A model generated the notes under the pieces. The model did no database searches. It saw nothing but the letters and a program-made list of their open reading frames with translations, and had not been told where the DNA came from. This document shows positions 1 to 64,000 of a stretch of 64,000 nucleotides of DNA, one piece after another. Source of the DNA: Deltaproteobacteria bacterium RIFOXYD12_FULL_56_24 (GTDB lineage Bacteria > Desulfobacterota > Desulfobulbia > Desulfobulbales > Desulfurivibrionaceae). Numbering within the stretch: the stretch's first letter is position 1; each line of letters starts with the position of its first letter. The stretch is taken from the NCBI GenBank assembly GCA_001799285.1, contig MGTD01000064.1, forward strand, positions 1 to 64,000. Reading direction: 5' to 3'. The position numbers were made by a program, and so were the translations under genes.

Positions 1-105
1 CTCTCGGAATTTATCGATAAAGCTGACCAGGCACTGTATTTAGCAAAAAAATCCGGCAGAAATAAAGTGACTGTTTACAAAACAGACGAACTGTCGCTCA
101 ATTAA
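1..105 (+). CDS. C-terminal end of a GGDEF (diguanylate cyclase) protein, partial
   Basis: The first 34 codons in frame 1 are open and end with TAA at 103-105; the rest lies outside the window. The visible residues include A-D-Q-A-L-Y-L-A-K-K-S-G-R-N-K-V, which is the characteristic closing motif of GGDEF domains (ADxALYxAKxxGRN). The protein therefore probably makes cyclic di-GMP, but the active-site GGDEF motif itself cannot be seen, so activity is unknown. It converges on the tatC pseudogene. Confidence 0.75.
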   Translation, partial: LSEFIDKADQALYLAKKSGRNKVTVYKTDELSLN

Positions 106-183
106 GATTTGTTTCAAAGGCCCCAAGCCGCACCCCAACCCCAACTTGCCGCAGCCATTTTTTCTTCCCAATTCCCACAACCA

Positions 184-935
184 TCAATGACCTGTCTCAG
201 CAAACCCGGCCAGCCTCTTTCTCCCCAGCAGCCAAACCGCCACGATACTCACCTCATAAAGCACAATCAGGGGAAAAGCCATGAGGCACTGATTGATTAC
301 GTCCGGGGTGGGGGTGAGAATGGCGGCGATGACAAAGGCGAGCAGGATGGCGTATTTGCGGTACCGGTTCAGAAAAGAGGCGTTCACCATGCCCATCTTG
401 GCCAGCAGCACCATGAAGATGGGTAGCTCGAAGATAACCCCAAAGGCGATGAGCAGCCGCAGGCAAAGGGAAAAATACTCCTTTACCGTGGGCATGGGGC
501 TTAAAAAGTCGTTGGAATAGCCGAGCAAAAATTTGAAGGCCGGAGGAAAAACCACGAAATAGCCGAAGGCGGCCCCGCCAAAGAAAAACAGGGAGGAGAG
601 CAGAGTGAAGGGCAGCATCACCTTTTTTTCATGCTGGTATAAGCCTGGGGCGACAAAACGCCAGAGCTGGTAAAAGATCACCGGGCTGGCCAGGAGAAGC
701 CCGGAAACCAGGGAAAGCTTTAGATAAAAAAAAACCCTTCCTGATAAGAGGTAAAGATCAGGCTGGAGCCTGACGGCATGACATCGTAGAGGGGCTTGAA
801 AAGCAACTGGCCAAGCTCCTTGCTCCAGGACCAAGACAGCGCAAACCCTGCCACCGTGGCGAGCACCGAATAAATCAAGCAGCTGCGCAACTCTCTTAAG
901 TGTTCCGTAAGCCCCTGTTTTTGAAAATCATCCAT
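184..935 (-). pseudogene. tatC: Twin-arginine translocase TatC, split by a frameshift
   Basis: TatC is the multi-spanning membrane receptor for folded twin-arginine substrates. The start (ATG at 935) gives MDDFQKQGLTEHLRELRSCL, with the conserved HLxELR N-terminal motif. The frame stops at 720 just after SYQEGFFFI. The rest of TatC, beginning FYLKLSLVSGL and running through the remaining membrane segments, is in the next frame down to 184. The break is at a run of nine T in the coding strand (726-734). One extra T restores EGFFFYLKL and a 250-residue protein of normal TatC length. It could be a true mutation, a homopolymer sequencing error, or a gene rescued by transcriptional slippage. No tatA/tatB lies next to it; a second, intact tatC is at 29448-30179. 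Confidence 0.85.
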
Positions 936-973
936 ACCCAAACCCGCTTTGTTTTCTAGTAAACTGCAACTTT

Positions 974-1672
974 TTAATCGACAACTGCTACGCCAAGGGC
1001 ATCCTTGATTTGCATGCTCAATTTCCACAGCGGCGTAATCTTGCGTATCCTTTTCGGCGGCAGCAGATCCCACAAAATCCTCTGCCCGGCATGGCCGCCT
1101 GAATTATGCAGGGCAATACCCTCTGCGGTTATAAAGCCGTTCAGCCGGATATCCCAGATGCCGCACTCTATTTCCTGGGCAATAATCTGCGCCTGCTCTC
1201 CAAGGGCGTAGGCTTCCGCCTCTGGGGCAAGGCCGTGCAGCTCAGCGAGGATGGCAACCGCCAGGTCGAAAAAGCCCTTGCCCTCGCCGACAAAATATCC
1301 AGCCGGGTCCACGGCCAGGCAATCGGTGAGCAGCAGACCGACCGGCACCCGGCAAAGCTCCTCCGCCGCAACCTTCCGCCCGTACTGAACCAGCCCCTTG
1401 TATCCCACGGCATAGATCAGGTGCTTGAAGGGTATCTCATACGGCTTCAGGAGATAAAAACCCTCCTTCAAGCCGGGCGCAGGAACCAACAGCTCCTTGC
1501 CGTCGGTCAGGGCGTTGATCCTGACCTGTTGCAATCTCGCAGTCGGACCGACAAATATCCTCTTGGCCTCCTGATACCCATCAAGACGACGCACCAGCTC
1601 CGCGGATTTGCCGGACGCTTTCCCCTCCGGCGCATCCGGAAAATCCGTCCGCACCGATTCTTTGGTAATCAT
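974..1672 (-). CDS. 5-formyltetrahydrofolate cyclo-ligase family protein
   Basis: The 232-residue product looks like the MTHFS family, which closes 5-formyl-THF to 5,10-methenyl-THF using ATP. Supporting segments are the basic N-terminal part, FVGPTARLQQVRINAL, the central KPYEIPFKHLIYAVGYKGLV, and VGEGKGFFDLAVAIL in the position of the usual GxGxGYYD nucleotide-binding motif. The last part (ITPLWKLSMQIKDAL) resembles divergent MTHFS-domain proteins, and the match to the canonical short enzyme is loose, so the substrate is uncertain. It sits between the carboxypeptidase terminator and tatC, with a 38-bp gap to tatC, and may be cotranscribed with it. Confidence 0.6.
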   Translation of the reverse strand: MITKESVRTDFPDAPEGKASGKSAELVRRLDGYQEAKRIFVGPTARLQQVRINALTDGKELLVPAPGLKEGFYLLKPYEIPFKHLIYAVGYKGLVQYGRKVAAEELCRVPVGLLLTDCLAVDPAGYFVGEGKGFFDLAVAILAELHGLAPEAEAYALGEQAQIIAQEIECGIWDIRLNGFITAEGIALHNSGGHAGQRILWDLLPPKRIRKITPLWKLSMQIKDALGVAVVD

Positions 1673-1697
1673 GGTTCCCCGCGCTGCTGTTCTCTAC

Positions 1698-1734
1698 AAA
1701 AAAAAAACCGACAGGCTGATCCCGTCGGTTTTTT
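1698..1734. terminator. Bidirectional intrinsic terminator
   Basis: A perfect 7-bp stem AACCGAC/GTCGGTT (1706-1712 and 1724-1730) has an 11-nt loop. It is flanked by a run of A on the left and a run of T on the right, so it can work on both strands. It lies just past the carboxypeptidase gene. Confidence 0.8.
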
Positions 1735-1754
1735 CCCTGTTATGACGATCACTC

Positions 1755-2933
1755 TTAGAGCTTGTCTTTCTTATTTTCCCCGGTCAACATGGCGTACTGC
1801 AGATGCTCTTTAGCCATGTTCTCCTGCTCGACCCGGGAAACCCGCACGCCATCGGCACCCTTCCCAGGCAACCGAGAGGCCATTTCCTGTCTGGCAAAGC
1901 CGTGCTCGACCAGGGTGGCTACATCAGTCCACATAGAAGAGCTGCCCAGCAAGGAAACAATTATAATCTGATTGCCGCGCTTAAATTTGCCGACATAGGT
2001 TTTCCCCGCCGCATTCGTATAGCCGGTTTTTCCGCCAACCGCCCCATCCAGGGTCCACAAAGCCCGGTTATGACTGCGCACCAGCTTGCCGTCACTGTTG
2101 CGCATCTTGGTGGCCGCCATGAGCTCGGCAAACTCGGGATTATGCATGGCCCGGTTGAAAACCGTGGCCAGATCGCGGGCCGTGGTCTGCTGTCCTGGCT
2201 TGGTCAAACCATTGGCGCTTTTGCAGATGGTATTCCGTGCGCCAAGGGCCTCGGCCTTTTTGGTCATCAATCTGGCAAAAGCCTTTTCGGAACCGGCAAG
2301 CTTCTCCGCCAAGGCCACACTGGCATCATTTGCCGAAGCAAGCAGCACGGCGTTAATTAAATCGGCGGCCAGGTAGAAAACGCCCTTTCTCAGATGAATC
2401 TTCGAAGCCGGCATATTCGCCGCATAAGCGCTGGCTTTAACCATTTCCTTGCCATCAAGCTTTTCTATGGCGATAAGCCCGGTGAGGACTTTTATGGTGC
2501 TGGCTGGTTGACCGGGACGGTCAGCATTGCGGTCGTACAAAACCTGGCCGGTTTTGGCATCCATGATATAGGCGCTGCGGCAGGAGAGTTTCCTCTTCAG
2601 TTTGGCGGGATTTTCGGTTGCAGCTGCGTATGACACAGGCTGTTTACCCGAAATATTGAGTACAGGCGTTGCAATGGTTGCGGCCGTGTATGAAGGCGCA
2701 GGCTGTGATTCCGCCGCCAGTTTTCGCTTCAACTCGTTCAGGGCAGCACGGGTATCTTCCGGGCTTCTTTCCTGCTTTTCCGCCGTATTGCCCTGAGCAG
2801 GCGCAAACTTGTGCACCGAACGCAAAGATACAGCTTTTACATTTTTCCCTTGAATTTTCGCAACAGCAGGAGAAGCAAACAGAAAAACCAGCAAGGCAAC
2901 AGAGAGAAGCCGTCGGCAAAAAACATGGCTCAT
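1755..2933 (-). CDS. D-alanyl-D-alanine carboxypeptidase (peptidase S11, PBP5/6 type)
   Basis: This periplasmic enzyme trims the terminal D-Ala of peptidoglycan stem peptides. A signal peptide (about residues 1-25, ending SPAVA) is followed by roughly 90 low-complexity residues and then the S11 domain. The three active-site motifs are S145-TI-K148, S200-A-N202 and K302-T-G304 within GGKTGYTNAAGKTYVG. The usual C-terminal beta domain and amphipathic membrane anchor of PBP5 are not evident, so it is more DacF/short-PBP like. ATG at 2933 is preceded by GAAGGTGG at a good distance. Confidence 0.9.
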   Translation of the reverse strand: MSHVFCRRLLSVALLVFLFASPAVAKIQGKNVKAVSLRSVHKFAPAQGNTAEKQERSPEDTRAALNELKRKLAAESQPAPSYTAATIATPVLNISGKQPVSYAAATENPAKLKRKLSCRSAYIMDAKTGQVLYDRNADRPGQPASTIKVLTGLIAIEKLDGKEMVKASAYAANMPASKIHLRKGVFYLAADLINAVLLASANDASVALAEKLAGSEKAFARLMTKKAEALGARNTICKSANGLTKPGQQTTARDLATVFNRAMHNPEFAELMAATKMRNSDGKLVRSHNRALWTLDGAVGGKTGYTNAAGKTYVGKFKRGNQIIIVSLLGSSSMWTDVATLVEHGFARQEMASRLPGKGADGVRVSRVEQENMAKEHLQYAMLTGENKKDKL

Positions 2934-3169
2934 AGTATATCCACCTTCAGGTTGAAAAATTTATTCAAAAAAGGCGTATAATTTCAAACTATCAGAGATA
3001 TATATGCTTCGATTTTTGAACTATATTTGATCCTTGCTTGTAAAATCAAGCTTTTTCTGAGCTTGTCATCCCATCCTGTTGATTTATCGTTTTTACAAAC
3101 ACCAAAAAAAAATAAAACACCAAACTCGCAGGGTATCACGCCTGAAACGCCAGCCCCCAGTTTTGCAGA

Positions 3170-4266
<1,097 letters not shown>

Positions 4267-4318
4267 GTCTTTTGGAGGGTTCAGTGAGGAACCTTCATTC
4301 CCCATAAATCTCCTCATT

Positions 4319-4777
4319 CTAGGCATGTGTCCCAACAATCCAGAAAATCCCAAATTCGGTGCTGAACATGCAAAGTCCAGCCGCGCCCATCAGGGCTTCC
4401 GGAGAAAAATCGTCAAGCACCCTGGTTTGCGGAATAGCCAGCGAGGCCGTGCCCCCGGGATCCAGCTTGCCAAGCAGGCTGCCGATGGCCATGTTTGCCG
4501 TTTCCGCCGCCGTGTCGATGATCTGCCGGTCTACCACCGTATCCTCGTCAACCCCGAGGAAATTGATGGTGATATTCTTGCCGAGTTCCCAGGGAAAATA
4601 AAAAAGAAAACTGCCGTTGAAGCCACCGGAATAGCTGATCTTGGCCTCAATGAACCTGCCGCCGATAACTTCTTCCTTGCCGGGCGCCTCTTCAAGCGGC
4701 TCCAGAAAAACAAAAAACATGGTTTCAAAGACCTCTGAAAAAGTCTCAAGTATAACCAGCCGCAAATTTTCATCCAT
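4319..4777 (-). CDS. cheX: CheX/CheC-type chemotaxis phosphatase
   Basis: The CheC/CheX/FliY family dephosphorylates CheY-P. This 152-residue protein carries the family signature D88-x3-E92-x2-N95 (DTAAETAN), followed by P116 about 20 residues later, which are the catalytic Glu/Asn helix and conserved Pro. A single signature, as in CheX, favours CheX over two-motif CheC. The start ATG at 4777 has GGGGGAAG upstream. It lies between cheY and cheB, so it is probably the signal terminator for one of the local receiver proteins. Confidence 0.85.
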   Translation of the reverse strand: MDENLRLVILETFSEVFETMFFVFLEPLEEAPGKEEVIGGRFIEAKISYSGGFNGSFLFYFPWELGKNITINFLGVDEDTVVDRQIIDTAAETANMAIGSLLGKLDPGGTASLAIPQTRVLDDFSPEALMGAAGLCMFSTEFGIFWIVGTHA

Positions 4778-4867
4778 TCAATCTTCCCCCTCGGCTCTTT
4801 CCCGCAATTGATCACAGGGCACAATATCTGGTTGGCAGTTTTGCGCCACCCGCTCAGCTGTTAATGG

Positions 4868-5073
4868 GTAAGCGGTCACAAGGCCCCACATCTTGCGGCG
4901 ATCGGCCCGGTTCACGGACAAAAGTACGCATTCGCCGTCCCGCTTATAGCTGAGCTTGGCAGCTTGCCTGCCAAGAGAAACTTATACCCTCTGGGTGCGC
5001 GAACCTGCGGCACCCTGTGGCCGCTTATTTCGTGGTTATTTGACCTTTGTAGGCTTACCCCGTGATTGGTTAC
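4868..5073 (-). mobile_element. IS66-type MITE, subtype C, with perfect 8-bp target duplication
   Basis: The 206-bp element begins GTAAGCGGTCACA and ends CGTGATTGGTTAC (inverse GTAACCAATCACG). It is flanked on both sides by the direct repeat GTTAATGG (4860-4867, 5074-5081). Its larger part is an imperfect hairpin: GTAAGCGGTCACAAGGCCCC against GGCACCCTGTGGCCGCTTAT. The rest is an arm of about 45 bp. A family-A hairpin is inserted in the loop at 4947-5000. It separates cheY from cheX in the che cluster. Confidence 0.85.
4947..5000 (+). repeat. Family-A double hairpin nested in the MITE
   Basis: Stem CTTGGCAG (4956-4963), loop CTTGC, stem CTGCCAAG (4969-4976), then CTTATACCC-TCT-GGGTG. Both sides of the first stem differ from the common TTGAGCAG/CTGCTCAA in matching positions, so pairing is kept. 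Sister MITE copies lack this insert and read straight from CCCGCTTG into CCGCAACCTG. Confidence 0.75.
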
Positions 5074-5091
5074 GTTAATGGAACGCGGCGC

Positions 5092-5529
5092 CTAAAAATC
5101 ACCATCTGCACCGGCCTCTTCTTCCTGATTCTCTTTTCGTCTGTGTGCATAAGCCTTTTCCAGTACTTCGTAAAGAACCGTTTTGATGGTTTCCGGCTGG
5201 AAAGGTTTCTTCACATAGCCCGCGACCCCGAGCTTTCGCGCTTCTTCCTGGCGGGCCTCGCTGGCCTCGGTGGAAATGAAAATCAGGGGGATTTTCTTAA
5301 GTTCCTCATCTTCGCTGATCTTCCGCAACAGCTCCATCCCGCCCATCTCCGGCATGTTGATGTCCGACAGGATGACATCAATCCAGTTTTGCGCCAAGAC
5401 AGCCAAAGCCTCTTTGCCATTGGCCGCCTCATGAAACTCTCCGACCGGCACCCCGGACATGCCCACGGTCCTTTTGATCACAGCCCGCATGGTTTCAGAG
5501 TCATCTGCCACCAAAATATTGAAAGCCAT
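5092..5529 (-). CDS. CheY-like single-domain response regulator
   Basis: A receiver domain of about 125 residues with acidic pocket DD at 9-10, phospho-acceptor D56 (LSDINMPEMGG), the Thr/Ser at FISTEAS and K in VKKPFQPE. It ends in an unusual acidic tail (ENQEEEAGADGDF). An upstream in-frame GTG (5544) exists, but ATG 5529 is better placed behind GGAAGTGGGAG and gives the standard MAFNILVADDSE start. It is one of three stand-alone receivers in the window and sits inside the che cluster, so it probably takes phosphate from the local CheA. Confidence 0.9.
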   Translation of the reverse strand: MAFNILVADDSETMRAVIKRTVGMSGVPVGEFHEAANGKEALAVLAQNWIDVILSDINMPEMGGMELLRKISEDEELKKIPLIFISTEASEARQEEARKLGVAGYVKKPFQPETIKTVLYEVLEKAYAHRRKENQEEEAGADGDF

Positions 5530-5553
5530 CGCCCTATCTCCCACTTCCTTAAA

Positions 5554-6399
5554 TTATATGTGAAAAAGCTCCTGCGCCCGGTCGATCTCCGTAAGAAGAT
5601 TGGCCATACACAGCTCCAGGTGCATCGGGGTAATGCCAAATCTTTTCAGCCCCCCGCCCTGTATTTTCACAGCCAGGCCATCAGCCCCGACTCCGATCCC
5701 CATGCTGATGACCAAGGCATTGGCCAAGGCCACGATTGCGGTAAGGGGGTCCTTTTCCAGAGCATCCGGATCATGGTGCTGCAAAACAGCCAGCTCAATC
5801 TCCTTGGGGAAACCCCACTGACTCATGATCATCCCGCCAAGTTCGGCATGGGATGCCCCCACCAGCTCCTTCTCCGCCTCGCCAAAAGAACAACCTTCCT
5901 GAACAACCTTCATCATGATCTTCTTAAAATCATCGGCAACAAAACTGCTCAAAAACCGTTTGCCGATGTCATGCAGCAGCCCTGCCGTGTAAGCGCTGCC
6001 CTGATCAACATCCTTGATATACTTGCCCAGCTCCTTGGCCATTATGCCCACGGCAATGGAATGTTTCCACAACTCCCCCTGATCCAGCTTATAGCCTTCT
6101 CCGGCGGCACCTTTATAAAAACGTGCGCTGCTGCTGGTAATGATGATATTTTTCAGTGTGTCATTGCCGACAATGACCAGGGCCTCATCCAGGGAAGAAA
6201 CCTTGCGGGGCAGGCCAAAGTAAGCGGCGTTGCAGATTTTCAGCACATTGGCTGTAATTACCTGATCGTATTGAATGACCTCGGCCAGAGCGGTGGTGCT
6301 CACCTCCGGGTCGTTCAGCATCTCGGCAACCCGCTGCGCCACCTTGGGAAAAGGCGGGACATGTTTTACCAGGGCAAGTATCTCTTCCAGGCGGTTCAT
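5554..6399 (-). CDS. HDOD-domain signalling protein
   Basis: The 281-residue protein is a single HDOD domain, related to HD-GYP phosphodiesterases but usually without a complete catalytic HD set. It starts MNRLEEILALVKHVPPFPKVAQRV. It contains ITANVLKICNAAYFGLPRKV and the segment YTAGLLHDIGKRFL, which keeps an HD pair. HDOD proteins are common in che and flagellar loci of deltaproteobacteria, and their molecular role is poorly defined. Its ATG overlaps the cheD stop by 4 bp (ATGA), so it is translationally coupled to cheD. Confidence 0.85.
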   Translation of the reverse strand: MNRLEEILALVKHVPPFPKVAQRVAEMLNDPEVSTTALAEVIQYDQVITANVLKICNAAYFGLPRKVSSLDEALVIVGNDTLKNIIITSSSARFYKGAAGEGYKLDQGELWKHSIAVGIMAKELGKYIKDVDQGSAYTAGLLHDIGKRFLSSFVADDFKKIMMKVVQEGCSFGEAEKELVGASHAELGGMIMSQWGFPKEIELAVLQHHDPDALEKDPLTAIVALANALVISMGIGVGADGLAVKIQGGGLKRFGITPMHLELCMANLLTEIDRAQELFHI

Positions 6400-6875
6400 A
6401 GCTCAAACTCCCCTCTTCCAGAAACCTTCAGATAAGTAACCCCTGTCCCGACATCCAGGCTAACCGTCCGGTTTCCGGTGCCGCCGACATCTTCCTTGGC
6501 CAACATGATCTGGTTCTTCCAGAACATCTTACGCAGAACCGCCTGGTTTCGCTTCCCGATATTAAAGATCCCGGCACTGTCCATAATTTGCGAGCCACCG
6601 ACCGCCTTGACAATCAACCGACTTTTAAGGGCGCCGAACTTGTAGGTTTCCTTGAACAACCGGGGGATGCCGGTATCCGCAAACATGAAGGGCTTGACCT
6701 CCGCCTTCTCCTTGTCAAGGTTGGAATCCGGCAGCATATAATGCAGCATCCCCCCAACCCTTGCCACCGGGTCCCAAATTACCACCCCGATGCAGGAGCC
6801 GAGGGAATAGGTAATCAGGACATCGTCCGGCTTATTGCTGATTTTCATATCTGAAATGCCAACGATTATCTTCAT
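6396..6875 (-). CDS. cheD: Chemoreceptor glutamine deamidase CheD
   Basis: CheD deamidates specific glutamines on chemoreceptors and in many species is a partner of CheC/CheX. The 159-residue product has the catalytic Cys and His in their family contexts: C28 in YSLGSCIGVV and H45 in GGMLHYMLPDS. VGGSQIMD is also typical. The start ATG at 6875 follows CAAGGAGCGC. CheX two genes downstream fits the known CheC-CheD relationship, although binding here is only inferred. Confidence 0.93.
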   Translation of the reverse strand: MKIIVGISDMKISNKPDDVLITYSLGSCIGVVIWDPVARVGGMLHYMLPDSNLDKEKAEVKPFMFADTGIPRLFKETYKFGALKSRLIVKAVGGSQIMDSAGIFNIGKRNQAVLRKMFWKNQIMLAKEDVGGTGNRTVSLDVGTGVTYLKVSGRGEFEL

Positions 6876-6925
6876 GCGCTCCTTGTCCTGTAACCGTCAT
6901 GCCCCCAGGCAACAGACTTTATTTT

Positions 6926-7121
6926 GTAACTAGGCCCATCCGGGAACGGCCCTTTCGCCCGATTGCTGCGTTGCTCAGCCGCCGAAAAATGCCCACGTAC
7001 TGTATGCACGCGAAGTTTATGCCCCACAGGGGTGCCGTCCCGCTTCCCGCAACCTGGGGCACTGCTGAATAGTTACGGTTTGGTGGTTCGAGCCATTTCC
7101 GGCAGTAAGCTGAATAGTTAC
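6926..7121 (-). mobile_element. IS66-type MITE, diverged subtype B, at the cheR stop codon
   Basis: The element runs from GTAACTAGG to GCTGAATAGTTAC. Its arm (7063-7121) has GTTACGGTTTGG and ATTTCCGG in the same order as the other subtype-B copies, and the hairpin part keeps GCTGCGTTGCTCAGCC and the GCGAAG block. The flanks TTTATTTT (6918-6925) and TTCATTTT (7122-7129) match at 7 of 8 positions. The right-hand duplication contains the cheR stop codon (TCA on the plus strand at 7123-7125). Confidence 0.75.
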
Positions 7122-7122
7122 T

Positions 7123-7974
7123 TCATTTTTTCTGATATGCGGTCGCATCAATCTGAACAAAATTATGCTTCAACCCACTGATACTTTCGGAATGGCCGAT
7201 AAAAAGATAGCCGCCTGGGGTGAGCGCCTGGTAAAATTTGCTCACCAGCTCCTGTTGGGTTTCCCGGTTGAAATAGATCATGACATTGCGGCAGAAAATT
7301 ACATCAATGGCCTCGCGCCAGGGGAAGTCGCCCATGAGGTTGAAATGGTCAAAGTGCACCATCCGGCGCAACTCTTCCTTCACCTTCACATAGCCCTCTG
7401 AGTTGCCGACCCCTTTCTGAAAATATTTTTTCAAAAATGGCTTGGGCACCTTGGCAATCCTTTCCTCGGCATAGACTCCACTCTTCGCTTGCGCCAAAAC
7501 CTTACTGGAAATATCCGTGGCCATGATTCGATAACGCGTCCCAGCATGCTGATTGACAAAATTTGCCACCACCATGGCCATGGTGTATGGCTCTTCCCCC
7601 GAAGAACTGGCGGAAGACCAGAAAAGGATCTCCTTGTTTTTCCCCCGACCTTCCTTGACAAAGGCGGGCAAAACAATGGAGTCCAGGATCTCGAAATGGG
7701 AGTTTTCCCTGAAGAATGAAGTAAAATTGGTGGAAACGCTGTCAATGAACTGGACAAGCTCTGCTCCGGATCTATCGTTGACTAGATACTCATAGTACTC
7801 ATTAAACGATTCTATCCCGGTGGCCCGCAGTCTTTTGCCCAGGCGGGCGTTCAACAACTCTTTTTTTTCCGGCTTAAGAAAGATCCCAGTTTTTTCATAC
7901 ACCAGATCGCTGAATTTTTGAAACAATCCATCGGTGAGCCGCTGATAGCTGACTCCGTTAAAATTCGATGCCAC
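7123..7974 (-). CDS. cheR: Chemotaxis protein methyltransferase CheR
   Basis: CheR methylates receptor glutamates with SAM. The 283-residue protein has the all-helical N-terminal domain (DLVYEKTGIFLKPEKKELL, LGKRLRATGIESF). The Rossmann domain follows, with TNFTSFFRENSHFEIL, WSSASSSGEEPYTMAM, IDVIFCRNVMIYFN and GGYLFIGHSES, all standard CheR blocks. The start is GTG at 7974 behind AAGGGGGCGG. Its stop lies inside the target duplication of the adjoining MITE, so the element entered exactly at the 3' end without changing the protein. Confidence 0.95.
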   Translation of the reverse strand: MASNFNGVSYQRLTDGLFQKFSDLVYEKTGIFLKPEKKELLNARLGKRLRATGIESFNEYYEYLVNDRSGAELVQFIDSVSTNFTSFFRENSHFEILDSIVLPAFVKEGRGKNKEILFWSSASSSGEEPYTMAMVVANFVNQHAGTRYRIMATDISSKVLAQAKSGVYAEERIAKVPKPFLKKYFQKGVGNSEGYVKVKEELRRMVHFDHFNLMGDFPWREAIDVIFCRNVMIYFNRETQQELVSKFYQALTPGGYLFIGHSESISGLKHNFVQIDATAYQKK

Positions 7975-8013
7975 AAACCGCCCCCTTGTATCCAGACAAA
8001 AAAAATCCCCCTT

Positions 8014-8514
8014 TTAGGATTGCAAATGCTGCAACAGCCCTTCACCAACCACCCTGTTCACATCAAGCAATATCTTCACTTCGCCTTTCACTTTCGCCAT
8101 GCCCAGAATATTCTCGGTTTCAGATGAAGAACCGAGGGAGGGAGGCGGCTCGATTTCACCGGCAGAGACATTCAGGACTTCAGAAACTGAATCCACGACC
8201 ATGCCGACCTGCACCGGGGATGTTTGCCCCTGGACTTCGACCACTATGACACAGGTTCTCTCGTCGTAATCCTTGTGTTCCATGTTGAATTTTAGCCGCA
8301 GGTCCAACACGGGAATAACCTTGCCCCGCAGGTTGATTACTCCCTTAATATAGTCAGGGGTGTGAGGCACAGCCGTAATCTCCATAACCCCGATGATCTC
8401 CCTGACACTAAGAATTCCGACGCCGTATCCCTCATTCCCCAAGGAAAAGGTGAGATATTTCCCGGCCAGTTCGGTTCCTTGGCCTGTATTCTGCGCTGCG
8501 CTTGCTGCATCCAT
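8014..8514 (-). CDS. cheW: Chemotaxis coupling protein CheW
   Basis: CheW links chemoreceptors to the CheA kinase. The 166-residue product has KYLTFSLGNEGYGVGILSVREIIG, the central VINLRGKVIPVLDLR typical of CheW, and VGMVVDSVSEVLNV. ATG at 8514 is chosen because AAAAGGAGG lies 7 nt upstream. A longer in-frame extension to 8556 has no such site. It lies 45 bp after cheA and 39 bp before cheR. Confidence 0.95.
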   Translation of the reverse strand: MDAASAAQNTGQGTELAGKYLTFSLGNEGYGVGILSVREIIGVMEITAVPHTPDYIKGVINLRGKVIPVLDLRLKFNMEHKDYDERTCVIVVEVQGQTSPVQVGMVVDSVSEVLNVSAGEIEPPPSLGSSSETENILGMAKVKGEVKILLDVNRVVGEGLLQHLQS

Positions 8515-8559
8515 CGACAACCTCCTTTTCCGTGAAAGACCATACAGAACGGACAATAT

Positions 8560-10851
8560 TTAATCCGTATTATCGGCAATAACCCCAGCCAGATCAAGAA
8601 TAAGACCAACCCTGCCATCCCCGAGAATAGTCCCGCCGGCAACGCCGGGCACATCAATACCACCGAGATTTTTGATGACGACCTCCTCCTTACCCAAAAG
8701 TTCGTCAACCATCAAAGCGCGGCGTCTGCCCTCATTTTCCACCACCACGACAATGGCCTCACAGGGATCCGTATAGGTGGATGACACCCCGAATTTTTCA
8801 TACAACTTGATAATGGGCACCAGTTCGCCGCGCACCATCAAGTTTCCCCCCCGGCCATGCACCGTACTGTAGTTTTTCGGCTCGGGATGCACAGATTCCT
8901 GAATGGCAATGGTCGGGATGATATACCGTTCACTGCCGACCCGGACAATGATTCCATCGATAATCGCCAAGGTCAAGGGTAGACGGATCAGGAACAAAGA
9001 GCCTTTGCCGGGCTGGCTTTGCACCTCCACCTTGCCCCGCAGTTTTTCCACCGCCTTTTTCACCACATCCATGCCCACCCCACGGCCGGAAACATCGGTG
9101 ATCTTGTCAGCCGTGGAGAAACCCGGAAGAAAAACAAGATTGTTCAATTCAAAATCAGACAGGCTGTCAGCCTCACTGATCAACCCGCGCTCAATGGCTT
9201 TTTTTCTGATTTTCTGAGTGTTTAGCCCCTCACCATTGTCCTCGATCTCGATCATCATGCTCCCGCCTTTCTGGTAGGCGCGGAGAAAAACAGTGCCGGT
9301 TTCCGGCTTACCGAATTTCACCCGTTCGGCCGGGGTTGAAATACCATGGTCCACCGAGTTTCGCATCATGTGCACGAGAGGGTCATAAATTGACTCCACC
9401 ATGTTGCGATCAATCTCGGTATCGGCGCCCTCCATGACCAGATCAACCTTTTTTTCTGATTTTTTGGAGAGATCCCGAACCAGCCGAATCATTTTATCGA
9501 AGGTTTGCTTGATGGGAACCATGCGCATGGACATGGCCGTGCGCTGCAACTCAGAGGTGATTCGAGTCAACTGGGAAAAATCCTTGGTGAGCTTTGCATC
9601 GGCGATCCGGGAAACAAGCTTGTTCTGACGGACCAGCGACTGCATGATCACCAGTTCGCCCACCGCATTGACCAGGGCATCGAGTTTTTCCACGTCAACC
9701 TTGATGGAGGCGCCGATCTTTTTCGTACCCGAATCGGCCGCCGTACGGGCCGCAGAGGTTGCCTGGGACTGAGGGGCTCGCAATGAGGCGGCTCCAGACC
9801 CAGACACGGCCTTGGCAAAGGCCGGCTTGTCCGGGACAACGGCGGCAACCGTTTCATCCGGTAAAAGTTCATCCTCTTCGCTTTCGGAAACTTCCGGCGG
9901 CGAATCTGGAGCAGAAACAGAAACGACTTCAACCGGCGCAGCTCCGTCTCCCTCGTTTTGCAACTGGGTAATGCTCACCAGAAAGCCACTGATATCGGTA
10001 TCCTTGTAATTGGCCGGTCCGTTCTGCAAAACATCCTTAATGCCTGCAACCATGGACTTCAGCGCATCACCAACCGTCAGGACGATATCAATAACCGCAG
10101 AATCCATGGGCCGTTTACCATTGCGCACATCATCCAGCAGATTTTCCGTGGCATGGGCAAGACGGTTGATGGTTTTCAGATTGAGAAAGCCGGAAACCCC
10201 CTTGATCGTATGAAAAGGCCGGAAAATATTATTAATGATATCCATGTCATCAGGGCTCTGTTCCAGCTCAAGCACGTTGACCTCAATGGATTCGAGATGA
10301 TCAAAAGCCTCCTCGATAAACCCGGCCAGCAGATCCGTGTCCTGCAAGAAATCGGGGATCGCCCCTTGACCAGGCTCACTCGCAGCAGGAGCTTGCGCCT
10401 GGACCACCGCGCTTTTTTCCTCGATTATTGCCGCATCTTTGGTGTCGCCTGGCGCGGTAACTGCGGCATTGACTGAGCCGACAAGCGCCTCTGGCTCAAG
10501 GGAAAAGCCGATTTGTTTCATGTTAGCGCAAAATCTGGCAATGATTTCCGCACCGGGCCTCCCCTCTTTCCGGGCCGACTCCTGCATCTCGATCACACAT
10601 TGGCCCAGGAGATCATAATTTTCCGCGGAATCGGCCAGCTCTCCCATGATGAGTTTTTCAAGAACACCCTTGAAAGCGGCGGCCATTTGCTGGATCACTA
10701 CCGGCGTATCAGCAGCGGCGCCCCCAGGCAACAACTTTTCGATCAACTCAAGCAACTCTCCGACAATGGAAAGATCACCCGGCTCGATCATCAAAATCTT
10801 CAAGGCTACATCATCGAGAAGATCGGACAATGGTTTATCAGCAGCTGCCAT
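8560..10851 (-). CDS. cheA: Chemotaxis histidine kinase CheA
   Basis: CheA autophosphorylates on an HPt histidine and passes phosphate to CheY and CheB. The 763-residue protein has, in order: an N-terminal helical region of about 165 residues that is not an obvious HPt; the HPt domain with H214 (FRPFHTIKG); a low-complexity linker; dimerisation helices (KIDALV-type segment, QLTRITSELQRTAMSMRMVPI); the ATPase with N box MRNSVDHGI and G boxes DNGEGL and SGRGVGMD; and a C-terminal CheW-like domain. ATG 10851 follows AAGGAG; the longer open frame upstream runs through a MITE and is not coding. It is the first gene of the cluster. Confidence 0.95.
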   Translation of the reverse strand: MAAADKPLSDLLDDVALKILMIEPGDLSIVGELLELIEKLLPGGAAADTPVVIQQMAAAFKGVLEKLIMGELADSAENYDLLGQCVIEMQESARKEGRPGAEIIARFCANMKQIGFSLEPEALVGSVNAAVTAPGDTKDAAIIEEKSAVVQAQAPAASEPGQGAIPDFLQDTDLLAGFIEEAFDHLESIEVNVLELEQSPDDMDIINNIFRPFHTIKGVSGFLNLKTINRLAHATENLLDDVRNGKRPMDSAVIDIVLTVGDALKSMVAGIKDVLQNGPANYKDTDISGFLVSITQLQNEGDGAAPVEVVSVSAPDSPPEVSESEEDELLPDETVAAVVPDKPAFAKAVSGSGAASLRAPQSQATSAARTAADSGTKKIGASIKVDVEKLDALVNAVGELVIMQSLVRQNKLVSRIADAKLTKDFSQLTRITSELQRTAMSMRMVPIKQTFDKMIRLVRDLSKKSEKKVDLVMEGADTEIDRNMVESIYDPLVHMMRNSVDHGISTPAERVKFGKPETGTVFLRAYQKGGSMMIEIEDNGEGLNTQKIRKKAIERGLISEADSLSDFELNNLVFLPGFSTADKITDVSGRGVGMDVVKKAVEKLRGKVEVQSQPGKGSLFLIRLPLTLAIIDGIIVRVGSERYIIPTIAIQESVHPEPKNYSTVHGRGGNLMVRGELVPIIKLYEKFGVSSTYTDPCEAIVVVVENEGRRRALMVDELLGKEEVVIKNLGGIDVPGVAGGTILGDGRVGLILDLAGVIADNTD

Positions 10852-10954
10852 GCATGCACTCCTTAAAAAAAACAAATATCCATTGGAAGCCGGGACAAGG
10901 TTCGTATTATGCTTCCATCCTGCACAAACATCAATAAATATTGCAAGTTTTTTC

Positions 10955-11006
10955 GTAACTATCCAGCTCAAGGCCGGAAACGAACAAAAACAACCCAAAC
11001 CGTTAC
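10955..11006 (+). mobile_element. Minimal 52-bp MITE (arm only) with perfect 8-bp target duplication
   Basis: The element starts GTAACTATCCAGCTCAAGG and ends CCCAAACCGTTAC. It is identical to the arm of the 153-bp subtype-B elements but lacks their hairpin part. It is flanked by GTTTTTTC on both sides (10947-10954 and 11007-11014). The short form with its own duplication suggests that the arm alone could be mobilised, or that the hairpin was lost later between conserved ends. Confidence 0.85.
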
Positions 11007-11331
11007 GTTTTTTCTTGCCCCGCCCCTGATGAGGTCCGGATACGCCAACATGCCGCACTTCTCTTCGCACAATAATGGCCGAGAGGCATTTCTGCGCCCG
11101 ACCCACTCCACAAACGCTGTTCGCCAGGCCGGCCGGGGAAAACCACCATAACTATCCTGAATATTTAATAAAAATAAGCTACAACTCGAATAATGTCGCG
11201 TTTTTTCATTGCAGGAAGACAGGTTGTCCTGTAAAAGTGGCGAAGCATTATCCAGGGGGGGGGAATACTTTCCCAGCTGAAATAATCCGACAAGTTGACC
11301 AATCGCCAGGCCGTTGCAACCAGATAATATC

Positions 11332-11485
11332 GTAAGCGATCACATGGCACCACATCTTGCGGCGATCGGTCCGGCTCACGTACAAAAGTACGCTTCGCCG
11401 ACCCGCTTGCCGCAACCTGCGGCACCCTGTGACCGCTTATTCTGTGGTTATTTGACCTTTTTGGGCTTACTCCGTGATTGATTAC
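11332..11485 (-). mobile_element. IS66-type MITE, subtype C, with perfect 8-bp target duplication
   Basis: The 154-bp element begins GTAAGCGATCACATGG and ends CCGTGATTGATTAC. Both flanks are ATAATATC (11324-11331, 11486-11493). The internal hairpin pairs GTAAGCGATCACA with TGTGACCGCTTAT. The loop has TACAAAAGTACGC and CTTGCCGCAACCTGCGG. It is the least interrupted copy of subtype C. Confidence 0.88.
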
Positions 11486-11636
11486 ATAATATCATGCCCG
11501 GCACCACCGAACGGCGACAAAACGCTGCTTACGCTGCGGTTAAGGCGAGGGCCAGGCAGGTAGAGATTATTTCGTAACAGCTCCAAGGTTATGATCATTT
11601 TTTAGCAACGGGCTTACCGTAGCGGGAAAACACGGC

Positions 11637-13220
11637 TTGCATATTTATCCAAAGATTTTCAGACTTCTTTTTCCTCCCCTCCCCAGGATTTTCCTACTTC
11701 TGGCGGCAGCCGCTCTTGCCGTGAGCAGCTTAACCGCTTGTGCCCCGCTGACAAGTCCCGACTCGGACATGATCGCCCCGGAAAGCAGCCCCAGGTCGAC
11801 GGAGAAGAAAAAGACCGCGCCCTACACCTTGAAACAAAAAAACTCTTTCCCGCGAGAAGAAGAACCTGCCCCGGAAGAAGCAACCCTCCAAGCGCTCAGC
11901 CTGGCGGTAAGCCCGGAAATAAGCGAGATGGCGCAAGTCAACCCATGGGACGTGCTTCCCTTGCTAAGCACGGGGGAAGAAATCGAGGCCTACGATTTCC
12001 CGATCACCATGAACGAACAGGTGGAATACTACCTGGATTTTTTCACAAACCGCAACCGCAAGAACTTTGCCCGCTGGCTCGCCCGCTCCTCCCGCTATCT
12101 GCCCATGATCAAGGAAGAGTTCGCCAGGGTTGGCCTTCCTCTGGACCTCGCCTATCTGCCCATGATCGAAAGCGGCTTCAACACCACCGCCATTTCCAGG
12201 GCCAGCGCGGTGGGGACCTGGCAGTTCATGCGCGCCACCGGCATGAGCTACGGCCTGACGGTCAACAAGTATGTTGACGAGCGCCGCGATCCGGTAAAAT
12301 CGACCAAGGCGGCGGCAGCCTATCTTTCCAAGCTGTACAAGGATTTTGACTCATGGCATCTGGCGGTGGCCGCTTATAATGCCGGGGAAGGAAGAATCAA
12401 ACGGGCCATGAAGCAATCCGAAAAAGATGATTTTTGGGAAATTGCCAAGAGCCAATACATCCACTCGGAAACAAAACTCTACGTTCCGCAGCTCATCGCC
12501 GCCATCATGATTGCCAAGGATCCCGGGAAATACGGATTTCACGACATTGACTATGAAAATCCCCTGGAATACGAAACCGTCCATGTGCCAAGGGGAACAC
12601 CGATCAAGGCTGTCGCCGTGGCCTGTAATCTTCCCGACGAGAAGATTATCGCCCTCAACCGGCATCTGTCCATGGCGATCACTCCGCCGTCCGAAATGGA
12701 TTACCCTCTGCGGGTGCCGCCCGGCAGCAAGGATCTGGTGATTAACAACCTCCCCAGGGTTCGCCCGGTCACAATCACCGAGTTTAACATTCATGAGGTG
12801 GGGCGAGGAGAAACCTTGACCACCATCAGGAAGAAATACAAGCTCAGTAAAACCACCCTGCTCAAGGCGAACAATCTCCAATATGAGCGGCTTTCTCTGG
12901 GGCAGCGGCTAAGAATCCCCCACCAGACAACCTCCTACAAACTGACCGACGAGCCTTTACAACTAGAACCGGCATCGGCCAGCATCACCTTGTTTTCCTC
13001 ACGCCCAGAGCTGATCGACACCCCGGCCGACAAGAAAAAGAAAGCCGCCAACGTCAAAAAGAAAAAGACGCAAAAACCCGGCGAAAAAAGAGTCCTTGCC
13101 TCGCCGGCCAAGGGGAAAAAACCGGCTTCGAAAGCCAAGACTTCTCCAGCCAAGAAAGAAAAGACCAAAAAATCCCCGAAGCCATCACCCAAAAAATCCG
13201 GCTCCGGCAAAAAGAAATAA
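11637..13220 (+). CDS. mltD: Membrane-bound lytic murein transglycosylase D-like lipoprotein
   Basis: Lytic transglycosylases cleave the glycan strand of peptidoglycan to 1,6-anhydro ends. The 527-residue product has a lipoprotein signal with lipobox LTAC (C35). An SLT domain follows with catalytic E178 in LPMIESGFNTTAISRASAVGTWQFM and the helix AVAAYNAGEGRI. A LysM peptidoglycan-binding repeat lies around residues 390-434, and the final 70 residues are very rich in Lys, Pro and Ala. The start is TTG at 11637; the ribosome site is weak and the exact start is uncertain. A MITE is inserted directly at the TAA stop. Confidence 0.88.
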   Translation: MHIYPKIFRLLFPPLPRIFLLLAAAALAVSSLTACAPLTSPDSDMIAPESSPRSTEKKKTAPYTLKQKNSFPREEEPAPEEATLQALSLAVSPEISEMAQVNPWDVLPLLSTGEEIEAYDFPITMNEQVEYYLDFFTNRNRKNFARWLARSSRYLPMIKEEFARVGLPLDLAYLPMIESGFNTTAISRASAVGTWQFMRATGMSYGLTVNKYVDERRDPVKSTKAAAAYLSKLYKDFDSWHLAVAAYNAGEGRIKRAMKQSEKDDFWEIAKSQYIHSETKLYVPQLIAAIMIAKDPGKYGFHDIDYENPLEYETVHVPRGTPIKAVAVACNLPDEKIIALNRHLSMAITPPSEMDYPLRVPPGSKDLVINNLPRVRPVTITEFNIHEVGRGETLTTIRKKYKLSKTTLLKANNLQYERLSLGQRLRIPHQTTSYKLTDEPLQLEPASASITLFSSRPELIDTPADKKKKAANVKKKKTQKPGEKRVLASPAKGKKPASKAKTSPAKKEKTKKSPKPSPKKSGSGKKK

Positions 13221-13372
13221 TAACTATCCAGCTCAAGGCCGGAAACGAACAAAAACAACCCAAACCGTAACTATCCAGCAGTGCCGTAGCTGCTAGGCAG
13301 AAGCCTGCGAAGTGTGCGGGTGCCCATGAGCAGGCTGATAACAACGCAGATGCGGTGCTGCTGGATAGTTAC
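13221..13372 (+). mobile_element. IS66-type MITE, subtype B, at the mltD stop codon
   Basis: The element starts TAACTATCCAGC (first G lost or shared) and ends GCTGGATAGTTAC. A second GTAACTATCCAGCAG opens the internal hairpin, which closes with CTGCTGGATAGTTAC. The flanks AGAAATAA (13213-13220) and AAAAATAA (13373-13380) match at 7 of 8 positions, and the left one ends with the mltD stop TAA. Sequence and length are nearly identical to the copy at 30786-30938. Confidence 0.85.
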
Positions 13373-13413
13373 AAAAATAATCTCCCGACCGCAGCCTGAG
13401 GCATGAACACCTG

Positions 13414-14229
13414 ATGAAACTTCAAGGCAAAACAGCTCTTGTTCTCGGAGGAGCAAAAGGAATCGGCAAGGCTATCGGTCTCGCCCTGGCCAGAGCCGGG
13501 GTCACGGTGATTCTTACCTATCATGACTGGCCCGAAGAAGCCGCGGCCATGCAGGAGGAGCTGGCCGCCATGGGTGGGGACCATCTGGCGATCAAGATCG
13601 ATCTGCGCGAACCGGCCGCCATTGAGGAACTTTTCTCCACCCTCCAGGCGCGTTACGGCGCCCTCCACATCCTCATCAACAATATCGAGCGCGGCGGGAT
13701 GCCCATTGTCCACGGGGACTACACCCCTGAGCAATGGGAGCTGGAAATGGCCACCACCCTGCGGGCCAAGTGGTGGGTCATGCGTTTTGCCCTGCCCATT
13801 TTAAAGGAAAACCCCGAGGCTGCGGTAATCACCCTTTCTTCCATTGCCGGGATTGTCGGCCGCTCCGGCCCGGCGGGGCTCATCTTCAACGATGGCTACA
13901 GCGCGGCCAATCGCGCCATTTCCTCTTTTACCGAAACCTGGGCCAGAGAGGGCGCCCCTTCAGTGCGGGTCAACGAGTTGATGCTGGGATTTTTTGCAAC
14001 CAGGCATGGTGAACAAACCAGGGGGTGGGGCTTGCTCAGCGCGGAGCAGCAGGATGCCATCCGCAATCATATTCTGCTCAAGCGGACCGGGAAAATCGAG
14101 GAAATCGTGGCGACGGTTTTCTTCCTCTTGCAGGACGCCACTTACATGACCGGGACGGTGCTGCGGCTGGACGGCGGTTATGTGCTGGGCGGCGAAGACA
14201 TCCCGCCCATGCCGCCGGGAGTGGAGTGA
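13414..14229 (+). CDS. SDR-family oxidoreductase with an altered active site
   Basis: This is a short-chain dehydrogenase/reductase fold protein. It has the dinucleotide motif GGAKGIGKA (residues 12-20), INNIE at the NNAG position (89-92), a catalytic-type Ser in LSSIAG (142-143) and Y162. The expected YxxxK reads Y162-S-A-A-N166, so the catalytic Lys is replaced by Asn. The C-terminal TGTVLRLDGGYVLGGED is typical of FabG-like SDRs. The substrate is unknown, and it may be a binding or weakly active member. The closest family-level guess is a 3-oxoacyl-ACP reductase-like protein. Confidence 0.8.
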   Translation: MKLQGKTALVLGGAKGIGKAIGLALARAGVTVILTYHDWPEEAAAMQEELAAMGGDHLAIKIDLREPAAIEELFSTLQARYGALHILINNIERGGMPIVHGDYTPEQWELEMATTLRAKWWVMRFALPILKENPEAAVITLSSIAGIVGRSGPAGLIFNDGYSAANRAISSFTETWAREGAPSVRVNELMLGFFATRHGEQTRGWGLLSAEQQDAIRNHILLKRTGKIEEIVATVFFLLQDATYMTGTVLRLDGGYVLGGEDIPPMPPGVE

Positions 14230-14247
14230 CAGGCCAAGGGAAAAAGT

Positions 14248-14326
14248 CGTCACCCCGGCGGAGGCCGGGGTCCAGTGCGCGGCAACTGTTTAGAAATACT
14301 GGATTCCGGCCTCCGTCGGAATGACG
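14248..14326. repeat. Widespread-type extragenic palindrome pair
   Basis: Two inverted copies face each other: CACCCCGGCGGAGGCCGGGG (14251-14270) and the motif ending CCTCCGTCGGAATGACG (to 14326), with CCAGT/ACTGG ends. Each copy is itself a hairpin: CCCCGGC/GCCGGGG in one and ATTCCG/CGGAAT in the other. It lies between convergent genes and could end transcription in both directions. Similar CATTCCGGCGGAGGCCGG repeats are known from many proteobacterial genomes. Confidence 0.7.
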
Positions 14327-14384
14327 GCAGGAAATATTTTCTGCTCTCATTGTGAGGGCATCATCGTTTTGCTGCTTACTTCTT

Positions 14385-14678
14385 TTACATCCCCATCTTT
14401 CTGAGCAGATCTTCAACCGCCCATTTCGGGATCTGATGCAAAACCAGCTCCACGGCCTTGGCCTTCATGTCCTCGTCATTCTTGGGAATTCCCCCTTCGC
14501 TGTCCGCCATTTCGGCAAAAATATCCTCGGCGTCAAACCAGCAGATTTCCTGGTCGTTCGTGCCATATACGGTCAACACCCGCCGGTTGGCCTCGTGCAG
14601 GTGTTCCTCTTCCATCACCGCACCAACCAGCTTCTTGGCCACCTCATAGGGAATACATTGCATATTTTCCGCGTGCAT
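14385..14678 (-). CDS. Hypothetical protein, 97 residues
   Basis: I do not recognise the family. ATG 14678 is preferred over the longer frame to 14732 because GAGGAG lies 7 nt before it. The product is acidic and helical and starts MHAENMQCIPYEVAKKLVGAV. It has no signal peptide or membrane span and contains one Cys and a Trp-containing FDAEDIFAEMADSEGG segment. It is a stand-alone gene convergent with the SDR and divergent from the deaminase gene. Confidence 0.65.
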   Translation of the reverse strand: MHAENMQCIPYEVAKKLVGAVMEEEHLHEANRRVLTVYGTNDQEICWFDAEDIFAEMADSEGGIPKNDEDMKAKAVELVLHQIPKWAVEDLLRKMGM

Positions 14679-14856
14679 CGATTTCTCCTCACTCTTTTTC
14701 CTGGCTCTTTTTTGCTGGACAGATGTACTCACTACCTTATTTCCCGACGTTTTTCAAGCACCGTTCCCAACGGCTCACCCCTCACCCCTTCATTCAGGCT
14801 TGACTGCTTCCGGGCAGGCTGGTAAGACAAAATCACCTCCAACTCAAAGGTTATCG

Positions 14857-15366
14857 ATGAATCACGAAACATTCATGCGCCTTGCCCTGCGCCAGGCGCA
14901 ACAAGCCTTGACCGATCAAGAATTTCCAGTTGGCGCCGTCATTGTGGCCGAAGGCGAACCGGTGGCCACGGGCCGACGCGTAAACAGCCGGAACGAAACA
15001 GCCAACGAGCTGGACCATGCCGAGATTGTCGCCCTGCGGGATCTGCTTGGCCGCAGGCCGGAGATCGTCCGGGACACCCTCACGGTCTATTCCACCATGG
15101 AACCATGCCTCATGTGCTACAGCACCATGCTGCTCAACGGCATCCGCAACTTTGTCTATGCTTACGAAGATGCCATGGGCGGCGGCACCAACTTGCAGCT
15201 TATGAACCTCACCCCCCTGTACCAGACAATGGCGCCGGAGGTGCGCATCCTCCCCCATATCCTGCGCCGGGAAAGCCTGGACCTTTTTAAGGCCTTTTTC
15301 ACCAGCCCGGCAAACAACTACTGGCAGGGCAGCCTGCTGTCAGAATACACCCTGGCCCAACCGTAA
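14857..15366 (+). CDS. TadA-like nucleoside/tRNA adenosine deaminase
   Basis: This 169-residue protein belongs to the zinc-dependent cytidine/deoxycytidylate deaminase superfamily. It has HAE (H54-A-E56) and P-C84-LM-C87, which ligate zinc and supply the catalytic Glu. The N-terminal MRLALRQAQQALTDQEFPVGAVIV is TadA-like. The C-terminal half (AMGGGTNLQLMNLTPLYQ) departs from canonical TadA, so a free nucleoside or base substrate is possible. ATG 14857 follows CAAAGG. The radical SAM gene begins 14 bp downstream, and the two are probably cotranscribed. Confidence 0.78.
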   Translation: MNHETFMRLALRQAQQALTDQEFPVGAVIVAEGEPVATGRRVNSRNETANELDHAEIVALRDLLGRRPEIVRDTLTVYSTMEPCLMCYSTMLLNGIRNFVYAYEDAMGGGTNLQLMNLTPLYQTMAPEVRILPHILRRESLDLFKAFFTSPANNYWQGSLLSEYTLAQP

Positions 15367-15380
15367 ACCGTATCAACGCC

Positions 15381-16397
15381 ATGAACCAGCCTGTCGCCAA
15401 AACCCTGCACTTCAAGCCGCACGAGCGCAACATCTTCTTCCACCTTTTGACCGCCTGCAACCTCTCCTGCAAACATTGCTACATCAACCCGGCCCAGCAT
15501 GGCACCGAAACCGTTTCCCGCGAAACCATGGAGCAATGGCTCACCCTTTTTTATGATCCAAAAAAGGAAAGCAATGTCATCTTCCTGGGCGGCGAACCGA
15601 CCCTGCACCCGGATCTGATCCATGGCATCCGCTATGCCCGGGCCCTAGGCTACAAGACCATCACCGTGGACTCAAACGGCTTTCTGCACCACGACTTGCT
15701 CAAGTGTCTCAAGCCAGAGGAGGCCGTGCTCAGCTTCAGCCTGGACGGGCCGAGTCCGGAAGTCAACGATGCCCTGCGCGGGGAAGGAGTTTTCGCCATC
15801 TGCACCGCCAATCTGCAAAAGGCCATTAGTATGGGCTTTGAGGTGAGCGTGATCTACACGGTGAGCCAACTGAATATCAGTCATCTCCAGGCAATGCCAG
15901 AGCTGCTGGATAGGTTGGGCTGCAAGCGGTTTTTCATCCAGGTCATCGGCTTGCGCGGCAAATCGGCAAGCGACCAGGAAGCAAGGTTGCAGGTCTCCCC
16001 TGAAGAGTGGCTGGCCGTGATCCCGGAGGTGGCCAAAGACGCGGCCCGGAGGGGGATTCATGTCATCTACCCCAAGGTTTTCCTGGAGCCGGGGGAGGAA
16101 TTTCTTTGCGCAGGCAATGTGGCGGAGAACTACTTCATCTTCCCCAACGGCCGGGTCTACCTCTGCCCGCTGTGCGAGGATTTTCCCCTGCACACCTTCC
16201 GCATTGAGGACAATTGTCTCGTTGCAAACAGCGGGATCACCGAAAAAAACCTTTTTTCGCTGAACATCCCCGAGGGCTGCGTGATGAACAAACTCCTGCA
16301 GCCGGGCAACCTGGAATACCTGCCGGACGGCAGCCCCCGCCACCGGATCTCCTGCTGCCTGCTCAAGCAGGAAATCCGGCCTGAGGCGCGCCAATAA
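15381..16397 (+). CDS. Radical SAM protein with extra C-terminal cysteines
   Basis: The 338-residue protein has the radical SAM cluster motif C26-NLS-C30-KH-C33, which binds a 4Fe-4S cluster that cleaves SAM. This is followed by FLGGEPTLHPDL (the GGEP block) and SFSLDGPSPEVND. The C-terminal region has additional Cys (EEFLCAGN, VYLCPLCEDFP, ISCCLL), suggesting a SPASM-like auxiliary cluster as in peptide-modifying enzymes. No precursor peptide gene is visible beside it. Its pairing with a nucleoside-deaminase gene could point to RNA or nucleoside chemistry, which is inference. Confidence 0.8.
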   Translation: MNQPVAKTLHFKPHERNIFFHLLTACNLSCKHCYINPAQHGTETVSRETMEQWLTLFYDPKKESNVIFLGGEPTLHPDLIHGIRYARALGYKTITVDSNGFLHHDLLKCLKPEEAVLSFSLDGPSPEVNDALRGEGVFAICTANLQKAISMGFEVSVIYTVSQLNISHLQAMPELLDRLGCKRFFIQVIGLRGKSASDQEARLQVSPEEWLAVIPEVAKDAARRGIHVIYPKVFLEPGEEFLCAGNVAENYFIFPNGRVYLCPLCEDFPLHTFRIEDNCLVANSGITEKNLFSLNIPEGCVMNKLLQPGNLEYLPDGSPRHRISCCLLKQEIRPEARQ

Positions 16398-16496
16398 GAG
16401 GCGGCAGCGCCGCCCGCAAAAAAAGGCGGCCGAGCTTTGCGCCGCGACCGCCTCTAAAATCACCCCCGTAATCTCCCCCCGTGGCAAAAGGGCTGC

Positions 16497-16730
16497 TCAG
16501 CGGCTGCGGAGATACAACTCCTCTACCTCTTTCCTGGCCCACGGGGTTTTTCGCAAAAAAGTCAAACTCGATTTGATGCTGGGCTCGGCGGTAAAACACC
16601 GGATTCTGATCTTTCGGCCCAACGCCGCCCAGCCATACCGGGCAACCAGCTGCTCAAGAATCATCTTCAGGGTGATGCCGTGCAGCTGGTTTGCAGAGTT
16701 AAGGGACACAGTATCCTCTGCCGCCGCCAT
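16497..16730 (-). CDS. VF530-family protein
   Basis: The 77-residue product matches the small VF530 (DUF2132) family closely: [32 protein letters not shown] and [21 protein letters not shown] are its hallmark blocks. The family has a solved structure and is described as DNA-binding-like, but its cellular role is not settled. Start ATG 16730 gives the usual length; a longer GTG start at 16793 would overlap the next gene. It is followed downstream by the end of the radical SAM gene on the opposite strand. Confidence 0.85.
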
Positions 16731-16764
16731 CTTGCGACGGCCATACCCCTCAGCCCCCAGCCTA

Positions 16765-16884
16765 TCATTGCGGGGTAAATTTGGTCTTTTCACTTTTCTT
16801 GGCCTGCTTGGCTGCCTTCTTTTCCTTCATGCTCTTAGCCGGTTCCTTCTTCACTGCTTTTTGGGTGTCCTTGGCTTTACTCAT
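16765..16884 (-). CDS. Small Lys-rich basic protein, 39 residues
   Basis: ATG 16884 is preceded by CTAGGAGCGCC, a good ribosome site, and opens a 39-residue protein: [19 protein letters not shown], then [11 protein letters not shown] and a short tail. Nearly half of the residues are Lys or Ala. Small proteins with this EPAKxxKEKKAAK pattern recur in bacteria without known function and could bind nucleic acid. It is 34 bp upstream of the VF530 gene on the same strand and probably shares its transcript. Confidence 0.65.
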
Positions 16885-17083
16885 GATTGGCGCTCCTAGA
16901 TTGGTTGAGGTTACGATCCCGAGCCTCTCCCGGCCGACACTGCAAGGCCATGGGACAGGCACGACTCATGCTATTCATCATGCCTTTTTCTCCACAGAAT
17001 GGCAAGCTTTACGCACAGGAAATTCTCCATTGTTGCCTGCGCCCTAATCGTCTAATATAGCGTCTTTCCGTTTCGCTTTCGGG

Positions 17084-17267
17084 GTAAGCGTTCAGCAGCA
17101 CCACATCTGCTTTGTCATCGGCATGCTTATGTGCAATAGCACACTTCGCAGGCCTCTTGGTCGGACACTTCTGCCGACGACTGACACGCGCATCTATCCG
17201 TGGGGCACTGCTGACGCTTACATTCCTGAGTTTATCTTAAATTTTGGTACCCCTGGTGAACGATTAC
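17084..17267 (-). mobile_element. IS66-type MITE, subtype D, with perfect 8-bp target duplication
   Basis: The 184-bp element begins GTAAGCGTTCAGCAG and ends GGTGAACGATTAC, flanked on both sides by CTTTCGGG (17076-17083, 17268-17275). The inner hairpin pairs GTAAGCGTTCAGCAGCACC with the downstream CTGCTGACGCTTAC. The arm that follows is about 46 bp, as in the other subtypes. The hairpin loop shares CACACTTCGCAGGC and the CATCTGC block with subtype B although the ends differ. It lies 38 bp before the hisHF start. Confidence 0.85.
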
Positions 17268-17305
17268 CTTTCGGGGACGCACCCTCTCTTTTTTTGGGAA
17301 CCGCT

Positions 17306-18901
17306 ATGAACATAACACTTCTTGACTACGGGGCCGGCAATGTCCGCAGCGTCCGCAACGCCATCAAAAGGCTCGGCTTCACCGTTACGGACGCCACAAC
17401 CCCGGCGGATATCCTGGCCGCGAAAAAGCTGATCTTCCCCGGGGTCGGCAGCTTCGGCAGCGCCATGCAGCGGCTGCACCAATGCGGTTTTGTCGAGCCC
17501 CTGCTGGAATACCTCCAGGCCGATCGTCCATTTCTTGGCATCTGCCTGGGGCTGCAAACCCTTTTCGAGGGAAGCGAGGAGGCCTTGGGCGTGGCCGGAC
17601 TGGGGATCATCAAGGGTCAGGTCAGAAGGTTTAGCGAAACAACTCTTTCGGTGCCGCAGATCGGCTGGAACGGTATTAATATCAGAAAACCCTCCCGGCT
17701 CCTGGCCGGTTTCGCAGAGGAAAAACTCTACTTTGTCCACTCCTACCGGGCCGCCATCGAGGCAGGCAACGAGGAGTGGGTGCTGACCACCACCAACTAC
17801 GGCGAGGAGTTCATCAGCTCGGTCCAGAAGGGCAACGTGGCGGCCTGCCAGTTTCATCCGGAAAAAAGCGGCGGTGCCGGGCTTATGATTCTCAAAAACT
17901 TTCTTGAAGCCACGGACCTTTCCGCTGCCTATCCGATGGAGATCATTGCCTCGCCAACGGAAACAAGGCTCGCCAAACGGATTATCGCCTGTCTCGATGT
18001 GCGCAGCAATGACAACGGCGACCTGGTGGTAACCAAGGGCGACCAGTACGATGTCCGCGAAGCACAGGGCGAGGTGCGCAACCTCGGCAAGCCGGTGGAG
18101 CTGGCCCGCCGCTACTACGAAGAGGGCGCTGACGAGATCACTTTTTTAAACATCACCGGCTTCCGGGACTTCCCCATGAAGGACCAGCCCATGCTGGAGG
18201 TCTTGCAGCGCACCTCGGAACAGGTTTTCGTGCCGCTCACCATCGGCGGCGGCATCCGCGAATTCACCGACTCCAAAGGCAAGCACTACTCAGCCCTGGA
18301 CGTGGCTGCGGAATACTTCCGCTCCGGGGCCGACAAGATCTCCATCGGCAGCGACGCGGTGCTTATTGCTGAGGAATACCTGAAGGCCGGCAAGAAAACC
18401 GGGATCAGCTCCATCGAACAGATCTCGGCAGTGTACGGCAACCAGGCAGTGGTGATCTCCGTTGATCCGCGCCGGGTGTACGTAAAATCGCCCGCTGACA
18501 CCCCGCGCCACACCATCAAGAGCAAATTCCCCGGACCAAACGGCGAGGAGTATTGCTGGTATCAGTGTACGATCAAGGGTGGCCGCGAAGGCCGCGAGGT
18601 GGACGCCCTGGAGCTGGCCACCTCCTGCGAGGCCTTGGGAGCCGGAGAGATACTGTTGAACTGCATCGACAAGGACGGCACCAATTCGGGCTTTGATCTG
18701 GAACTGATCAACCAGGTGCGGCAGGCGGTCTCCATCCCGGTCATCGCCTCAAGTGGCGCCGGCAAGGTGGAGCATTTCTCGGAAGTTTTTGCAAAGACCG
18801 GGGCAGAGGCGGCTCTGGCGGCGGGGATTTTTCACCGGCAGGAAGTGCCGATCAGCGCGGTGAAAGCGCATCTGCGGGACAAGGGGATTGAGACGAGATA
18901 A
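17306..18901 (+). CDS. hisHF: Bifunctional imidazole glycerol phosphate synthase, HisH-HisF fusion (HIS7 type)
   Basis: IGP synthase makes imidazole glycerol phosphate and AICAR, linking histidine and purine synthesis. Residues 1-205 are the glutaminase: [12 protein letters not shown], nucleophile C80 in [14 protein letters not shown], and H184/E186 in CQFHPEKSG. Residues 224-531 are the cyclase barrel: D231 in [36 protein letters not shown] and [10 protein letters not shown]. The cyclase part is about 50 residues longer than bacterial HisF and carries the plant/fungal features [27 protein letters not shown] and [25 protein letters not shown] 17306 is fixed by homology. No other his gene is nearby. 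Confidence 0.95.
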
Positions 18902-19312
18902 CTGCCGCATCACTTTTCTTAGGTTGACAGTCAGCCAGGAAGCATGGCATGCTCCTTAGCTAATTATTCGGTCATGAACCGCGATAAATCTACAGCAAAA
19001 TATTCGTTGTTTTGTATAAAAATCAATATGTTGCAGTTTACGGATGGACACTTTCAAGTAACTTCACCGCAGGGAGGTCTCTGGCTGATAATGTTTTCGC
19101 GGTTTCGGCTGCGTTGTCCCGTCCAGGGACGGGCGGGACAGCAGACGCCTCGGAGGCAGACAGGATGTCTGCCGAGAATGAGCGAAAACATTATCCGCCA
19201 GGGAACGGTTTCTTGCCGACAAACCGCCGCCACAGGCGGCGTGGGATGCTAATCAAGATATCTCCTATTTCTTAATCATATTTTCAGCTAGTTAACCGCA
19301 CTGGTGATTGCT
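18902..19312. other. Gene-free region between hisHF and tusA
   Basis: About 410 bp. Its centre is the large inverted repeat at 19078-19204 (separate entry). The left third is AT-rich, and no ORF in it has a convincing start or family match. Any promoter of the tusA-dsrE-kinase group should lie between 19205 and 19312, but none was clear to me. Confidence 0.5.
19078..19204. repeat. 127-bp inverted-repeat element (possible MITE)
   Basis: The 23-bp ends are TCTCTGGCTGATAATGTTTT (continuing CGC) and its near-perfect inverse at 19182-19204 (21 of 23 pairs). The interior has two further hairpins, around GTCCCG/CGGGAC and GCAGAC/GTCTGC. No 8-bp direct repeat was found at the flanks, unlike the GTAAC family. 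It is the only copy seen in the window. Confidence 0.65.
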
Positions 19313-19537
19313 ATGAAAGCCGATAAAGTTATTGACGTCACCGGCAAGGTCTGTCCTCTGCCCTTGATTGCCATGGCCAAGGAGGTCAGAACGATGCGGA
19401 AGGGGCAGGTGCTGCGTATCGTCGGCGATGATCCGGTTTTTGAGGAAGCTGTCATCGATTTTTGCCGAGAAGGGGCATACGAATTGCTGGATACCCAGCG
19501 TGAGGGGAAAAAAGTGACGATTGTGTTCCAATTGTAA
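19313..19537 (+). CDS. tusA: TusA/SirA-family sulfur carrier protein
   Basis: TusA-family proteins carry persulfide sulfur on a conserved Cys. This 74-residue protein has the signature C-P-L-P in DVTGKVCPLPLIAMAKEV near its N-terminus and the usual length and fold pattern. An upstream GTG at 19304 is an alternative start. The next gene encodes a DsrE-like protein, a frequent partner in persulfide relay, so this is probably a sulfur-trafficking pair. The exact acceptor pathway (tRNA thiolation, Moco or dissimilatory sulfur metabolism) cannot be told. Confidence 0.88.
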   Translation: MKADKVIDVTGKVCPLPLIAMAKEVRTMRKGQVLRIVGDDPVFEEAVIDFCREGAYELLDTQREGKKVTIVFQL

Positions 19538-19582
19538 GCAAAAAGTACCGCTGAAATATTCTGAGGAAGACTCGAAGACTCT

Positions 19583-20110
19583 ATGAATAAGAAAGGCACC
19601 ATTCTCCTCCTCAGTGGCGATCTTGACAAGGCTCTTGCTGCCTTTATTATCGCTGTAGGCTTTGCTGCCTTGGGCGTTGAGATGAAGATGTGGTTCATGA
19701 TTTTTGGCCATAACTGCCTAAAGAGGCGCAAGGGGTTTTTTGCCCGCCGCCGCAAGCCTGATCCGGACCGTGAAGGGAGATACCGGGATTTGGCGACCGA
19801 CAGTATTCTGCAACCAATAGTTGAGATGTTGAATCGCGGTGGAGCTGAGAATCTGCCCCTATCGCAACTTAATCTGATGGGACTGGGGCCAATGTTGTTT
19901 GCCCAGATGCTCAAGAAGAAAAATATCCCCAACCTTGAAGAGTTGATCCATAGCGCCGACGATCTGGGCGTCAAATTCACTCTCTGTCAAATTTGCTGTG
20001 ACGCCTTCGGGATGAGTATCGATGATCTGATTGTGCCCAATGTCGAGGTTAAAGGGGTCTCCACCTACATGAAAGACACCATGGACGCCCAGGTGAATCT
20101 TGTTTTTTAA
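19583..20110 (+). CDS. DsrE/DsrF/DrsH-like family protein
   Basis: The 175-residue protein starts with TILLLSGDLDKALAAFIIAVGFAALGVEMKMWFMIFG, typical of the DsrE2/DsrF-like family often annotated as peroxiredoxin-like. Later it has FTLCQICCDAFGM, with three Cys in a region that carries the reactive Cys in this family, and ends GVSTYMKDTMDAQVNLVF. A hydrophobic N-terminal segment may associate with membrane. It follows tusA by 45 bp and precedes the sensor kinase by 28 bp, so the three genes probably form one unit. Confidence 0.82.
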   Translation: MNKKGTILLLSGDLDKALAAFIIAVGFAALGVEMKMWFMIFGHNCLKRRKGFFARRRKPDPDREGRYRDLATDSILQPIVEMLNRGGAENLPLSQLNLMGLGPMLFAQMLKKKNIPNLEELIHSADDLGVKFTLCQICCDAFGMSIDDLIVPNVEVKGVSTYMKDTMDAQVNLVF

Positions 20111-20138
20111 TCATGCCCCGTGTTTCTGAGAGACTTAG

Positions 20139-22718
20139 ATGCATCATGACAATCTGGCCATATTAGAGGAGAAAAACCTGTGCCTGCGGGAAGAGAACGC
20201 GCTTCTGCGCCGCTCTCTCAAGGAGACAGGGTGTGGCCACGGTTTGATCCAGCAGCGGGATGAGTTCACCAAACTCATTGAAATTGGCAAGGTCATCGTT
20301 GGCGAATTGGATATCAACAAAGTTTTCAAACTGGTGGCGGAAGCAGCCCGTGAACTTATCTCTGCCGAATTGCTGATTGTGCCGATCATCGATGACAATC
20401 GTGAGACTTACGCTTATCTGGCTGCATCAGGTCTTGACTCTGCCGACATCCTGAATTCTCGCTATAAGATTGGGGTGGGGATGTGCGGCTGGGTCTTGGA
20501 AAATGAACGGCCGCTCCTCTTTGGCGAATCTGATGAGTGGTGGCTTGCTGACAAGACGCGGTGGGAAGAGGGGCAACAATCGGCTCTGCTCGTGCCCCTG
20601 ATGGGGAAAAAGCAAATTATCGGCGGTCTTTCCGGCATTGGCAAGAGAGGTGGCGGCAGTTTTTCCGGTCACGATCTCGATGTCCTGAGTCTGTTTGCCA
20701 ACCAGGTAAGCGCGGCCATTGAAAATGCCAGACTTTTCCACGAGGTCGAAAACAATCGTCAGACCCTGATCCTTACCAATCAGCGATTGCAGGAAGAGAT
20801 TCAGGAACGCCTGCAGGTTGAAGCGACCTTGCGCGAGAGTGAAGAACGCTACCGGGAAATATTCAATTCCCCCAATGATGCCATTTTTATCCATGACGCG
20901 GCAAGCGGCGCCATCCTCGATGTCAACCGGGCCATGCTCGAGATGTATGGCTACGACTATGATGAGGCCAAGCAGCTTAATGTCGGCATGATAAGCGCAA
21001 GCGTGCCCTCATACACCCAGGCGGATGCGGAAAAGATGGTACGGAAGGCGGCGCAGGGCCAGCCCCAGACCTTTGAGTGGTTATGTAAGCGCAAGGATGG
21101 GCAGTTGTTCTGGGTCGAGGTAGCCTTGAAGGGTACCATGATCGGCGCTAAGAACTATGTGATTGCTTCGGTGCGGGATATCAGCGAGCGGCGGGAGGCT
21201 GCTGCTGCCCTTGCTGCCGAACGCGAGCGTCTGGCGGTTACCCTGCGCAGTATAGGGGATGGGGTGATTGCCACCAACACCGAAAAAAATATCGTCATGT
21301 TGAACAAGGTTGCCGAGAAGTTGACCGGCTGGTCACTGGCCGAGGCCATGGGCCGGCCTTTTGACGAGGTCTTTCGGATAATTAACGAGCAGACCCGGCA
21401 GCCGTGCGAGAATCCGGTCGATAAGGTTCTGGTCGGAGGCCAGATAACCGGTTTGGCCAACCATACCCTTCTTATCGCCAAAGACGGCGTCGAGCGCTGC
21501 ATTGCCGATAGCTGCGCCCCGATTCTCAATGAAAAAAGCCTGATTGTTGGGGTTGTCTTCGTCTTTAGGGATGTGACCGAACGAAATCGGCTGGAGAAGG
21601 AGTTGGTCAAGATCCAGAAACTCGAATCCGTGGGCGTGCTTGCGGGCGGTCTCGCCCACGATTTTAACAATATTCTGGCCGCCATTCTCGGGAACCTCTC
21701 TCTTTCCCTGATGGATGAAGAGTTAAGCCCTTCGACCAAAGAGTATCTACAGGAGGCGGAGAAGGCGTCGTTGCGGGCTCGGGATCTCACTCAGCAACTT
21801 CTTACCTTTGCTAAAGGTGGCGCGCCGATCAAGGAGGTTTCGTCACTGGTTGAGGTGATCAAAGACTCCGCCAGCTTTATAGTTCGTGGCAAACCGGTGG
21901 TATGCCAGTTCTCTTTTGCCGATGATCTGTGGTTGGTGAATATTGATAAGGGCCAGATCAGTCAGGTAATTCAAAACATTGTCTTGAATGCTTGCCAAGC
22001 CATTACCGGTAGCGGCATTATTCGCCTTAGCTGTGTCAATGCCGATTTGATTGATGAAGCCAATTTCATAGGCTTACGTGCAGGCAAATATGTCAAAATA
22101 ACAATTAGCGATGAGGGGGCCGGGATGAGCGCTGACCTCATTGACAAGATCTTTGATCCCTATTTTACCACAAAAAAGAACGGCAGCGGTCTGGGCCTCG
22201 CTATCTCGAGCGGGATTGTCAACAAGCACGGCGGGCACCTGTTTGTCACCTCTAAATTAAGGAAGGGGACCACCTTTACGATCTATCTTCCTGCTTCCGT
22301 CGAGGGCGAAATTAGCGCGGCGGTAACGGTTGCCTCTCCGTGCGTCCCAGGAAAAACAAAAATTTTACTGATGGATGATGACGAGATGGTTCGCACTGTT
22401 GCTAAGGCCATGCTGGTCCATCTCGGGCATGCGGTCGTGCTGGCGGCGGATGGGAACGAAGCGATTGCGATCTATAAGGAATCAGGAGAGAGTATCGGGC
22501 TGGTCATCATGGACTTGACGATTCCAGGCGGCATGGGCGGTAAGGAGGCGGTGCAGAAAATTTTGCATATTAATCCTAACGCCAAGGTCATGGTTTCCAG
22601 TGGCTACTCCAACGACCCGATCATGGCCGAGTTTGCTAAGTACGGGTTTTGCGGGGCACTGGTCAAGCCCTATCAGTTGAAAGAGTTTGAGAAGGTGATC
22701 AAAAAGTTAATGCAATAA
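20139..22718 (+). CDS. Hybrid sensor histidine kinase (GAF-PAS-PAS-HisKA-HATPase-REC)
   Basis: The 859-residue cytoplasmic kinase has no membrane span. Domains in order are: a coiled N-terminus; GAF (about 45-200); PAS (about 232-350, IFNSPNDAIFIHD); PAS (about 362-480, IGDGVIATNTEKNIVMLN); HisKA with H507 (GGLAHDFNNIL); HATPase with N box QNIVLNACQA and G boxes SDEGAGMS and GSGLGLAISSG; and a receiver (about 740-859) with D792 (MDLTIPGGMGG). The architecture matches deltaproteobacterial phosphorelay hybrids. Position behind tusA/dsrE suggests, but does not show, redox or sulfur sensing. It is noticeably less C-rich than the genes around it. Confidence 0.92.
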   Translation: MHHDNLAILEEKNLCLREENALLRRSLKETGCGHGLIQQRDEFTKLIEIGKVIVGELDINKVFKLVAEAARELISAELLIVPIIDDNRETYAYLAASGLDSADILNSRYKIGVGMCGWVLENERPLLFGESDEWWLADKTRWEEGQQSALLVPLMGKKQIIGGLSGIGKRGGGSFSGHDLDVLSLFANQVSAAIENARLFHEVENNRQTLILTNQRLQEEIQERLQVEATLRESEERYREIFNSPNDAIFIHDAASGAILDVNRAMLEMYGYDYDEAKQLNVGMISASVPSYTQADAEKMVRKAAQGQPQTFEWLCKRKDGQLFWVEVALKGTMIGAKNYVIASVRDISERREAAAALAAERERLAVTLRSIGDGVIATNTEKNIVMLNKVAEKLTGWSLAEAMGRPFDEVFRIINEQTRQPCENPVDKVLVGGQITGLANHTLLIAKDGVERCIADSCAPILNEKSLIVGVVFVFRDVTERNRLEKELVKIQKLESVGVLAGGLAHDFNNILAAILGNLSLSLMDEELSPSTKEYLQEAEKASLRARDLTQQLLTFAKGGAPIKEVSSLVEVIKDSASFIVRGKPVVCQFSFADDLWLVNIDKGQISQVIQNIVLNACQAITGSGIIRLSCVNADLIDEANFIGLRAGKYVKITISDEGAGMSADLIDKIFDPYFTTKKNGSGLGLAISSGIVNKHGGHLFVTSKLRKGTTFTIYLPASVEGEISAAVTVASPCVPGKTKILLMDDDEMVRTVAKAMLVHLGHAVVLAADGNEAIAIYKESGESIGLVIMDLTIPGGMGGKEAVQKILHINPNAKVMVSSGYSNDPIMAEFAKYGFCGALVKPYQLKEFEKVIKKLMQ

Positions 22719-22903
22719 TATCGAGCCGCTTACAGAATGAAATAATAAGTCCGATAGCTGTTATTCTCGCGCAGACAGTAATCAATAACCTACTTAATTT
22801 ACAATAAATTATTCCCGATAAAAGCACCTGGGAATAACATTCTCAACAACATAGCAATAGACCCGCAATTTTCATCCGTCATGCCACTTCTGTAATAATA
22901 GAA

Positions 22904-22944
22904 GGGGAATCCCCGTCAGGACGGCGGGGATTCCCCCTCTTTTT
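22904..22944 (+). terminator. Strong intrinsic terminator
   Basis: A 12-bp stem GGGGAATCCCCG (22904-22915) pairs with CGGGGATTCCCC (22925-22936) and is followed by CTCTTTTT. It lies 186 bp after the hybrid kinase stop and faces the end of the DUF2950 gene on the other strand. Confidence 0.85.
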
Positions 22945-22967
22945 CGATTTCGGCACCGGAAGTCAGT

Positions 22968-24020
22968 TCACGGCTGCCCCTGGCCGACTGATTCCTCTGT
23001 CCTGCGCCAGCTGGGATCGGGATCGAACAGCTCGATCTTCTCGGCCATAGGCCTTGACTCATCGCCAAGATCCTTCTGGTAGATGCTCCCCTCCTGGTTG
23101 ACCATGAAGGTCATGATCCCCGAATTGCCGTATTCCGCGGGATAGGCGATGAGGGCAAAACCCAGGAGCATCCGGTCCTTCACCAGATAGCTGTAAGCCC
23201 CGCCGGCCGCATTGCTCCCCTGGCCCTTGAGGATCTTGAAATAATAGCCGCGGAAGGGGGCCAGATCAGCCTCCGGGTAACCCTGCCGGGTCGCCCGGGC
23301 GATCAGCGGGCCAAAGGGGCTTTCCTGCTCACCTTGTCCCGTCGTCCAGTAAAGACCGTCCCGTTGCCCTAGGCTGCTGGTCAGCTTCTGGGCAAACTCG
23401 ACCCGGCCGCTGCCCCGGCAGTCCCTGGAGGCGTATTCGTGCTGGGCCTCCACATAGGCATGGAGTACCTCGATGACGCGCAGCTCGTTTCGGCCGATTC
23501 TCCGGTTCAGGATTTCCTGCTTCCCGGCCTGGGCGTCGAAAAGCCAGACCTCACCCTTTTTGACCAGGGGGACGGGCAGGGGCCAGTTGCGGTTGCCCAG
23601 AAAGAGCACCATTTTTTCCGGAGAGTCCTGGCGCAGGGCGTATCCCTGCCCATAGGACATGAGAAATCTTTCCCGGCCGCGGCGATCCGCCACCTCATCG
23701 CCGGAGAAGAGCAGCTCCTCGCTGCCGGGCCCCAGAATACCGGCCAGCTCTTCCAGGTTGTCCGTCGCCATGGCCGCAGCCATGGCCTGCACCGCCTTAT
23801 CGGGCGCGGCAAAGGTCTTTTGCTGCGCTTCCGCAGCCAAGACAGCGGACGCGGCCCCAAGCAGCAGCATGGCAACAAGGAAGAAGCAAGCCAGGGCCGA
23901 CAAGCACTGTCCGATCTTTCCCCCTCCGACCACGCCGCAATGGCCACGGTTATTCCCTGTCAACGCCTTGGTTTCCTGTCGCAGGCCTGTGACTTCTTTC
24001 CCTATTTGCAAGGCCATCAT
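22968..24020 (-). CDS. DUF2950 family protein
   Basis: The 350-residue exported protein has a basic start, a hydrophobic signal segment (CLSALACFFLVAMLLLGAAS, cut after VLAAEA) and the DUF2950 pattern. That pattern includes FAAPDKAVQAMAAAMATDNL, GSEELLFSGDEVADR, WLFDAQAGKQEILNRRIGRNEL and GFALIAYPAEYGNSGIMTF. The function of the family is not known. ATG ATG at 24020/24017 follows AAGGGAGAAAA. It lies 80 bp downstream of the DUF3300 gene; these two families commonly occur together, which suggests a shared envelope role. Confidence 0.85.
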   Translation of the reverse strand: MMALQIGKEVTGLRQETKALTGNNRGHCGVVGGGKIGQCLSALACFFLVAMLLLGAASAVLAAEAQQKTFAAPDKAVQAMAAAMATDNLEELAGILGPGSEELLFSGDEVADRRGRERFLMSYGQGYALRQDSPEKMVLFLGNRNWPLPVPLVKKGEVWLFDAQAGKQEILNRRIGRNELRVIEVLHAYVEAQHEYASRDCRGSGRVEFAQKLTSSLGQRDGLYWTTGQGEQESPFGPLIARATRQGYPEADLAPFRGYYFKILKGQGSNAAGGAYSYLVKDRMLLGFALIAYPAEYGNSGIMTFMVNQEGSIYQKDLGDESRPMAEKIELFDPDPSWRRTEESVGQGQP

Positions 24021-24100
24021 TTTTCTCCCTTGTACTTTGAATGCTCGGATATTCCGGCTGGAGATTTTCCGGAGGTTCACGGCCGGGGGCGGGGTTTTTC

Positions 24101-25486
24101 TTACCGGCGTGATCCACCGCCCCGGCCTCTGGAGTCATCGCCCTGGCGCCTGCCGTTTTCGTTCTGCCGCCGGGATTCGCCGCTGCCCCGGCTTTGCTCT
24201 CCCCGCTCCCCGGCCTTCCGCTCAAAGCTGCCTTCGTTGATGCCCCGGAAGGGGGTGTCACGCCCGGAAGATGGGGTTCTTTCCGGTTCGACGCTTTCCG
24301 CCGGAGCAGGTATCCGTTCCCGTGCCGGGGGAGGCGCAATCTGAGACGGAGTGGGGGCAACTCTCTGCTGTTCGCGCCGCCTCTCCGGGGTAATGGTTCG
24401 TTCCCGCGACGGGGCGGAGCGAGGAATTTCCCGCGACGGGGCAGTCTGGATTTGCCGCTGTTCGGGCCGGTTCTCCCGGGTTATGGGTCGGTTTCGCTCC
24501 CGATCCAGATCCCGTTTTCGGTCCGGGGCCGGGGCCGTGGTTGCCGGAGCCCTTCTATCCTCGGTGCCTACGGGATAGCCGCGGGTTTCCGACCGCGGCG
24601 ACTGCAGCCGCGGAGCAGGGACGCCGAAGTGTTCGCCGGTTTTCCGGTCCCGGTAGGCAACCCCCCTCCGGTGGCTGGGTTCATGCCGCCAGTAATGCCG
24701 TTCGTAGCTGGGTCTGACCGGGTACCGGTGGAAGCGGTAGGTCCGGGGAACATCGATATTGACCCGGTGTACATGCCAGTCGAACCAGACCCAGGAAAAG
24801 AGGTCCAGACCGATGAAAACCCTGGGGCCGAAACCGAAATAGACGCCGCCGGCAAAAGGATAGCGCGGATAGTGCCAGTAATATGGGGGGTAGGCCGGAT
24901 ACCACCAGGGACCGTACACATAATAAGGGTCGTAAACCGGCACGTAGACAACCTGGGGGGAGGCCGGTTCAACCCGGATGATCTCCCGCTCCACAATCAC
25001 CTTCTGCTCCGGGGTGGTTTCCAGGTTTCCTTGTTCCAAGGCCCTTTGCCGCAGTTCCTGGACCGTGGCCATGACCTCCTGCTCCTGGGCCAGGAAAGCA
25101 TCTCCCAGCTTCCGGGTCTGGTCCAGGTTTTCGCTCATGGCAATGAGGACGTCCGGGAAATAACAGAGGGATTTGAGGCTGGGGTCCCAGGGTTTATCCC
25201 GCAAAGCGTCGGAGAGCGCGTCGCCCTCCAGTCCCTCGTTGTCGCGCAGCCAGCGTTCCGCTTCCACCACCTCCAGGGGATAGGTGGAGGCCATCAGGAT
25301 CTGGGCGACGAGCGAATCCGGGTACAGGGCGATGGGCGCCAGCATCTGCACCAGCTCTTCGTTGCTGAACCGGTACTCTTCTTCACCCTGCGCCCAGCCC
25401 TGCCGGGCCAAGGGTCCCAGGGAAATGACGCATATGGCGACAAAGGTCCACGCCAGCCTCCGCAGGATATCTCGTGCAGTTTTCAT
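24101..25486 (-). CDS. DUF3300 family protein with Arg/Pro-rich tail
   Basis: The 461-residue product has a signal peptide (to about residue 33, GWAQG). The DUF3300 core follows: ELVQMLAPIALYPDSLVAQILMASTYPLEVVEAERWL, KPWDPSLKSLCYFPDVL, VQELRQRA. Next come a Tyr/Pro/Trp-rich region (PWWYPAYPPYYWHYPRYPF) and about 150 residues of Arg/Pro/Gly/Ser low complexity. The tail is very GC-rich, and its apparent reverse-strand ORFs are shadows. It is probably periplasmic or envelope-linked, function unknown. It forms an operon-like pair with the DUF2950 gene. Confidence 0.88.
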   Translation of the reverse strand: MKTARDILRRLAWTFVAICVISLGPLARQGWAQGEEEYRFSNEELVQMLAPIALYPDSLVAQILMASTYPLEVVEAERWLRDNEGLEGDALSDALRDKPWDPSLKSLCYFPDVLIAMSENLDQTRKLGDAFLAQEQEVMATVQELRQRALEQGNLETTPEQKVIVEREIIRVEPASPQVVYVPVYDPYYVYGPWWYPAYPPYYWHYPRYPFAGGVYFGFGPRVFIGLDLFSWVWFDWHVHRVNIDVPRTYRFHRYPVRPSYERHYWRHEPSHRRGVAYRDRKTGEHFGVPAPRLQSPRSETRGYPVGTEDRRAPATTAPAPDRKRDLDRERNRPITRENRPEQRQIQTAPSREIPRSAPSRERTITPERRREQQRVAPTPSQIAPPPARERIPAPAESVEPERTPSSGRDTPFRGINEGSFERKAGERGEQSRGSGESRRQNENGRRQGDDSRGRGGGSRR

Positions 25487-25762
25487 GACCGCTCCTTTGT
25501 TGTCCTTCTGTCTCGGGAAACAACCGGATTTTTCGGGAAGAGCAGGAACAGGCCTTCTGAGGTGAGCCGGCGCAAGATGCAGGGCGTTGTCTCGAGGCTA
25601 ACACCATTATAACACAGCCAGGGTAATCTCAACTGAATAGTCGGCGTGTTTCGACGAGCTTATGCCCTTTGGGTAAAGGGCAGTTTTAGTGGTTGACAAT
25701 CCGGCCGCCAGCAACTACAGAACAATCATGCCGGACTAACAACAAATAGGAGACAGCCAAAT

Positions 25763-27100
25763 ATGAAAAAAAATGCCCCACCCCCCAGGGAGTATCCATT
25801 CAGACAGTCTCTAAGCCTTTTTATCGCCCCCCCCCTCACCGTCTTGATCCTTACCGGGCAGGCCTTGGCCTCCGGCTACCGGGTGCCGGAGCAGTCCTTA
25901 AACTCCGTGGCCACCGCGAGCGCTTCCATTGCCGCGGTGGATGGAGCGGACAGCGCCTACTTCAATCCGGCGGCAATGAGCTGGCTGGACAAGGAACGCT
26001 GGCACGGGGAGGCCGACCTCCTTTACATCAACCTGCCCCACATCACCTATACCGACCACACTTCCCCTGCCAGAAACGGCTCCTCCAAAACGGAGGAGTT
26101 TCTTCTGCCCGCAGTGCATACCGTGTCGCCGGAATTCAACGGGATGCGCTTTGGCTTTTCCCTCGCCTACCCGGCGGGACTTAGCAAACGCTGGCCAGCC
26201 CCCTTCCCCAAAACATTCTCCGAAGACTTTACCCTGCGGGTGATCGAGGCCAACCCGAGCCTGTCTTACAAGCTCAGCGACACCCTGGCAATCGCCGGGG
26301 GGCTTCGCCTGCTCAAGGCTTCCGGCAAGGTGCAGAGCAACGGCACCATCATCGCGGGGCCCGGTCCGGTTTACTCCACCATTTCCAGAACCATGGAGGG
26401 AGATGCCGTGGCCTTCGGCTACAACCTGGCCGCTTCCTGGCACCCCGCGCCCTCCCTGGCCCTAGCCGCCACCTATCGCTCCAAGGTTGACCTGGATCTG
26501 GATGGCGATGCCGCGCTCAGCTCCAGCACCGGATTTTTAGGCAACGGCACCCCTGTCCTCGCCCTGCCGGCCGGTTCCTACTCCGGCCCGGGCGGCGTCT
26601 CGGCCCCGGTGCCGGCGGTGCTGACCCTGGGTGCGGCCTGGATCTTCGGTGCCAGCACCCTGGAGTTTGCCTGGGACCGCACCTTTTGGGACGCCTACCA
26701 GCAGCTCGACTTCACCTACCCCAGCCCTCAGACCCATCCGGTATTGGCCGCCGCCTTCGACAATCCCCTCCCCAAGCGCTGGGCCAAAACCGATGCTTTC
26801 CGCCTCGGCCTGGCCCAGCGGCTGAGCGAAGCCCTCACCCTGCGCCTCGGCTTTGCCATTGACGGCAACCCGGTGCCCGACGACACCCTGGGCTTCGAGC
26901 TGCCCGACGCCGATGGCCGCACCTATGCCGGCGGCTTGCGCTATCGGGTCAACGACCGTCTGGACGCTGGTTTTGCCTATCTTTACACCGACAAGAAAAC
27001 CAGAAGCGTTGACCAGACCGCCACCGGCGGCAGCCTCAACGGCACCTTCACCGGCACCGCGGCCCACATGCTCGCCCTGGGGCTGAGCGGCCGCTTTTGA
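25763..27100 (+). CDS. FadL/OmpP1/TodX family outer-membrane transporter
   Basis: The family forms 14-stranded outer-membrane barrels that take up long-chain fatty acids or hydrocarbons. A signal peptide ending QALA is followed by the family opening SGYRVPEQSLNSVATASASI-type sequence with VDGADSAYFNPAAMSWL (the NPAA motif). Many alternating amphipathic strands follow, and the protein ends in Phe (LGLSGRF) as outer-membrane barrels do. At 445 residues it is full length. ATG 25763 follows AATAGGAGA. The ligand is unknown. Confidence 0.9.
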   Translation: MKKNAPPPREYPFRQSLSLFIAPPLTVLILTGQALASGYRVPEQSLNSVATASASIAAVDGADSAYFNPAAMSWLDKERWHGEADLLYINLPHITYTDHTSPARNGSSKTEEFLLPAVHTVSPEFNGMRFGFSLAYPAGLSKRWPAPFPKTFSEDFTLRVIEANPSLSYKLSDTLAIAGGLRLLKASGKVQSNGTIIAGPGPVYSTISRTMEGDAVAFGYNLAASWHPAPSLALAATYRSKVDLDLDGDAALSSSTGFLGNGTPVLALPAGSYSGPGGVSAPVPAVLTLGAAWIFGASTLEFAWDRTFWDAYQQLDFTYPSPQTHPVLAAAFDNPLPKRWAKTDAFRLGLAQRLSEALTLRLGFAIDGNPVPDDTLGFELPDADGRTYAGGLRYRVNDRLDAGFAYLYTDKKTRSVDQTATGGSLNGTFTGTAAHMLALGLSGRF

Positions 27101-27106
27101 AGCGTA

Positions 27107-27229
27107 ATTCCATTTCTAAATCAAAACGATATTATTGGTAGGAGCGGCTTTAGCCGCGATGTCTTGCGGTTTCGCGGCTAAAGCCGCTCCTACCGTTTCT
27201 TGGTTTCACTATTGAAATAGAAATGGAAT
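27107..27229. repeat. REP-like inverted pair with outer inverted repeat
   Basis: The inner arms are GGTAGGAGCGGCTTTAGCCG (from 27137) and its perfect inverse ending at 27194, separated by 13 bp. The outer arms ATTCCATTTCTA (27107-27118) and TAGAAATGGAAT (27218-27229) are also perfect inverses. TAGGAGCGGCTTTAGCCGCG is a sequence type known from REP elements of pseudomonads and other gammaproteobacteria. It lies between convergent genes and can form a long hairpin, so it may also terminate transcription. Confidence 0.8.
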
Positions 27230-27243
27230 AACAACAGTACGGA

Positions 27244-28365
27244 TCAGTTTATCCCGGCACTCTGCCAAACCACGATCAGCTTGTTCTCCGGAGATTCGTC
27301 CGTACCGGGCGGCGCGCTGATGGCATAAAGATCATCCGGGGTAACAGTCTCCCGCGGCAATAGCCAGCCCACCCCGAAAAGCGAATGGTGCCGGGGCAGG
27401 AGGCCTATATAATGGTGAATGCCCCGATAGCAGTAATAGACGAACTCGGAGCAGGTGAAGCGGTGGTCTTCGATACTGCCGCACTCAAAATCATAGGCCG
27501 AGCCTATCTTCCCGACGGCTGAGACTATGGCGGAGCGCACGGCTTCTTTCCTGGGGATTTCCTCTCTCGTTTCCGTAAGTTTCCGTTGCAGGGCGTATTC
27601 CGGTGTTCCCTCCCGGAGCCGGAATAATTCCTGGTGGCCATCGTCGGGGCAAATCACCTCCGGCAAGCGCAGAATGGCCAACTGGTCGCAACGGCAGAAG
27701 GTCAGAATATCCTCGGCATGCACCCCCTGTCCCATGGAATGAATAACCATCTGCGCACCTGGCTCAAAGAGATTACGCCGCGCCTTCTCTTTCATCTCCT
27801 CAGGCGCACCAAGCCACTGTCCGGCTTCATTCTGCACCCGCAGGTCGGCCGCAGCCAACTTTCTCTCTTTTTCCTCAAGCTTGCCGACATACAAAGCCGC
27901 ATGAGTGAAATTGCCGACCTTGCCTCCTGCCCCTGAGAGTCGGCGGATAAAAAAGCCGTCCACATAGCCGTTGTAGCCCCGCAGAAGAATATCGCCGGGC
28001 ATTAATGCTTCGAGAATGGCGCGGGTATCCTTGCCTTTGATCTGGTAGGCGCCGGGGTTTTCGATCACGCAGGGCGGGAGGCGAAAGGCCTTGAGGGTGC
28101 CTATCCAGGCCATGAAGGCGGCAAAAGGCGAGGGCTGGCCGCGCATCCCCCAGATCAGCGGGACCACGTAGAGCAATAGCAGCCCGAGGCCGTATTTTTT
28201 CGCCAGCAAGGCCGGCCCGGCCACCAGGGCGGCGAAAAAAACGAGCATTGCCGCCAGACCGGCGGCGCACCAGCCCACATACAGCCAGAAGGGAATCCGG
28301 ATCAGGCCGGCAAGAAAGGCATACAAAAGTCTGGCTAAGCCGTTGTAACAAAATAAGGTCGTCAT
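27244..28365 (-). CDS. YiiX-like permuted papain-type cysteine peptidase, membrane-anchored
   Basis: The first 90 residues contain two or three hydrophobic segments (FWLYVGWCAAGLAAMLVFFAAL, GLGLLLLYVVPLIW). The rest resembles the circularly permuted NlpC/P60-like YiiX/YebB fold: GDILLRGYNGYVDGFFIRR, then FTHAALYVG (catalytic His position), and a late TCSEFVYYCYRG with the likely nucleophile Cys. YiiX-like proteins are thought to act on amide or acyl bonds, but substrates are poorly known. It is 373 residues long and stands alone. The phosphoesterase gene lies 121 bp upstream. Confidence 0.72.
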   Translation of the reverse strand: MTTLFCYNGLARLLYAFLAGLIRIPFWLYVGWCAAGLAAMLVFFAALVAGPALLAKKYGLGLLLLYVVPLIWGMRGQPSPFAAFMAWIGTLKAFRLPPCVIENPGAYQIKGKDTRAILEALMPGDILLRGYNGYVDGFFIRRLSGAGGKVGNFTHAALYVGKLEEKERKLAAADLRVQNEAGQWLGAPEEMKEKARRNLFEPGAQMVIHSMGQGVHAEDILTFCRCDQLAILRLPEVICPDDGHQELFRLREGTPEYALQRKLTETREEIPRKEAVRSAIVSAVGKIGSAYDFECGSIEDHRFTCSEFVYYCYRGIHHYIGLLPRHHSLFGVGWLLPRETVTPDDLYAISAPPGTDESPENKLIVVWQSAGIN

Positions 28366-28486
28366 TTGGGTAACCTTAACGGCATAAAGAGCCGTAAACG
28401 AAATGGTCGAGTAGGCAGAGAGTATTTCGTAACGGCTCCTAAACTTTGCATAGGACTCCTCCTGGTTAACAGGTTGAATTGCGGGA

Positions 28487-29335
28487 CTATCCAGGCAGGG
28501 GCAAAAAGCGGGTCTCCCTGGTCATAATGCGGAGGTCTATAATCCGGTAGCGCATTCTGTCCTCCCCTGCTTCGGCGCAGGTGGAAGAACCGCCGTCCAG
28601 GGCGAGAGGGATGCCGTATTTCATGGCTTCGCCGGAGCAGTCCAGGCCATGGTGCATGTGGCCGAAGAGCAGAACTCTCGCTCGATCGCGGACAAGTCGA
28701 GCGAAGGAATGCGCGTCCTTAAGCCGCCGGAAGGGGCGAGTAAGCCCGGCAAACAGATTAAAAAAAAGCCTGCCATCCCCCACATCAGGGCTGACGCTGT
28801 AGCCAAATGAGAAGGGATGGTGATGGAGAAAGATGACTATTTTTTTGCCCAGCAGCTGGTCGCTGTCCAGAAGCGCGTTAAGCCGGGAAAGCTGCGCCAC
28901 TCCTAAAAAACCCTCGGCCAGCAGCCTGGACGGGCCGCGCAGCTCGGCAGCGCTGGAATCCAGACCAATGAAAGCGCAGTCTCCCCGCAGGTACAGGGAA
29001 GGGAACCCCTCCTGCCCGTCCTGAAAAAGATAATCGCCAAAGGCTGCCTGAAAATCCCGGGCTGCCTGCGCGCCCACGGACAGAGAGTCGCCGTAATCAT
29101 GGTTGCCGGGACAAAGCAGCACAGGATAGCCGAAGCCCCGCAGCCGGTCCAGCAAAGCCCGTGCCTCATTCCGGTTGTCGGCGCTGGCGCGGTGAATCAG
29201 GTCGCCGGTATGGACAACCAAGTGGTTTGCCGGATTCAAGGGGTGCCGCCGGGTTAGGTCATCAACGATCATCCCGAAACGCTCCCCAAGACCTTTGTGG
29301 CCGATATGGGTGTCGCTTAAATGGATGATTTTCAT
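28487..29335 (-). CDS. Calcineurin-like metallophosphoesterase
   Basis: The 282-residue protein carries the five metallophosphoesterase motifs in order: LSDTHIGH, HTGDLIHR, CPGNHDYGDS, LHHHPF and FGHMHHG. These bind a two-metal centre. It lacks a signal peptide or membrane span, so it is cytoplasmic. Relatives include cyclic-nucleotide and other phosphodiesterases; the substrate cannot be assigned from sequence. The gap to the YiiX-like gene carries the segment GGCAGAG ... TTTCGTAACGGCTCC, which also occurs near 11554. Confidence 0.85.
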   Translation of the reverse strand: MKIIHLSDTHIGHKGLGERFGMIVDDLTRRHPLNPANHLVVHTGDLIHRASADNRNEARALLDRLRGFGYPVLLCPGNHDYGDSLSVGAQAARDFQAAFGDYLFQDGQEGFPSLYLRGDCAFIGLDSSAAELRGPSRLLAEGFLGVAQLSRLNALLDSDQLLGKKIVIFLHHHPFSFGYSVSPDVGDGRLFFNLFAGLTRPFRRLKDAHSFARLVRDRARVLLFGHMHHGLDCSGEAMKYGIPLALDGGSSTCAEAGEDRMRYRIIDLRIMTRETRFLPLPG

Positions 29336-29447
29336 GCCGACCCTTTTTCCAGTTTGGATTTATTACCACTTTCCTGGCAGGAATAACGCATGTCAAGATA
29401 ATTATTTTGGGAGTGACAAGGGTGTTGGAACTCTGCGGTAACAGCGG

Positions 29448-30179
29448 TCAGCTTTCCGTCTTCAGCATCCCTTTAAACGGGCGACTGATGAGGATCCCTG
29501 CCTCGTACAAACCGAAAAGCGGCACGGCAAGCAGGACAGCGGACAACACATCGCCGGCGGTCAGCAGAAAGGAAAGTACCAGGATTGCGAGATAAAAGTA
29601 TTTCCGCTGCCGGGCAAAGTAACCCTTGGCGACAATCCCGGCCTTGGCGACCATGACCATGAGAAAGGGCACCTCAAAAGCCAGCCCGAAAGCCAGTGAG
29701 GTGCGGGCCACAAAGGTGAGGTAGGCATCAAGCCGGAGCATGGGCTCAAGCTGCTCCCCGGCAAAGCTCAACAAAAAAGAGAGCGTCTCCGGCAGCACCA
29801 CCACATAGGCAAACACCACTCCTCCCGCAAAAAGGGCGGAAGCCCAGAAGACCACCGTTCTCGCCAACCGCCGTTCGTGGCGGTGCAGACCCGGCGCGAT
29901 AAATCTCCACAATTCGTAGCAACAGACCGGAAAACCGGCCATGAGCCCGACCAGCAGGGAAATCTTCAGATAGCTGACAAAGGCTTCGGTGAGGTTGGTA
30001 TAAACGAGTTTCGCCAGAGTCGGGTGCCCCTTGACTAGGGGAACCATCAGAAAACGGACGAGATGTTCGGAAAAGGCGTAGGCGACAAGGGTGCCAACCA
30101 GGATTGCCAGAAAGGCTGTGAGAACCCGGTTCCGCAATTCCCGGAGGTGTCCGGCAAAATGTCCGGCCAGCACCGTCAT
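29448..30179 (-). CDS. tatC: Sec-independent protein translocase TatC
   Basis: The 243-residue TatC has HLRELRNRVL at its N-terminus, the conserved NLTEAFVSYLKISLLVGL loop with the key Glu, YELWRFIAPGLHRHER, FEVPFLMVMVAK and six predicted membrane spans. Its ATG overlaps the tatB stop by 4 bp, which indicates coupled translation. Unlike the copy at 184-935 it is intact and next to a tatA/B-type gene, so this is probably the working Tat locus. Confidence 0.94.
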   Translation of the reverse strand: MTVLAGHFAGHLRELRNRVLTAFLAILVGTLVAYAFSEHLVRFLMVPLVKGHPTLAKLVYTNLTEAFVSYLKISLLVGLMAGFPVCCYELWRFIAPGLHRHERRLARTVVFWASALFAGGVVFAYVVVLPETLSFLLSFAGEQLEPMLRLDAYLTFVARTSLAFGLAFEVPFLMVMVAKAGIVAKGYFARQRKYFYLAILVLSFLLTAGDVLSAVLLAVPLFGLYEAGILISRPFKGMLKTES

Positions 30180-30517
30180 CCCGCCGGCTTCTCTTCTTGG
30201 CCATCGGGTTCGGAGGCTGCCACGGCTGGATTGGAGTCAGGCGGCGACACGGCGTCAATCTCCGCCGCGTCCGGCTCGGGAACCGAGGTGAAAGGCAGAT
30301 TGGGATAGTCATCTCCCAGCTTCCGCTGCCAGGACTCCTGCCCCAGATCATCCTTCATCTCCTCGTGCAGACTCTCCTTAAGACCAATGGCAGTTTTCTT
30401 AAGATCCAGCACCACCCTGGCCATGGACTTCGCCATCTCCGGGAGCTTTTCCGGGCCCACCACGATAAGCGCGACACCCAGGATCAGGATCAACTCAGGA
30501 AGCCCTATACCAAACAT
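30176..30517 (-). CDS. tatB: Twin-arginine translocase TatA/TatB-type subunit
   Basis: The 113-residue product opens MFGIGLPELILILGVALIVV-GPEKLPEMAKSMARVV, a single N-terminal span followed by the Gly-Pro hinge and an amphipathic helix. The rest is an acidic, Pro-rich tail. The length and GPEKLPE hinge favour TatB over TatA. It precedes and overlaps tatC. A second small TatA is not present in the window. Confidence 0.85.
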   Translation of the reverse strand: MFGIGLPELILILGVALIVVGPEKLPEMAKSMARVVLDLKKTAIGLKESLHEEMKDDLGQESWQRKLGDDYPNLPFTSVPEPDAAEIDAVSPPDSNPAVAASEPDGQEEKPAG

Positions 30518-30785
30518 GCCGTTGCCTCAATGTGTCCGCAAAAAATATCCCGTCTGCCGCAAAACCGGCGACGCCTCGCATCCCTCATAGTCAGGGGGCA
30601 ATCTACGGCATTTGCCGCAGGGTGTCAAGACAGGCAACAGTAACAGACAGGCAACCCCCGGAGAGACATCCACCGATTGACTTTTTATTTTCCTTTGGCT
30701 ATGGTGCCTGCTGCTGGACAAGATGACGATGAGAAATTAAGCCACGCCGGCGGCTCACGGATAACCTTTTTTGGGATGATTGCGG

Positions 30786-32255
<1,470 letters not shown>

Positions 32256-32257
<2 letters not shown>

Positions 32258-32293
32258 AGCTGAGTTGAGCAGCTTGTCTGCTCAAACGAAACT
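32256..32293 (+). repeat. Family-A hairpin, left half, at the purA stop
   Basis: AAAGCTGAG, stem TTGAGCAG (32265-32272), loop CTTGT, stem CTGCTCAA (32278-32285), ACGAAAC. The usual following part CTTATGCCCTTTGGGTG is found about 105 bp later, at 32399-32415. The copy may therefore be split by an insertion. The stop codon TAA of purA overlaps its first bases. Confidence 0.65.
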
Positions 32294-32432
32294 GGATGAA
32301 CTCGCAACAACCTGAAAAGTTTACAGGCCCACCACACAAAATAAGACACTTACACATTAATACCCATTGTAATCGTGGTTTTTACGATTTCAACAAACTT
32401 ATGCCCTTTGGGTGTAGGCCGTTGGCCAAAAA

Positions 32433-32471
32433 CAACCCCGTCCGGCTTCAGGCCGAACGGGGTTATTTTTT
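32433..32471 (+). terminator. Intrinsic terminator after purA
   Basis: AACCCCGTCCGGC pairs with GCCGAACGGGGTT around a TTCAG loop with one small bulge, and ATTTTTTTG follows. A-rich sequence on the left side means it could also act on the convergent lipoprotein gene. Confidence 0.8.
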
Positions 32472-32496
32472 TGTTACTTAGCCCGGAGTCAGACCG

Positions 32497-33129
32497 TCAT
32501 CTACTCACCGATTTGGCCCCGGCCATGACCTCGGCCATGTCAAAGGCCACCTGGGCCAGCATGTTTGGCACCACCGGACCTCCCTGCGAAGGCTTAATAT
32601 CTGGAGGATTGAAGGCGGCGACAAAACGAGAGAGGGTACTGCTTTTCGGATAGGCCACGGGCTGATCCATTGATTGCTCGATGTACCAGACAGTATTGCC
32701 GGTATGCACATTGAGCAGCCTGGTGGCCACCTCTACCCTGCCTCCCCCGAACTGGCTGCCTTCCAGAGCGTAGCTGACCTTGCCCGCCAGAACCAGATCG
32801 ACCTTTGCCTTCCGGCCAATGGCCAGGGCTTCCTCGATATCCCGGTAAGGGGCCTCAAGACGAAGTACCTTGGGAAAAGCCTGCTTACCGAGGAGAACAT
32901 CCTTAAAGAGCATGGCCACCCCCTCTCCCTGTTCCCGGTTCATATTGCCGGGCACCTGAAAGGACAACACGCCAACGGTCGCCTCCTGGTAGGTATTCAC
33001 CTCCGGAAAGATAAAGACCACTGGCGAATTCTTCCTGACCTCCACCGGCCGGCTGGCCCAGTTTTTCTGGCCCGGCGCACACCCGGCGAGGAGAAACCCC
33101 ATAAGCACAATCGCTATTACCTTTCGCAT
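32497..33129 (-). CDS. Lipoprotein of the FlgO-like cluster
   Basis: The 210-residue lipoprotein has the lipobox LLAGC (Cys 17). It looks like a CsgG/LpoB-type periplasmic domain: VVFIFPEVNTYQEATVGVLSFQVPG, AIGRKAKVDLVLAGKVSYALEGSQFGGGRVEVATRLLNVHTGNTVW. I cannot assign a precise family. It is the last gene of a minus-strand group with two FlgO-domain proteins and a small lipoprotein, which suggests an outer-membrane role linked to the flagellum. ATG 33129 follows GAGGGGGCCGGG. Confidence 0.65.
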   Translation of the reverse strand: MRKVIAIVLMGFLLAGCAPGQKNWASRPVEVRKNSPVVFIFPEVNTYQEATVGVLSFQVPGNMNREQGEGVAMLFKDVLLGKQAFPKVLRLEAPYRDIEEALAIGRKAKVDLVLAGKVSYALEGSQFGGGRVEVATRLLNVHTGNTVWYIEQSMDQPVAYPKSSTLSRFVAAFNPPDIKPSQGGPVVPNMLAQVAFDMAEVMAGAKSVSR

Positions 33130-33245
33130 CCCGGCCCCCTCAACGTTGTTGAAATCGAAACCAGCTGCGATTTCAACGGTTATTTCTTTGTAACTCTTTA
33201 ATTTTGTCTTACGTACCCGTGACCTTTTTCTTTCTCACGAGTCCG

Positions 33246-33845
33246 TCAGCGCTCACGGACGGAAAGGAAAGCATCGCCGAGGCCGCCTCCTCCTGCCGCG
33301 AGAAGATGATTGATGTTGCGGCTGCGCTGCAGCTCAAGCCCTGCCACGGAAAGCACCTGCTGCGACCCGGCATCGAGCAGTCTGAGATTGAGGATTACTG
33401 TGGTCGGGGTCAGCGAATAAGTGCCGGTGAGAATAGCCGCCGCCTGTTGCTGCTTGGCCAGCAGCCTGGCATCGCGGGTGAGCATCAGTTCGCCCCGGTT
33501 GTCCCGGATGAGAAGCTCCGCGGACTTGCGGATCTCCACCACGCCGAAACCATTGCGAAACAGGCTGGTGGACAGGGCCTCGGTCAGGGTCCGGCCAAAA
33601 CTGGTGGTGGCATAAAGGTTTTCGAGATCAACCACTGTAGTCAGAATCAGCCGCTGGCCGCCCCCGGCGCTGCGCATGCCGGAAATCAACTGCAGGGCCA
33701 GTTCCTCCCCCACTCCGAAAAAATCCGGCGTGACCACCGAGGCAGTGCCGCCGGTCTTAGCCGGAGGCACGCACCCGGCCAAAAGCAGAACCCCGCCGAG
33801 AAGCAACGTCAAACACAACCTGACTGTCTTCCTTGTCTTTTTCAT
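33246..33845 (-). CDS. FlgO-domain lipoprotein
   Basis: The 199-residue protein has lipobox LLAGC and a FlgO-type domain: TVVDLENLYATTSFGRTLTEALSTSLFRNGFGVVEIRKSAELLIRDNRGELMLTRDARLLAKQQQAAAILTGTYS. FlgO proteins of Vibrio are outer-membrane lipoproteins needed for normal flagellar attachment. ATG 33845 overlaps the upstream gene's TGA (ATGA) and follows AAAGGATTG, so it is translationally coupled. It is a shorter paralogue of its neighbour. Confidence 0.8.
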   Translation of the reverse strand: MKKTRKTVRLCLTLLLGGVLLLAGCVPPAKTGGTASVVTPDFFGVGEELALQLISGMRSAGGGQRLILTTVVDLENLYATTSFGRTLTEALSTSLFRNGFGVVEIRKSAELLIRDNRGELMLTRDARLLAKQQQAAAILTGTYSLTPTTVILNLRLLDAGSQQVLSVAGLELQRSRNINHLLAAGGGGLGDAFLSVRER

Positions 33846-34714
33846 GGGCAATCCTTTTTCACCGGAGGTTTTACGGGACGCTTCGCGACAACTTTCTTCG
33901 GCTTCTTTACCGGAGGCGGGGCCGCGATCTGACCCTTTTCCGGGAACTGCCGGATCACGACCGGAGAAGTGCTGGTGGAAGCGGGCATGCTTTCATCGGC
34001 CAGCAGGCTGGCGGTCATCGCGTCAATGGGCAAAACCAGACTGGCGGAGGAAAGAACCCTGTTATCGTCGTTGCGCAACAGTCGGACATTGACAAAAATC
34101 TCCTGGCCGGCCACCGCATAGGTTCCCACCACCACGGCCTGGGCACCCTGCACCTGGCTGAGCTCCTTCAGGCGCCGAGACAAGGCATACTCGCCGTGCT
34201 CCGGACTAATCATCATCTCCTTGGTTTTTCGCACTTCAATCACCTCCAGCCCGCCCTGCTGCAAAGTGGCGAGCAACTGCTCCCCCAGATACCGGCCAAG
34301 AGAAGAAGTGGCATAGAGATTATCAAGACTGACGAAGGTGCTCACCGCCACCACATATTCATCGTCCGCCACCTCGCCGGCATTGGCAATGAGCGCCTTG
34401 CCCATCTGATTGATCTTGGCCTGCAGGGCGACGCCTTGTCCGGCGCTGCCTGCCTGCCCAGAGCCAAAGCCAGACAAAAAGGATTTAGACATGTTATTCG
34501 GCGAGAAAACTCGCGCAGTGCGAAACACATAATCCGGGGGGATCGCATGGGGATAATTATAGAAATAGGGGCGATAGGTCGGCGTGGGACGCTGCCGTTC
34601 CTGAAACAGCCCTCCCTTCTCGGCGTCGTCAGGCAATTGACCTTCATCAGCCAGCACGGGAGTTACGGCACATCCAAAACTCAACAAAACCGCAAATAAT
34701 TGTCTAAGCATCAT
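33842..34714 (-). CDS. FlgO-domain protein with basic Pro-rich tail
   Basis: The 290-residue protein has an N-terminal signal segment (about residues 3-22, with a Cys at the end of the hydrophobic run that could be a weak lipobox). The FlgO domain (about 120-255) has VSTFVSLDNLYATSSLGRYLGEQLL, LEVIEVRKTKEMMISPEHGEYALSRRL and AQAVVVGTYAV. The tail PPPVKKPKKVVAKRPVKPPVKK is basic and proline-rich and could bind peptidoglycan or span periplasm. The start at ATG 34714 is chosen for the AGGGGTGG upstream. It is paralogous to the next gene. Confidence 0.8.
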   Translation of the reverse strand: MMLRQLFAVLLSFGCAVTPVLADEGQLPDDAEKGGLFQERQRPTPTYRPYFYNYPHAIPPDYVFRTARVFSPNNMSKSFLSGFGSGQAGSAGQGVALQAKINQMGKALIANAGEVADDEYVVAVSTFVSLDNLYATSSLGRYLGEQLLATLQQGGLEVIEVRKTKEMMISPEHGEYALSRRLKELSQVQGAQAVVVGTYAVAGQEIFVNVRLLRNDDNRVLSSASLVLPIDAMTASLLADESMPASTSTSPVVIRQFPEKGQIAAPPPVKKPKKVVAKRPVKPPVKKDCP

Positions 34715-34725
34715 TTCCACCCCTG

Positions 34726-34968
34726 TCAGGGATTAAAATTGTAGGCAGGATAGTCCCTCTCGATGCTTCGCCAAGAGAGGCCAAACACCTGAAAAACCAT
34801 GGCCTCATCCGAAGCACCGCCTCGGCCGGGATAGACCACCGGCACCCGCTGACCATCCCCGAACATTGGCGAAGCAAGCCGCATTTCAACCTCAACGAGA
34901 TTGCTGTACATCCCCCCTGAACACCCACAACAACCGATAAGCAACAGGCCTGCCATGATTTTTTGCAT
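34726..34968 (-). CDS. Small lipoprotein, 80 residues
   Basis: The product starts MQKIMAGLLLIGCCGCSGGMYS, a lipoprotein signal with several Cys at the cleavage region, and has about 60 further residues without a recognised domain (GDGQRVPVVYPGRGGASDEA, SWRSIERDYPAYNFNP). ATG 34968 follows CAGGGAGAGAAT. It is the first gene of the FlgO cluster, 11 bp before the next gene. It may be an outer-membrane accessory protein, function unknown. Confidence 0.65.
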   Translation of the reverse strand: MQKIMAGLLLIGCCGCSGGMYSNLVEVEMRLASPMFGDGQRVPVVYPGRGGASDEAMVFQVFGLSWRSIERDYPAYNFNP

Positions 34969-35386
34969 ATTCTCTCCCTGTGGCCCTATTTTGAAAAAAC
35001 AAAATCATCAGGTCAATAAAATGACACTCTTGCTTGCAATCAAATATAGGAATATTTTTCCTGCCCAGCCCTGGATGAAGACCGCAAACCCATGTCCAAT
35101 AAGGAATTTTTTTCTGATCCCATCTCCTCATGCACTGTTTTTCTTCAATCTTGATTTGATTATTAGCATTTTTCATGCCATCGCGACAGGCTTCCCCTGC
35201 GCCTTTCCGAACAGCCTCCCGTGGCGGTTGAATCTCTCCGGGAATTGACATCGTAACCATTTAAATTGCCTGAAAAAAAGATGTCTCCAGAAAAAATGAT
35301 TGCCAAAAAAACGGGATTGATTATACTCTGGCGGTTTATACTAACGCGATATCCAACGGGATATTTCGCACAGGAGGATTTTTATT
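34969..35386. other. Divergent promoter region of the FlgO cluster and rpoZ
   Basis: This AT-rich 418-bp stretch has no convincing gene; the 122-codon minus frame at 34892-35260 has no family or good start. On the minus strand, TTGACC, 17 bp, CAAAAT (between about 35015 and 34985) is a possible sigma-70 promoter for the lipoprotein cluster. The rpoZ promoter is listed separately. Confidence 0.5.
35300..35327 (+). promoter_or_regulatory. Putative sigma-70 promoter of rpoZ-dnaJ-moaC
   Basis: TTGCCA (35300-35305) and TATACT (35322-35327) are separated by 16 bp, each 5 of 6 to consensus. They are 60 bp upstream of the rpoZ start. A second TATACT follows at 35337. Confidence 0.6.
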
Positions 35387-35662
35387 ATGGCACGCATTAC
35401 CGTCGAAGACTGCCTGAGCCAGATAGGCAATGAAAATCGTTTTTCCCTTATCCATCTTGCCATTGAGCGGGTTAAACAGCACCGCAAGGGCGCACCTTTT
35501 CTGGTAAAATGCAAGAATAAGGAGATTGTCTCCACCTTGCGCGAAATTGCCTCCGGCCAAGTGGATTTCACCACCATCAAGAAATTTGTCGCCCCCAAGG
35601 AAGATGCCCCCACCCCGATCGCACAGAAGGGTGACGAGCAACCGGAACAGGTCTCCCTGTAA
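35387..35662 (+). CDS. rpoZ: DNA-directed RNA polymerase omega subunit
   Basis: Omega assists assembly of the beta-prime subunit and binds ppGpp in some bacteria. The 91-residue protein begins MARITVEDCLSQIGNENRFSLIHLAIERVKQHRKG, the standard omega N-terminus, with the EIASGQVDF helix later. ATG 35387 follows AGGAGG. dnaJ begins 3 bp after the stop, so the genes are cotranscribed. Confidence 0.94.
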   Translation: MARITVEDCLSQIGNENRFSLIHLAIERVKQHRKGAPFLVKCKNKEIVSTLREIASGQVDFTTIKKFVAPKEDAPTPIAQKGDEQPEQVSL

Positions 35663-35665
35663 CTA

Positions 35666-36784
35666 ATGGAAAACGATTTCTACAAAACCCTCGGAGTCGC
35701 CCCGGATGCGGCAGCCGAGGAAATAAAAAAAGCGTACCGCAAACTGGCCATGAAATACCATCCGGACAAAAATCCGGGGGACAAGGCGGCTGAAGATAAA
35801 TTCAAATCAGCAGCCGAGGCCTACGAAATTCTCGGTGATCTGGAAAAACGGAAGATCTACGACCGCTATGGGGTAGCCGGCCTGAAAGACAGCGGCTACA
35901 GCGGGCCTGGCAATTTTGAGGACATCTTCTCAAGCTTTGGCGATATCTTCGGCGACATGTTCGGGGGCCGCTCCGGGCAAAGGCGCCAGGGCCCCATCCA
36001 AGGAAACGATCTGCGCTATGATCTGGGCATCAGCTTCATGGATGCGGTGCACGGCGCGGAAAAAGAGATAGAAATCACCAGGCGGGAAACCTGCTGGACC
36101 TGCGACGGCACCGGCTTGCGCCCCGGTCACAAACCGGCAACCTGCCCCACCTGCAAGGGCCATGGTCAGGTGGTGCACGCGCAAGGTTTTTTCCGGGTAC
36201 AGACCTCCTGCCCGAAATGTCACGGCGAAGGCACCATCATTACCGAGCCATGCAATGATTGCCAGGGCGAAGGGCTGATCAAAAAAAGCAAAAAGGTGTC
36301 GCTGAAGATTCCGGCCGGAGTCGACACTGGCGCCCGCATGCGGTTGCGGGGCGAAGGCGAGGGTGGCCGCAAGGGTGGTTCACCGGGCGACCTGTATGTA
36401 ATCATGCATGTGGAGCCCCATGAGTTCTTCCAGCGGGAAGGCAATGAGATCCATTGCCGTTTCCCCCTTGGCATGGTGCAGGCCACCTTGGGCACCACGG
36501 TAGAGGTGCCGACCATAAATGGAACCCGGCAGCTGGTTATCCCGGCGGGAACCCAACCCGGCCATATCTTCACCCTGAAAGGCGAAGGCGTTCCCTCCCT
36601 GAGGGGCGGAAGCCCCGGAAACATGATCGTTGAGATCAAAGTTGTCATCCCGAATAAACTCTCCTCTCGGGAAAAGGATCTGCTCGAAGAGATTGACTCC
36701 CTGCAAAAAGAAAGGAACGGTGCCCAGGAGGAAGAGGGCTTTTTTCAGAAAATCCTTCACAAATTCACTGAGGAAAATCCTTGA
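35666..36784 (+). CDS. dnaJ: Chaperone protein DnaJ
   Basis: DnaJ delivers substrates to DnaK and stimulates its ATPase. The 372-residue protein has the J domain (1-70, HPD at 32-34), a Gly/Phe region ([18 protein letters not shown]) and four zinc-binding CxxCxGxG repeats ([32 protein letters not shown]). The substrate-binding C-terminal domains follow (GQPGDLYV-like [12 protein letters not shown]). It is full length. No dnaK or grpE is adjacent; it is instead linked to rpoZ and moaC. Confidence 0.95.
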
Positions 36785-36807
36785 TTCTTTCTCACGGGAC
36801 AACGACA

Positions 36808-37302
36808 ATGAGCGACCATAGTTTGGCGACAAACCAGTTTACCCATTTTGACGAAGCTGGCAATGCCCGCATGGTGGACGTAGGCGGCAAAAACGAAACT
36901 ATCCGCGAAGCAACGGCTTGCGGCGCCATTTCTCTTTCAGCGCAAGCGTTTCAGCTGGTGCGGGAAGGAAATATTGCCAAGGGGGATGTACTCGGGGTTG
37001 CCCGGATCGCCGGGATTATGGCCGCCAAAAAGGTCGATGCCCTTATCCCCCTGACCCACCCTTTGGCCATCAACAAAGTGAATGTGGACTTTGACCTTGA
37101 CGATGAGACCCACACCATAGGGATTACCGCCACGGTAGGAATAACCGGCAGAACCGGAGTCGAGATGGAAGCGCTCACCGCCGTCTCGGTTGCCGCCCTG
37201 ACCATTTATGATATGTGTAAGGCTGTGGACAAAGGCATGATCATCAATAACATCAGACTGGAAAGGAAAATCGGGGGCAAAAGCGGAAACTATCAACGAT
37301 AG
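36808..37302 (+). CDS. moaC: Cyclic pyranopterin monophosphate synthase MoaC
   Basis: MoaC converts the MoaA product to cPMP in molybdenum-cofactor synthesis. The 164-residue protein has [18 protein letters not shown], the conserved [49 protein letters not shown] and [20 protein letters not shown] 36808 gives the usual N-terminus MSDHS; the longer open frame overlaps the dnaJ end. No other moa gene is near. Confidence 0.95.
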
Positions 37303-37341
37303 CAATGACGCTTGTCCAAGATATACCAAGGGAGCAAGACC

Positions 37342-37707
37342 GTGAACAGAGAACAGCTTGAACATTTTCGTCAAAAGCTCGAGGCCATGAGCCAGGATCT
37401 TTTGCAGGAGGCGGAAAAAACCATCCACGAGATGAACGACAGCACGGAAAATTATCCCGATCCTACCGACCGGGCCAGCGCCGAATCCGACCGGAGTTTC
37501 GAACTCCGCATCCGTGACCGCGAACGCAAGCTGCTGATCAAAATCAGGGAAGCCATCGAACGCATTGATGAAGGTGCCTACGGTATTTGCGAAGAATGCG
37601 GCGACGAAATATCGAGCAAACGTCTTGAGGCGCGACCGGTGACAACCCAATGCATCGAATGCAAGACCCTCCAGGAAAATCAGGAAAAGGCGCAAAAAGG
37701 GTTATAA
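37342..37707 (+). CDS. dksA: DksA/TraR family zinc-finger transcription factor
   Basis: DksA binds the RNA polymerase secondary channel and works with ppGpp. The 121-residue protein has a coiled-coil with the acidic tip (about NYPDPTDRASAESDRSFELR) and a C4 zinc finger YGICEECGDEISSKRLEARPVTTQCIECK. GTG 37342 is preferred because GGGAG lies 8 nt before it; an upstream TTG at 37312 lacks a site. It lies 9 bp before galT, so it is probably in the same transcript. Confidence 0.88.
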   Translation: MNREQLEHFRQKLEAMSQDLLQEAEKTIHEMNDSTENYPDPTDRASAESDRSFELRIRDRERKLLIKIREAIERIDEGAYGICEECGDEISSKRLEARPVTTQCIECKTLQENQEKAQKGL

Positions 37708-37716
37708 GAGACCACG

Positions 37717-38718
37717 ATGCCTGAACTACGCAAAGACCCGATCATTGGCCGCTGGATCATCATCTCCACCGAACGGGGCAAGCGGCCCACTGATTTCATT
37801 GTGGAAAAAAATGAAGGCAGGGGTGGATTCTGCCCCCTGTGCCCAGGCAACGAGAATACAACGCCTCCGGAAGTTCTCAGCTACTCCAGCATCGATGGCC
37901 ATCAAAACAACAAGCCGGGCTGGGATCTGCGGGTTGTCCCCAACAAGTACCCAGCCCTCGTCATCGAAGGCAATCTCAACAAGGAAGGGAATGGCCTCTA
38001 TGACCGGATGAACGGAATCGGAGCCCACGAGGTCATCATCGAGACCCCGGACCACAACGAATCCTTCACCAGACTGCCGCCGGAGCGCATGATCAAGGTT
38101 TTTCTGGCCTACCGGGATCGGCTGCTCGATCTAGCCCAGGATCCGCGCTTCCGTTATGTCATGGTTTTCAAGAATTTTGGCGCCGCGGCTGGAGCTTCCT
38201 TGGAACACTCTCACTCTCAGCTCATTGCCCTGCCCATTCTGCCGCGCATGATCAGCTCCGAACTCGAAGGGAGTCTTTCCTATTACAAATACAAGGAACG
38301 CTGCATTTTCTGCGATATTATCCGGCAGGAGCTAAACCAGAACCAGCGGGTGGTGGTCGAAAACGACCTGTTCATCACCATTGTCCCCTATGCGCCCCGC
38401 TCGCCTTTTGAAATGTGGATACTGCCCAAGCACCACGCTTCGTCATACCTTGCCATGGATGACAATCACTTCAAGGCTCTCACTGCGATTTTTTCCGAGA
38501 GCATGCGTCGGCTGGATGCCTGCATCCCCAATGTTCCCTATAATTTTGTCCTGCATGGCGCGCCCTTGCGCTCACAGCCCTTGGAGCATTACCACTGGCA
38601 TTTTGAAATCATGCCCAAACTGACGATGATTGCCGGTTTTGAATGGGGCTCTGGTTTTTATATCAACCCCATCCCGCCGGAAGAAGCAGCTCAGTTTTTA
38701 AGAGACGCGACGATTTGA
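37717..38718 (+). CDS. galT: Galactose-1-phosphate uridylyltransferase
   Basis: GalT exchanges UMP between UDP-glucose and galactose-1-phosphate (Leloir pathway). The 333-residue HIT-superfamily enzyme starts MPELRKDPIIGRWIIIST. It has metal-binding C39/C42 (FCPLCPGNE), the active-site block EHSHSQ with nucleophile H166, a second Cys pair region (CIFCDI), and HYHWHFEIMP near the C-terminus. Short bacterial and archaeal GalT-like proteins may also be nucleotide-sugar transferases of other specificity. A MITE begins 7 bp after the stop. Confidence 0.9.
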   Translation: MPELRKDPIIGRWIIISTERGKRPTDFIVEKNEGRGGFCPLCPGNENTTPPEVLSYSSIDGHQNNKPGWDLRVVPNKYPALVIEGNLNKEGNGLYDRMNGIGAHEVIIETPDHNESFTRLPPERMIKVFLAYRDRLLDLAQDPRFRYVMVFKNFGAAAGASLEHSHSQLIALPILPRMISSELEGSLSYYKYKERCIFCDIIRQELNQNQRVVVENDLFITIVPYAPRSPFEMWILPKHHASSYLAMDDNHFKALTAIFSESMRRLDACIPNVPYNFVLHGAPLRSQPLEHYHWHFEIMPKLTMIAGFEWGSGFYINPIPPEEAAQFLRDATI

Positions 38719-38725
38719 TGGACTC

Positions 38726-38879
38726 GTAACAACGCAACTGATCACGGGGTATGCCCCAAGAGGTAAAAGAACCACGGAATAAGCGGCCACAGGGGGCCGC
38801 AGGTTGCGGCAAGCGGGACGGCGATGCGTACTTTTGTCCGTGAGCCGGACCGATCGCCGCATTTGCACCTTTGCGTTAC
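38726..38879 (+). mobile_element. IS66-type MITE, subtype C, rearranged copy
   Basis: GTAACAACGCAACTGATCACGG to TTTGCGTTAC. The interior matches the other subtype-C copies (CCACGGAATAAGCGGCCAC, GCCGCAGGTTGCGGCAAGCG, GCGTACTTTTGTCCGTGAG, CGATCGCCGC), in opposite orientation to 11332-11485. No 8-bp duplication is found, and both ends are altered to CGTAAC..CGCAA/TTGCGTTACG. It is therefore an old or recombined copy. Confidence 0.7.
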
Positions 38880-38907
38880 GTTTTTTAGTTGTGACAAGAC
38901 CGTCAAG

Positions 38908-38959
38908 TCTGAATTGAACAGCTTGCCTGCTCAAACTAAACTTATGCCCTTTGGGTGTA
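38908..38959 (+). repeat. Family-A double hairpin next to a response-regulator start
   Basis: Stem TTGAACAG (38914-38921), loop CTTGC, stem CTGCTCAA (38927-38934; one A/C mismatch), then ACTAAACTTATGCCCTTTGGGTG with the second CCC-TTT-GGG hairpin. It ends about 12 bp before the start codon of the receiver gene and abuts its ribosome site AGAGGA. Confidence 0.7.
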
Positions 38960-38970
38960 TAGAGGAATCC

Positions 38971-39321
38971 ATGAAAAAGATACTGCTTGTTGACGATGAA
39001 GACAGCATCCATCTCTTGTACCGCGAAGAGTTGGAAGAAGAGGGCTACGAGGTCCACTCGTCTCTCTCCGGGGAAGAAGCCCTCACCCAGATGAAGATTA
39101 TTATGCCGGACCTTATCATCCTTGACATCAATATGCCCGGCATCAACGGAATCGACGTCCTTCGCCAGATAAAGGAAATGAATCCCACCCTGCCGGTGAT
39201 CCTGAGCTCCGCCTACCAGGAGTTCAAACAGGATCTCGCTACCTGGGCTTCCGATGAGTACATAGTCAAATCGTCAAACCTGGAAGAACTCAAGGCCGCA
39301 GTAAAAAAACATCTTACCTGA
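38971..39321 (+). CDS. Single-domain response regulator
   Basis: The 116-residue receiver starts MKKILLVDDEDSIHLLYREEL with D9, phospho-acceptor D52 (LIILDINMPGINGIDVL), S in ILSSAY and K in YIVKSS. There is no output domain. ATG 38971 follows AGAGGAATCC. No partner kinase is adjacent. Upstream in-frame sequence belongs to repeats and is not coding. Confidence 0.88.
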   Translation: MKKILLVDDEDSIHLLYREELEEEGYEVHSSLSGEEALTQMKIIMPDLIILDINMPGINGIDVLRQIKEMNPTLPVILSSAYQEFKQDLATWASDEYIVKSSNLEELKAAVKKHLT

Positions 39322-39472
39322 GATCCGTAGCCGCCTGGAAAATGCAGATCAACAGGCACCCTCCAGCCAATGGACGTAACCGTTCACCAAGAGTTTTAAA
39401 AACCCCCAATTGTAAAGGTTCACGAGCGCAGCCAGCTTGCCAGGCAGATCCGCTGCTGGCGGACATTTACCA

Positions 39473-40225
39473 ATGAGTGACATGAAAGATATCCAAGGAC
39501 AGCGTGATTACCGCCGGATCAATATCAAAAAGGTGGGGGTAAAAAACATCTCCTACCCGGTCACGGTTCTGGATAAGGCCCGTAAGACTCAAAAAACCGT
39601 GGCCTCGGTCAACATGTACGTCAATCTTCCCCACCAGTTCAAGGGTACCCACATGAGCCGGTTCGTGGAAATACTCAACCGGTTCCATGGCGAGATCAAC
39701 CTGAAAAGTATTCACCGTATTCTCGAGGAGATGAAGATCCGGCTCCAGGCTGAAGCGGCTCACTTGGAAATCACCTTCCCTTATTTTTTAAAAAAATCTT
39801 TCGGACAAGCACAATCGGTGGGCATGAATGAATACCGTTGTACCATGCATGGCTCTCTGGACAAAACCGACGACCTCATCCTGGAAATTCAGGTGCCCAT
39901 TTCCCCTCCGCTCCCGGCCAGGATGGACCATGGCATGCCGCGCTCCCTCGGCCACTGGGGCAGGGCGACCATCCGGTTGCGATTCAAAAATTTTATCTGG
40001 ATCGAGGATATCATCCAACTGGTGGAAGAGGTAACTTCCCACGATCTCTGCTGGCCCGCAGCAGGAACCTGCCCGGAATACACCCTTTCCGTGGAAAGCA
40101 TTACTACAGCCTTGGGCCGCAAGCTTGAAAACCAGCCGGCCATCGCCTGGTTTTCCATTCTGGTAGAAAACCTTTCGCAAGGCTATAGTACTTTTGCCTC
40201 CCTGGAATGGCAGGATGACATGTAA
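39473..40225 (+). CDS. GTP cyclohydrolase FolE2 (MptA)-family protein lacking the metal-binding Cys motif
   Basis: The family opens GTP to 7,8-dihydroneopterin triphosphate for folate or queuosine synthesis. The 250-residue protein has the family core DIQGQRDYRRINIKKVGVKNISYPVTV, MYVNLPHQFKGTHMSRFVEIL and AIAWFSILVENLSQGYSTFASLEW. Where canonical FolE2 has CPCS and AHNQR, this protein reads VPISPPLPARMDHGMPRSLGHW (141-162), with no Cys. It may bind metal differently, be inactive, or have another role. The start at 39473 has no strong ribosome site. glyS follows after 31 bp. Confidence 0.82.
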   Translation: MSDMKDIQGQRDYRRINIKKVGVKNISYPVTVLDKARKTQKTVASVNMYVNLPHQFKGTHMSRFVEILNRFHGEINLKSIHRILEEMKIRLQAEAAHLEITFPYFLKKSFGQAQSVGMNEYRCTMHGSLDKTDDLILEIQVPISPPLPARMDHGMPRSLGHWGRATIRLRFKNFIWIEDIIQLVEEVTSHDLCWPAAGTCPEYTLSVESITTALGRKLENQPAIAWFSILVENLSQGYSTFASLEWQDDM

Positions 40226-40256
40226 CCATATTAAAAAATATCGCGAGAAAACACCC

Positions 40257-42332
40257 ATGCACAACGAACTCCTCTTTGAAATCGGCACCGAAGAAATCCC
40301 GGCCGGCTATATAATGCCAGCCCTTTCGCAATTGGAAAAAATCTTCGCCGACCGGCTGACCGCTCTAGCCCTTCCCTATACCGGCCTGCGCACTACAGCT
40401 ACCCCCCGACGTCTTGCCGTGTCGATCAGCGGCCTGGCCGAACGCCAGCCGGACAGGGAAGAGGAAATTCTCGGCCCCCCAAAAAAGGCGGCCTTTGACC
40501 AGAATGGCCAGCCAACCCAGGCAGCCATAGGTTTTGCCAAGACCAGGGGGGTTTCGGTAGAGGCCCTGGAAATTGTGGCAACGCCAAAGGGGGAGTACCT
40601 CATGGTCCGCATCGATCAGATTGGCCGCCAGACTTCGGAACTCCTTGGCGAGTTGCTGCCTGAGGTTATTGCCAGCCTCAATTTCCCGAAATCCATGCGC
40701 TGGGGCGCAGGCCGCACCAGCTTCGCCCGCCCGATCCAGTGGCTGTTGGCCGTCTATGGCGGCAAGACCGTTTACTTCTCCCTGGACACCATCAACAGCG
40801 GCAACACCACCTGCGGCCACCGTTTCATGGCCAGAGGGCCTTTCCCGGCAACCTGTTTTAGAGATTATGTCGAAATTCTGCGCACGGCCCAAGTCCTGGT
40901 GGATCCTGCGGAGCGACGCGCTGCGGTTATTGCCGAGATCAACAAGGCGGCCCAACAGGCGGGCGGAACGATTCTCCAGGATGACGAGTTGGTAAACACG
41001 GTATGCAATCTGGTGGAGAAGCCTTTCGCCCTCTGCGGCATCTTTGAAGAACGTTTTCTCGCCCTGCCCCGCGAGGTATTGATCACCTCCATGCGGGAGC
41101 ATCAGAAATATTTTGCCGTTGTTGACTGCACTGGTAAACTCATGCCCCATTTCGTCGCGGTGAACAACACGGAAACCAAGGACGCCAAGCTTGCCGCCGA
41201 TGGCCACCAGCGGGTAATCCGGGCGCGGCTGGAGGATGCCTTTTTCTTCTTCAAGGAAGACCAGCGCCGCACCCTGAAGGATCGGGTCGAAGACCTCTCT
41301 GGCGTCATCTTCCAGAACAAGCTGGGGACCATGCTTGACAAGACCCGCCGCCTTACCAGCCTTGCCGGTCTGCTGGCCAGAAAGCTTGCCCCGGAACATC
41401 TGGCCCAGACCGAACGGGGTGCCCTCCTTGCCAAGACCGATCTGCTCACCGACATGGTGGGGGAGTTTCCCACCCTGCAAGGAGCGATCGGCCAGGATTA
41501 CGCCCTGCTCAGCGGCGAAACACCTGAAGTTGCCACGGCCATCCGGGAACATTACCTGCCAGTCAGAGCCGGAGGCCCGCTGCCCGCTTCAATCCCCGGC
41601 GCCTTGGTCGGCATGGCTGACCGGCTTGACTCCATCACCGGCTGCTTCGGCATCGGCCAGATCCCCACCGGCACCACCGACCCCTTCGGTCTGCGTCGCC
41701 TCTCGCTGGGACTTCTTCATATCATCAACGCCATGGGCTTCAGCCTCTCGCTTACCGAGTTCGTGGATGAAGCTCTTTCCCTTTACGAAGACAGGCTGAC
41801 GGTTCCCCGGGCCGAGACCCGTCGCAATGTACTCGAGTTCATCAAGGGCCGTTTTGGCAATGATCTCGTCAGTCAGGGAATTCCTGCCGAAGCGGTGGAT
41901 GCGGTCACCTCGGTCTCTTTCGACGATCCGCTTGACTGCAGGCGAAGAATCAACGCCCTGCTGGCCATCAGCAGCCAGGAATCCTTCACCATCCTGGCCG
42001 GGGCCTTCAAGCGGGTGATTAATATTATCAAAGATAACGGAGACACCAAGGTACAAGCGGCACTGCTCAGCGAAAGTGCCGAACAAAAACTCCACGAGAC
42101 ATACCTGGCTGTCCGCCAGGAGGTGGCCCCCATGCTTGCAGCAGGCGATTACGAAAAAGCCCTGACCGTAATTCTCAAAATGAAGGAGTCGGTTGACACC
42201 TTTTTTGAAGAAGTCATGGTCATGGTGGAGGATGAGAGGGTGCGGGGCAACCGGTTGAATCTGCTGACCGCCATAGCCCACCTCTTCCTGCAGATCGGCG
42301 ATTTCTCAAAGATGAACGCCGGCAATCAGTAA
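40257..42332 (+). CDS. glyS: Glycyl-tRNA synthetase beta subunit
   Basis: The 691-residue protein is the tRNA-binding subunit of the bacterial alpha2-beta2 glycyl-tRNA synthetase. It starts MHNELLFEIGTEEIPAGYI. It has TPRRLAV, EILGPPKKAAFD, LNFPKSMRWG, RFARPIQWLL-like SFARPIQWLLAVYGG, LPREVLITSMREHQKYFAV, GALVGMADRLDSITGCFGIGQIPTGTTDPFGLRR and a C-terminal anticodon-binding DALR-like region. It is full length. The alpha subunit gene glyQ is not in the window, which is unusual because glyQS are commonly paired. Confidence 0.96.
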   Translation: MHNELLFEIGTEEIPAGYIMPALSQLEKIFADRLTALALPYTGLRTTATPRRLAVSISGLAERQPDREEEILGPPKKAAFDQNGQPTQAAIGFAKTRGVSVEALEIVATPKGEYLMVRIDQIGRQTSELLGELLPEVIASLNFPKSMRWGAGRTSFARPIQWLLAVYGGKTVYFSLDTINSGNTTCGHRFMARGPFPATCFRDYVEILRTAQVLVDPAERRAAVIAEINKAAQQAGGTILQDDELVNTVCNLVEKPFALCGIFEERFLALPREVLITSMREHQKYFAVVDCTGKLMPHFVAVNNTETKDAKLAADGHQRVIRARLEDAFFFFKEDQRRTLKDRVEDLSGVIFQNKLGTMLDKTRRLTSLAGLLARKLAPEHLAQTERGALLAKTDLLTDMVGEFPTLQGAIGQDYALLSGETPEVATAIREHYLPVRAGGPLPASIPGALVGMADRLDSITGCFGIGQIPTGTTDPFGLRRLSLGLLHIINAMGFSLSLTEFVDEALSLYEDRLTVPRAETRRNVLEFIKGRFGNDLVSQGIPAEAVDAVTSVSFDDPLDCRRRINALLAISSQESFTILAGAFKRVINIIKDNGDTKVQAALLSESAEQKLHETYLAVRQEVAPMLAAGDYEKALTVILKMKESVDTFFEEVMVMVEDERVRGNRLNLLTAIAHLFLQIGDFSKMNAGNQ

Positions 42333-42426
42333 GCTGGACTTGGGGCGAGTTCACCGGCCTGACCTCCAACCAAGAAAGGGGCACGAGGAACAGGCCCTGT
42401 ACCAGCCATGACGGGAAGGGCCAAAC

Positions 42427-43026
42427 TCATAAACCGTCCAGCAGCGCAATTACCTTGTGGTGCAATAACGCTTCCAGAACCTCGGTCATGGGCAATCCCA
42501 CCACATTGGTATAGGAACCGCTTATTTCCGGGACCAGAAAACAGCCCTTCCCTTGAATCCCGTAAGCTCCCGCCTTGTCCAGGGGTTCGCCGGTGCGCAC
42601 GTAAGCCCGGCATAACTCCGGGGTGAGCGCCAGGAACCGGACTCTGGTACAGACGGTTTTCGTAGCCAGCTCGCCTGTTGCCTGCCGGCAAAGGGCAAAT
42701 CCGGTCCACACCTCATGCCAGCGGCCGGAAAGGCGCATGAGCATGACGCAGGCCTCCGCTGCATCGCTCGGCTTGCCGAGAATTTCATCGTCCAGCACCA
42801 CTGCGGTATCGGCGGCCAGCACCCAGGCGCCAGGCTCTGCAACCGCCCGGGCCTTTTCCCGGGCCAAACGCGCGACAAAATCGGCAGGCTGTTCGCCGGA
42901 CTGCGGGGTTTCATCGATATCCATCACCCGGACCTCAAAAATAAGACCCACCTCGGCAAGAAAATCACGCCGCCGGGGCGAGCCCGAGGCGAGGATCAGC
43001 CGCTCCTGGGTGCGGAAGGCTTCCAT
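42427..43026 (-). CDS. maf: Maf-family nucleoside triphosphate pyrophosphatase
   Basis: Maf proteins hydrolyse dTTP/UTP or modified nucleotides and are linked to septum control. The 199-residue product has LILASGSPRRRDFLAEVGL (the SxSPRR motif), LAREKARAVA, VLAADTAVVLDDEILGKPSD (the DT metal site) and AGAYGIQGKGCFLV. ATG 43026 is chosen for family length. It starts 10 bp after the fabL-like stop and is probably cotranscribed with it. Confidence 0.92.
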   Translation of the reverse strand: MEAFRTQERLILASGSPRRRDFLAEVGLIFEVRVMDIDETPQSGEQPADFVARLAREKARAVAEPGAWVLAADTAVVLDDEILGKPSDAAEACVMLMRLSGRWHEVWTGFALCRQATGELATKTVCTRVRFLALTPELCRAYVRTGEPLDKAGAYGIQGKGCFLVPEISGSYTNVVGLPMTEVLEALLHHKVIALLDGL

Positions 43027-43036
43027 GGACTCTCGC

Positions 43037-43789
43037 TCAGGCCCTGATGGAGTAGCCACCGTCCACGACGATGGTCTGCCCCTGGATCATGGCGGCCAGA
43101 TCGCTGCAAAGAAACAGGGCGACATCCGCCACATCCTCTGGGGTGGTAAGCCGCCCCATGGGGGTGCGTTTCAGGGCGCCATCGAGGATCTGCTCCCGGT
43201 TGGGAAATTTCTTCAGGGCCTCGGTATCCACGGCGCCGGCGCTGATGGTATTGACATTGATCCCCATCGGCCCCAACTCCACGGCGAGATGGCGGACCAG
43301 CGACTCAAGCGCCGCCTTGGAAGCGCCCACCGCCGTGTAATTTTCCACGGCCCGCACCGCCCCCATGCTGGAAACCGCCATGATCCTGGCGCCCTTGCTC
43401 ATGAGCGGCACGGCCTGCTGGGTGAGAGAAAGCAGAGCCCGGGCGTTGATCTCCATGGCCCAGTTCCAATGCCGGCTGCTCAGCTCAAGCGCCGGCTTAA
43501 GAACGCCGGACGCCGCGTTGCTGATAAGAAAGTCAAGATGGCCGAATTCGCTCTTGATAAGGGCGAACATGGCCTGCAAATCCTCGTCATTGGCCACGTT
43601 GGCCTTGACCACCAGACAACGGGCCCCTTTCCCCTCGATGAGACGGGCGGAGGCTTCTGCATCCTGCCTGTGGCGCACATAGTTCACCACCAGATCAACC
43701 CCGTTTTCCGCCAGCCGCAAGGCAATTGCCTTGCCGATTCCCCGGGAACTTCCGGTTACCAAGCCCACTTTTCCCCGTAGATTGTACAT
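43037..43789 (-). CDS. fabL: FabL-type enoyl-ACP reductase (SDR family)
   Basis: The 250-residue SDR has the cofactor motif GSSRGIGKAIA (13-23), ISNAASG and SSMGAVRAVENYTAVGASKAAL. In the last segment the Tyr-Lys spacing is YxxxxxxK, the arrangement of enoyl-ACP reductases rather than the YxxxK of FabG. GINVNTISAGAVDTEALKKFPNREQIL matches FabL (enoyl-ACP reductase III) closely. It would carry out the last step of fatty-acid elongation with NADPH. The C-terminus MIQGQTIVVDGGYSIRA is typical. Start ATG 43789. Confidence 0.85.
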   Translation of the reverse strand: MYNLRGKVGLVTGSSRGIGKAIALRLAENGVDLVVNYVRHRQDAEASARLIEGKGARCLVVKANVANDEDLQAMFALIKSEFGHLDFLISNAASGVLKPALELSSRHWNWAMEINARALLSLTQQAVPLMSKGARIMAVSSMGAVRAVENYTAVGASKAALESLVRHLAVELGPMGINVNTISAGAVDTEALKKFPNREQILDGALKRTPMGRLTTPEDVADVALFLCSDLAAMIQGQTIVVDGGYSIRA

Positions 43790-43863
43790 AACCCCTGCTC
43801 CTCTCCGTACTGCCCCGCAAAGGGCTTATCATTATCAATTTGCTGCCCACGATAAAATTTTAA

Positions 43864-43914
43864 GGCCGGAAAGTAAAGAATACTTTCCGGCCGCATCCGG
43901 ATCCGGCTTTTTTT
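43864..43914 (+). terminator. Intrinsic terminator or insulator hairpin
   Basis: A perfect 12-bp stem GGCCGGAAAGTA/TACTTTCCGGCC with a 5-nt loop is followed by a second small palindrome (ATCCGGAT) and a run of seven T (43908-43914). No plus-strand gene ends nearby, so it may insulate the flagellar operon. Confidence 0.65.
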
Positions 43915-44128
43915 GCTTCATTCGGCCAAACCATTTTTGAGGCACCCATTATGCATTTTTGATCAATCTTCGCTGTTTTTTTGACGATTCATCTGCTTGA
44001 AGTCAAAATTATGACAAAAGATTTCCGGATTATCCCTGCAAAAAAAGACCGCCTTACCGGGATATTTCCCAGAAATACATTGAATTACCGATAATTTACA
44101 TATACTGTTACACTCAGCAAAAATCGTA

Positions 44129-44145
44129 CGGCACAATGCTTGCTT
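44129..44145 (+). promoter_or_regulatory. Sigma-54 (RpoN) promoter of the flagellar operon
   Basis: CGGCAC-AATGC-TTGCT fits the -24/-12 consensus TGGCAC-N5-TTGCW at all positions but the first, with exact GG-N10-GC spacing. It is about 70 bp upstream of the fliL start. Flagellar export genes are sigma-54 controlled in many proteobacteria. Confidence 0.7.
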
Positions 44146-44213
44146 TACACCTGAACTTAAAGAAAGGGCTCCAGAATTCTCCGAGCTTCATTTTTCCTTG
44201 AGGAGACCAGACC

Positions 44214-44717
44214 ATGGCAGCAGAGAAAGACCCACAGGCAAAAGAGCAGGTTCCTGAAAAGAAATCCAAGATGCTTCTTTTCATCATCCTTGGCGTAGGC
44301 ATTCTCGTCTTAGGCGGCGGAGGTTTTTTCGCCTATAAGACCTTTCTCGCCCCCAAACCTGCGGCGGAAGAGGCGGCCGGCCATGAAGAGACAAAGAAAG
44401 AATCTGCATCGGTAATCGGAGAGATGCTGGTCATGGAACCCTTTGTCGTCAACCTTGCAGACCCTAAAGGCAAACGCTACCTAAAGGTCAAAATTGAACT
44501 GGAACTTGAAAACAAGGAAGCCGTGGACAAGGCCACGAAAGCGTCACCCAAGCTGCGCGACATGGTCATCATGATGCTCACCAGCCTTGACTTTGAAGAA
44601 GTCATGACCCCGGAGGGCAAGATCAGGGTCCGCGATGAACTGATGGAACGTTTCAACGAGATCATGCGACCAGATCATATCAAAAATATTTATTTTACGG
44701 AATTTGTCGTGCAGTAG
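44214..44717 (+). CDS. fliL: Flagellar basal body-associated protein FliL
   Basis: FliL is an inner-membrane protein around the stator and MS ring. The 167-residue product has a charged cytoplasmic start, one span (LLFIILGVGILVLGGGGFFAY, about 21-42), and the periplasmic FliL domain: MEPFVVNLADPKGKRYLKVKIELELEN, ELMERFNEIM, IYFTEFVVQ. ATG 44214 follows GAGGAGACC. It is the first gene after the sigma-54 promoter. Confidence 0.93.
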   Translation: MAAEKDPQAKEQVPEKKSKMLLFIILGVGILVLGGGGFFAYKTFLAPKPAAEEAAGHEETKKESASVIGEMLVMEPFVVNLADPKGKRYLKVKIELELENKEAVDKATKASPKLRDMVIMMLTSLDFEEVMTPEGKIRVRDELMERFNEIMRPDHIKNIYFTEFVVQ

Positions 44718-44784
44718 CTTCTTGGCCCTTGCACGCCAATGCGAAGCCGTTATTAAAAAAGCCCACAAAACCTAGTAGAAGACC

Positions 44785-45774
44785 ATGGAACAAATTCTCA
44801 GCCAGGACGAGGTTGATGCGCTACTAAAGGGAATTTCCGGCGGCGAGATCGAAGAGCCGGAAGAACCCCTTGACGCTGAAGCCTTGGGCTATCAGACCTA
44901 CGACTTCACCAGACAGGAAAGGATCGTCCAGGTCAAGATGCCGGCCATGGAGGTTATTTCCGATGCTTTCATGCGGGCGGTTCGCACCTCGCTTTCCAAC
45001 ACCCTGCGCCGGATTATCGACCTTACTTCCGCCCCCCTCGAACTTGAACGTTTCGGGGCCTTTGTCCGCACCCTGCCTGTGCCGAGCAGCCTGCAGATCT
45101 TCCGAATGGCGCCCTTTCGGGGCAACGCTCTGATCGTCCTTGAACCAAAACTGGTCTTTACCATGGTGGAAAATTTCCTGGGCGGCACCGGCACCAGAAA
45201 CGTCCGCATTGAGGGCCGCGATTTCACCGCTATCGAACAGCGGCTTATCCGGCGGGTGGTGAATCTTCTGCTCGGCGATCTGGAAAAGGCCTGGCATTCC
45301 CTGCAGCCCCTCAATGTCCAATACATCAGGAGCGAGATCAATCCGCAGTTCGCCAAGATCTGCCAGCCGGAAGACGTGGTGATCATCAACCGGTACGATG
45401 TGGACATGGACCGGGCCGTTGGCAGCATCACGGTCTGCATTCCCATGAGCAACCTGGAGTCGGTCAAGGGTAAACTGTTGACCACCTATCAACGAGAGCA
45501 AAGCGACGAAGACATCAACATCAAACGAATTCTCTCCGAAAACATCAAGAACATCCCGGTGGACTTTGTGGTGGAACTGGGCCGCGCCACTATTTCCGCA
45601 GGCGAGGTCATGGAACTGGTGGTCGGCGACATTATCCAGCTGGAGCGCCGCACCGACGATCCCCTGCCGGTCTTTGTCGCCGGGGAACGAAAATACATGG
45701 GAACCCCGGGCGTGCATCGCGGCAACAATGCGTTACTCATCCAGAAAAAAGTTCTTGACCCGAACAGAGAATAA
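44785..45774 (+). CDS. fliM: Flagellar motor switch protein FliM
   Basis: FliM forms the C-ring and binds CheY-P through its N-terminus. The 329-residue protein begins MEQILSQDEVDALLKGISGGE, the CheY-P-binding peptide. The middle domain follows with YDFTRQERIV and MEVISDAFMRAVRTSLSNTLRR, and then the C-terminal SpoA domain (ELGRATISAGEVMELVVGDIIQL). It is full length. fliN follows after 59 bp. Confidence 0.96.
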   Translation: MEQILSQDEVDALLKGISGGEIEEPEEPLDAEALGYQTYDFTRQERIVQVKMPAMEVISDAFMRAVRTSLSNTLRRIIDLTSAPLELERFGAFVRTLPVPSSLQIFRMAPFRGNALIVLEPKLVFTMVENFLGGTGTRNVRIEGRDFTAIEQRLIRRVVNLLLGDLEKAWHSLQPLNVQYIRSEINPQFAKICQPEDVVIINRYDVDMDRAVGSITVCIPMSNLESVKGKLLTTYQREQSDEDINIKRILSENIKNIPVDFVVELGRATISAGEVMELVVGDIIQLERRTDDPLPVFVAGERKYMGTPGVHRGNNALLIQKKVLDPNRE

Positions 45775-45833
45775 GACTCAAGCCTCACTTTGACCATTGA
45801 GCAGAGAAGATCACCTGAAAAAGGAGAAAAAAC

Positions 45834-46253
45834 ATGGCTGACGACCCGTTGAATGCCACCGGCACTAAGGCCGAGACAGATGGAGCCGGTGATGACTGGG
45901 CTGCCGCCTTGAACGAACAGGAAGGCTCCGAAAGGGCTCAGGCCCCTGCCTTTGCCGAATTGGGCACTACCGCGACCACCGCCCCGGCCGGCAGCCAGAA
46001 CCTCGACTTTTTGCTGGATATCCCTTTGGAAGTCACCGTGGAACTGGGGAGAACCAGCATGATCATCAACAAAATGCTGCAACTAACCCAAGGGTCGGTG
46101 GTCGAGCTCGACAAAGCAGCCGGAGAATCGGTGGAAATCTTTGTCAACGACAAGCTGCTGGGCAAAGGCGAAGTGATCGTGATCAACGAGCGATTCGGGG
46201 TGCGGATAACCGAGATTATCAGCCAGGCCGATCGGGTCAAAAATATCGCCTGA
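45834..46253 (+). CDS. fliN: Flagellar motor switch protein FliN
   Basis: The 139-residue product has a variable acidic N-terminal half and a C-terminal SpoA domain: NLDFLLDIPLEVTVELGRTSMIINKMLQLTQGSVVELDKAAGESVEIFVNDKLLGKGEVIVINERFGVRITEII. This is the standard C-ring FliN. The ribosome site AAAAGGAG precedes ATG 45834. A MITE is inserted 16 bp after its stop. Confidence 0.95.
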   Translation: MADDPLNATGTKAETDGAGDDWAAALNEQEGSERAQAPAFAELGTTATTAPAGSQNLDFLLDIPLEVTVELGRTSMIINKMLQLTQGSVVELDKAAGESVEIFVNDKLLGKGEVIVINERFGVRITEIISQADRVKNIA

Positions 46254-46269
46254 GCAAGAAAAGCCTGGC

Positions 46270-46475
46270 GTAACTACCAGCTCAAGGCCGGGAACGAACA
46301 AAAACAACCAAAACCGTAACTATCCAGCAGTGGTGTGCACCCAAAGGGCATAAGTCTCGTTTGGGCAGGCAAACTGCCCAACTCAGCTATAGCTGCTAGG
46401 CAGAAAAGCCGGCGAAGTGTTGGTGCCCATGAGCAGGCTGACAACAACGCAGATGCGGTGCTGCTGGATAGTTAC
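46270..46475 (+). mobile_element. IS66-type MITE, subtype B, between fliN and fliO, with nested hairpin
   Basis: The 206-bp element runs from GTAACTACCAGC (one base lost) to GCTGGATAGTTAC. Perfect direct repeats AGCCTGGC flank it (46262-46269, 46476-46483). It matches the copies at 13221 and 30786 except for a family-A double hairpin inserted in the internal stem (46335-46390). It lies inside the flagellar operon without breaking a gene. Confidence 0.9.
46335..46390 (-). repeat. Family-A double hairpin nested in the fliN-fliO MITE
   Basis: On the plus strand: CACCCAAAGGGCATAAG, then stem TTGGGCAG (46361-46368), loop GCAAA, stem CTGCCCAA (46374-46381), then CTCAGCTAT. Both strands of the stem carry the matching change relative to TTGAGCAG/CTGCTCAA. 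Nearly the same boundaries (ATAGCTGAG to GGGTGC) are found in the copy nested at 4947-5000. Confidence 0.78.
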
Positions 46476-46518
46476 AGCCTGGCCAACATTTATCGGCCAG
46501 AACGTGGACGGAACCATT

Positions 46519-47100
46519 ATGAAGATCCGGCAACCATCATCCACACCAGGCCTGTTCCGAAGGAAAATACTGCCCTCCTTATGGGCAAGTCTGACTTATC
46601 ACCTTTTTTGCCCGTTGCTGCTTGCCGCCGAACAGCTCGGCGGCGTAATCGGCGAGACACCCCCCTCTGTGCTTCCCGCCGCCGGCCTAACCGGCAATCA
46701 GGAATCCATTTCCCTGACCTTTGCCATCTTCAAAACCCTTGGCTCTCTCGTCATTGTCATAGGCCTCATGCTCCTGCTGCTGTTCTGGATCAGGAAAATG
46801 GGTCTGGTCAGGGTCGGTTCCAGACCGGAAGGCCTCATCACCGTCATTGACAGCCAGATGCTGGCTCCCAAAAAACAGGTGAGCGTCCTGGAGGTCGCGG
46901 GTACTTATCTGGTGGTCGGACTCACCGAGCAGCGGATCACCCTGCTCGCCACCCTTGCCCCCAATGAACGCCTGGCGAACGCCACAAATTCCCGGAAAAC
47001 CTTCACCCCCCTGCCGGCCTCTTTTGCCTCCCTGCTCAACAAGGCGACTCAAGGCATCTCCGGCGTGAAGCAAAAAAAGGATCCTGTCCATGCGGAATAA
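46519..47100 (+). CDS. fliO: Flagellar biosynthetic protein FliO
   Basis: FliO helps assemble FliP in the export gate. The 193-residue product has an N-terminal hydrophobic signal/anchor (LWASLTYHLFCPLLLAAEQ). The main span FAIFKTLGSLVIVIGLMLLLLFWIRKMGLV is followed by the cytoplasmic FliO domain (LITVIDSQMLAPKKQVSVLEVAGTYLVVGLTEQRITLLATL). The open frame continues upstream into the MITE; ATG 46519 is the first plausible start outside it. It overlaps fliP by 11 bp. Confidence 0.82.
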   Translation: MKIRQPSSTPGLFRRKILPSLWASLTYHLFCPLLLAAEQLGGVIGETPPSVLPAAGLTGNQESISLTFAIFKTLGSLVIVIGLMLLLLFWIRKMGLVRVGSRPEGLITVIDSQMLAPKKQVSVLEVAGTYLVVGLTEQRITLLATLAPNERLANATNSRKTFTPLPASFASLLNKATQGISGVKQKKDPVHAE

Positions 47101-47857
47101 AACTTTGCCATCCTGGCCCACCATTATCCTCGGTCTATTCGCCGGATTCATCCTCTGCCCCGACTTCGCCAACGCCGTAACCCTCCCCACCCTGCAAATC
47201 GGCCTGGGTGAGACCCAGAATCCCAAGCAGGTTTCCGTCCTCATCGAAATCCTGCTCCTGTTCACGGTACTTTCCATGGCTCCGGCCATCCTGCTGATGA
47301 TGACCTCTTTCACCAGACTGGTGATAACCTTTTCTTTTCTGCGCCAAGCCCTGGGCACCCAACAGGTCCCGCCGACCCAGGTTCTGGTCGGACTGGCTCT
47401 CTTCCTCACGGTCTTCATCATGACCCCGGTTTTCAATCAGGTAAACACCACCGCCATCAAGCCATACATGACCGAGCAGATCAACGCGGAACAGGCCCTG
47501 GCGGAGGCGGCAAAACCGGTGCGCGCCTTCATGTTCAAACAAACCCGGGAAAAAGACCTGGAACTCTTCCTTTCCCTGGCCAAGACCCCAAAACCGAAAA
47601 ACAAGGATGAAGTATCCACCGCCGTGCTCATCCCCTCCTTCATGATCAGCGAACTCAAGACCGCCTTCACCATCGGCTTTGTCCTCTTCCTGCCCTTTCT
47701 GATCATCGACATGGTGGTGGCCAGCATCCTGCTCTCCATGGGCATGATGATGCTGCCCCCGGTCATGGTCTCCCTGCCCTTCAAGCTCCTGCTATTCGTG
47801 CTGGTGGATGGCTGGTACCTGATCGTGGGCTCAATGGTAAAAAGTTTCGGGGTATAA
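47090..47857 (+). CDS. fliP: Flagellar biosynthetic protein FliP
   Basis: FliP is the main pore subunit of the export gate. The 255-residue protein has a cleavable signal (to about residue 29), then ILLLFTVLSMAPAILLMMTSFTRLVITFSFLRQALGTQQVPPTQVLVGLALFLTVFIM, a soluble loop with REKDLELFL, and C-terminal spans LIPSFMISELKTAFTIGFVLFLPFLIIDMVVASILLSMGMMMLPP. All are canonical FliP signatures. Confidence 0.96.
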   Translation: MRNKTLPSWPTIILGLFAGFILCPDFANAVTLPTLQIGLGETQNPKQVSVLIEILLLFTVLSMAPAILLMMTSFTRLVITFSFLRQALGTQQVPPTQVLVGLALFLTVFIMTPVFNQVNTTAIKPYMTEQINAEQALAEAAKPVRAFMFKQTREKDLELFLSLAKTPKPKNKDEVSTAVLIPSFMISELKTAFTIGFVLFLPFLIIDMVVASILLSMGMMMLPPVMVSLPFKLLLFVLVDGWYLIVGSMVKSFGV

Positions 47858-47859
47858 CC

Positions 47860-48129
47860 ATGACTCCCGCCCAAGCCATCACCCTGACCCAGAACGCTGT
47901 TACTTTGACCATGATTGTCTCCGCGCCGGTGCTGTTGGTGGCCATGGTAGTCGGCCTGATAATTTCGCTGTTCCAGGCGATCACCCAGATCCAGGAGATG
48001 ACCCTGACCTTTGTTCCCAAGATCGTGGCCGTCATGCTGACCCTCCTGTTCCTCTCTTCCTGGATGATTGCCAAGCTGATGGATTACACCCACAACCTGA
48101 TCGTCAGCATTCCCAACATCATCCACTGA
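47860..48129 (+). CDS. fliQ: Flagellar biosynthetic protein FliQ
   Basis: The 89-residue product has two spans with the FliQ motifs NAVTLTMIVSAPVLLVAMVVGLIISLFQAITQIQEMTLTFVPKIVAV. It is part of the FliPQR export gate. It begins 2 bp after fliP and ends 17 bp before fliR. Confidence 0.95.
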   Translation: MTPAQAITLTQNAVTLTMIVSAPVLLVAMVVGLIISLFQAITQIQEMTLTFVPKIVAVMLTLLFLSSWMIAKLMDYTHNLIVSIPNIIH

Positions 48130-48146
48130 CGGAGACTATTGCCACC

Positions 48147-48938
48147 ATGCCCGAAGCCGCGCTCCTGAACTGGACTCTGACGCAGATCCTGGCCCTGGTC
48201 ATTATCCTGACCAGGGTGGCGCCGCTACTGTTTTTCATGCCGGTCCTCGGCTCGGCCAGCGTGCCGGCCCAAGTCAAGATCCTGCTAGCCCTGATGACCG
48301 CCCTGGTTCTGGTACCGGTGGTTCAGGTTAATCCGGGGCTGATAGGCGGACCACCCCTCGGCTTTGTCGTGCTTGTCCTCACCGAGATTCTGTTGGGCGC
48401 AACCCTGGCTGTTTTTGCCCGCTGCGTCTTTGCCGCCACAGAAATTGCCGGACAGATGGTCGGCGTCCAGATGGGCATGGGCATGGCCGGCGTTATGGAT
48501 CCCCAGTTCGGTACCCAGGTTTCGCTGGTGGGCATGCTCTGGAATATCACCGCCATCCTGATTTTTTTAGGCATGAACGGCCACCATATGTTTTTTTCCA
48601 CCCTGGTGGAGAGCTTCGAGTGGCTGAAGCCCGGCGAGGTTACCCTGACCAAGGCCACCTTCGAGGGGTTGATGCAGGGGGCTTCCCATATGTTCGTCCT
48701 GGCCGTCAAGATCATGGCCCCTGCGGGAGCCGCCCTGTTTTTTTCCCATGTGGCCATGGGCATCGTCGCCAAAACCGTTCCCCAGATCCCGATCATGATT
48801 GTCGGCCTGCCGATAAACCTTGCCGTCGGCCTGATTTTTGCCGGTTTGTCCCTGTCGTACCTCTTGCCGCTGATGGTCACTAATTTTGAAATGCTGGCCA
48901 GGCTCCTGCCCAAGCTGGCCATGGGCATGGGGGGCTGA
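48147..48938 (+). CDS. fliR: Flagellar biosynthetic protein FliR
   Basis: The 263-residue membrane protein has the FliR pattern: RVAPLLFFMPVLGSASVPAQVKILLALMTALVL, AGQMVGVQMGMGMAGVMDPQFGTQVSLVGMLWNITAILIFLGMNGHHMFF and a C-terminal span pair (INLAVGLIFAGLSLSYLLPLM). It completes the FliPQR core. flhB begins 3 bp after its stop. Confidence 0.95.
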   Translation: MPEAALLNWTLTQILALVIILTRVAPLLFFMPVLGSASVPAQVKILLALMTALVLVPVVQVNPGLIGGPPLGFVVLVLTEILLGATLAVFARCVFAATEIAGQMVGVQMGMGMAGVMDPQFGTQVSLVGMLWNITAILIFLGMNGHHMFFSTLVESFEWLKPGEVTLTKATFEGLMQGASHMFVLAVKIMAPAGAALFFSHVAMGIVAKTVPQIPIMIVGLPINLAVGLIFAGLSLSYLLPLMVTNFEMLARLLPKLAMGMGG

Positions 48939-48941
48939 AAA

Positions 48942-50012
48942 ATGGCGGATGAATCCTCCGGCCAGGAAAAAAGCGAAGCCCCAACCTCCCGCCGCCTCCA
49001 GGAAGCAAGGAAAAAAGGGGATGTCGCCAAGAGCATGGAAGTACCTTCCGCCGCGGTTCTGCTCACCGGCCTGCTCACCCTGTATTACACGAGCGATTTC
49101 ATGCTGGGCCGCCTCCTTCTCCTGCTCCGCTATTACCTCGGCAACCTGCACACCTTCCAGATAATCCCTGGCAACATGCCCATGCTCACCAGGGAAAGCA
49201 TGCTCGAAACCGGACTCATCGTCGCACCGGTCATGGGGGTTATTTTCATCACCGCCCTTGCCGCCAACTATGCCCAGGTCGGCATCCTGTTCACCACGGA
49301 AAAACTGGCGCCGAAGTTCGACAAGATCGACCCGATCCAGGGTTTTGCCCGGCTCTTTTCCAAACAGACCCTGGCCAATGTGGTCAAGTCCGTGGGCAAA
49401 CTGCTTATTATCGGCTATGTTTCCTATACGGAAATAAAAAAAGCGCTGCCCGGCATCCTGCCGCTTATGGATCAGGAGCCCGTACTCATTCTTTCCTTCA
49501 TGGGAAGGGTCGCCTTCTGGATCTTCCTGAAAGCGGCGCTGATCATCGCGTTGCTCGCGGCGATAGACTATGCCTTCCAGCGCTGGCAATTTATGGAAAA
49601 GATGAAGATGACCAAGCAGGAAATCAAGGACGAAGCCAAACAGACCGAGGGGGATCCCCACGTCAAGGGACGCATCCGCTCCATCCAGATGCAGATGGCC
49701 AGGCAGCGGATGATGGCAGAGGTGCCCAAGGCCGACGTGGTGATCACCAACCCCACCCGTCTGGCCATTGCCCTGCGCTACGACCCCCTGGCCATGGCCG
49801 CGCCCATGGTGCTGGCCAAAGGCGCCGGGGTCATTGCCCAGAAGATCCGGGAAATCGCCGAGGAACACGGTATCCCCCTGGTCGAGGACAAACCACTGGC
49901 CCAGGCTCTGTACAAAAGCGTGGGCCTCAATGAGAGTATTCCGGAAAATCTGTTCCAGACCGTAGCCGAGGTTTTGGCCTATGTTTACAACATCAAACGG
50001 AAGAGGGCCTGA
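48942..50012 (+). CDS. flhB: Flagellar export switch protein FlhB with NPTR in place of NPTH
   Basis: FlhB controls substrate-specificity switching of the flagellar export apparatus. The 356-residue protein has SGQEKSEAPTSRRLQEARKKGDVAKSMEV, four spans, and a cytoplasmic domain with MTKQEIKDEAKQTEGDPHVKGRIRS. The autocleavage loop, normally NPTH, reads N270-P-T-R273 (VITNPTRLAIALRY). Cleavage between Asn and Pro is chemically driven by this loop, so the His-to-Arg change may slow it or still permit it. The C-terminal VEDKPLAQALYKSV is conserved. Confidence 0.95.
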   Translation: MADESSGQEKSEAPTSRRLQEARKKGDVAKSMEVPSAAVLLTGLLTLYYTSDFMLGRLLLLLRYYLGNLHTFQIIPGNMPMLTRESMLETGLIVAPVMGVIFITALAANYAQVGILFTTEKLAPKFDKIDPIQGFARLFSKQTLANVVKSVGKLLIIGYVSYTEIKKALPGILPLMDQEPVLILSFMGRVAFWIFLKAALIIALLAAIDYAFQRWQFMEKMKMTKQEIKDEAKQTEGDPHVKGRIRSIQMQMARQRMMAEVPKADVVITNPTRLAIALRYDPLAMAAPMVLAKGAGVIAQKIREIAEEHGIPLVEDKPLAQALYKSVGLNESIPENLFQTVAEVLAYVYNIKRKRA

Positions 50013-50090
50013 TGGTTATGAATAAAGCAGCGCTGACCAGGCATATTGAATCTCCCTTTGCCACCATTACCACTGCAGGTTCGCTTAACC

Positions 50091-52208
50091 ATGGCTGATA
50101 ACACCGGTGCCGCAACAGGGCGGCTGAGCGCAGTCAATTTCGAAATGTCGGGCCTTTTCGTGGCGCTCGGGGTCGTGGCCATCCTCATGGTCATGATCAT
50201 CCCGTTGCCCACCATCATCCTCGATCTGCTGCTTTCCCTGAACATCACCATCGGCTTGGTCATTCTGCTGATGAGCATGTACAATACCAATCCGTTGGAT
50301 TTTTCCTCCTTTCCTTCCCTGTTGCTGCTCACTACCCTGTTTCGCCTGGCGCTGAACATCGCCTCCACCCGGATCATCCTGCTGCACGGGCACGAAGGCC
50401 CAGGCGCGGTAGGCGATGTCATCCAGGCCTTCGGCAATTTCGTGGTGGGCGGCAATTTCGCCGTGGGGTTGATCATCTTCCTGATCATGGTGCTGATCAA
50501 TTTCATCGTCATCACCAAGGGCTCCGGCCGGATCGCCGAGGTGGCGGCGCGCTTCACCCTGGACGCCATGCCCGGCAAGCAGATGGCCATCGACGCGGAT
50601 CTCAACGCCGGCCTGATCAACGAGGCTGAAGCGAAGCGCCGCCGCTCGGAGGTCAGCCGCCAATCAGAATTCTACGGAGCCATGGACGGCGCCAGCAAAT
50701 TCGTGCGCGGCGAAGCCGTGGCCAGTCTGGTGATCATGATCATCAATATCATCGGCGGGTTCTTCATCGGTGCCCTGATGCAGAACATGCAGGCTGGGCA
50801 GGCGGCGGAAACCTATACCCTGCTCACCATCGGCGACGGGCTGGTTTCCCAGATCCCGGCCCTGGTAATCTCCACCTCCGCTGGTATCATTGTCAGCCGG
50901 GCCGCCTCCGATGTCAGCATGGGCAAGGAATTCATGAAACAGTTCGGGCACCAGCCCCAGGCCCTGGCGGTTTCTTCCGGAATCATCATCCTCTTCGGCC
51001 TGGTGCCGGGTCTGCCGCATCTCCCCTTTATCGTGCTGGGCATTGGCATGGGCGCTATTTCTCTGATGGCCTTCAATAAAACCGCAGCCGACCAGGAAGA
51101 GAAAAAAATTGAGACGGAAAAAGAAAAGAAGGCGGCCACCCCACTGCCAGGTGCCCCTGAAACAGTAGAAAGCCTGTTGCCCCTTGATGTTTTGCAGCTT
51201 GAAGTAGGCTACGGCCTTATTCCCCTGGTGGACGAGGCCCAGGAGGGCGATCTGCTGGAACGGATCCGGGCCATCCGACGGCAGTTTGCCATGGACATGG
51301 GCATGATTATCCCGCCCCTGCATGTGCGCGATAACCTGCAACTCAAGCCGGACCAGTATGTCCTCCTCCTCAAAGGAGTAGAAGTGGCCAGGGGTGAAAT
51401 CATGATGGGCCATCTGCTGGCCATGGACTCCGGCATGGCAAAACGAAAGATCGAAGGGATTCCCACCATGGAACCAGCCTTCCAGTTGCCCGCCCTATGG
51501 ATCGGCCAGGAAAAGAAAGACGAAGCCCAGGTGGCGGGATACACCGTGGTTGATCCCTCCACGGTCATCGCCACCCATCTCACCGAGGTGCTGCGCACCC
51601 ACGCCGACGAGCTGCTGGGCAGGCAGGAAACCCAGAAGCTCCTGGACAATCTGACCAAAACCCATCCCAAGGTGGTGGAAGAGCTGGTGCCCGGCCTGCT
51701 GCCTCTGGGGCTGGTCCAGAAGGTACTCCAGAATCTCCTGCGGGAGAGGGTATCCCTGCGCGACCTGCTTACCATCTGCGAAACCCTCGCCGACTTCGCT
51801 CCCTTGGGCAAGGATCCGGACATCCTCACCGAATATGTGCGCCAGAAGCTAGCCCGCTCCATTATCAGCGGCTTCACCGATGACCAGGGGACGCTTACGG
51901 TCCTCACCCTCTCCACCCAGATCGAGGATCTGGTACGCGAATCGCTCCAGAAAAGCGACCAGGGCGTGTTTCTCAATCTGGAGCCGAACCTGGCCCAACG
52001 GTTGCTCGCCTCGGCAAAGACCATGGTGGAAAAGGTTTCCCTGGACGGCTATCAGCCCATCATCCTCTGTTCACCGATTATCCGCCGCCATTTCAGGCGG
52101 CTCATGGAAAGGTTCATGCCCCACGTCATCGTCCTTTCCCATAACGAGTTGACCGCGCAGACCCAACTGCAATCCCTGGGGACAATCGAACTCAACCCCA
52201 AGAAATAG
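50091..52208 (+). CDS. flhA: Flagellar export protein FlhA
   Basis: FlhA is the large export-gate component with a cytoplasmic docking ring. The 705-residue protein has 8 or so spans in its first 340 residues (LVILLMSMYNTNPLDFSSFPSLLLLTTLFRLALNIASTRIIL). It has the conserved FHIPEP-type loop region (GDVIQAFGNFVVGGNFAVGLIIF, TKGSGRIAEVAARFTLDAMPGKQMAIDADLNAG) and a soluble C-terminal domain. ATG 50091 is the family-consistent start; its ribosome site is weak. It lies 78 bp after flhB. Confidence 0.95.
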   Translation: MADNTGAATGRLSAVNFEMSGLFVALGVVAILMVMIIPLPTIILDLLLSLNITIGLVILLMSMYNTNPLDFSSFPSLLLLTTLFRLALNIASTRIILLHGHEGPGAVGDVIQAFGNFVVGGNFAVGLIIFLIMVLINFIVITKGSGRIAEVAARFTLDAMPGKQMAIDADLNAGLINEAEAKRRRSEVSRQSEFYGAMDGASKFVRGEAVASLVIMIINIIGGFFIGALMQNMQAGQAAETYTLLTIGDGLVSQIPALVISTSAGIIVSRAASDVSMGKEFMKQFGHQPQALAVSSGIIILFGLVPGLPHLPFIVLGIGMGAISLMAFNKTAADQEEKKIETEKEKKAATPLPGAPETVESLLPLDVLQLEVGYGLIPLVDEAQEGDLLERIRAIRRQFAMDMGMIIPPLHVRDNLQLKPDQYVLLLKGVEVARGEIMMGHLLAMDSGMAKRKIEGIPTMEPAFQLPALWIGQEKKDEAQVAGYTVVDPSTVIATHLTEVLRTHADELLGRQETQKLLDNLTKTHPKVVEELVPGLLPLGLVQKVLQNLLRERVSLRDLLTICETLADFAPLGKDPDILTEYVRQKLARSIISGFTDDQGTLTVLTLSTQIEDLVRESLQKSDQGVFLNLEPNLAQRLLASAKTMVEKVSLDGYQPIILCSPIIRRHFRRLMERFMPHVIVLSHNELTAQTQLQSLGTIELNPKK

Positions 52209-52216
52209 GAACTGTG

Positions 52217-53488
52217 ATGCGAATCAAGCGTTTTGAAGCCTCGGACACCTACAGCGCCATGGCCATGGTCAAGGAAGAACTCGGAGAGGACGCCGTTATT
52301 CTTTCCACCAGAAGCCTTCCCGGCAAAAGCGGCTCAGCCGGAGGCAAAGCGATGATCGAGGTGGTGGCGGCCATTGAATATGACCCGGAGATTACCATGC
52401 CTCCACCCGAAGCGCCGGACAAGGAAACCCGGCGGACAAAAGCGGCGGGGTACGGCTATCACTCCGTGCGGCAGGCCTTGCTACCAAAGGCAAATGTTGC
52501 TCCCCGCCAGGCAATAGAGCAGACGACAGCGAAACCGGACACGACGCAACCCGGGTTTGAGAGCAGACTTTCCGCCGAGCTTACCGGCCGCACCCTGCCA
52601 ACCGACAAGAATGCCAAGACCGGCAAGACGGGAAAGGTCCATTTTGAGGCCAATGACCTCCGGCTCCGCTTTGCCAATTTTCTTCGGCGCCAATACTGCG
52701 CCAAGGAAGAGCTTGAAAGCCGCGCCATCCCGGGGCCGACCGCCGATCAAGCCGAACAGAAAACCACCAGGCCCGACCCGAAACAGGTTGCCCAGTGGCG
52801 GGACAAAATCATCGACCAGCTGCAGATAACCCCTCTGGCCATCGGGATCAGCAAGGCACCCACCGTGGTGGCCATGATCGGCCCCACCGGGGTGGGCAAA
52901 ACCACGACCGCCGCCAAAATCGCCGCCTGGTACAGCATCCATGAAGGGTTGCAGGTGGTACTCCTCTCCATGGACTGCTACCGCATCGGGGCCACGGACC
53001 AGCTGCGGACCTATGCCAAGATCATGCGCTTGCCCTGCGAAATAGCCCTACGCAAAAAGGATTTGCAGACGGCCATTCTCCGTCACCAGGACAAGGATCT
53101 GATCATCATCGACACCGCAGGCAAGAGTCCTTATGATTCAAACCACATTCGGGAACTGTCCGAATGGTTTTCCCTGGGAAACGAAATAGAGCCCTATCTG
53201 GTCCTCAGCGCCACCAGCAAAAAAGAAGACCTGCAACAAATCCTCGCCACCTATGAACCATTGCGAGTCAAGGGGTTGATCCTCTCCAAACTCGATGAAA
53301 CCAGGGCATACGCCACCCTCTGCCAGCTGCTGGCCGGGGCTGCGTTACCCATCTCCTGTCTATGCACCGGCCAGAGGGTTCCGGAGGATTTCCTCCTTGC
53401 CTCCCGGGAGTTCTTGCAGATCCTCTTTGGCCAGGGCTGGCAGGCAGCCGCCGGTGAGCTTGCCACCGAGGCCCAAGGCAAATGGTAA
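52217..53488 (+). CDS. flhF: Flagellar GTPase FlhF, 3' end replaced by a MITE
   Basis: FlhF is an SRP-like GTPase that sets flagellar position and number with FlhG. The 423-residue protein has an N-terminal basic domain (MRIKRFEASDTYSAMAMVKEELGEDAVILSTRSL), a Pro/Thr-rich linker, and an NG domain with P-loop GPTGVGKTTTAAKIA (about 222-236), MDCYRIGATDQLRTYA, IIIDTAGKSPYD and SKLDETRAYATL. The TAA stop belongs to the inserted MITE (GTAAGCG). At the other side of the element the frame would have read G-N-W-T-Q-stop, so only about three residues were altered. Confidence 0.94.
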   Translation: MRIKRFEASDTYSAMAMVKEELGEDAVILSTRSLPGKSGSAGGKAMIEVVAAIEYDPEITMPPPEAPDKETRRTKAAGYGYHSVRQALLPKANVAPRQAIEQTTAKPDTTQPGFESRLSAELTGRTLPTDKNAKTGKTGKVHFEANDLRLRFANFLRRQYCAKEELESRAIPGPTADQAEQKTTRPDPKQVAQWRDKIIDQLQITPLAIGISKAPTVVAMIGPTGVGKTTTAAKIAAWYSIHEGLQVVLLSMDCYRIGATDQLRTYAKIMRLPCEIALRKKDLQTAILRHQDKDLIIIDTAGKSPYDSNHIRELSEWFSLGNEIEPYLVLSATSKKEDLQQILATYEPLRVKGLILSKLDETRAYATLCQLLAGAALPISCLCTGQRVPEDFLLASREFLQILFGQGWQAAAGELATEAQGKW

Positions 53489-53627
53489 GCGATCACAGGG
53501 CACCACATCTTGCGGCGATCGGTCCGTCACGTACAAAAGTACGCATCGCCAGCCCGCTTGTCGCAACCTGCGGCACCCTGTGACCGTTTGTTCCGTGGTT
53601 ATTTGACCTCTTGGGGCATTTCGTTAC
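53485..53627 (-). mobile_element. IS66-type MITE, subtype C, supplying the flhF stop codon
   Basis: The 143-bp element begins GTAAGCGATCACAGGG and ends GGCATTTCGTTAC. The flanks GGCAAATG (53477-53484) and GGCAACTG (53628-53635) match at 7 of 8 positions. The hairpin GTAAGCGATCACAGGGCACC/GGCACCCTGTGACCG is well kept. The TAA in its first five bases ends flhF, and the flhG ribosome site follows 20-30 bp after its other end. Confidence 0.85.
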
Positions 53628-53664
53628 GGCAACTGGACTCAATGAACAAACCCTGGGAGAGATT

Positions 53665-54555
53665 ATGAATCAAGCAGAAACACTGGAACGAATTATGACC
53701 AGCTCACAAATCCAGAAAAAAAGAATGGCGGTTCCCCACGACAGAATCGAACCACAGCCACGTGTTATCTGCGTGACCAGCGGCAAGGGCGGGGTCGGCA
53801 AAACCAATATCGTTACCAACCTAGGCTATGCCTTGGCCAAGGGAGGCAAGAAGGTGCTGATCCTTGACGCGGACCTCAATCTGGCCAATGTAGATATCCT
53901 GTTGGGGTTGACCCCACGCTATAACCTCCACCACGTTTTCATGGGCGAAAAAACGCTGGCCGAGGTTCTGGTACAAGGCCCGGCCGGGCTGCTCATCCTG
54001 CCGGCCAGCTCCGGCATAATGGAACTGGCGGAGCTTACCGAACAGCAGCGGCTGTACTTTCTGGCGGAGATGTCCGCCCTGGCCCAAAAGATCGATATCA
54101 TGCTGATCGATACGGCCGCCGGCATCAACAACAATGTGATCTACTTCAATCTGGCCGCACGGGAACGCATCATCATCCTTACCCCGGAGCCAACCTCCCT
54201 GACCGACGCCTACGCGCTGATCAAGGTTCTCTCCAGCCGGCATGACGTGAAACGATTCCGTATTCTGGTCAATCTTGCCCGTTCCGAAAAGGAGGCCCTG
54301 GCCGTCTTCCGGAAGCTGAGCATTGTAGCCGACCGTTTTCTTGACTCGCTTTCCCTGGATTATCTCGGGTATATTCCCTATGATAGTAAACTTCCCACTG
54401 CGGTTCGCGAACAGCGGCTGGTGTCGGAGTTCTTCCCGGATGCCCCGTCCAGCCGAATATTCAGCAAACTGGCCGCAAACATCTCTCAGGAAGAGCCTGA
54501 GATGAAAGCCGATGGGAACATAAAATTTTTCTGGCAAGGACTCGTTGATCTGTAA
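53665..54555 (+). CDS. flhG: MinD/ParA-like ATPase FlhG
   Basis: FlhG (YlxH/FleN) is a MinD-type ATPase that limits flagellar number and acts on FlhF. The 296-residue protein has an N-terminal DQAxxLR-like segment (MNQAETLERIM), deviant Walker A SGKGGVGKTNIVTNLGYAL, LILDADLNLANVDILLG, IDTAAGINNNVIYFNLAA and a C-terminal amphipathic region. ATG 53665 follows GGGAGAG. The longer open frame to 53611 runs into the MITE and is not coding. Confidence 0.93.
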   Translation: MNQAETLERIMTSSQIQKKRMAVPHDRIEPQPRVICVTSGKGGVGKTNIVTNLGYALAKGGKKVLILDADLNLANVDILLGLTPRYNLHHVFMGEKTLAEVLVQGPAGLLILPASSGIMELAELTEQQRLYFLAEMSALAQKIDIMLIDTAAGINNNVIYFNLAARERIIILTPEPTSLTDAYALIKVLSSRHDVKRFRILVNLARSEKEALAVFRKLSIVADRFLDSLSLDYLGYIPYDSKLPTAVREQRLVSEFFPDAPSSRIFSKLAANISQEEPEMKADGNIKFFWQGLVDL

Positions 54556-54622
54556 TGCATGTACCAATTAAGCAGCGCGGCATCAGCAAAAACGGTTACA
54601 ATTATGAGACAATCGGCAATTT

Positions 54623-54724
54623 GTAACCAATCACGGGGTGAGCCGCAAAACAGGGAAAGCCACGGAGCAAGCGCCCACATGGTGCCGCAGGTTGCGACGA
54701 TCGGCCCAGCTCACGTACTTGGTG
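54623..54724 (+). mobile_element. MITE fragment, subtype C
   Basis: It begins GTAACCAATCACGGGGTGAGCC and continues CCACGGAGCAAGCGCCCACATGGTGCCGCAGGTTGCG, CGATCGGCCCAGCTCACGTAC. The right side then breaks off and reads TTGGTGAACGATTA, which resembles the end of the subtype-D element. No target duplication is present, and it overlaps the likely leader of fliA. It is best read as a decayed or recombined copy. Confidence 0.65.
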
Positions 54725-54734
54725 AACGATTATT

Positions 54735-55517
54735 ATGAATAAACAGCCATCACCCAGGTTCAAAGACTATACCAATACCTTTTTCAGCCAGGCAGAACCG
54801 CTCAGCGCCGAAAAACGCAACGAGCTGATTCTGGCCTACACCCCGCTGATTAAGTATATCGCGGCGCGCCTGGCGTCCCGGCTCCCGGCGCAGGTGTCGC
54901 TTGATGACCTCATCAGTTGTGGAATCATCGGCCTTATTGACGCCATCAACAAATTTGATTTGAGCAAAAATGTCCAGTTCAAAACCTATGCCGAATTCCG
55001 GATCAAGGGGGCGATGCTGGACGAGCTTCGCGCACTTGACTGGGTTCCGCGCTCCATCCGGCGTAAAACCACAGACCTGGAAAAAGCCTATGCCGACATT
55101 GAAAAACAGACCGGCAGACCAGCCACGGATGAAGAAGCTGCCAGGGCCATGGGCCTTGCTCTGGATGATTTTTACAAGCTGCTCGATGAAACCAAATCCG
55201 TCACCTTTATGGATATCGAGTTTCTCCGGCAGAAAGCAACGGAAGCAAACGATTCAACCCTGTCCGAAACCTTTGCCATGGACGATCGTGATCCCTTCAC
55301 GGCCATCAACCTGGCTCAGATAAGGGCGATCCTTGCCAAGGCCATCTCCGATCTGCCGGAAAAGGAAAAGCTGGCCGTCTCCCTCTACTATCAGGAAGAA
55401 CTTACCATGAAGGAGATTGGCGAGGTGCTGGGCTATACGGAGTCGCGGATTTCCCAAATGCATAGCAAGGCAATGTTCCGCCTCCGCGCCAAGCTGAAAA
55501 AGGCCTTGGCCGACTGA
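54735..55517 (+). CDS. fliA: Flagellar sigma factor FliA (sigma-28)
   Basis: FliA directs late flagellar and chemotaxis transcription. The 260-residue protein has region 2 (YTPLIKYIAARLASRLPAQVSLDDLISCGIIGLIDAINKFDLSKNVQFKTYAEFRIKGAMLDELRALDWVPRSIRRK), region 3, and region 4 (LPEKEKLAVSLYYQEELTMKEIGEVLGYTESRISQMHSKAMFRLRAKL). It is full length. It is followed by the flagellar cheY. Confidence 0.95.
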   Translation: MNKQPSPRFKDYTNTFFSQAEPLSAEKRNELILAYTPLIKYIAARLASRLPAQVSLDDLISCGIIGLIDAINKFDLSKNVQFKTYAEFRIKGAMLDELRALDWVPRSIRRKTTDLEKAYADIEKQTGRPATDEEAARAMGLALDDFYKLLDETKSVTFMDIEFLRQKATEANDSTLSETFAMDDRDPFTAINLAQIRAILAKAISDLPEKEKLAVSLYYQEELTMKEIGEVLGYTESRISQMHSKAMFRLRAKLKKALAD

Positions 55518-55845
55518 TCTGCGGAGGGAAACAAAAGTCAGATTACCAACGCGGAAGAAAGGAGAATCAAAAAATATGGGATACCCTTCCCACCCCCTTT
55601 TTTTTATTTCCAAAAGCAACTGTTACAGTTACAGTATCTAACTAGGTTGTTGAGGCTGGAGACTGCAGCGTAAAAATGCGAGCATATACTTAGCCATCTA
55701 CAACTTGCATCTTGTTTTTTGCTGTTGCTGGCAGTCTAAGCACCTACAGTCTATAGGCATAAGCAATTAACGAACGGTTACATGAGAAAAATGCGGCTGA
55801 TTATCCAGAGTTACTAACTTACCTTAATACCGTCAGGGAGAATAT
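55518..55845. other. 328-bp intergenic region, fliA to cheY
   Basis: I see no gene here. The first 100 bp after fliA end in a C-rich then T-rich run (CCCCCTTTTTTTTAT at about 55590-55610), which could aid termination but lacks a clear stem. GTTACAGTTACAG is a short tandem repeat near 55622. A ribosome site (GGGAGAAT) precedes cheY. No sigma-54 or sigma-28 site was convincing. Confidence 0.45.
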
Positions 55846-56223
55846 ATGGCTGCTGATCCTAATATGAAAATTCTCGTTGTGGACGATTTTGCCACCATGC
55901 GGCGCATAATCAAGAATATTCTCACCCAGCTTGGCTTTAAAAACATTATTGAAGCCGACGACGGCACCACCGCCCTGAATGTTCTTAAATCAGAGAAAAT
56001 CAGCCTTATCATTTCGGACTGGAATATGCCCAAGATGACCGGCCTGGACCTGCTGAAAGCTGTGCGAGCAGATGCCGGCATGGCTGCGACCCCTTTCATC
56101 ATGGTGACGGCGGAAGCGCAGCAGGACAATATTATTCTGGCGGTCAAGGCCAAGGTAAGCCAGTACATTGTGAAACCGTTCACCGCTGAAACCCTTTCCG
56201 AGAAACTCAATAAAATATTCTGA
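55846..56223 (+). CDS. cheY: Chemotaxis response regulator CheY
   Basis: The 125-residue product is the closest to canonical CheY in the window: [25 protein letters not shown], phospho-acceptor D58 ([15 protein letters not shown]), T in MVTAEAQ and K in [16 protein letters not shown] is the classical motor-CheY motif. It would bind FliM when phosphorylated by CheA. A MITE target duplication (CTGATATA) contains its TGA stop. Confidence 0.96.
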
Positions 56224-56227
56224 TATA

Positions 56228-56439
56228 GCAACTGTTCAGCCTGGAGCCGGAAAGTGAGAAAAACCACCAAGCGTAACTGTTGCGCTGTGCCGCAGAGGCG
56301 CGACAGAGGCCTGATGGCTACCCCAGCGAAGCTGGATAAAAAGCCCCCATATCCGGTCCCCGGACCAAAGGGTTCTAAACAATTCGTATGCGTTCAGGCC
56401 GATAACAAAGCAGCTGCGGTGCTGCGACTGGACAGTTCC
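56228..56439 (+). mobile_element. IS66-type MITE, diverged subtype B, at the cheY stop codon
   Basis: The 212-bp element begins GCAACTGTTCAGCC and ends CTGGACAGTTCC, with perfect flanking repeats CTGATATA (56220-56227, 56440-56447). An arm of 45 bp leads to GCGTAACTGTTGCGCTGTGCCG. The right part keeps CAGGCCGATAACAAAGCAGC and GCGGTGCTGC, as in subtype B. The loop also holds the GC palindrome GGTCCCCGGACC. The left target copy includes the cheY stop. Confidence 0.85.
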
Positions 56440-56451
56440 CTGATATAAGCC

Positions 56452-57306
56452 ATGGCTGACGACCTCCCCAAGTCTGCTGACCAGCCCGCCACTCCGGATA
56501 CTACTTCTGCGGCTCACGAAGAAACCAACTGGGGTGAGGACTGGGAATCCGCCTTCCAGTCCGAGGATGATGCGTTTTTCTCCGAAGGAAAGGACGAGGA
56601 TTTTTTCCTCGAGGAAAACGAGCCGACCGTCAACGCCGGAATTGCCGAGCAAAAAGTTGATCCCTCCCTTAAAAACCCCCTTGCCGGCATCCCGAAACAG
56701 GACGCCGCTTCCGCCGTCCATCCCGCAAAAGCCCTTTTCGATCTTAAGGCAATAACCTCCCTTCTTCTTTCCGGCAAGATAGCCGCCCAAAAACAGTTCC
56801 CCCGCCTTCAGTCATTGCCCATTTTTGTCCGCATCCCCCTGTACGCCCTCCCTTTTCTTCTGGTCGGCATCTTGTTCGCCTTGAGCGGCGCGCCAAAGCC
56901 CCCCCCAGCCCTTCGCCAGACCCTATCCTCTCCAGACCGGGCCGCAATCTCTTCAGAAGACGACCAAGCGAGCCAGCTTCATCCTGGAAAGACCCGAAAA
57001 AAATGGAGCTTCCCCGCTTTCATTATTCCGGTAGCCAACCCGGTCAGTGATCAGCCGGTGATCTTTGTCCTCGTTGATCTCACCCTTATTGCCTCCTTGG
57101 ATGAGCAAGAAGAGCCTCCGGCCGAAAAAAAGATCTTTGTCCGCGACATCATCTATCAATTCTTCCAGAACAAACCCCTCGAGGACTTGCGCCGATTTTC
57201 CCTGGCCCGGGGCGAGATGAACAAGGAACTGCGCGCTTGGCTCCTGAAACAATGGCCCGAGGCCCCCATCGAATCAATCATCTTCAACCAGTACCATCTC
57301 TCCTGA
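56452..57306 (+). CDS. FliL-like membrane protein with long acidic N-terminus
   Basis: The 284-residue protein has about 65 strongly acidic residues (WGEDWESAFQSEDDAFFSEGKDEDFFLEEN). One span follows at about 123-142 (PLYALPFLLVGILFALSG). The C-terminal region VIFVLVDLTLIASLDEQ ... KKIFVRDIIYQFFQNKPLEDLRRFSLARGEMNKELRAWLLKQWP resembles the FliL periplasmic domain. It ends the flagellar run, so a role at the motor or stator is plausible but inferred. ATG 56452 comes 5 bp after the MITE target duplication. Confidence 0.65.
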   Translation: MADDLPKSADQPATPDTTSAAHEETNWGEDWESAFQSEDDAFFSEGKDEDFFLEENEPTVNAGIAEQKVDPSLKNPLAGIPKQDAASAVHPAKALFDLKAITSLLLSGKIAAQKQFPRLQSLPIFVRIPLYALPFLLVGILFALSGAPKPPPALRQTLSSPDRAAISSEDDQASQLHPGKTRKKWSFPAFIIPVANPVSDQPVIFVLVDLTLIASLDEQEEPPAEKKIFVRDIIYQFFQNKPLEDLRRFSLARGEMNKELRAWLLKQWPEAPIESIIFNQYHLS

Positions 57307-57450
57307 CCCTCCGCGCCTTTCACGAAAAATACAAATTTGTAGCTAATTAATAAAGTTTTAACTTTTTTGTTACTTTACTGCTCTTGGCATGTGCCATCAC
57401 CAAACAATATACAAGCGTTAAATCAATACGTTAAACACCCATTTACTCAA

Positions 57451-57466
57451 TGGCACGACATTTGCT
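57451..57466 (+). promoter_or_regulatory. Sigma-54 (RpoN) promoter of the amt-PII-glnD operon
   Basis: TGGCAC-GACAT-TTGCT matches the -24/-12 consensus TGGCAC-N5-TTGCW at every position and lies about 80 bp upstream of amt. The upstream palindrome TGGCATGTGCCA (about 57387-57398) may be an enhancer-type site. Nitrogen-limited activation by NtrC is the usual control for this gene set. Confidence 0.85.
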
Positions 57467-57547
57467 TTTGTTTTCATTAAGCATACATAGCTACTACTTT
57501 AACGAATGAACAACTATAAAAAATGAGCACAGAAAGAGGCTGCACTT

Positions 57548-58762
57548 ATGGACACAGGTGATACCGCATTCATGCTGATTGCCACCGCCCTGGTCATGCT
57601 GATGACCCCGGGGCTGGCCCTTTTTTATGGCGGTATGGTCCGCTCGAAAAATGTCTTGAGCACCGTGTTGCAGAGTTTTGTCTGTCTTGGCGTTGTTTCG
57701 ATAATCTGGGTACTCTACGGCTACTCCCTAGCCTTTGGCCCGGACGTAAACGGCCTGATCGGCAATCTCGACTGGGCTGGCCTGGCGGGGGTCGGCCTTG
57801 AGCCGGGCAAATATTCGGCAACCATCCCTCACCTGCTGTTCTGCGCCTTTCAGCTGATGTTCGCCGTCATAACCCCGGCCCTGATCACCGGCACTTTTGC
57901 CGAGCGGGTCAAATTCCCTGCCTTTCTCCTGTTCACCGTTCTCTGGTCCACTCTGGTCTATCTCCCCGTCTGTCACTGGGTCTGGGGCGGAGGCTGGATC
58001 AGCGGCCACGGCGGTCTTGATTTCGCGGGCGGCACCGTAATCCACATCAACTCAGGCGCGGCAGCCCTAGTCGCCGCTTTGATGTTCGGCAAGCGCAAAG
58101 GCTGGGGCAAGGAGTCCTTTCATCCCCATAATCTGACCATGACCATGTTGGGCGCCGGCATTCTCTGGTTCGGATGGTTCGGCTTTAACGCCGGCAGCGC
58201 CCTATCGGCAAACGGTGTCGCGGTCAACGCATTCTTTACCACCCAGGTCGCCACCGGCGCGGCCCTGCTTTCCTGGCTGATCGCGGAATGGCTGGTGCAG
58301 GGCAAGCCCACCACTCTTGGCGCTGCCTCCGGCGCCATCGCCGGCCTTGTCGCCATCACCCCGGGGGCCGGGTTTGTCGGCTCCACCTCGGCGGTACTCA
58401 TCGGCCTGGTGGCCGGCGCCCTCTGCTACTTCGCGGTGCTCGCCAAGAGCCGGCTAGGATACGACGACGCCCTGGATGTAGTCGGGGTTCATGGCGTGGG
58501 CGGCCTCTGGGGCGCGCTGGCCACCGGCCTGTTCGCCACCACTGCGGTTAATGCCGCAGGCAAGAACGGCCTCTTTTTCGGCAATCCCCAGCTCTTGGGA
58601 ATCCAGGCTATGGATGCCTTGACAACCATTGCCTACTCGGTTGTGGTAACATTTATTATCCTCAAGATTGTTGACTTGGTGATTGGTCTGCGGGTAAGCG
58701 AAGAAGAAGAGGTACAGGGGCTGGATCTGAGCCAGCACAGCGAAATCGGGTATTCACTATAA
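57548..58762 (+). CDS. amt: Ammonium transporter
   Basis: Amt proteins are trimeric channels for ammonium. The 404-residue protein has about 11 spans and the family motifs DTAFMLIATALVMLMTPGLALFYGGMVRSKNVLSTVLQS, LVYLPVCHWVWGGGW, DFAGGTVIHINSGAAALVAAL, FGWFGFNAGSAL and DVVGVHGVGGLWGALATG, which contain the twin pore histidines. The cytoplasmic tail binds PII, encoded by the next gene. A short MITE-like remnant follows the stop. Confidence 0.95.
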   Translation: MDTGDTAFMLIATALVMLMTPGLALFYGGMVRSKNVLSTVLQSFVCLGVVSIIWVLYGYSLAFGPDVNGLIGNLDWAGLAGVGLEPGKYSATIPHLLFCAFQLMFAVITPALITGTFAERVKFPAFLLFTVLWSTLVYLPVCHWVWGGGWISGHGGLDFAGGTVIHINSGAAALVAALMFGKRKGWGKESFHPHNLTMTMLGAGILWFGWFGFNAGSALSANGVAVNAFFTTQVATGAALLSWLIAEWLVQGKPTTLGAASGAIAGLVAITPGAGFVGSTSAVLIGLVAGALCYFAVLAKSRLGYDDALDVVGVHGVGGLWGALATGLFATTAVNAAGKNGLFFGNPQLLGIQAMDALTTIAYSVVVTFIILKIVDLVIGLRVSEEEEVQGLDLSQHSEIGYSL

Positions 58763-58763
58763 C

Positions 58764-59157
<394 letters not shown>

Positions 59158-61686
59158 GTGGTGGATGTTGAACTGCGGGCGAAACGAGACGCCTTGGAGT
59201 ATCTCTGGCGTCAGGGATTGAGCGGTCAACCCCTCCTTCACAAACATTCGCAGCTCATCGACGACTATCTTGTTTCCTGCTTTGCCAACTGTCCGGAGGC
59301 AGGAAAGGGAATGAGCCTTATCGCCCTCGGCGGCTATGGCCGAAAAGAGCTGTTTCCCTATTCGGACATCGACCTTCTCCTGCTCCACGCGCCCGAGGCC
59401 GAGAATCTCCTCGGGCCGGTGACGGAGGCCCTGTTTTATCCCCTGTGGGATGCAGGTCTTGAGGTCGGCCACGGGGTGAGAACTATTGCGGCCTGTCTGG
59501 CGGATGCCAAGCAGGACTTCTTTTTTCAGGTGGCGCTGCTGGACGCCCGCCACCTTGCAGGCTCGGTGCCGCTTTTCACCTCAATGCACCAGGCCTTTCA
59601 CCGGGAATTGATAGCGGGGCACCGGCAGGAATTCTTGCAAAACATGATGCAGCACCGCAACGAACGCCATCAACGCTATGGCCTGCACAGCTACCAGCTG
59701 GAACCGCACATCAAGGAAAGCCGCGGCGGCTTCCGCGACATCCAGGCCATGCTCTGGGTGAGCCATGCCCTCTTCGGCCTGCAGGAACTGAGAGACATAG
59801 AAGAAGCAGGCCTGATCTCCCCCCAGGAAAAAGAACCCTTTGCCCAGGCCAGGGATTTCCTGATCAAGGTCCGCAACCGACTCCATTATCTCAGCGGCCG
59901 GAAAAACGACCAGATGTTCTTCGAATATCAAGAGGAAATGGCCAAGGCCTTCAAATATTCGGACAGCCGGGGCGCCTTGGGGGTTGAACGCTTCATGCAG
60001 GATATCTACCGACATCTGCAAACCATCGCCACCACCACCGACCTGTTTTTTGAGCATGTCGACGAAACCCTGGGCGCACCGCGCGCCAACCCGGTCGAAC
60101 AGGCCATCGAGCCGGGAATCACGGTGCGGCAGGACCGTCTCCACCTCACCGACCAGGCGTTGATCGAAAAACGCCCTCACCTGTTGATGCGCCTCTTTGC
60201 TCAAGCCGGGAAAACGGGTCTTAAGATCCACCATCGCAGCAGAAAGATCGTTACCGCCAGTTTGCATCTGGTTGACGACAAGCTACGCCACTCAAAACGT
60301 ATGGCCAAGGCCTTTTTCGAAGTCCTGGAAAACGCTAAAGACTTGCTCGGCGTCCTTTCAGTCATGCTGGACACCGGACTGCTTACCGCTTACCTGCCGG
60401 AATTTGAGCAAATCCGTGCCTTGGCCCAGCACGATGTCTACCATGTTTTCACGGTTGACCGGCATCTCCTGCAAACCGCAGCGGAGCTGAAAAAGCTTTC
60501 CTTGAGCAAAACCCCCTTCGCAGGCGTCGAATCTCCCCATGTCCTCTTGCTGGCCGCGCTCCTGCACGATATCGGCAAGGGATACCACGAGGATCACTCC
60601 CATCGCGGCAGCGAACTTGCCGCCGGAATTGGCAAACGGTTAGGGATGACTGAGGCGGAGACCGCCTGCCTCAGCTTCCTCGTGGAAAAACATCTCTTCC
60701 TCACCGTGACCGCCCTGCGCCGCGACCTTGAGGATGATGCCTTTCTCCGGCAGTGCGCCGAGCAGATCCAGAGCCCGGAGCGTTTGACCATGCTCTATCT
60801 GCTCTCCATCGCCGATGCCAAGGCCACCGGCCCCACTGCCTGGACCGAATGGAAAGCGGCACTCCTCCTGGAGATCTCCCTTAAAATCGCTCACCTGCTG
60901 GAACGGCAGGATCTGATTCTTCCCGACAAAAGCCAGGGCGCCGGCTGGATGCTCGAACAGGTCCGCGCGCTGCTTGGCAAAGATGCTCCGGCCAATTACG
61001 GAATCCTGCCGGAGGAATACCTGCTGAGCTTCCCCCCGGAAGAGGTGGCCCATCACCTTACCATGCACGCAAGATTGAAAACCGAAAAAGAGGCCTTCAT
61101 CGAACCAGCCGACAACACCCTGTTCTGGTCGGTTCTGATCATGGCCCACGACTCCACCGGCCTGCTGGCCAAGATCTGCGGCACTCTTGCCCTGCATGGC
61201 CTGAATGTGGTGAGCGCCCAGATCTTCACCTGGGAAGACGGCACGGCGGTGGATGTCCTCAATGTCCGCCCCGCAGCGGAGCAGACGTACGCGGAGCAGG
61301 ACTGGCCGGCGCTGGGCGAGGATCTTAATCTGGCCCTGAAAAACCGCCTCGGCCTCAGCCACCGCCTGGTCGAAAAATTCCGCACCGCCTTGCGCCCCTC
61401 CGGCCAAAAAAACGTGCAGGCCGCCCCGCGGGTTGTTATAGACAATATGGCCTCGGAACAGTATACGATCATCGAGGTTTTCGCCAATGATCGGCCAGGG
61501 CTACTCTACGACATCACCCGGACCATGGCCGATTTTGAACTAAACATCCACCGGGCCAGAATCAGCTCGGATGGCGATCAGGTGGTGGACGTTTTCTATA
61601 CCCTGGACGGTTTTGCCACCAAGATCAACAGCCCCTCTTTCCAAGAGGAAATTTCAAAGGCCCTTCTCCATATCGCGGAAAGATAA
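59158..61686 (+). CDS. glnD: Bifunctional PII uridylyltransferase/uridylyl-removing enzyme GlnD
   Basis: GlnD adds or removes UMP on PII according to glutamine. The 842-residue protein has the nucleotidyltransferase motif GGYGRKELFPYSDIDLLLL (58-76, catalytic D70/D72), the GlnD linker (RNERHQRYG, KESRGGFRDIQAMLW), an HD domain (LLAALLHDIGKGYHEDHSHRG) for UMP removal, and two C-terminal ACT domains (about 660-730 and 770-842). The start is GTG at 59158, directly after the PII stop; a second GTG follows. Confidence 0.95.
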   Translation: MVDVELRAKRDALEYLWRQGLSGQPLLHKHSQLIDDYLVSCFANCPEAGKGMSLIALGGYGRKELFPYSDIDLLLLHAPEAENLLGPVTEALFYPLWDAGLEVGHGVRTIAACLADAKQDFFFQVALLDARHLAGSVPLFTSMHQAFHRELIAGHRQEFLQNMMQHRNERHQRYGLHSYQLEPHIKESRGGFRDIQAMLWVSHALFGLQELRDIEEAGLISPQEKEPFAQARDFLIKVRNRLHYLSGRKNDQMFFEYQEEMAKAFKYSDSRGALGVERFMQDIYRHLQTIATTTDLFFEHVDETLGAPRANPVEQAIEPGITVRQDRLHLTDQALIEKRPHLLMRLFAQAGKTGLKIHHRSRKIVTASLHLVDDKLRHSKRMAKAFFEVLENAKDLLGVLSVMLDTGLLTAYLPEFEQIRALAQHDVYHVFTVDRHLLQTAAELKKLSLSKTPFAGVESPHVLLLAALLHDIGKGYHEDHSHRGSELAAGIGKRLGMTEAETACLSFLVEKHLFLTVTALRRDLEDDAFLRQCAEQIQSPERLTMLYLLSIADAKATGPTAWTEWKAALLLEISLKIAHLLERQDLILPDKSQGAGWMLEQVRALLGKDAPANYGILPEEYLLSFPPEEVAHHLTMHARLKTEKEAFIEPADNTLFWSVLIMAHDSTGLLAKICGTLALHGLNVVSAQIFTWEDGTAVDVLNVRPAAEQTYAEQDWPALGEDLNLALKNRLGLSHRLVEKFRTALRPSGQKNVQAAPRVVIDNMASEQYTIIEVFANDRPGLLYDITRTMADFELNIHRARISSDGDQVVDVFYTLDGFATKINSPSFQEEISKALLHIAER

Positions 61687-61736
61687 ATCGGGACGAGAGC
61701 AAGACTGCCTTGGCAATAGTAGCGCCCGGAAACAAC

Positions 61737-61760
61737 GCCAGCCCCAACGGCTGGCTTTAA
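61737..61760 (+). terminator. Possible intrinsic terminator after glnD
   Basis: A perfect 7-bp stem GCCAGCC (61737-61743) and GGCTGGC (61749-61755) with loop CCAAC is followed by only TTT. It lies 50 bp after glnD and 80 bp before glnN, so it may only weaken read-through. Confidence 0.55.
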
Positions 61761-61842
61761 CTAATGCCCACCCCCTTCTCCACCGGGCGTGGGAGATTTT
61801 CAACCTTACCCTTCAGCACCCAAAAAAATAAGGAGAAACACC

Positions 61843-63984
61843 ATGAGTGACAATTGCACCTGCGGTTGTGGCAATGACTACGACCAGACCCTGATGACCG
61901 TGCCGGAGCTGTTCGGCACCAATGTGTTCAACAACAAGACCATGAAGGAACGGCTGCCCAAAGAGACCTACAAGGCTCTGCAGAAAACCATCAACACCGG
62001 CTCGACCCTGCCGCCGGATGTCGCCTCGGTCGTGGCCAACGCCATGAAAGACTGGGCCATCGAAAAGGGAGCCAGCCATTACACCCACTGGTTCCAGCCC
62101 CTTACCGGCATCACCGCCGAGAAGCACGACTCCTTCATCTCCCCCACCGACGATGGCGGGGTGATCATGGAGTTCTCCGGCAAGCAGCTGATCCAGGGCG
62201 AGCCGGACGCATCCTCCTTTCCCAGCGGCGGCCTGCGGGTCACCTTCGAGGCCCGCGGCTACACCGCCTGGGACTGCACCTCCCCCGCTTTCCTCAAGGA
62301 AGACGAATCCGGCGACGTGACCCTCTGCATTCCCACCGCCTTCTGCTCTTACAAGGGCGAGGCGCTGGACAAGAAAACCCCCCTGCTCCGCTCGATGAAC
62401 GTCGTTTCCAAGCAGGCGTTGCGGGTGCTTAAGGCCATGGGCAACACCACTTCCAAAGTCGTTACCTCCACCGTAGGCGCGGAGCAGGAATACTTCCTGG
62501 TGGAAAAGGAGTATTATCTGCAGCGCCTCGACCTGATGACCTGCGGCCGCAGCCTGTTCGGCGCCCCAGCCCCCAAGGGCCAGGAGCTGGAAGACCAGTA
62601 CTTCGGGGCGATCAAGGACCGGGTCTCCGCCTACATGAAGGATCTGGACATCGAGTTGTGGAAGATGGGCATCACCTCCAAGACCAAGCACAACGAGGTA
62701 GCCCCGGCCCAGTTCGAAATGGCCCCGGTTTTCACCACCACCAACATGGCCACCGACCACAACCAGCTGGTCATGGAGACCATGCAGAAGGTAGCCCTGC
62801 GCCACGGCATGGTCTGCCTGTTGCACGAAAAGCCCTACGCCGGCATAAACGGAAGCGGTAAGCACAATAACTGGTCGCTCTCCACCGACGACGGCATCAA
62901 CCTGCTCGATCCTGGCCAGACCCCCGAGGACAACGCCGTGTTCCTGGTCTTCCTCTCCGCCCTGATCAAGGCGGTGGATACCCATGCCGACATCATGCGC
63001 GCCACCTGCGGCAGCTCCGGCAACGATCACCGTCTGGGCGCCAACGAGGCCCCTCCGGCGATCATCTCCATGTTCCTCGGCCAGGAACTCTCCGACGTGC
63101 TGGAAAAACTGGCCAAGGGCGAGAAGATCTGCAAGAAAGGCGCCTGTCAGACTTTGAAGATCGGAGTTGATTCCCTGCCCGAGCTACCCAAGGACAACAC
63201 CGACCGCAACCGGACCTCGCCTTTTGCCTTCACCGGCAACAAGTTCGAGTTCCGCATGGTCGGCTCTTCCCAGTCCATTTCCGGCCCCAACGTGGCCTTA
63301 AACACCATTGCCGCCGAGGCTCTGGAAGAGATCGCCATTCGGCTGGAAAAAGCCAAGGACGTCAACAAGGAGATCCAGGCCATCCTCAAGGAGGCCGTGA
63401 CCAAGCATGGCCGAATCATCTTCAACGGCAACAACTACTCCGCCGAGTGGGCCAAAGAGGCCGAGAAACGCGGCCTGCCCAACATCCGCAACACCGTGGA
63501 CGCGCTCAAGGCCTTTGTCACCCCCAAGGCGATCAAGCTGTTCGGCAAGTACAACGTGCTTTCGAAAGATGAGCTGCATTCCCGCTACGACATCTATGTT
63601 GAGCAATACGCCAAAAACATCAACATCGAGGCCCTGACCGCCATTCAGATGACCAAGCGCCAGTTTATTCCGGCGGCCATCCAGTTTGTCGCGGAACTTG
63701 GCGCCTCCCTGGCCGCGGCCGGTAAGTACGGCGCGGTGCAGAAAGGGCTACTGGAGGAGGTTGGCAAGCATCTTGAATCCGCGGGCAAGAAGGTAGCCAA
63801 GCTGGAGGCGGAAACCAGCAAGGCCCAGGCCATCGGCGATGTGCCCAAGCAGGGCGCGGCGTACCGCGACAAGGTCTTCCCTGCGATAACCGATCTGCGC
63901 GGAGACATCGACGCCCTGGAGGCCATCCTGCCGGCTGATCTCTGGCCGGTGCCGACCTACAGCGACTTGCTGTTTAAGCTTTAA
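61843..63984 (+). CDS. glnN: Type III glutamine synthetase with Cys-rich N-terminus
   Basis: GSIII makes glutamine from glutamate and ammonia. The 713-residue protein is of GSIII length and has [94 protein letters not shown] and [21 protein letters not shown], which are the metal and glutamate sites. The C-terminal GSIII extension is present. Unusually it begins [12 protein letters not shown], with three Cys in six residues. ATG 61843 has AAGGAG 8 nt before it. It is the fourth nitrogen gene in a row. Confidence 0.96.
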
Positions 63985-64000
63985 ATTACCACGGCAGGGG

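Follow-up and report, generated by a model that had tools for sequence, protein, structure and literature searches.

Location bias in bacterial MITEs is usually ascribed to gene avoidance, and in Rickettsia an open palindromic element is inserted in frame into genes. In Coxiella burnetii, all functional genes affected by QMITE1 or QMITE2 carry the element at their 3' end, with several taking their stop codon from it, and some copies lie in frame inside ORFs; the authors call the reason for the 3' placement unknown, put each family at about 50 copies, list 11 genes and describe the QMITE1 repeats as short, 2-4 bp (PMC5896051). No statistical test of QMITE placement was found in the available text of that paper. 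Among other MITE-like elements, the RUP elements of pneumococci are linked to an IS630 transposase (PMC2229807).

We analysed a 64,000-nucleotide window (C64:1-64000; window positions are used below) of the 3.04-Mb draft genome of an uncultured Desulfobulbales-like bacterium; 1.95 Mb (64%) of the genome was examined. Relatives of its proteins are found in uncultured Deltaproteobacteria/Desulfobulbaceae MAGs. A de novo scan of 1.25 Mb for GTAA...TTAC ends flanked by an exact 8-bp duplication, with no other assumption, returned 57 elements, and the same scan with each of eight control tetramer pairs returned 0-2. Using a TIR matrix with one or two duplication mismatches allowed, we found 169 elements in total: 110 in the first 1.25 Mb, a data set that includes the window cases that raised the question, while another 0.70 Mb, which excludes the window, added 59. 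Elements range from 153 to 210 bp, most of them 153-156 bp and a second class 206-208 bp with an extra 53/54-bp module. They form three related families (46, 99 and 24 copies) with one shared plan, in which a TIR and a linker of ~46 nt precede a hairpin of ~106 nt that is bounded at both ends by a TIR, giving three TIR copies. The TIR consensus is GTAA(C/G)(C/T)(A/G)N(T/C)CA(C/G), and in preferred targets the six central positions are AT-rich and the outer ones G/C. Rfam gave no match to the elements above the gathering score.

Being short, multicopy and free of any transposase, with terminal inverted repeats and a target duplication, the elements are non-autonomous MITEs, and their ends starting GTAA and their 8-bp duplication mark them as putatively IS66-type. 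Only the ends and the duplication define that class, because no transposase is visible in the genus: the IS66 transposase (PF03050) was not found in the genome itself (G000) or in 16 genus relatives, all of them draft genomes, and no long element with the same ends was found in the examined DNA of this genome. A transposase in the same genome is not a strict requirement for MITEs. A genome of the same order (G048) contains a 1.73-kb IS66-family element (L167:1343-3071; PF03050, 5.7e-47; duplication GAATATTT) that carries the exact 13-bp TIR of the MITEs, GTAACTATCCAGC, at both ends. The closest IS66 subgroup is presumably the ISBst12-like one, with a single tnpC. We rejected a reading of the ends as TA-duplicating (IS630-type), since exact duplications of 8 bp occur throughout. 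A literature search on IS66 target choice yielded no description of it.

The elements considered in the window, with the genes beside them, are as follows.

4868..5073, + strand: 206-bp family-2 MITE with the 53-bp module, 18 bp past a stop; duplication GTTAATGG
6926..7121, - strand: MITE after cheR; duplications TTTATTTT (6918-6925) and TTCATTTT (7122-7129), 7/8 match, the right copy holding the cheR TGA
7123..7974, - strand: cheR (PF01739, 1.5e-62)
10955..11006, + strand: 52-bp linker-only copy; exact duplication GTTTTTTC
11332..11485, + strand: 154-bp family-2 MITE; duplication ATAATATC
11637..13220, + strand: mltD-like lytic transglycosylase (SLT+LysM; PF01464, PF01476), TAA at 13218-13220 inside the target duplication
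13221..13372, + strand: MITE at the mltD stop, left end without its first G; duplications AGAAATAA (13213-13220) and AAAAATAA (13373-13380), 7/8 match
17084..17267, + strand: 184-bp MITE, 38 nt upstream of a start; duplication CTTTCGGG
30786..30938, + strand: 153-bp MITE directly 5' of the Shine-Dalgarno sequence of purA (identified by PF00709), a start-side example; duplication GATTGCGG
37717-38718: galT
38726..38861, + strand: truncated copy, ~7 bp past the galT stop
45834-46253: fliN (PF01052)
46270..46475, + strand: 206-bp MITE, 16 bp past the fliN stop; duplication AGCCTGGC
52214..53488, + strand: flhF, SRP54-type GTPase (PF00448)
53485..53627, + strand: MITE in the last codons of flhF, providing TAA 53486-53488; duplications GGCAAATG (53477-53484) and GGCAACTG (53628-53635)
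55846..56223, + strand: cheY-like response regulator (PF00072), TGA at 56221-56223 inside the duplication
56228..56439, + strand: older MITE at the cheY stop; exact duplication CTGATATA (56220-56227 and 56440-56447)
57548-58762: amt (PF00909)
58764..58801, + strand: 38-bp stub with GTAAC...GTTAC ends, 2 bp past the amt stop; no matching duplication at its flanks

A first-pass annotation of the window had placed the stop codons of cheR, mltD and cheY inside target duplications, and all three do lie there; its distances past the amt, galT and fliN stops also hold, the amt copy being a stub and the galT copy truncated. The cheR site is empty in ten relatives, which confirms the gene end, and the mltD site is empty in three orthologues from other genomes (L248, L249, L252), with TAA at the identical point. 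At flhF the element makes the stop, as had been proposed: the protein ends ...GKW* in the window via the element's G|TAA versus ...WTQ* in 11 genus relatives, whose flhF site is empty, and the insertion costs only the last two residues (TQ).

The suggested preference for gene 3' ends was borne out over the 1.95 Mb by comparing distances to stops with random intergenic placement. Each element and one duplication were deleted in silico before gene calling with our own simple gene finder (dicodon model; 1146 + 660 genes, 88% coding), and d was the distance of the 8-bp target past the nearest stop, with d 0..5 meaning that the duplication holds the stop codon. The distances do not fit random placement. 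At d 0..9 lie 32 of 122 intergenic elements, against 7.6 expected under uniform placement and 9.2 when targets are weighted by a matrix built from copies remote from any stop (p=4e-9); the interval d -1..+3 contains 24 elements, where 4.2 (uniform intergenic) or 5.9 (target-weighted; p=2e-8) would be expected. The second data set, without the window, has 15 of its 59 elements at d 0..9. Density in tandem gaps falls from 2.0 to 0.2-0.4 away from the stop, and in convergent gaps it is 2.18 per kb at 0-9 bp, with only 3 elements in the 17.8 kb that lie >=20 bp from the stop (13-fold; Fisher 7e-5). In convergent gaps there are neither promoters nor ribosome sites in need of protection. Other families of the order have 4 of 19 elements near stops, a weak replication outside the genus.

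Errors in our gene calls, or wrongly identified element ends, are hardly credible as the source of this excess. The gene finder is simple and no standard annotation stands behind its calls, yet stops are independent of start choice, the excess at d 0..9 holds in high-scoring long genes only (21 versus 5.2 expected) and in exact duplications only (18 versus 5.9), and the ends of cheR, mltD and flhF are confirmed by orthologues. Stop codons might also merely fit an AT-rich 8-bp target preference of the transposase, as the AT-rich centres and G/C edges of the targets and the recurrence of NNNTAANN-type targets would suggest. We consider this very improbable: a 3.5-fold excess is left after weighting by the far-from-stop target model, and the excess persists where the target misses the stop, at +6 to +9 (10 observed versus 3.6 expected) and at -16 to -8 (9 versus 5.5, though mainly one phase is tolerated there).

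The stop side is matched by a second hot zone, 10-39 nt upstream of start codons and just 5' of the Shine-Dalgarno sequence, where enrichment is equal. When 8-mer score and local AT content were included in a joint logistic model, the odds ratio was 4.3 both for stop 0-9 (z 6.7) and for start 10-39 (z 7.7); apparent insertions within coding sequences close to the start were left out of account, since they probably reflect miscalled starts. With two equal hot zones, the pattern is therefore one of the edges of translation units and not of stop codons. The gene-end pattern described in the first-pass annotation is real on the stop side and only half of the whole, and its phrase that MITEs target stop codons proves too narrow for an enrichment of about -16 to +9 that recurs before starts. 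A transposon whose insertion is restricted to the stop triplet was rejected on the same grounds, the enrichment spanning -16 to +9 and recurring before starts, and the triplet itself is probably not recognised by the insertion machinery.

Protein integrity leaves a separate mark. Translation that runs from a gene into an element meets G-TAA at whichever end it enters, and within the last 45 nt of genes, 26 of 33 insertions are in the one phase that makes the element's G|TAA an in-frame stop (p=1e-7). The corresponding counts are 9/11 in the second data set and 4/4 in genome G007, in which only four elements were found. Coding interiors are nearly empty of elements; the five insertions deep inside convincing genes are 154 or 208 bp long (length + 8 being a multiple of 3), and all five are in the phase whose frame stays open through the element. 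Phase bias and in-frame read-through are strongly supported as signatures of selection for an intact protein, and together with flhF they support the earlier proposal that protein-sparing insertions are selected.

Such filtering might act by itself, with random insertion and survival only at harmless sites next to stops or before ribosome sites. The near-empty coding interiors fit this, the phase bias proves that filtering is strong, and tolerance at the C terminus is what the Coxiella authors prefer (PMC5896051). The interiors of convergent gaps should then be equally harmless, yet they are 13-fold poorer. Elements are themselves harmless targets, yet none was found nested within another in 29 kb of element DNA, where a neutral rate as high as the density near stops would predict ~14. 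A position just 5' of the Shine-Dalgarno sequence is improbable as the safest place, and at cheR one 8-bp target was struck twice: in the sister species G010 (L303), the same 8 bp spanning the stop are occupied by a different element of 341 bp (ACGATGAA versus AAAATGAA). That element has no similarity to the window's element outside the TIRs, pointing to an independent insertion, and it is the only duplication-bounded element in 153 kb of relatives' loci. We regard tolerance alone as distinctly unlikely. As a comparison, free copies of an unrelated 53-bp repeat are not enriched 0-9 bp past stops, yet 9 also supply a stop; this 53-bp module is only partly usable as a control because its own end supplies stops.

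Positive retention, in which the transcribed hairpin core would stabilise or tune the transcript from 5' or 3' untranslated mRNA, draws on a core that folds strongly and covaries: z-scores are -3 to -9, for 20 of 34 pairs at least one sequence has both partners changed, and G.U pairs are conserved on one strand. Both hot zones would fall in untranslated mRNA. TIR function and copying among elements could also keep the pairing, however, and the orientation with the weaker hairpin is somewhat commoner near stops (45/73, p=0.06). Nor does the enrichment grow with age, being equal in young (8/25) and old (31/144) copies; we looked for an age dependence of placement among the 169 elements and found none. 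We judge this explanation unlikely. An intrinsic terminator role was rejected because no U-run follows the hairpin. Of the earlier proposal that the elements add a 3'-end hairpin to the mRNA, the strong, covarying fold stands, but the elements at stops lean towards the other orientation; a role as an mRNA hairpin is possible but unsupported.

We favour, with a probability of roughly 0.55, insertion choice at translation-unit edges combined with protein-level filtering, because of the convergent gradient, the lack of nesting, the Shine-Dalgarno zone, the double occupation of cheR and the equal bias of young copies. AT-rich 8-mers would be preferred for insertion where they lie at the untranslated margins of translation units: on the stop side between the final ~16 nt of a gene and ~10 nt beyond the stop, on the start side 10-40 nt before a start codon, just 5' of the Shine-Dalgarno sequence; we infer that choice at insertion, over retention, underlies the observed enrichment. 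Selection would keep those insertions that leave the protein whole, whether through a stop codon copied in the left duplication, through the element's own G|TAA, which then ends the reading frame, or, for insertions within a gene, through a 154- or 208-bp copy whose length + 8 is divisible by 3 and whose frame is open. More tentatively, IS66-type (DDE) target choice may sense the edges of translation units, for example as transcribed DNA uncovered by coupled ribosomes; if so, edge sensing would produce the pair of hot zones, one just upstream of Shine-Dalgarno sites and the other around stop codons.

The location bias is here quantified: it is strongest no more than a few bases from stops and ahead of ribosome sites, and it comes with a codon-phase signature in which a built-in TAA lets the element enter a gene end without harming the protein. 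A single assay could now tell whether target choice or tolerance is at work, and in genomes of this kind the annotated C-termini are partly written by transposons.

The elements resemble IS66 insertion sequences in ends and duplication and differ from them in being 153-210 bp long and lacking a transposase, with an added hairpin core and third TIR copy. Unlike Rickettsia palindromic elements, they have only a minority of in-frame internal copies, most copies lying at gene edges. Neisseria Correia/NEMIS, pneumococcal RUP and enterobacterial RU are likewise MITE-like, with strong RNA hairpins, mostly intergenic positions and some in-frame fusions; a comparable 8-bp duplication or stop clustering was not found for them in the available portions of PMC2229807 and PMC2759123. 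The precedent is the QMITEs of Coxiella: small mobile elements at gene 3' ends that supply stops, from which the present ones differ by their 8-bp duplications, IS66-type ends, 169 copies, phase test and start-side zone.

The 8-bp target spanning the cheR stop codon, where the window's cheR element sits, is taken in a sister species (genome G010) by a 341-bp element (L303:2342-2682), and the interiors of the two differ. The gap between flhF and flhG, where a MITE ends flhF in the window, also carries an element in a second species (genome G011, locus L288), ~20 bp past the flhF stop, so this gap was struck at least two times.

Copies of 154 and 208 bp were also found in frame deep in gene interiors of the source genome (G000), adding 54 or 72 codons to the host genes, whose frame resumes after read-through.

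Deep in-frame MITE copies in G000 (contig:position)
C9:12145
C60:13270
C60:23261
C7:70961
C32

The 53/54-bp repeat (CACCCAGAGGGTATAAGTTTCGTTTGAGCAGGCAAGCTGCTCAACTCAGCTTTA) occurs 124 times in the 1.95 Mb of G000 scanned, with 42 copies within MITEs and 52 free. In 9 of the 52 free copies, a gene's stop falls at the repeat's TTTA end, which reads TAAA on the opposite strand, and the orientation is the same in nearly every case.

Copies of the 53/54-bp repeat in the window
4215-4267
38904-38956
inside MITE 4868-5073
inside MITE 46270-46475

A 52-bp copy at 10955-11006 of the window consists of the linker portion alone; its ends read GTAAC...GTTAC, and the 8-bp duplication around it is exact. A chimera at C2:24294-24446 of G000 has a family-2 interior and family-1 ends, a composition that suggests exchange between elements. 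Separately, a long inverted repeat at 27115-27230 of the window (TAGGAGCGGCTTTAGCCGCGA...TCGCGGCTAAAGCCGCTCCTA), 3' of a FadL-like gene, perhaps represents a further small repeat family.

All members of the genus carry the hairpin core, as do some of the order's other families, and between families it is ~80-86% conserved. One core stretch in a further genome (G028) is near-identical (97% over 90 bp), which suggests transfer among lineages.

Follow-up and report, generated by a model that had tools for sequence, protein, structure and literature searches.

Insertion sequences of the IS66 family have terminal repeats that begin with GTAAGCG and 8-bp repeats (PMC11946415), and two IS66 elements with 8-bp repeats are tabulated in PMC3281130 (literature statements here refer to excerpts of the cited articles). 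The ISBst12-like element ISDge4 has the ends GTGACTACTCAGCA and GTAACTGCTCAGCA and an 8-bp repeat (PMC12898284). MITEAba12 (PMC6382973) and MITEPsy1 (PMC3189936) are short and gene-free, with terminal inverted repeats, many copies and target duplications of 9 bp and 4 bp, respectively. REPINs and REP singlets (PMC3116915) are miniature hairpin elements, and their incomplete copies are regarded as defunct remnants. Polymerases slip in vitro between direct repeats at the base of a hairpin, and sequence between short direct repeats placed there is deleted (PMC4134008).

The window (the whole stretch of DNA that was analysed, 64,000 nucleotides of contig MGTD01000064.1 from Deltaproteobacteria bacterium RIFOXYD12_FULL_56_24) belongs to a genome of 67 contigs and 3,036,381 bases. 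The 52-bp copy at 10955-11006 represents a real insertion, that of a small bacterial mobile element. Its parts, and full-length siblings in the window, were as follows:

10947..10954, plus strand: target duplication of 8 bp, left copy, GTTTTTTC; single copy in relatives
10955..11001, plus strand: 47-bp arm, subtype B, with the outer terminal repeat GTAACTATCCAGC at 10955-10967; an identical arm occurs in eight other genome copies
11002..11006, plus strand: GTTAC, sole remainder of the right end and end of the probable 52-bp remnant; siblings have GTAAC and the hairpin here
11007..11014, plus strand: target duplication of 8 bp, right copy, GTTTTTTC; single copy in relatives
13220..13372, plus strand: full-length 153-bp sibling with the first base changed (ATAAC) and A-rich, imperfect flanks
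30786..30938, plus strand: full-length 153-bp sibling (arm 30786-30832, hairpin block 30833-30938) with the perfect duplication GATTGCGG on both sides
46270..46475, plus strand: full-length sibling of 206 bp with a longer hairpin block and the perfect duplication AGCCTGGC

Positions 10947-11014 read GTTTTTTC, the 47-bp arm with GTTAC, and GTTTTTTC again, both duplication copies being perfect. Because GTTTTTTC occurs often in the window (13 matches versus 3.73 expected), the word alone was weak evidence and the proof came from comparison. The left flank was present in 14 of 16 congeners (15 of the 17 genus genomes when its own genome is counted) and was not found in G013 and G004. In all 14 flank-bearing relatives homology reached the insertion point and no element followed; the 52 bp are therefore a real insertion. 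CTTGC followed the insertion point in 13 of these relatives, and GCAAGTTTTTTCTTGC was exact in ten, with slight differences in G009, G003 and G006 and rightward divergence in G011. Both flanks aligned in G010 and overlapped by exactly the 8 target bases. The original prediction had read 10955-11006 as a subtype B arm closed by GTTAC with a perfect 8-bp duplication, and this was borne out by the sequence and by the empty sites in 14 relatives.

The site lies upstream of a frame on the minus strand that we take to be cheA-like. The insertion interrupts a conserved inverted repeat 5' of this frame (window 10943-10954 and 11007-11018), which in relatives is GCAAG-TTTTTT-CTTGC, exact in ten of 14 and within a well conserved stretch. 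The split inverted repeat may be a regulatory site.

Arms of the same type were counted in the genome with a 21-base arm pattern at up to three mismatches, and all 49 matches were inspected. Forty-four continued to a downstream right end, located with a pattern permitting four errors over 19 bases: at 153 bp in 20 copies, at 207 bp in 14, and over a span of 109-227 bp altogether. The right-end 13-mer was an exact GTAACTATCCAGC in 37 of the 44 copies and one change away in seven. Flanking 8-mers, compared with a one-base shift of the start permitted, differed by at most one mismatch in 41 of the 44. Across 823,306 bases of the genome, 21 GTAAC...GTTAC pairs spaced up to 320 bp apart had flanking 8-mers with no more than one mismatch, versus none for four control word pairs.

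A full sibling consisted of the arm and a strong hairpin between 8-bp duplications, with a total length that was mostly 153 or 207 bp. The block 3' of the arm carries the same repeat at its start and end (full copies hold three terminal-repeat copies), and it folds as a hairpin at whose base GTAAC pairs with GTTAC (-29.3 kcal/mol with z -5.3 and -31.5 kcal/mol with z -6.8 for two blocks of the window). Folding of the 52-bp copy revealed no structure of this type (z -0.4). Its 52 bases differed from those of eight other genome copies at one position, the A/T of GTAAC/GTTAC.

No right end was found for five of the 49 arms: L001 (the copy at 10955-11006), L004, L009, L012 and L021. L004, L009 and L012 stop at the inner GTAAC or shortly beyond it, have no duplication and look truncated; L021 continues into a hairpin with a damaged right end. 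These were rejected as arm-only copies, and the arm closed by GTTAC was represented among the 49 arms by L001 alone.

Further arm subfamilies, whose ends include GTAACCGTTC and GTAAGCGTTC, were present in the same genome. A related subfamily was represented in the window by a 184-bp element at 17084-17267 with a GTAAGCG-type end and the perfect duplication CTTTCGGG. A 106-bp hairpin block without an arm was found in G015 (L066, 1505-1610) with the perfect duplication AAAAAAAC; it may be capable of movement by itself, or the arm may have been lost between its direct repeats. Shortened hairpins between perfect outer duplications measured 77 bp in L123 (at the same place as L166, in G013) and 94 bp in L081, and these copies show that hairpins of the full-length family do erode.

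The GTAA start and the 8-bp duplication caused IS66 to be suspected as the mover. In a profile search of draft assemblies, the IS66 transposase profile PF03050 matched in 51 of the 146 genomes of the order and in none of the 17 genomes of the genus. Four of 30 IS66 loci examined had ends of the form GTAACTA(T/C)(C/T)CAGC: L272, L274, L275 and L276. Perfect 8-bp duplications flanked L272 (1,729 bp), L274 (1,608 bp) and L275 (1,595 bp), and the flanks of L276 had four mismatches. The frames of L272, L275 and L276 scored as IS66 transposases (Pfam, NCBIfam). The transposase-bearing L272 had GTAACTATCCAGC at both ends, and one end carried GTAACTATCCAGCTCAA, the first 17 bases of the subtype B arm. 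For these elements we infer the ISBst12 group label from ends, size and single frame.

The full-length family was like the ISBst12-like IS66 elements (ISDge4, PMC12898284; L272, L274, L275) in its ends, which are GTAACTATCCAGC or very close to it, and in its 8-bp duplications. Unlike them, it has no transposase frame (PF03050), its copies of 109-227 bp being too small for a transposase gene, and it adds a second, inner repeat and the hairpin block. It shared its small size, lack of genes, terminal inverted repeats, target duplications and many copies with MITEAba12 and MITEPsy1, but its duplications are 8 bp and its full copies consist of an arm and a hairpin with three terminal-repeat copies; the 52-bp copy appears to have lost one end. 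REPINs resemble the family in being miniature hairpin elements; tied to tyrosine (RAYT) transposases, they insert without target duplication, whereas the full-length family has 8-bp duplications and IS66-type ends.

No autonomous partner was found in the same genome, and a partner transposase is not strictly required of a MITE. The ends of the full-length family (no more than one change from GTAACTATCCAGC at any of the 44 right ends found) and its 8-bp duplications match IS66 elements of the order. It is therefore best classed as an IS66-type MITE for which the genus yielded no partner. The excerpted open-licence PMC literature yielded no description of an IS66-type nonautonomous miniature inverted-repeat family.

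Copies of the family were present in all 17 genomes of the genus, where it is abundant without a visible IS66 partner (PF03050). A parental insertion sequence was sought in the same 823,306 bases as GTAA...TTAC pairs at spacings of 321-4500 bp whose flanks and ends resembled each other. The sole match, C7:156920-159268 (in L187), had no recognised transposase and was rejected as a parent. It has an arm-like end and a hairpin-block end, with flanks alike at 7 of 8 bases, around one frame that presumably encodes a hybrid histidine kinase; this is possibly a gene carried between two ends, or chance. Outside the taxonomic family of the window's genome, a 127-bp copy in G026, from another family of the order (L071), had an arm nearly identical to the subtype B arm and the perfect duplication GATGTGAC, which suggests horizontal spread. 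G010 (L062) and G001 (L063) share one full-length copy, flanks included, which is an insertion kept by descent.

A search for further arm-only copies, as the original prediction had proposed, returned one more in the same genome with a wider pattern; the 16 congeneric genomes yielded none to exact patterns, which would miss copies with mutated ends. The second copy, C33:12317-12366 (minus strand, 50 bp), has the flanks TAAAACGA/GAAAACGA, alike at 7 of 8 bases, and stands after a frame that we take to be mazG-like and before one that we take to be rpsF-like. Thirteen relatives were compared at this site, and in the 12 that span it the element was absent. In the thirteenth, G013, the end of the mazG-like frame is missing, and the first 13 bases of the sequence abutting the target copy differ from the terminal repeat at three; equally close 13-mers occur at four of the 6,338 positions of that locus. 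Beyond these bases, the match of this sequence to the arm was no stronger than that of shuffled sequence (48-114 of 500 shuffles did as well). The sequence does not amount to a full arm with hairpin, and may be the decayed end of another, or the same, old insertion. L233 ends at a contig edge beside the second site.

The 50-bp arm was closest to a copy of another subfamily (score 38, versus 25 to the subtype B arm); the two arm-only copies therefore arose independently. Both have the junction of arm and GTTAC. The tail pattern of the second copy's subfamily had 12 matches in the genome, of which one ended in GTTAC, and that of a third subfamily had 12 matches there, of which none did.

Short units (<150 bp) gave 13 true matches, versus 1-5 in eight offset controls. 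Single short cases with one mismatch are insecure for this reason, and support for the 50-bp copy comes from the relatives. Given these controls, neither the one-mismatch copies L172, L174 and L175 nor L214, a 49-bp arm-less unit with flanks alike at 7 of 8 bases, was relied on. A 52-bp row in L203 was an artefact whose left flank falls inside the block of a full copy. Among the hairpin-only short units inspected (24-47 bp) none had immediate flanks within one mismatch, and several were the hairpin part of arm-and-block copies. In G013 a 37-bp unit GTAACC...GGTTAC lies between T-runs (L242, 1821-1857) and is missing from the same stretch in 12 relatives; it is perhaps another very short remnant.

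The original prediction left two options for the 52-bp copy: a precise deletion of the hairpin block, or movement of a unit for which 52 bp are enough. The first fits better, because arm-only copies were rare singletons (1/49, 1/12 and 0/12 by subfamily) and because 8 of the 13 right-end repeat bases are missing with the junction at the hairpin base. The 52-bp copy is probably a remnant whose hairpin was deleted after insertion. A full-length non-autonomous IS66-type element (47-bp arm and hairpin block) would have inserted upstream of the cheA-like gene and duplicated 8 bp of its target. Polymerase slippage at the hairpin base (GTAAC...GTTAC) would then have deleted about 101 bp, leaving the arm and GTTAC between intact duplications as a remnant without a working right end, presumably dead.

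Producing the arm/GTTAC junction from a full copy takes a 101-bp loss with GT shared at the break. Both breaks were varied across the neighbourhood of one copy only, which gave 392 distinct products including this one; homology was 2 bp in 16 of the products (arm/GTTAC and 15 others) and more in five. Chance alone would hardly give this product twice; therefore something positions the break, and the hairpin base, where GTAAC pairs with GTTAC, does so. Nearly precise excision of Tn10 is likewise a hairpin-promoted slippage deletion, but in the 52-bp copy one mismatch separates the five-base repeats, and the event is read from its product. Against loss after insertion stand the mere 2 bp of homology shared at the break, the lack of a sister copy documenting the step for either arm-only copy, and the ambiguous sequence of G013 beside the second site. 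The counter-case named in the original prediction was a related strain carrying a full-length copy at this site; none of the 14 relatives with the left flank had one, and none was found in relatives at the second site.

The absence of a known full-length stage at both sites would also suit loss of the hairpin during transposition, in which copying passed over the hairpin and the unit, shortened beforehand, inserted once; the junction would be the same as with slippage. This account is unlikely. It requires one completed transposition with a 5-bp right end, or else a skip that falls exactly after end recognition and before insertion.

Movement of the short form itself, with a transposase accepting a five-base right end, is improbable. 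Two copies from different arm subfamilies, with duplications that are perfect over 8 bp and alike at 7 of 8, and with sites mostly empty in relatives, are what such a unit would leave, and MITEs of about 50 bp fit the size range in the excerpt of PMC6382973. Yet neither subfamily has more than its single arm-only copy, and the 52-bp copy does not have terminal inverted repeats at both ends: its right end keeps the outer 5 of 13 bases, without the other eight that its siblings retain. The exact arm...GTTAC pattern matched once in the genus, at 10955-11006, and the same pattern with GTAAC matched 52 times, 27 of them in this genome. In the genome_contigs collection, from which this genome was possibly left out, the strict GTTAC pattern had no matches versus 35 for arm...GTAAC. 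Public records with the arm joined to GTAAC were metagenome-assembled genomes titled Desulfobulbaceae, Desulfoarculaceae, Desulfobacterales or Deltaproteobacteria, and the arm with GTWAC had no matches in viral contigs. Singleton status and the 5-of-13-base right end argue against movement of the short form, but neither forbids it.

Hairpin templates make Taq and Pfu slip in vitro (PMC4134008), and at least one hairpin copy in the assembly contains a run of N (L029). The apparent deletion could have arisen in the library or the assembly, with sequencing polymerases skipping a hairpin that the genome retains as part of a full element. Such an artefact is highly improbable, as the right end was read through after 44 of the 49 arms in the same assembly.

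Mobility of the short form, should it exist, would mean that five bases of right end are enough for an IS66-type transposase, and the 50-52-bp unit would lie near the lower end of the bacterial MITE size range, as excerpted, with one end almost absent. With deletion of the hairpin as the preferred reading, the two arm-only copies are natural examples, from different arm subfamilies, of a mobile-element hairpin apparently clipped off at the same base. The duplication left over is a scar that shows past insertion, and such scars are open to misreading as minimal transposons.

Follow-up and report, generated by a model that had tools for sequence, protein, structure and literature searches.

In most descriptions, bacterial MITEs are the passive remains of insertion sequences, and their transcripts fold by chance. 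The Correia/NEMIS, ERIC and BOX/RUP MITEs (PMC2229807) are 100–200 bp in length and geneless, with terminal repeats, a target duplication and transcripts predicted as long stem-loops, and the elements described here share these properties. They differ in that one end is part of a hairpin together with an inner copy of that end, with a third end located ∼46 bp away, in that pairing is evident from covariation and strand bias and in that a homologous hairpin occurs in MITEs with unrelated ends. Judged by its description, the Chunjie MITE of Geobacter uraniireducens (PMC10969869) is comparable in size (178–235 bp), contains direct repeats and comes from a broadly similar bacterial group. The Desulfotalea-1 motif (PMC2864571), compared here by its table entry, is a candidate structured RNA bearing the name of a Desulfobulbales genus; the table marks it as ambiguous as an RNA and lists it without an Rfam accession.

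We analysed a stretch of 64,000 nucleotides from Deltaproteobacteria bacterium RIFOXYD12_FULL_56_24 (contig MGTD01000064.1; referred to as the window). A composite element at 17084–17267 consists of the following parts, in which A and Z denote the outer ends and I the inner copy.

17084–17267, minus strand (the folded strand): D-type composite element of 184 bp (sequence check)
17076–17083, no strand: left 8-bp copy of the target duplication, CTTTCGGG (single copy at the empty site of congener G006, L407)
17268–17275, no strand: right 8-bp copy of the target duplication, CTTTCGGG (sequence check)
17084–17098, plus strand: outer end A, GTAAGCGTTCAGCAG, one arm of the hairpin stem (sequence and element alignment)
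17208–17221, minus strand: inner copy I (GTAAGCG-TCAGCAG on the minus strand; CTGCTGACGCTTAC inverted), the opposite arm of the stem
17222–17267, minus strand: 46-bp arm, closing with outer end Z (GTAATCGTTCACC on the minus strand)
17084–17221, minus strand: hairpin module of 138 nt (folding energies and a covariance-model match on the minus strand, 45 bits)

The arrangement of A, inverted I, 46-bp arm and inverted Z agrees in every part with the earlier note on this DNA. The 184-bp insertion, bordered on either side by a perfect copy of CTTTCGGG, lies upstream of a hisH-like frame. The empty site in congener G006 reads TTTCCGTTTCG-CTTTCGGG-GACGC, with one copy of CTTTCGGG and without the element, and closely similar empty sites, with variants, are found in congeners G008, G013, G014 and G016. 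Insertion and 8-bp duplication are therefore read directly from these single-copy sites, and 17084–17267 is a real insertion. The hairpin is ∼30 nt longer than the usual 106–108 nt and folds with −63.3 kcal/mol (z −5.4) on the minus strand and −53.2 kcal/mol (z −3.8) on the plus strand. Downstream of the element, one 592-residue frame (17307–18901) starts as HisH and continues with a HisF-like part. A short way upstream of the orthologous site, ahead of hisH in a congener (L405, G010), a different inverted-repeat insertion (GAGGCTCTTGCAAAA...TTTTGCAAGAGGCTT) is present.

The window contains further copies of several subtypes.

13221–13372, plus strand: B-type element (hairpin 13267–13372; first base of Z lost; 104.6 bits)
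30786–30938, plus strand: B-type element (hairpin 30833–30938; duplication GATTGCGG; 103.8 bits)
46316–46475, plus strand: B-type hairpin with a nested 54-bp repeat; Z and the arm lie just upstream
4868–5073, minus strand: C-type element with a nested repeat (duplication GTTAATGG)
11332–11485, minus strand: C-type element (hairpin 11333–11439; duplication ATAATATC; 84.1 bits)
53485–53590, minus strand: C-type hairpin (covariance model, 59.8 bits)
56228–56439, plus strand: E-type element (hairpin 56273–56439; duplication CTGATATA; 42.1 bits)

The B and C elements and the copy at 56228 that had been reported before were all verified, with a perfect 8-bp duplication around each of 4868–5073, 11332–11485, 30786–30938 and 56228–56439, and the homology claimed for the B and D loops is real (80% over 74 nt). 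The composite plan itself is borne out by 155 distinct elements, 104 from this genome and 51 from other genomes. It is common to all subtypes and comprises Z, a spacer (43–51 bp with Z included), the inner copy I, a loop and the outer end A; the spacer sequence is poorly conserved, yet the distance from Z to I is kept at 43–51 bp. Most copies belong to a few subtypes and are 90–96% alike within them. The genome and its relatives also contain subtypes F (GTAACCGTTCAGC), G (GTAACTGCTCAGC), D2 (GTAAACGTTCAGC) and H (GTAAACGTTCACC), as well as other end words such as GTAACTGTTCAGC, GTAATCGTTCAGC and GTAAAAGTTCAGC. Two solo hairpins without Z (L120:4380–4485 and L163:1505–1610) have their own perfect 8-bp duplications; thus, the inner copy I can act as an end, albeit rarely.

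In 818 kb of genomic sequence, a purely structural scan for GTAA-like inverted ends with an exact or nearly exact 8-bp duplication gave 91 end pairs, compared with 9–13 when one side was slid. Applied to 20 stretches of 20 kb picked irrespective of matches (400 kb in all), the covariance model found ∼36 hairpins, corresponding to ∼270 per genome. A search pattern that left the four variable end positions unconstrained was run against 84,980 species, and the matches listed all came from contigs labelled Desulfobulbales, Desulfobacterales, Desulfoarculaceae or unplaced delta/Proteobacteria. Among the carriers are two culturable relatives, Desulfurivibrio sp. AMeS2 and Desulfogranum marinum DSM 2058. 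The elements are short, multi-copy and devoid of a transposase gene, they end in inverted terminal repeats and duplicate their target, and relatives retain an empty site at which the target is present once, as in MITEs. Palindromes of the REP/REPIN or IS200/IS605 type, which have neither target duplication nor inverted ends, are contradicted by the 8-bp duplications and the inverted ends. A second palindromic repeat (ACCCAGAGGGTATAAGTTTCGTTTGAGCAGGCAAGCTGCTCAACTCAGCT) occurs solo in the window (4215–4267, 32256–32293, 38904–38956 and 46338–46386) and is also nested in the loops of many hairpins, where it constitutes the 54-bp insert of the 207-bp B elements.

The GTAA termini and the 8-bp target duplication are those of IS66 derivatives. 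Single-ORF members of IS66, which we take to be the ISBst12-like subgroup, share both features with the present elements, and the B-type end is identical in 13 of 13 nt to GTAACTATCCAGC of one such element in G048 (1,729 bp, 8-bp duplication). The subtype G end matches an IS66 element in G124 (L209) at 13 of its first 14 nt. Other single-ORF IS66 ends in the order are GTAACTATTCAGC and GTAACTACTCAGC; canonical IS66 from the same family ends in GTAAGCGCTCAGCAAACC, and a two-ORF element in G030 (L158/L208, 1240–3653; 2,414 bp) ends in GTAACTGTTCAGG. The last of these carries a 295-residue second ORF beside the transposase. The C and D ends match autonomous IS66 less well and lean towards the ends of canonical three-gene IS66. 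The suggestion that the subtypes are served by different transposases is plausible in this light: B, G and other ends equal those of different single-ORF IS66 elements in relatives, while C and D point towards the canonical type.

The MITEs differ from the single-ORF elements in being geneless and hairpin-bearing, and only their outer 13–16 nt match, so that they are not simple deletion derivatives of IS66. An IS66 origin of the arms inward of their first 16 nt was considered and rejected, as similarity in the interior is scarcely above that of shuffled sequence (5.8 versus 5.1). The hairpin module is absent from the autonomous IS66 elements examined, except for a short fragmentary match beside an IS66 remnant in L213. 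Neither a PF03050 match nor a protein match to an IS66 transposase was found in this genome (a 95% complete draft) or in 16 congeners. The comparison with resident IS66 elements proposed in the earlier note is therefore feasible in relatives but not in this genome. By their termini, the elements are best described as IS66-type MITEs with GTAA ends that are probably moved in trans by an IS66 transposase, which may have been lost from the genus or may visit on other replicons. Copies with perfect duplications suggest recent activity.

The three end copies of one element are related by two distinct couplings. Different end triplets are present in 113 of the 155 distinct elements with a duplication. 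Among these 155, A and I covary at end positions 5–8 and 12–13, and Z tracks A mainly at positions 6, 8 and 9. Per-position counts were made with each distinct triple of 5–9 words taken once (n = 75). At position 5, A equals I in 68 cases (27 expected) and Z in 32 (27 expected, p 0.05). Both agreements are high at position 6 (A = I in 68, 31 expected; A = Z in 63, 32 expected) and at position 8 (A = I in 59, 29 expected; A = Z in 58, 32 expected). At position 9, A equals Z in 65 cases (47 expected) and I in 52 (46 expected). The separation is sharpest in the NCG/NAG class, where position 5 is the same in A and I in 52 of 58 triples (22.8 expected) and in A and Z in 11 of 58 (10.6 expected, p 0.51). 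Position 5 therefore reflects pairing and not end recognition, and position 9 the reverse. The copies are related and the counts are not independent events, so that the raw numbers overstate independence.

With a search pattern that left positions 5–8 open, 67 of 83 hairpins contain identical words in both arms, compared with a mean of 13.6 and a maximum of 24 in 2,000 shuffles. On a tree built from the loop alone, the word of one arm changes 20 times and that of the other 21 times, and in 16 cases the changes share a branch (5.4 expected); these counts are approximate because the tree rests on ∼70 columns. In subtype C, I lacks the terminal GT (ACAAGCGGTCACAG) in most copies and still matches or pairs with A elsewhere. 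The coupling between I and A is base pairing. The claim that three copies had changed together thus holds almost strictly for A and I, whereas the dependence of Z on A is limited to some positions and does not extend to position 5 in the NCG/NAG class. A single three-way coupling is ruled out, as A and Z are unlinked at position 5; in the larger alignment of 155 elements the internal repeat does track the adjacent outer end, and the coupling resolves into two pairwise ones, A–I within the hairpin and A–Z between the outer ends, at different positions.

The consensus structure, derived from 40 diverse hairpins, contains 36 covarying pairs in three helices, with 96.2% of cells paired and double-sided changes in 30 of the 36 pairs. 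Its covariation score is 0.451, compared with 0.199 for shuffled partners and at most 0.094 for slid partners, and the structure-aware alignment thus reveals covariation well beyond both controls. In the best-sampled hairpins the search pattern fixed six stem positions (CAGCAG and CTGCTG), leaving positions 5–8 and the inner helices free. The two inner helices do not contribute to the transposon ends and are set apart by conserved internal loops, and their covariation is equal in strength to that of the outer helix. A tandem step of two neighboring pairs is retained as wobble, U·G in 31 and G·U in 34 of the 40 sequences, and in the motif CAGAUGC/GCAGAUG two G·A steps face each other.

The hairpin has a clear strand preference. 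Mismatches between the arms are of the G·U type in 393 cases on the strand read from Z to A and in 82 cases on the other strand, and the Z-to-A strand is the more stable in 133 of 136 copies (mean −68.8 versus −53.9 kcal/mol). Orientation was set by Z alone and not by stability for these strand statistics; in alignment A2, the hairpins from the genome_contigs set were partly oriented by stability. A strand-specific mutation bias was rejected as the source of the G·U mismatches, since arm substitutions contain no consistent C-to-T excess on the Z-to-A strand. As the mismatches that persist form G·U pairs on the Z-to-A strand, the pairing appears to be selected in a single strand that is read from Z towards A. 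Compensatory changes beyond controls and a tolerance of G·U on one strand are what is expected of a structured RNA. A search of Rfam 15 gave no family above threshold or at E values up to 1, the output being sub-threshold chance matches and a neighboring tRNA, and a literature search with the hairpin core sequence returned nothing relevant. We propose a conserved module of structured RNA (or single-stranded DNA), the stem of which doubles as a transposon end.

Hairpin orientation relative to neighboring genes, as called by a simple coding-score script, is without bias (37 versus 46), orientation relative to GC skew, a proxy for the replication strand, is even (p 1.0), and no promoter is evident by eye in the arms. 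A role in regulating neighboring genes is therefore not supported, and a regulatory RNA tied to those genes was discarded on the evenness of orientation. We favor a structured RNA or single strand that would serve the element itself.

Taken as a whole, the following explanation is one that we consider likely. The elements would be non-autonomous IS66-type MITEs, bounded by outer ends A and Z with GTAA termini and an 8-bp duplication, and mobilized in trans by transposases of the IS66 family, which the genus no longer possesses. Between Z and A they would carry a conserved hairpin module of ∼106 nt, with A and the inner copy I as its outer stem. Recognition of A and Z by the same transposase would account for the tracking at positions 6, 8 and 9 and for the retention of GT at positions 1–2, while A–I pairing would drive the joint change at positions 5–8 and 12–13 irrespective of the relevance of a position to the transposase. 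The pairing would be under selection in one single strand, from Z towards A. With one transposon end forming part of the hairpin stem, the two copies of that end would have to change jointly for the pairing to persist. Of the pairing-dependent recognition suggested previously, the dependence on pairing stands, as I and the adjacent end are the arms of a strongly covarying stem; recognition of that pairing by the transposase is not needed, because the subtype C inner copy without the terminal GT still pairs.

The same anatomy could belong to a fold in single-stranded DNA: replication or transposition would expose the DNA, and binding would be confined to one strand, in the manner of IS200/IS605 hairpins or integron attC sites. 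Folding that is strand-specific without a fixed relation to gene direction fits such a molecule, G·T and sheared G·A pairs form in DNA too, and the module is present in several unrelated MITE families; however, the replication-strand proxy is unassociated, and 8-bp (or 5-bp) duplications with inverted terminal repeats typify DDE transposases, which act on double-stranded substrates. We regard single-stranded DNA as possible but rather unlikely, and RNA is favored, with covariation that fits both. A different origin for the A–I identity would be template switching of the quasi-palindrome-correcting kind, by which the arms are homogenized and their identity becomes a mutational by-product of the inverted repeat, with no need for selection on folding. 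Arm homogenization and paired changes in inverted repeats are known from this process (PMC8794818; PMC7202029) and paired changes are found here as well, and in most elements A and I are identical at end positions at which Z differs. Template switching nevertheless predicts no strand preference, and the one-strand G·U bias (393 versus 82) is not among its products; the inner helices beyond the conserved internal loops covary as well, most of the 40 sequences (31 and 34) keep the tandem U·G/G·U wobble, and the arm substitution spectra have no matching strand bias. We consider this origin improbable. The gene-conversion-like exchange invoked in the earlier note is equivalent to replication template switching between the arms, and likewise can yield the paired changes (PMC8794818) but leaves the one-strand mismatches unexplained.

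Recognition alone might keep the three copies alike if all were transposase-binding sites, with I as a second site in direct repeat with Z ∼46 bp off. The retained Z-to-I spacing of 43–51 bp across a poorly conserved spacer agrees with this, and the solo hairpins with perfect 8-bp duplications (L120 and L163) indicate that I is usable as an end. Against this, most subtype C inner copies lack GT at positions 1–2 with the pairing to A intact, position 5 follows its pairing partner and not Z, and at position 9 it is I that departs from A while Z does not; we give this account little credence. Plain common descent, in which every subtype has a single origin, with an end of its own, and agreement reflects nothing more than that origin, draws on the concentration of most copies in a few subtypes that are 90–96% alike within. 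Loops are homologous between subtypes with different ends, however, and the arms change on the same branches of the loop tree many times, which refutes common descent unless the tree is grossly wrong and renders it very improbable.

The hairpin extends beyond this family of elements, being found in 35 of 395 genomes of the phylum, many of them outside the order. Composites of the same kind with other end words and 8-bp duplications occur at L341, L345 and L347–L349. A MITE family with 13-bp ends CCTAAATTGAGCG (197–209 bp and longer; L352, L361–L365 in G387, L373 in G613 and L380 in G629) carries a homologous hairpin core, with a 5-bp duplication in several copies (G387 and G613), and a third MITE family with ends CCCAGATTATGCA (∼240 bp; L360 and L368–L371 in G455, G321, G497 and G608) has the same core. 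When 21 distant hairpins were aligned separately, the same structure was obtained, with a covariation score of 0.673 compared with 0.224 for shuffled and at most 0.123 for slid partners. A version of 124–127 nt (L375–L378 in G272, G274, G423 and G591) has an extended inner stem and differing outer stems, e.g. GAGACTGTTCAAAA...TTTTCAACAGTCTC; a plasmid search with one such distant 124-nt hairpin gave no match. It is quite possible, and we put it forward tentatively, that the hairpin is a transferable functional module of RNA (or single-stranded DNA) that has been joined to several unrelated miniature transposons across Desulfobacterota (those with GTAA ends and an 8-bp duplication, those with CCTAAATTGAGCG ends and a 5-bp duplication, and those ending in CCCAGATTATGCA). 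Among the GTAA elements, the variable outer stem would have been co-opted as a transposon end, and recognition of that end would then co-evolve with hairpin pairing within shared nucleotides.

The host is a sulfur-cycle bacterium, and the elements form a family of the Desulfobulbales. In these MITEs the fold is under measurable one-strand selection, recurs in MITEs whose ends are unrelated and occupies in part the bases needed for transposase recognition. The hairpin is a candidate for an undescribed structured RNA of phylum-wide distribution, the likeness to Desulfotalea-1 being that of a table entry. Each genome supplies hundreds of natural variants in which end recognition can be told apart from folding at individual positions, position 5 serving pairing only and position 9 the outer ends only.
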